A stretch of 11,386 nucleotides of DNA from Chloroflexota bacterium (lineage in GTDB: Bacteria > Chloroflexota > Dehalococcoidia > UBA3495), in assembly GCA_022576105.1 (NCBI GenBank), contig JACZRM010000033.1, positions 1 to 11,386 on the forward strand, given 5' to 3'. This document shows positions 1-11,386 of this stretch, piece by piece. Position numbers and translations under genes: made by a program. Position 1 is the stretch's first letter. The number at the start of each line of letters is the position of its first letter. The notes below the pieces were generated by a model, which was not told the origin of the DNA, searched no databases, and was given only the letters and a program-made list of their open reading frames with translations.

Positions 1-168
1 AAAGTACACAGCTATAAAATACAGTCCGATAGCCGGGGCGGCATAGATGTAGTTGGCTTCGCCCAGGGCAGCGGTGATCTCCTGGACATTGACCGTCAGG
101 GCCAATACCGCCAGGAAGAACCCGCTGAAGAACAGGCCCAGCCAGAACTGCCAGTTTCTAATGCGCAA
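1..168 (-). CDS. YbhN/AglD-type flippase-like membrane protein, N-terminus only
   Basis: This is the first 56 codons of a gene that leaves the window at its left edge. The start is TTG at 168; a TGA two codons upstream in frame rules out a longer form, and an AGGA lies 9 nt before the TTG. The peptide opens with a short polar end (MRIRNWQ) and a hydrophobic helix (about residues 8-25). A short amphipathic stretch with QEITAALGEANY comes next, then a second helix from about residue 40. Helix, then a V/L-x-x-ALxxANY-like loop, then helix is the usual opening of the lysylphosphatidylglycerol-synthase membrane domain (PF03706/TIGR00374), found in YbhN, MprF and archaeal AglD. Members are proposed to move or transfer lipid-linked intermediates at the cytoplasmic membrane. 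It lies 126 nt downstream of an Agl23-like gene on the same strand, which suits a glycan-export role. The family call rests on 56 residues, so it is good but not certain. Confidence 0.72.
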   Translation of the reverse strand, partial: MRIRNWQFWLGLFFSGFFLAVLALTVNVQEITAALGEANYIYAAPAIGLYFIAVYF

Positions 169-254
169 TACAGGTCATCCTGGAGCAAGTTGTCCGGCAA
201 ACATTATCCCATCAAGGGCGACCAAAGAGTAATGCCAGAGCCATTGATTTCCGG

Positions 255-288
255 GTAATATAATCGCCGGGGTAATACAATCGCCGGG
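255..288. repeat. Tandem 17-bp repeat, two copies
   Basis: Two adjacent 17-bp units (255-271 and 272-288) read gtaatataatcgccggg and gtaatacaatcgccggg, differing at one base. They lie just after the Agl23-like stop codon, in the short gap before the flippase-like gene. No function is evident; slippage duplication is the simplest explanation. Confidence 0.6.
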
Positions 289-294
289 GCCATA

Positions 295-2856
295 TCATCT
301 AATATAGCTGTAATATTCGGAGGAGTACCATCCGCGCTGCAAGTCGCGAAAGAGAATATAGTCGATGGCTCTCCGCCAGGTTTCACGGCTTGATGCGGCA
401 TCCCGGAAAAACTGAAGGTCTTTGGCAAGTTCTTCCAGCAGCGGTTCGCCCTGCCGGTTTTCTCCGGGTCGCCGGTAGCTCTCCGGGAACCACAGCAAAT
501 TCTTCAGCGGGCCGGATTTTTCGTATGTTTCCAGCAGTTTGGCATCTTGGCCTTCGTGCTGGGAAGTCAGCAGCAGCGCGGCTGCTCCCAACTCCGCAGT
601 CTCCGACACCGGACTGCAACTGGGCGTCCAACCGTCTTCGCCTTCCTCCTTGAAACAGGCAAACCTCAGCGTACCTTCATCAGATTTGTCTCTAACGTAC
701 CACTGAAAAGGATACCAGAGATCGTAGTCCACCTGGGTCGTATCACCGTCTTTGGCCGAGTCGAAAACCTGCCCTTCCCAGTCCCGGAAGGTCTGGGCGA
801 CATCGGCGCTGCCCTGGGCATAGACCAGAATCTCCGGTCGAGAATCATCGAAGGTGTAAGCGGCGTGGAAAGCGCTCCAGGCCCCAAAAACCAACAAGAG
901 GGCGGCGGCCCCCAGACCGGCCATCGCTACGCCGGAGGGAGGCCGCGCCATTCTAACCAATATCGCCCCCAGCACCAGGATTACCGCCAAACCGGCCGCC
1001 GCAAGCCAGTGAATAGTTGATAGGGAATTATCGACTTGAATGTAGGCACGCAGCAGGAACAGTCCGGCAATCATAGCGGCCGGGGGCAGCAGCAGCAGCA
1101 GCAGCGTCCCTCTGGTTGCCGCCTGCCGCCAGCGCACCATTTCCGCCAGTTCTCCCAGGTACTTGCCGGCCAGCAGAATAAAGGGCAGCGTGATGTTGAC
1201 CAGCAGCCAGGGCATCTTTTCGCTGGCTAAAGTGTAGGCCAACAAGCTCAGACCGGCCCAAAACGCCAGGGCCAGCCCCAGCACGTCACCCTTTTTCAAA
1301 AAATAAGCCGCCCCGATCCCGCCGAATAACACCGGCAGCAGCTCATACACCGAGAGTCCCACAAAGTAGTAGTACCAGGGCTGGTTGCCCCGGGCCACTT
1401 CTTGTTGGGCGATCCAGTATCCCATCCCCTGCCAAACTCCGGTAAAGGCCCCGGCCCAGTTGGTGAACAGGGTGGTGTACAGGGTCAGCCAGACCAGGTA
1501 GAAGATGGCGGCGCAGGCCAGCCAAACCCCGCCGCGCCAGGCCAGCCCCAGAGCCGCCGAACCCAAGAAGGTGAGTAATAGAATCGCGCCAGCCACCACA
1601 AAATTCAGGGGGATGCCGTTGGCCGAAGCGTCTACCCGAATGCCGCTGGGCAGCAGTCCGTTCACGATCAGGTCAACGTTTACCGCCGAGGTGAACAGCG
1701 CCAGGTAGATGACGGCCAGAGCAGCCGGGGCCAGCACCATCGCCAGGATTCGTTTCCAGGGAAGATGCAGCGCCATCAGCCCACCGATGGCTCCGATTAC
1801 CAGGGCGCCAGCCAGGGGAAGGTCAATGAAAATTGGCCGCGGATTTTCGGCCAGGGCGTTGCCAATGGGTTGAAAGAATGCCAGGTACACCCCCAAGATC
1901 ACGGCCAGCGGGACCAAGAATAGGATCGCCAGAGACCTTGGCGAAAATCTACTCTTCGGGCCCAGCAAGAACAGGCCGCCGGCCGCCCCCAATGCCGGTA
2001 TCAAATGGAACCACTCCGGCAGTTTGTATACCGGCAGAATCAACCAGGGCCCGGCCCAGCGCGGCGCGCCGGAAACTGCGCCATCGACCCCTTCGGGACT
2101 GACTAGAATCAGCCCAAGGACGTTTTGCAATAGTCCCGCCGCCGCCGACCACTGAGGCAGGGTTAGGGTGAAGATTAGCAGGAAGAAAGCCGCCGGGCCG
2201 CCCAGGCCCTTCAGGGAGGCTCTCCGAAAAAGTGCCGGAGCCAGTTGGGGCATTGCCAGCAGGAAGGCCAACCCGCCAACGATCAACGCCACGAAGTAGG
2301 CGGTCTCCTTGGTGGCGAACATCAGGGCCAGCACCGCCGACGCCAGGTATAGATACCGGTCCTTCTCTTCATGGATGTACCGCCACAGCAGCACCAGCAA
2401 AGCGGTGGCCCAGAAGGCCATCAAGATGTCGTTGCGCCCAAAACGGCTGAAGTACAGCAGGGTCGGTGATACCGCCAGCATGGTTCCGGCCAACAGGGAG
2501 CCGGCCCGGCCCAGGTGATGGCGCAGAAAATAGGGCAGCGCTACCAGGGCCACGCCGAATAACGCGTAACCCAGCCGTGCGGTAAAGTCGGTGTCTCCCA
2601 GAACCCGAAAAATCAGGGCGGTAAATTCAATTTGGAAGGGTCCGTGCATCCAGGGCGAGTGGATGAACCCGTCCAGATTGGACAACTTCCAGGCGTAGTG
2701 CAGGTGTATCGCTTCGTCGTAGTGCATCGCCCGACCACCCAACTCCCAGAGACGCATCACCGCCGCCGCCACCAGCAAAGCCAGGAAACCGGCTTCCAGC
2801 CCGCCCGCTTTTTGCCAGAAAATTCTCAGATTTGTCGCCAGATTAAAGCTACTCAC
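295..2856 (-). CDS. Agl23-like (TIGR03663) GT-C-type polytopic membrane protein
   Basis: The product is an 853-residue membrane protein with a dozen or more hydrophobic helices and a soluble C-terminal part from about residue 690. The N-terminus has the layout of dolichyl-phosphate-mannose-dependent (PMT/GT39-like) transferases: a first helix (about 20-37), then HYDEAIH (45-51) whose Asp-Glu sits in the first external loop, HSPWMHGP (66-73), and FSRFGRNDILM (136-146). This matches the family named 'flippase activity-associated protein Agl23' (TIGR03663), known from Archaea and Chloroflexota and thought to act on lipid-linked sugars at the membrane. No substrate can be read from the sequence. 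The start is GTG at 2856: a TGA two codons upstream blocks extension, and no clear Shine-Dalgarno is seen. Neighbours are the DUF2298 gene upstream and a flippase-like gene downstream, all on one strand. A run of six CTG codons (1087-1104) encodes six leucines inside a helix. Confidence 0.85.
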   Translation of the reverse strand: MSSFNLATNLRIFWQKAGGLEAGFLALLVAAAVMRLWELGGRAMHYDEAIHLHYAWKLSNLDGFIHSPWMHGPFQIEFTALIFRVLGDTDFTARLGYALFGVALVALPYFLRHHLGRAGSLLAGTMLAVSPTLLYFSRFGRNDILMAFWATALLVLLWRYIHEEKDRYLYLASAVLALMFATKETAYFVALIVGGLAFLLAMPQLAPALFRRASLKGLGGPAAFFLLIFTLTLPQWSAAAGLLQNVLGLILVSPEGVDGAVSGAPRWAGPWLILPVYKLPEWFHLIPALGAAGGLFLLGPKSRFSPRSLAILFLVPLAVILGVYLAFFQPIGNALAENPRPIFIDLPLAGALVIGAIGGLMALHLPWKRILAMVLAPAALAVIYLALFTSAVNVDLIVNGLLPSGIRVDASANGIPLNFVVAGAILLLTFLGSAALGLAWRGGVWLACAAIFYLVWLTLYTTLFTNWAGAFTGVWQGMGYWIAQQEVARGNQPWYYYFVGLSVYELLPVLFGGIGAAYFLKKGDVLGLALAFWAGLSLLAYTLASEKMPWLLVNITLPFILLAGKYLGELAEMVRWRQAATRGTLLLLLLPPAAMIAGLFLLRAYIQVDNSLSTIHWLAAAGLAVILVLGAILVRMARPPSGVAMAGLGAAALLLVFGAWSAFHAAYTFDDSRPEILVYAQGSADVAQTFRDWEGQVFDSAKDGDTTQVDYDLWYPFQWYVRDKSDEGTLRFACFKEEGEDGWTPSCSPVSETAELGAAALLLTSQHEGQDAKLLETYEKSGPLKNLLWFPESYRRPGENRQGEPLLEELAKDLQFFRDAASSRETWRRAIDYILFRDLQRGWYSSEYYSYIR

Positions 2857-3148
2857 GAATCAGTTTGCAAGCTAAATAATTCTAAGAGTCCCTAACAAAA
2901 TGACCAGTGTTTATCCCCTTCGCACTGCCCAGGCTGTGGGAAGTCCCCTCCAATAATAATGCGATGCGCCGTCGTTCCGGCGAAAGCCGGAATCCAGGCA
3001 AACCCTTCCCCATTCGAGAAGTGTCTATCGGCGGAATAACGTCCTTGGGCTCCGGCGAAAGCCGGAGCGGCATCGGAAACTCATTTGCTGGTAAGCCCAG
3101 CGGGTGATATTTCATTCATTTTGTTGGGGCCACTAAGTCCCCTACTAG
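2857..3148. other. Intergenic spacer between two membrane-protein genes
   Basis: This 292-nt gap between the DUF2298 stop and the Agl23-like start has no credible gene; short open frames here cover the hairpin repeats and have no recognisable product. Its only clear structure is the pair of tetraloop hairpins at 2975-2992 and 3049-3068. No convincing promoter was found for the Agl23-like gene, so it may be read through from upstream or start from a promoter I cannot recognise. Confidence 0.6.
2971..3068. repeat. Pair of GAAA-tetraloop palindromes (REP-like)
   Basis: Two hairpins share the core tccggc-gaaa-gccgga. The first (2975-2992) has a 7-bp stem and is followed by atccagg; the second (3049-3068) has an 8-bp stem. 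Both have a C(GAAA)G loop, a very stable RNA tetraloop, and can fold on either strand. The form gttccggcgaaagccggaat resembles a palindromic intergenic motif seen in many bacterial genomes. Neither hairpin is followed by a T-run on the minus strand, so neither is a standard intrinsic terminator. They could protect the 3' end of the upstream transcript or simply be dispersed repeats. Confidence 0.65.
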
Positions 3149-5572
3149 CTACTGAGCATCCTGCCGCGTATAGATAACTACGTTATCCGTGTCAAAGGCG
3201 GTTTTCATAAACCGGCTGAAATCGGTCAGGCCCGGCCGTCCGTAGCTGCGGCGTTCTCGCTGCCCAACGTAAACGTATTTAACGTCGTACTTTTCCAACA
3301 GCGGTATTACCTGCGCGGCATCGTCGCTGGTGTAGATGATCGCCACATCTTCGGCTCTGCCCTCAAACGCTGCCCGGCTCCCCCGCCACTGCAGCTCATG
3401 CCCGGCCCAGCCCAGCACCGTGGGAAAGCCGGTGCTGGAGGAAATACGCCCGTAGTCTGAGTAATCGTCCCCCACCGCCTCCACTATTTTCCCGAAGGCA
3501 GCGTCGTTGCTCAACCAGGAGATGGCAGCGTATTCGTCGGGATTCGATTCAGCGACAAAGGCCAACCCGTCCAGGGTGCGATCGAAAAAATCATAACCAG
3601 GTGTGGTAATGCCGGTCCGTTCCACTATGGCTCCCACCGGATAGTAAAGGGAGGCAATCACCAATGCAGCGACTGCTCCCGCCCAAACGAATTTAATGGC
3701 CCGCCGGCCGATACTGACCGGCTGCCAGCGCGACCACCCGTAGTAAAGGCCGTAGGCCCCGACAATCGACAGCAGCACCCAGGATTGAAAGTATACCTTG
3801 AATACGGTGTTCATTCGATTTCCGAAGAAGTCCAGCAGGAAGAATAGCTCTGCCCCCACCATCAGGTAAAATGCCGACGCCATTAGCAGCAAAGGAAAGC
3901 TGGCGGTCTGGATTCCGCCGTACCGGACTCGCTGCATTGCGCTTAACGCGGCCAGGATCACCACGATTATCCCGGGCAGCACCAGAACGGACCTGCTTGA
4001 GATGCTGGCCCAGGTTAGCGTCGATGCACCGGTGAGCAGTCCCAGCGAAAACGCCGTGAGCGCCCACACCAGAGCTGGAGCGACCACCACCAGAACTACC
4101 AGGATGATGGTGTGGGCATCCCCCGGGTTTGGCCTTCTTACTCCAGGCAGCTGCTGCACCAGAAATGACAGTGATAACACGCTAAACAAGCCCATAACCA
4201 GGAGGAACAGGAAGGGCCGAGTGCCCGGACCGGTCACCGGCAGGATTCCGGCGGCCTGACTGCTCAAGTCCCAATAAAATGGCAGAAATAAGAGAACCGC
4301 CAGGACGGTGATCGGCAGCATCATTGATATTGCGCCCAGCAGGGGGTTGGACCCAAAGAGGAAATCCCGCTGTCCGTGAAAACTCTGTCCGTGGATTTTA
4401 GTTAAGACAATCAAGGACAGGATGGCGATAAATATTGGAAAGTCCCAGGCGTTGATAAAGGCCAGCGACCCAGCCAGCAGGGCGACTGCCGCTGACTCCA
4501 CCGGGTGTCTGACCACCCAGTTCCAGCCCAGCCGCTCCCGCGACTGGAAAAGGTTGAGGCCCACTCCCAAAAACATTACCACAAAGGGAAGGCTCAACAT
4601 GTGAGGGTGCAGGTCGCCCAGGATAAACGAAAAGAATGGAAACTCGGTGATGGTGAAATCCAGGCTCTGGCCGTTGGACAATGTGTCGATGACGCGGGTA
4701 GCCCGCCACCACCACCAGGGCTGCTCCGGGAAGAGGGTTGGGCCGGCCGGATTGACGCTGCCCAAATCCTTGATGCCCACCCACTGCCAGAACCCGGCGC
4801 CGCCCCAACCCTGAGCATAAATCAACTCCAAGACCCCCTCCAGGTTGCCGATGAGTATCAGCAAGGCGGGCGCAATCAGTCCGAAACTCAGCCCGGCGTA
4901 TCGACTCCCACCGGAAAGCCGGACCAGGTTGTAGACCAGCCCGAATGCGGCGGTTGCCAGCAGGGCCGGGATCAGGCCCACCGAGAGGTTGTAGCTGATC
5001 GCGGCGGGTATTGCCGTCAGCTTGGCTAGACCGGCCATCATGAAGTGCCCGAAGTAGTAATAGCTGATGGGATTGCCGGACAGCCACGGGTCTTCGGGTG
5101 GGAAAAACCGGCTCTGGATAATGGCGTTCATGAACCCAAAGTCCATGGGCTTCTCGGTATGGTTAATCGCCGGGATGTCGGAAATGATACCTAGCCAGAG
5201 GATGAAGAAGCCCAGAAATAGGGCTTCCGCCACCAAGATGGTTTTCCATTCCCGGCGTAGAAAGGCGATGATTTCCCGGCTGTGCCGGCGGAAGAGCCAG
5301 ATGGAAACCAGGGCCAGGGCCAGCACAATAGCTAGAATGGTGAAACGGGAATTGGGAATGAATTGGGTCAGGCCCAGCAGCCACAACGGGTAGGCAACCA
5401 GCACCAGGGCCAGTGGCTTGGCAAAGGTGTAGCCCCGGTCGGGCAAACGGCTGAACAGCAGGAAGGCCAGGGGAAAGGCGATCAGCCCCAGAATCTCAAT
5501 GGTGATGAACCAGGTGAGGACGTTGGCCAAGACGCTATCCGGTGAGGTCAGATGGAATAGATGACTGCTCAA
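3149..5572 (-). CDS. DUF2298 (TIGR03662) polytopic membrane protein
   Basis: The product is an 807-residue membrane protein with many hydrophobic helices. It carries two signatures of the DUF2298/PF10060 family: EKPMDFGFMNA (140-150) followed by DPWLSGNPISYYYFGH (161-176), and EFPFFSFILGDLHPHMLSLPF (310-330). The conserved Asp, His and Glu residues in these external loops recall GT-C glycosyltransferases, but the reaction is unknown. The C-terminal 150 or so residues are soluble, as in the neighbouring Agl23-like protein. The family is best known from Chloroflexota and Archaea, often beside TIGR03663 proteins as here. The start is taken as TTG at 5572, directly after an in-frame TGA; no good ribosome-binding site precedes it, and a second in-frame TTG at residue 15 is possible. 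It follows ftsY by 59 nt on the same strand. Confidence 0.85.
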   Translation of the reverse strand: MSSHLFHLTSPDSVLANVLTWFITIEILGLIAFPLAFLLFSRLPDRGYTFAKPLALVLVAYPLWLLGLTQFIPNSRFTILAIVLALALVSIWLFRRHSREIIAFLRREWKTILVAEALFLGFFILWLGIISDIPAINHTEKPMDFGFMNAIIQSRFFPPEDPWLSGNPISYYYFGHFMMAGLAKLTAIPAAISYNLSVGLIPALLATAAFGLVYNLVRLSGGSRYAGLSFGLIAPALLILIGNLEGVLELIYAQGWGGAGFWQWVGIKDLGSVNPAGPTLFPEQPWWWWRATRVIDTLSNGQSLDFTITEFPFFSFILGDLHPHMLSLPFVVMFLGVGLNLFQSRERLGWNWVVRHPVESAAVALLAGSLAFINAWDFPIFIAILSLIVLTKIHGQSFHGQRDFLFGSNPLLGAISMMLPITVLAVLLFLPFYWDLSSQAAGILPVTGPGTRPFLFLLVMGLFSVLSLSFLVQQLPGVRRPNPGDAHTIILVVLVVVAPALVWALTAFSLGLLTGASTLTWASISSRSVLVLPGIIVVILAALSAMQRVRYGGIQTASFPLLLMASAFYLMVGAELFFLLDFFGNRMNTVFKVYFQSWVLLSIVGAYGLYYGWSRWQPVSIGRRAIKFVWAGAVAALVIASLYYPVGAIVERTGITTPGYDFFDRTLDGLAFVAESNPDEYAAISWLSNDAAFGKIVEAVGDDYSDYGRISSSTGFPTVLGWAGHELQWRGSRAAFEGRAEDVAIIYTSDDAAQVIPLLEKYDVKYVYVGQRERRSYGRPGLTDFSRFMKTAFDTDNVVIYTRQDAQ

Positions 5573-5631
5573 TCAGTTCAAGGGTGATCGGGCATCGGTA
5601 AGGGCCGAACCGGAGGCGACCGGCCGTCAAA

Positions 5632-6588
5632 TTAGGAAACCGGAGCGAGCAGGGAGTCGACAAATTCCTTAGCGTCAAAGGGCGCCAGATCATTCAGCGA
5701 TTCTCCGGTTCCGATGAAGAGTATGGGCACTTGGAGCTCCCGCTTGATGGCCAGGGCAATGCCGCCCCGTGCGGTGCCATCCAGCTTGGCCAGAAAAATG
5801 CCGGTGCAGCCCACCGCTTCCTTGAAGGCCTGGGCTTGGGCCAGTCCGTTGTGTCCCGTGGTGGCGTCCAGGGTCAGGAGCACCTGATGCGGAGCGGTAG
5901 GTTCCAGGCGGTTGATCACCCGGCGCACCTTCTTCAGTTCTTCCATCAGATTGGACTTGGTGTGCAGCCTTCCCGCCGTATCGATAATCAGAACGTCGGC
6001 ATCACGCGCCTTGGCCGCCTGGTAGGCATCGTAGGCCACCGCCCCCGGGTCGGCTCCTGGTCGGTGGCTAATTACATCTACGCCCACTCGTGCGCCCAGG
6101 ATTTCCAGCTGTTCCTCGGCGGCGGCGCGAAAGGTATCGGCTGCGCCCAGCACTACTTTCTTGCCTGCCTGCTTGAAGTGGTGGGCCAGCTTGGCGATGC
6201 TGGTGGTTTTGCCAACGCCATTTACGCCCACCATCAAGACCACGTAGGGTTTCACGCCGTCGTCTTTGTCCAGCCAAACATCGCTGTCGTCGTCCGGGTC
6301 CAATCCCCTGGCCAGCGACTGCTTCAGGGTTTCAAAAGCCTGCTCCGGGTCGTCGATGCGCTGGTCCTTGACCTGAGCCTTGAGCTCTTCAATAACGCCC
6401 AGCGAAGTCTCAACTCCAACGTCGGCGGAAATGAGGATTTCCTCCAACTCGTCCCAAACTGAGTCGTCCATTTGCGAAGAGCGGAGCAGTCCCAGCACCC
6501 GGCCGAACCAACGCTCCCGACTGCGCTTGACGCCCTCATCGGTCTGCTTTTTATTTTCGGCGCGATCGCGCTTAAAGATGCTAAACAT
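5632..6588 (-). CDS. ftsY: Signal recognition particle receptor FtsY
   Basis: FtsY is the SRP receptor GTPase. It docks ribosome-SRP complexes at the membrane and forms a mutually activating heterodimer with Ffh. At 318 residues this is the short form: about 20 charged residues replace the long acidic A domain of E. coli FtsY. The N domain helices cover about 22-95. The G domain shows the P-loop GVNGVGKTT (121-129), [11 protein letters not shown] (151-161), DTAGR (203-207), [10 protein letters not shown] (267-276) and the closing [13 protein letters not shown] (293-305). The G4 motif, usually TKLD, reads AKLD here. The ATG at 6588 has AGGTG only 2 nt upstream, a weak arrangement. The gene follows rnc by 61 nt; linkage of rnc with ftsY is common in bacteria. 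FtsY serves insertion of membrane proteins such as the two encoded downstream, but that adjacency may be incidental. Confidence 0.96.
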
Positions 6589-6649
6589 TGCACCTATTAT
6601 CTTACTTCTGGATTGGGATTGCGAGACTACTTGAGTTGGGGTTTGCCGA

Positions 6650-7345
6650 TTACTGGAGAATACCGGAGCGGGTCAAGGCGTCCTGGGCGGCGGCGCGTTC
6701 CGCATCGGCCTTCTTGCCGCCGTTGCCAGTGCCCATGACTTCGTCTCCCACCAGAACTTCCACGGTGAAAATTGGGCTGTGGTCCGGCCCTTCCGAGGAC
6801 ACCAGTTGGTAGCGGGGGGCCGGACGTCCCTGGCCCTGAACATGTTCTTGCAGCATGGACTTTGGGTTGTCGGGAGAAGCGCCCTTCTGGTACAAAACCG
6901 CCAGGTCGGGTTGTAGCGCCTTCAGAATAAATTCTTGGGCCTGAGTATATCCCTGGTCCAGATATATGGCGGCGACCAGGGCCTCAAAGGCGGCGGCCAA
7001 AATGGACTCCCGCTGCCGCCCACCGGAGGCTTCCTCTCCCCTACCCAGCAACAGAAAGCTGCCCAATTCCAGGCTCTGGGCGGCTTTAGCCAGGGATTCG
7101 CCACACACCAGGCTGGACCGGATTTTGGTGAGTTCGCCCTCGGGCAGTTGGGGCAGTTGCTGGTAGAGTTCGGTGGATATTACCAATTCCAGGACGGCGT
7201 CGCCTAGAAATTCCATCCGCTCGTAGGACTCGAGAGGCGTACCGTTCTGCTCGTTGAGGAAGGAACGGTGAACCAGGGCCTGTTGCAACAGACCCTGGTC
7301 ACTAAATTGCAGGCCTAGAGACGAGGCTAAGCGCTCAGCGCCCAA
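6650..7345 (-). CDS. rnc: Ribonuclease III
   Basis: RNase III is the dimeric endonuclease that cleaves double-stranded RNA in rRNA maturation and mRNA turnover. The 231-residue protein has the nuclease domain (about 5-150), with signature YERMEFLGDAVLEL (41-54) holding E42, E45 and D49. A C-terminal double-stranded-RNA-binding domain (about 158-228) ends in GNGGKKADAERAAAQDAL. The second metal-binding segment reads ILAAAFEALVAAIYLD (115-130): E121 is present, but the Asp found in E. coli as D114 is Ala118 here. The start is TTG at 7345, 9 nt after the stop of the upstream DsbA-like gene. GAGGG overlapping that stop (TAGAGGG) serves as Shine-Dalgarno, which suggests translational coupling. The next possible internal start would remove the first helices, so TTG is preferred. 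Confidence 0.95.
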   Translation of the reverse strand: MGAERLASSLGLQFSDQGLLQQALVHRSFLNEQNGTPLESYERMEFLGDAVLELVISTELYQQLPQLPEGELTKIRSSLVCGESLAKAAQSLELGSFLLLGRGEEASGGRQRESILAAAFEALVAAIYLDQGYTQAQEFILKALQPDLAVLYQKGASPDNPKSMLQEHVQGQGRPAPRYQLVSSEGPDHSPIFTVEVLVGDEVMGTGNGGKKADAERAAAQDALTRSGILQ

Positions 7346-7354
7346 GCTGTCCCT

Positions 7355-7990
7355 CTAAATTACCCCGTGAGGCCACGGTGGCTGGGGCCGCTTGACCTCA
7401 CCAACATATTGGAGGTCGGACACCAACTTGGTCAAATTGGTGTAAATTTCACCGGCCTGATCGTCGGGAGGAATGAACATCTTGATGAAGGCCGAGCCGC
7501 CGCTGGGGAAGACATAGGTTGGCACGCCAAATGCGCCGTGCTCTTCCACCGCTTTAGTGTGGCTCTCGCCAATCTCCCGCAGCAAATCAGCATCGACCAG
7601 GTCTTCTTTGAACTGGCCCATGTCGACAATGGAGTTGTCTACCGCTTCGTCGATCACCGCTGGGTCGGTCAGGTCCTTCTTTTCTTCGTGGCGGAGTTTC
7701 AGCAGCGCCATGAAGAACGACTCGAAGGCCTCTTTGCCCTGGCGTTTCGCGGCCAGTCCGGCCTGGTGGGCCAGCAGAGTGTGATCAGAGCCGTTCAAGA
7801 TTTCCGGCTGCTCCCAAACCTTGTAGTCTTCTCCCTTGTCTTTGCTGTTGATCTGGGCCAGGGAGAAGGGTTGCCAGTCTACATCAATGGTTTCTCCGGT
7901 TGTTTCCCGGACTTTCGACAGCCACACGGCTGCGTTATAGACAAAGGGTCAACGAAAGTCGTAGTAGGTAATGAAGTTAGCTTCGGCCAT
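7355..7990 (-). CDS. DsbA/FrnE-family oxidoreductase with in-frame TGA; candidate selenoprotein
   Basis: The gene encodes a thioredoxin-fold protein of the DsbA/FrnE group, 211 residues if the TGA at 7951-7949 (codon 14) is read as selenocysteine. The N-terminus MAEANFITYYDFR-(TGA)-PFVYNAAVWL puts the TGA exactly where the redox Cys of the family motif D-F-R-C-P lies. The cis-Pro loop GAFGVPTYVF is present near residue 168. A helical insertion between these parts is typical of the family. There is no signal peptide, so the protein should be cytoplasmic. The usual second Cys of CxxC is Val, and no Cys occurs anywhere else, so residue 14 would be the only redox centre. The ATG at 7990 has a strong GAGGTG 4 nt upstream. 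The GTG at 7927, where simple gene calling begins, has no ribosome-binding site and would remove the first strand and active site. Alternatives are a nonsense mutation or a base error (TGC or TGT to TGA). It is first in the operon with rnc and ftsY. Confidence 0.72.
7916..7951 (-). promoter_or_regulatory. Candidate bacterial SECIS element after in-frame TGA
   Basis: Starting at the TGA (7951-7949), the coding strand can fold a hairpin at 7934-7916. The 5' arm CGCAGCC pairs with the 3' arm GGCTG-T-CG, giving seven pairs with one bulged T at 7918, and closes a GTGT loop at 7927-7924. The loop begins 21 nt after the TGA and its first base is G. Described bacterial SECIS elements have a small apical loop with a G in the first two positions roughly 16-37 nt from the UGA, so this fits. 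The bulged T is on the 3' arm, unlike E. coli fdhF where it is on the 5' arm. It was found by eye, and a 7-bp stem can occur by chance in GC-rich DNA. Confidence 0.55.
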
Positions 7991-7994
7991 TTCG

Positions 7995-8001
7995 CACCTC
8001 T
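7995..8001 (-). promoter_or_regulatory. Ribosome-binding site that fixes the DsbA-like start
   Basis: The coding strand reads AGAGGTG, then CGAA, then ATG at 7990. This strong Shine-Dalgarno, 21 codons before the GTG at 7927, shows that translation starts upstream of the TGA and must pass it to make the full fold. Confidence 0.75.
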
Positions 8002-8053
8002 AGAAACTCTTATTTTCCGGGACCGTTGCTGCGGGATCGTGGTCTTAGGGAGG

Positions 8054-8062
8054 ATTGTAGCA
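8054..8062 (-). promoter_or_regulatory. Extended -10 promoter for the DsbA-rnc-ftsY operon
   Basis: On the minus strand TGCTACAAT (8062-8054) is a TGn-extended -10 with five of six bases matching TATAAT. It would start transcripts near 8047, giving a leader of about 57 nt before the ATG at 7990. No good -35 is seen: the expected position (about 8082-8077) overlaps the plus-strand -10. Extended -10 promoters can act without a strong -35. Confidence 0.45.
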
Positions 8063-8076
8063 TAATTGCTATGCTA
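8058..8076. promoter_or_regulatory. Perfect 7-bp inverted repeat between divergent -10 boxes
   Basis: TAGCATA (8058-8064) and TATGCTA (8070-8076) form a perfect inverted repeat with a 5-nt spacer, and each outer end runs into one of the two divergent -10 boxes. It may be a dimeric regulator's operator, or the symmetry may just reflect two mirrored TG-extended -10 elements. Confidence 0.45.
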
Positions 8077-8080
8077 TAAT
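8072..8080 (+). promoter_or_regulatory. Extended -10 promoter for the CCA nucleotidyltransferase gene
   Basis: TGCTATAAT is a TGn-extended -10 with a perfect TATAAT hexamer (8075-8080). It predicts transcription from about 8086-8088, only a few bases before the AGGAGG at 8092-8097. No good -35 is present; the place it would occupy overlaps the minus-strand -10. The short leader limits translation to starting at or just after 8104. Confidence 0.6.
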
Positions 8081-8091
8081 CACCTACTGAC

Positions 8092-8097
8092 AGGAGG
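8092..8097 (+). promoter_or_regulatory. Perfect AGGAGG ribosome-binding site that fixes an ACG start
   Basis: AGGAGG is followed after 6 nt (ccctcc) by ACG at 8104, in frame with the nucleotidyltransferase. This is the spacing expected for a start codon, yet no ATG, GTG or TTG lies in frame until 8254. Confidence 0.7.
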
Positions 8098-8103
8098 CCC
8101 TCC

Positions 8104-9372
8104 ACGCGGAAGCTGCGGCACATCCACAACCCCCTGCGGGCCATCGAGAATAGTATCGGTGGCGACAACCTGGTATTTTGGAACGCCCTGCGTCAAAGAG
8201 CCCTGACCCATTCGCTGCCGGTCTATCTGGTCGGCGGACCAATTCGGGATGTTTTGCTGGACGCTCCGGTTAAGGACCTGGACTTTGTGCTGGAGGGCGA
8301 CGCCCCCCAACTGGCCCGGCAGATGGCCTCTGATTTGGGCTGGGAATTGCTGGTGCATCAGCGGTTCGGGACGGCGACGGTGACTCATAACGGCTGCAGC
8401 GTAGATCTGGTGACCGCGCGCAGAGAAACTTACGCCGCGCCCGGCGCGCTGCCAAAAGTTGACGCTGGCGCATTGAGCGAAGACCTGGCCCGGCGGGATT
8501 TCTCGATCAACACGCTGGCATTGCCGATGTTCCAGGCGCAACCAGAGGTAATAGATGAACAGGGCGGAATTGCCGACCTGGAAAAGGGTCTGATACGCAC
8601 GCTGCACCCCAGAAGTTTCATTGACGACCCCACCCGTATCTTGCGGGCGGTCCGTTACGAGCAGCGATTCGGTTTTTCGCTGACCTGTGCAACCGAAGGG
8701 CAGCTTCAGCAGGCTCTAAGCCAGGGCTGCCTGGATACGGTGAGCGGTGACCGCCTGCGGCACGAGTTGGAGCGGATCCTGGAGGAGAAATTACCGGGAC
8801 GTGCGCTGGCGAGAGCTATATCGTTGGGAATTCTGCCGGCCATCCACCCGTCGTTGACCGAGAAATCAAGCCTGGCCAGGCTGGAAGCAAGTTCAGGCAA
8901 TGAAAGTACACCCGAGCCACTGGCCTGCTTGGCTGCCCTGGTGTATCACCTGTCGCCGGGCGATGCCGAGAGCGTCGTGCAGCGATTCAACATGTCCGGT
9001 CAATGGGCCGAAGTGGTGCGAGACACGGTTGCCTTGAGAGAACTGGAATCCCAGCTATCGGTGCCGGATTTGCGACCATCGCAAATTGTCGAACTACTGA
9101 ACGGACTCGGCGATGCTGCAGTTGCCGCTGTATCTCATATCTGTGATAGTCAGCTGGTCTCCCATCGGTTGGGCCAGTATCTCGGCCAACTGCGGCAGAT
9201 TGTGCCAGCCTTGGATGGCAATGCGCTGCTGGCGATGGGTGCGGCACCGGGGCCAACTATCGGGAAGATTCTGGCTAAATTGCGTGAAGCCAAGCTGGAC
9301 GGCCAGGTCGAGTCCGAGGAGGACGAGCGGCAATTGGTAGCTACGATGCTCGCGGGAGGGGTTGATGTCTGA
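8104..9372 (+). CDS. CCA-adding / poly(A) polymerase-family nucleotidyltransferase
   Basis: The product belongs to the class II tRNA nucleotidyltransferase/poly(A) polymerase family, which adds CCA (or only part of it) to tRNA 3' ends. From the proposed ACG start it has 422 residues. Motifs in order are LVGGPIRD (42-49), the metal-binding DLD (58-60), SVDLVTARRE (99-108) with the third carboxylate, RRDFSINTLA (130-139), and DPTRILRAVRYEQRFGF (175-191). No HD domain is seen, and the C-terminal half is helical. The frame is open from 8080 but has no ATG, GTG or TTG before TTG 8254, which lies after the essential VGG motif and so cannot be the true start. ACG 8104, 6 nt after AGGAGG, gives MRKLRHIHNPL if read as Met. 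It may be a rare ACG start or an ATG changed by mutation or error. Full CCA versus A- or CC-adding activity cannot be decided here. Confidence 0.87.
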   Translation, partial: TRKLRHIHNPLRAIENSIGGDNLVFWNALRQRALTHSLPVYLVGGPIRDVLLDAPVKDLDFVLEGDAPQLARQMASDLGWELLVHQRFGTATVTHNGCSVDLVTARRETYAAPGALPKVDAGALSEDLARRDFSINTLALPMFQAQPEVIDEQGGIADLEKGLIRTLHPRSFIDDPTRILRAVRYEQRFGFSLTCATEGQLQQALSQGCLDTVSGDRLRHELERILEEKLPGRALARAISLGILPAIHPSLTEKSSLARLEASSGNESTPEPLACLAALVYHLSPGDAESVVQRFNMSGQWAEVVRDTVALRELESQLSVPDLRPSQIVELLNGLGDAAVAAVSHICDSQLVSHRLGQYLGQLRQIVPALDGNALLAMGAAPGPTIGKILAKLREAKLDGQVESEEDERQLVATMLAGGVDV

Positions 9373-9589
9373 AGCCTTGGAACAAGAACTTGAGCAGGAA
9401 TCCTGCATAATATGCGATGGCGCACTGGATGGTATCCACCAGACTGCCTGCCAGATGTGTGGAGGCAGGTTTCATCAACCCTGGAGTCAGGACAGCGAAG
9501 TGCCACATTGCGGCCGCATTGGCAGTCACGATGACGCCCTGGCGATAGTGTTTCTGTGCAACGATTGCTACGAGGGGCGGCGGCCTTAG
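9365..9589 (+). CDS. Small RING/PHD-like zinc-binding protein
   Basis: This 74-residue protein has an orderly set of metal ligands: C14-x2-C17, C29-x2-C32, H37, C49 (preceded by H48), and C65-x2-C68. The C4-H-C3 order resembles cross-brace RING or PHD fingers, although the H37 to C49 gap is longer than in PHD. It could instead be a treble-clef or zinc-ribbon domain. Little else lies outside the finger. The ATG at 9365 is preceded by GGGAGGGG at a 4-nt spacing, and the gene overlaps the 3' end of the nucleotidyltransferase by 8 nt, so the two are probably co-translated. A TTG codon directly before the ATG is a less likely start. The function is unknown; protein or RNA binding is plausible. No family was recognised with certainty. 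Confidence 0.75.
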   Translation: MSEALEQELEQESCIICDGALDGIHQTACQMCGGRFHQPWSQDSEVPHCGRIGSHDDALAIVFLCNDCYEGRRP

Positions 9590-9607
9590 TTAACGGGTGC
9601 ATTTGGA

Positions 9608-9640
9608 CTCTCCCTGAGCAGACGGAGAGAGTAAACTTTT
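9608..9640 (+). terminator. Weak terminator-like hairpin after the zinc-finger gene
   Basis: CTCTCC (9608-9613) can pair with GGAGAG (9624-9629) around a 10-nt loop, followed a few bases later by TTTT (9637-9640). The stem is short and the T-run is delayed and short, so it may not terminate. Confidence 0.25.
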
Positions 9641-9650
9641 CTGTTGCCCC

Positions 9651-9768
9651 TCATTCTGAAGGAGCCCTTCGGCTCGCCTGTCCTGAGCTTGGCGAAGTGG
9701 CTCAGGGTAAACTCCGTGAACGAAGAATCCCAGATTCTTCACCTTCACTTTGTTCCGGTTCAGAATGA
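9651..9768. repeat. 118-bp MITE/REP-like element with 10-bp terminal inverted repeats
   Basis: The ends tcattctgaa (9651-9660) and ttcagaatga (9759-9768) are perfect inverted repeats. Inside are three hairpins: gagcc/ggctc (9662-9675), cctgagc/gctcagg (9682-9706) and gaagaatc/gattcttc (9722-9740). The cctgtcctgagcttggcgaag segment and the gaagaatc...ttcagaatgac end resemble non-coding palindromic repeats recalled from many bacterial genomes, including Chloroflexota. No transposase or flanking target duplication is seen. Open frames crossing it are not credible genes. It fills most of the 256-nt gap between the zinc-finger and MDR genes. Confidence 0.65.
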
Positions 9769-9845
9769 CCGGAGCGTGCGCCAATAACTGCCATCTACTG
9801 CAAAACTGCCGGACCGGGTTCGTGCCTGAAGGAGAGTAACCCCCG

Positions 9846-10877
9846 ATGAAAGCGGTGTACATTGAAGCTCATGGCGGGCCGGAAGCCCTGGTCTATGGCG
9901 AGCGCCCCGACCCGGTGATCAAAGACCATGAAGTGAAAGTCAAGGTTGGCGCATCGGCCCTTAATCGTTTGGACCTCTACACCCGCGAGGGTGGCCGGGG
10001 GCTGCGTCGGGAGTTTCCGCCGCCGCTGATCTTGGGCGGCGACTGCGCCGGCGAGGTGGTCGAGGTCGGCGGGGCAGTGATCGGTCTGAATATCGGCGAT
10101 CGGGTGGTGGTCAACCCGTTGATCGACTCCACCCAACTGGCGGCCTACCCGCCGGGCGCCGCCGCACCGCCGCCTCAATTCTTGGGCAGCGCCGTCGATG
10201 GCAGTTATGCCGAGTACGTAGCCGTGCCGGCGGCCAACGCCCATCCCATCGTTGAGGCCGTTTCTTACGAAACCGCCGCCGCCGCGCCGACCACCTTCCT
10301 GCCGGTGTGGAACATGATGGTGCGACGCGCCAAACTCAAACCCTGGGAGACGGTGCTGGTGCTGTCGGCTTCGGCTGGGGTGGGGACTGCCGCGATCCAG
10401 GTGGCCAAGAAGGTGGTTGGCGCCCGGGTCATCGCCACTACCAGCACCGAGGAGAAAGTGTCCCAGGCCAAGTCTCTAGGCGCTGACGAGGTGATTAACT
10501 ACAAAGAGGAAGACATCGGCGAGCGGGTCAAGGCCATCACCGGCGGCCAGGGCGTGGACGTGGTGGTGGACCACGTGGGCGCTGAATTCTTCACCGCCGC
10601 TTTCAACGCGTTGAGGCCGGGCGGTCGCTACACCATCTGCGGCGCGACCACCGGGCTGCGGGCGGAATTACACTTGGGTCTGCTGTTCACGAAGCAGATT
10701 GAGATTTACGGCGGGTTCATGGGCACCAACGAGGATATGCGGGAGATTGTGGCGATGCTGAATCGCGGGGTGATTCAGCCGGTGGTGCACCAGGTGTTCC
10801 CGCTGGCCGAGGCCGCCGCCGCCCACCAGGCGATGGAGGCGACCAACTTCTTCGGGAAGATATTACTCAGGCCGTAG
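9846..10877 (+). CDS. MDR-superfamily quinone oxidoreductase-like protein, zinc-less
   Basis: This 343-residue medium-chain dehydrogenase/reductase probably reduces quinones, enals or related carbonyls with NAD(P)H in the cytoplasm; the substrate is unknown. The GroES-like N-terminal half contains GASALNRLDLYTREGG (35-50), in which Asn replaces the zinc-binding Cys, then LILGGDCAGEVVEVG (61-75). The Rossmann half has LSASAGVGTAAIQVAKK (173-189), with the GVG turn at 178-180, and GADEVINYK (212-220). The loop where relatives often carry four Cys for structural zinc (about 91-116) is instead rich in Ala and Pro and has none. The ATG at 9846 has AGGAGA about 10 nt upstream. Codons here are richer in GCC, GCG and CCG than in the following MNT gene. 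It stands alone, separated from the upstream gene by the repeat element. Confidence 0.92.
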   Translation: MKAVYIEAHGGPEALVYGERPDPVIKDHEVKVKVGASALNRLDLYTREGGRGLRREFPPPLILGGDCAGEVVEVGGAVIGLNIGDRVVVNPLIDSTQLAAYPPGAAAPPPQFLGSAVDGSYAEYVAVPAANAHPIVEAVSYETAAAAPTTFLPVWNMMVRRAKLKPWETVLVLSASAGVGTAAIQVAKKVVGARVIATTSTEEKVSQAKSLGADEVINYKEEDIGERVKAITGGQGVDVVVDHVGAEFFTAAFNALRPGGRYTICGATTGLRAELHLGLLFTKQIEIYGGFMGTNEDMREIVAMLNRGVIQPVVHQVFPLAEAAAAHQAMEATNFFGKILLRP

Positions 10878-10950
10878 GGCTGGAAACGTATCAGCCAGCC
10901 TATACATCCACAACAATTGTATTGGCAAATAGCAGACAAGAGAGTGCATC

Positions 10951-11280
10951 ATGTCCAGCAACGATATTGAAGAGCTGGCGCAACGAGTCATAGATAGACT
11001 GGTATCTGGTTACGCCCCTCAGAAGGTTATTCTTTTCGGCTCTTATGCTTACGGTACGCCGGACAGAGATAGCGATATTGACCTGTTAATTATCAAGGAT
11101 AGGCCGGAAAGATTCTTTGACCGGCTGACTACAGTCCGGAAGGTCGTCGCTGGAACACACAAAGGGGTTCCAATGGATCTTCTGGTGCTAACACCGAAAG
11201 AAGTGAAGGAAAGGCTAAAGGCGGGAGACCAATTTATCGGCGAGATTCTGGGGAAAGGCCGCCTCGTGTATGCCGCCTGA
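10951..11280 (+). CDS. MNT-type minimal nucleotidyltransferase-domain protein
   Basis: This 109-residue protein is a single nucleotidyltransferase domain of the polymerase-beta superfamily. It shows FGSYAYGTPDRDSDIDLLII (29-48), with G30-S31 and the metal-binding pair D42 and D44, and a third Asp, D76, in PMDLLVLTP. Such proteins are usually the MNT half of HEPN/MNT toxin-antitoxin pairs, where MNT transfers AMP to the HEPN toxin. The C-terminal FIGEILGKGRLVYAA (95-109) is typical of that group. No HEPN gene is visible: the MDR gene lies 73 nt upstream and the next gene downstream is on the opposite strand. The ATG at 10951 has only a weak purine stretch (aagagag) upstream. Base composition is more AT-rich than the MDR gene, which may reflect separate acquisition. 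Whether it is an orphan antitoxin or a stand-alone transferase is open. Confidence 0.88.
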   Translation: MSSNDIEELAQRVIDRLVSGYAPQKVILFGSYAYGTPDRDSDIDLLIIKDRPERFFDRLTTVRKVVAGTHKGVPMDLLVLTPKEVKERLKAGDQFIGEILGKGRLVYAA

Positions 11281-11298
11281 AGAATGCTGCGGCATTCT
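11281..11298. terminator. Hairpin between convergent genes
   Basis: agaatgc (11281-11287) and gcattct (11292-11298) form a perfect 7-bp stem with a 4-nt loop directly after the MNT stop codon. It also lies 13 nt past the stop of the convergent minus-strand gene. No T-run follows at once on either strand (the plus-strand ttttt is at 11316-11320), so it is only a possible bidirectional terminator. Confidence 0.35.
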
Positions 11299-11311
11299 AT
11301 CTCCGAATAAC

Positions 11312-11386
11312 CTACTTTTTCTCCAGCCGTCTGCCGTGAAACAGGTACTGGTTGGAGTAGCCGCCGTAGCGCCCAAAGTGGCGGTG
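11312..11386 (-). CDS. C-terminal end of an unidentified minus-strand gene
   Basis: Reading in from the right edge on the minus strand, an open frame of 24 codons ends at a TAG (11314-11312). The tail contains FGRYGGYSNQYLFHGRRLE and closes with two lysines. Its aromatic, Gly- and Arg-rich composition looks like a real protein end rather than chance, but I do not recognise the family. The opposite strand is also open here, so the strand is not certain. Confidence 0.4.
   Translation of the reverse strand, partial: HRHFGRYGGYSNQYLFHGRRLEKK

Follow-up and report, generated by a model that had tools for sequence, protein, structure and literature searches.

A probable selenocysteine-containing DsbA-like protein of Chloroflexota with an in-frame UGA at the catalytic cysteine position

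Gene organization of the locus

The DNA analyzed (the window) is a stretch of 11,386 nucleotides from a Chloroflexota bacterium (contig JACZRM010000033.1), and its relevant features are collected in Table 1. A gene for a DsbA-like protein, most probably a selenoprotein, lies upstream of genes for ribonuclease III and an FtsY-like SRP GTPase on the same strand, with a CCA-adding/poly(A) polymerase-type gene in divergent orientation. By eye, the same two downstream neighbors are found in the related loci L001 and L179, and the ORFs of L001 read in the order ADH, CCA-adding gene, selenoprotein gene, RNase III and FtsY. L001 (JADFQT010000092.1) belongs to a Chloroflexi MAG (genome G001) and was the only relative that the named genome collection yielded; its protein is 72% identical to that of the window, with TGA at the same codon.

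Table 1 Features of the window discussed in the text
Feature	Position	Strand	Remarks
FtsY-like SRP GTPase gene	5632..6588	-	same neighbor in L001 and L179, by eye
Ribonuclease III gene	6650..7345	-	next gene downstream; same neighbor in L001 and L179, by eye
DsbA-like gene, probable selenoprotein	7355..7990	-	211 residues including the predicted Sec, plus TAG stop
G155-V156-P157	7520..7528	-	site of the DsbA cis-proline loop
SECIS-like hairpin	7916..7934	-	7 pairs (CG plus CAGCC/GGCUG), one-base bulge, loop GUGU
GTG, start chosen by ordinary gene calling	7925..7927	-	active site missing from product
In-frame TGA, codon 14, taken as Sec	7949..7951	-	catalytic Cys column of D-F-R-U-P-F-V
Ribosome-binding site GAGGTG	7995..8000	-	before ATG 7990; by eye; equivalent in L001 is GGAGGTG
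CCA-adding/poly(A) polymerase-type gene	8254..9372	+	divergent; TGA stop

Two further arrangements were seen in these regions. Beside the orthologue in L179 (genome G349) lie three ORFs of 570-603 aa in tandem that closely resemble one another (L179:135-5631). The intergenic spacer at 9651-9768 of the window carries 10-nt inverted arms, TCATTCTGAA and TTCAGAATGA, 98 nt apart, and a minus-strand ORF within it reads PEPLRQAQDRRAEG; our impression is that this spacer resembles a dispersed intergenic repeat.

The initial annotation had described a ribosome-binding site GAGGTG and an ATG leading into an in-frame TGA, and all three elements are present, at 8000-7995, 7990 and 7951-7949. The open frame that it saw past the TGA is also there, although its figure of 190 further residues is not correct: 197 sense codons follow before the TAG at 7357-7355, and it is the truncated ORF that has 190. 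Its expectation that ordinary gene calling would begin at GTG 7927 and lose the active site agrees with the mechanical ORF list, in which the frame opens at just that codon and gives 190 aa. The protein read through the TGA matches Pfam DSBA with 53.0 bits, from residue 8 onwards, compared to 34.8 bits for the 190-aa ORF, and the full-length protein narrowly passes the cut-off of the Rv2466c-like Pfam family (29.1 vs. 27 bits). None of the NCBIfam models fits, the sole match being weak and unrelated, and a promoter scan of 7300-8300 found none.

Conservation of codon 14 in related genes

Counting the window, 99 gene copies were read, and their codon 14 is TGA in 87 cases, TGC in seven and TGT in five, with no other codon seen; the copies were retrieved as matches to the window protein and the sample is therefore tilted towards its kin. 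All 87 TGA copies continue past codon 14 with an open frame of 180 codons or more. In alignment A1 (57 rows, Sec written as C), a comparison of homologues that had been proposed as a check, column 14 holds Sec or Cys in every row, and D11, P15, G152, F154, G155 and P157 are likewise among the invariant columns.

Whenever a contig shows a lone in-frame stop, this may be a nonsense mutation, making the gene a pseudogene, or a base error in place of a Cys codon. Such an origin is exceedingly improbable here, as 86 other copies likewise have TGA at this codon and the frame behind it remains open throughout the TGA copies. The argument that the TGA at the catalytic Cys is no chance hit is borne out by the 12 remaining copies, all with TGC or TGT at this codon, and relatives with unrelated stop codons in this gene, named by the initial annotation as contrary evidence, were looked for and not found. 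One candidate, a 'TAG' within the match of genome G059, was rejected since it lies near the end of the gene (codon 202 of the match). Comparison of the gene sequences indicates that the relatives already exclude mutation or error as a general explanation.

Searches of whole genomes gave matches in 45 of 294 genomes of the class of G001, in 96 of 147 genomes of its order (E 1e-20) and, with a profile (E 1e-15), in 99 of 400 genomes of its phylum; viral contigs searched for relatives gave no match. Exactly one TGA is present in 89 of the 98 match rows of the order. In the phylum search 30 rows score above 180 bits, of which 14 have TGA inside, and the Sec form does not prevail generally across the phylum; among the extra genomes from this search, codon 14 is TGA in L185-L188 and Cys in L184. 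Two genomes of the order (L154 and L163) each have two tandem copies of the gene, with TGA at codon 14 in both. A tree of 106 rows (87 Sec, 19 Cys) with column 14 masked calls for at least seven changes between Sec and Cys, six of them forced by starred branches; it is a quick, unrooted tree in which several long branches leave details unsure, and, its root not being inferred, it does not give the direction of the exchange.

The protein database yielded 420 matches. Among the 120 matches listed, 107 start after column 14, and the others have Cys (12) or Trp (one, P0007) in that column; some of the 107 late-starting entries, P0097 for example, may be truncated Cys copies. Database annotation thus agrees with a true start at GTG 7927 or a nearby codon, by which the short protein would be the product and the upstream TGA irrelevant. 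We find this scarcely credible, however, considering that the sequence preceding the TGA shows conservation at the protein level, with D11 invariant in the 57 rows, that a good ribosome-binding site stands in front of ATG 7990, and that the Pfam score climbs by the margin given above when the N-terminal segment is included. A late start would also remove strand 1 and the catalytic residue from the fold.

A SECIS-like hairpin behind the UGA

According to the accessible text of a 2026 review (PMC13188914), a bacterial SECIS element has a loop of 3-9 nt with G in loop position 1 or 2 and an upper stem of 4-16 bp, lies 16-37 nt from the UGA and folds with -7.5 kcal/mol or lower. The hairpin in the window satisfies all of these constraints: its loop starts 21 nt past the UGA, five of its pairs are uninterrupted, and its folding energy is -9.9 kcal/mol, compared to a mean of -5.0 kcal/mol for 1000 synonymous recodings (p=0.001). 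The 87 TGA copies fold on average with -9.19 kcal/mol vs. -5.30 when recoded (mean z -2.07), while the corresponding values for the 12 Cys copies are -3.91 and -3.69 kcal/mol (mean z -0.19). The z values of the two sets differ (Mann-Whitney p=3.9e-5), the Cys copies being a small and distant control because there are only 12 of them, none more than 43% identical to the window.

The full set of constraints is satisfied by 61 of the 87 TGA copies and by one of the 12 Cys copies, and the loop starts at 21 nt in 71 of the TGA copies. These counts come from free folding of a 24-nt segment; an added stem-length test left them unchanged (61/61), and 58 of the 61 have four uninterrupted pairs. At least one constraint is missed in 26 TGA copies, and 12 have an AUGU loop, in which neither of the first two positions is G, including four of the five nearest relatives of the window (L099-L102). 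An earlier script that allowed no bulge reached -7.5 kcal/mol or lower in 20 of the 87 TGA copies. When the stem was tested without bulges, only 28 of 87 TGA copies formed the outermost pair, 16-31, and the fraction of cells paired was 0.82 in register vs. 0.68 at a register shift of -3. Dinucleotide shuffles of a 52-nt region were unremarkable (z -0.91 for the window, 0.01 for L001), and those of a 29-nt core gave a modest z of -1.94.

Codon usage within the hairpin is biased in the TGA copies after thinning. Ala20 is encoded by GCA, the A of which pairs with the U of the Leu24 codon, in 37 of 51 copies vs. 144 of 1017 Ala codons further along these genes (p=1.8e-19), Leu24 by CTG or TTG in 49 of 56 (p=4.8e-8) and Ala21 by GCC or GCT in 35 of 44 (p=0.0017), the latter two likewise above the rest of the genes; as the copies are related, these p values do not describe independent events. 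The sequence comparisons support maintenance of a SECIS-like hairpin by synonymous codon choice in the TGA copies. That synonymous sites build this hairpin in the TGA copies and not in the Cys copies as a set speaks further against a mutation or sequencing error.

Selenocysteine genes in related genomes

In the class sample, the 24 genomes with a TGA copy have tRNA-Sec and selB in 22 cases each and selA and selD in 23 each, every genome having at least two of the four. The seven Cys genomes are mixed: selA and selD are over the cut-off in three (G059, G202 and G106), none of selA, selD and tRNA-Sec is so in G077, G015 and G051, and of these three genes G092 has a match to tRNA-Sec only. Judging by E-values, the selB match of G202 (E 4.8e-79) should exceed the cut-off and those of G077, G015, G051 and G092 (E 1e-55 to 1e-59) should fall under it. 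In the order search, the best TGA genomes other than G001 all have selB and tRNA-Sec (19/19 for each), and the five Cys genomes have tRNA-Sec in all cases and selB in four, with no selB match in G392, so that Cys copies are also found in Sec-using genomes. The tRNA-Sec anticodon is TCA in all 10 of the relatives' loci checked.

Both selB and tRNA-Sec are present in four of the five nearest relatives. The fifth is G001, which has selA, and selD with one in-frame TGA, but neither selB nor tRNA-Sec over the cut-off, its weak Rfam matches being ordinary tRNAs; the simplest reading is a gap in a fragmented MAG. Across the class, 208 of 294 genomes have tRNA-Sec over the cut-off and 197 of 294 have selB. 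As the Sec trait is this common in the class, and present in Cys genomes too, co-occurrence of Sec genes is weak evidence when taken alone, and codon 14 and the hairpin bear the argument. One in-frame TGA is present in each of the 26 selD genes over the cut-off, suggesting that selD itself is probably a selenoprotein gene in these bacteria.

Decoding of the UGA as Trp or Cys, through an altered genetic code or a suppressor tRNA, has one database relative on its side: P0007 (147 member sequences), whose Trp at column 14 is possibly a table-4 reading of TGA, or else a true Trp. We nevertheless consider such decoding highly implausible. In the window TGA serves as a normal stop codon too, as it terminates the CCA-adding/poly(A) polymerase-type gene and, in all, three of the eight window genes checked, with TGG codons used in six; the Cys copies use TGC or TGT, and relatives carry selB and tRNA-Sec(TCA). 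On UGA read as Cys in Chloroflexi we saw no mention, and the term UGA is absent from the accessible text of PMC5424206.

The proposal that the TGA encodes selenocysteine is well supported by codon 14, which is TGA or Cys in 99 of 99 copies, by the SECIS-like hairpin and by the Sec genes of the relatives, and on these grounds we regard the window TGA as almost certainly decoded as selenocysteine.

Predicted fold and possible catalytic cycle

All 57 rows of alignment A1 match Pfam DSBA. In an AlphaFold model of the window protein (pLDDT 93.5, pTM 0.89), residue 14 follows the strand formed by residues 6-10 and directly precedes a helix spanning residues 15-31. P157 is presumably cis and faces the active site, as we take to be the case in the DsbA family. 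There is no Cys among the 211 residues of the window protein, where the motif reads U-P-F-V; the TGA copies have no Cys in 57 of 87 cases, one in 28 and two in two. Column 17 holds V in 98 of the 99 copies and A in the remaining one, so that the family has no CXXC. No signal peptide was seen by eye in the window protein.

We propose that SelB delivers Sec-tRNA(UCA) to the UGA at 7951-7949, aided by the SECIS hairpin, the loop of which starts 21 nt downstream, and that the resulting lone selenol would be placed at the start of helix 1, facing the cis-Pro loop. There it would probably reduce oxidized substrates, either mixed disulfides or peroxides, in a one-selenol, glutaredoxin-like cycle. Attack by the selenolate would lead to a selenenyl-sulfide or a selenenic acid, and, as no Cys is available within the window protein to resolve this intermediate, an external thiol or thioredoxin would restore the selenol. 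A one-selenol reductase is suggested by the single Cys of DR2335 and the monothiol mechanism of NCgl2478, both described below. This catalytic step is less certain than the insertion of Sec, and by analogy with these proteins we give it about an even chance.

It is also conceivable that the protein is decoded with Sec and acts as a thiol oxidase or isomerase, in a folding role like that of DsbA or DsbC, rather than as a reductase. The DsbA fold and the Pfam DSBA match of the whole alignment are in keeping with such a role, which we nonetheless judge unlikely: the second motif position has no Cys, a signal peptide was not seen, and NCgl2478 (DsbA-Mrx1), according to the accessible text of PMC8280269, has no oxidase activity and acts on mixed disulfides as a monothiol enzyme. 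We therefore favor the reductase. As a whole, the most satisfactory explanation of the locus, and on sequence grounds very probably the right one, is a DsbA-fold oxidoreductase, probably cytoplasmic, with Sec at UGA 7951-7949, one-selenol reduction being its less certain part.

With regard to the thiol donor, mycothiol and bacillithiol were considered and are unsupported, since in 15 of 15 relatives MshC is under the cut-off (best 339 vs. 485 bits) and BshC absent. We assume that the MshC matches under the cut-off are probably cysteinyl-tRNA synthetases.

Implications

As the gene models omit the catalytic residue (107 of 120 among the matches listed), an enzyme that is frequent in Chloroflexota and probably depends on selenium appears in annotation as a short DsbA or a hypothetical protein. 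With Sec and Cys forms occurring naturally at one site, the family is suited to testing the contribution of selenium, and its active site with one selenol and no resolving Cys is useful in the same way. A wider picture may be put forward tentatively, as one that we think somewhat more likely to fail than to hold: that one order has a family in which Sec is in the majority, with a single selenol, no resolving Cys, a donor other than mycothiol or bacillithiol and repeated exchange of Sec and Cys, serving an order-wide selenium-dependent redox function. If true, this function has been hidden by annotation that removes the active site.

Comparison with known systems

The closest solved structure by both sequence and fold is DR2335 of Deinococcus radiodurans (7dk9; C24S variant, 7dka). 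The sequence match has an E-value of 1.2e-16 in a single search and 5.8e-29 with a profile, and the top four Foldseek hits are DR2335 chains, wild type and C24S, with 7dka first (E 5.1e-12, TM 0.79). An M. leprae protein, YjbH and Rv2466c come next, with GST kappa and FrnE lower. The Cys of DR2335 aligns with Sec14 of the window protein; DR2335 differs in having Cys instead of Sec and is 26-27% identical to the window protein. In the accessible text of PMC8945050 it is described as having one conserved Cys, with functional data not known to the authors. We found no paper for 7DK9 in the open-access literature.

Rv2466c and NCgl2478 (DsbA-Mrx1) have a fold in common with the window protein, which passes the cut-off of the Rv2466c-like Pfam family. 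NCgl2478, which is Rv2466c-like, uses a monothiol mechanism to reduce mixed disulfides and retains this activity when the second Cys is changed to Ser, as stated in the accessible text of PMC8280269. In contrast to the window protein, which has V at the second position, these proteins have CPWC or CPFC with a resolving Cys and use mycothiol (PMC8280269, accessible text).

The initial annotation had termed the protein DsbA/FrnE-like. DsbA-type is appropriate, but the FrnE label is loose: like the window protein, FrnE (DR_0659) belongs to the DsbA family and is predicted to be cytoplasmic, whereas its active site is CXXC, often with an additional C-terminal CXXXXC (PMC8945050, accessible text), and the window protein has UPFV and no Cys. 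A search of the open-access literature for FrnE together with selenoprotein or selenocysteine returned nothing apparently related.

DsbA-like selenoproteins have long been known. From the accessible texts, a UxxC form was part of the 2005 Sargasso Sea set (PMC1088965), DsbA-like selenoproteins were listed in 2006 (PMC1794560), and the GOS selenoproteome of 2008 includes 'DsbA 3' (pfam01323, UxxV) with a table row '5, 3, 72', which we take as five Sec sequences and 72 Cys homologues (PMC2398784). The 2026 review gives a 'DsbA-like protein form 2' (PF01323, DxxUP), represented by MDP6049977.1, an entry labelled crotonase/enoyl-CoA hydratase (PMC13188914, accessible text). In the open-access literature DxxUP was found in that review only, no description of this DsbA-like selenoprotein family in Chloroflexi was found, and the word 'Chloroflexi' is absent from the accessible text of PMC2398784.

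The window protein combines a PF01323 domain with both D-x-x-U-P and U-x-x-V: its UPFV fits 'DsbA 3' and its D-F-R-U-P fits 'DsbA-like form 2', each comparison being by motif only. A difference from 'DsbA 3' is that, within the order searched, most copies are of the Sec form. The protein therefore fits both published entries and, as far as motifs tell, appears to be of a kind already known, to which the present analysis adds the distribution among Chloroflexota, the predominance of Sec within one order and the truncation of the gene models.
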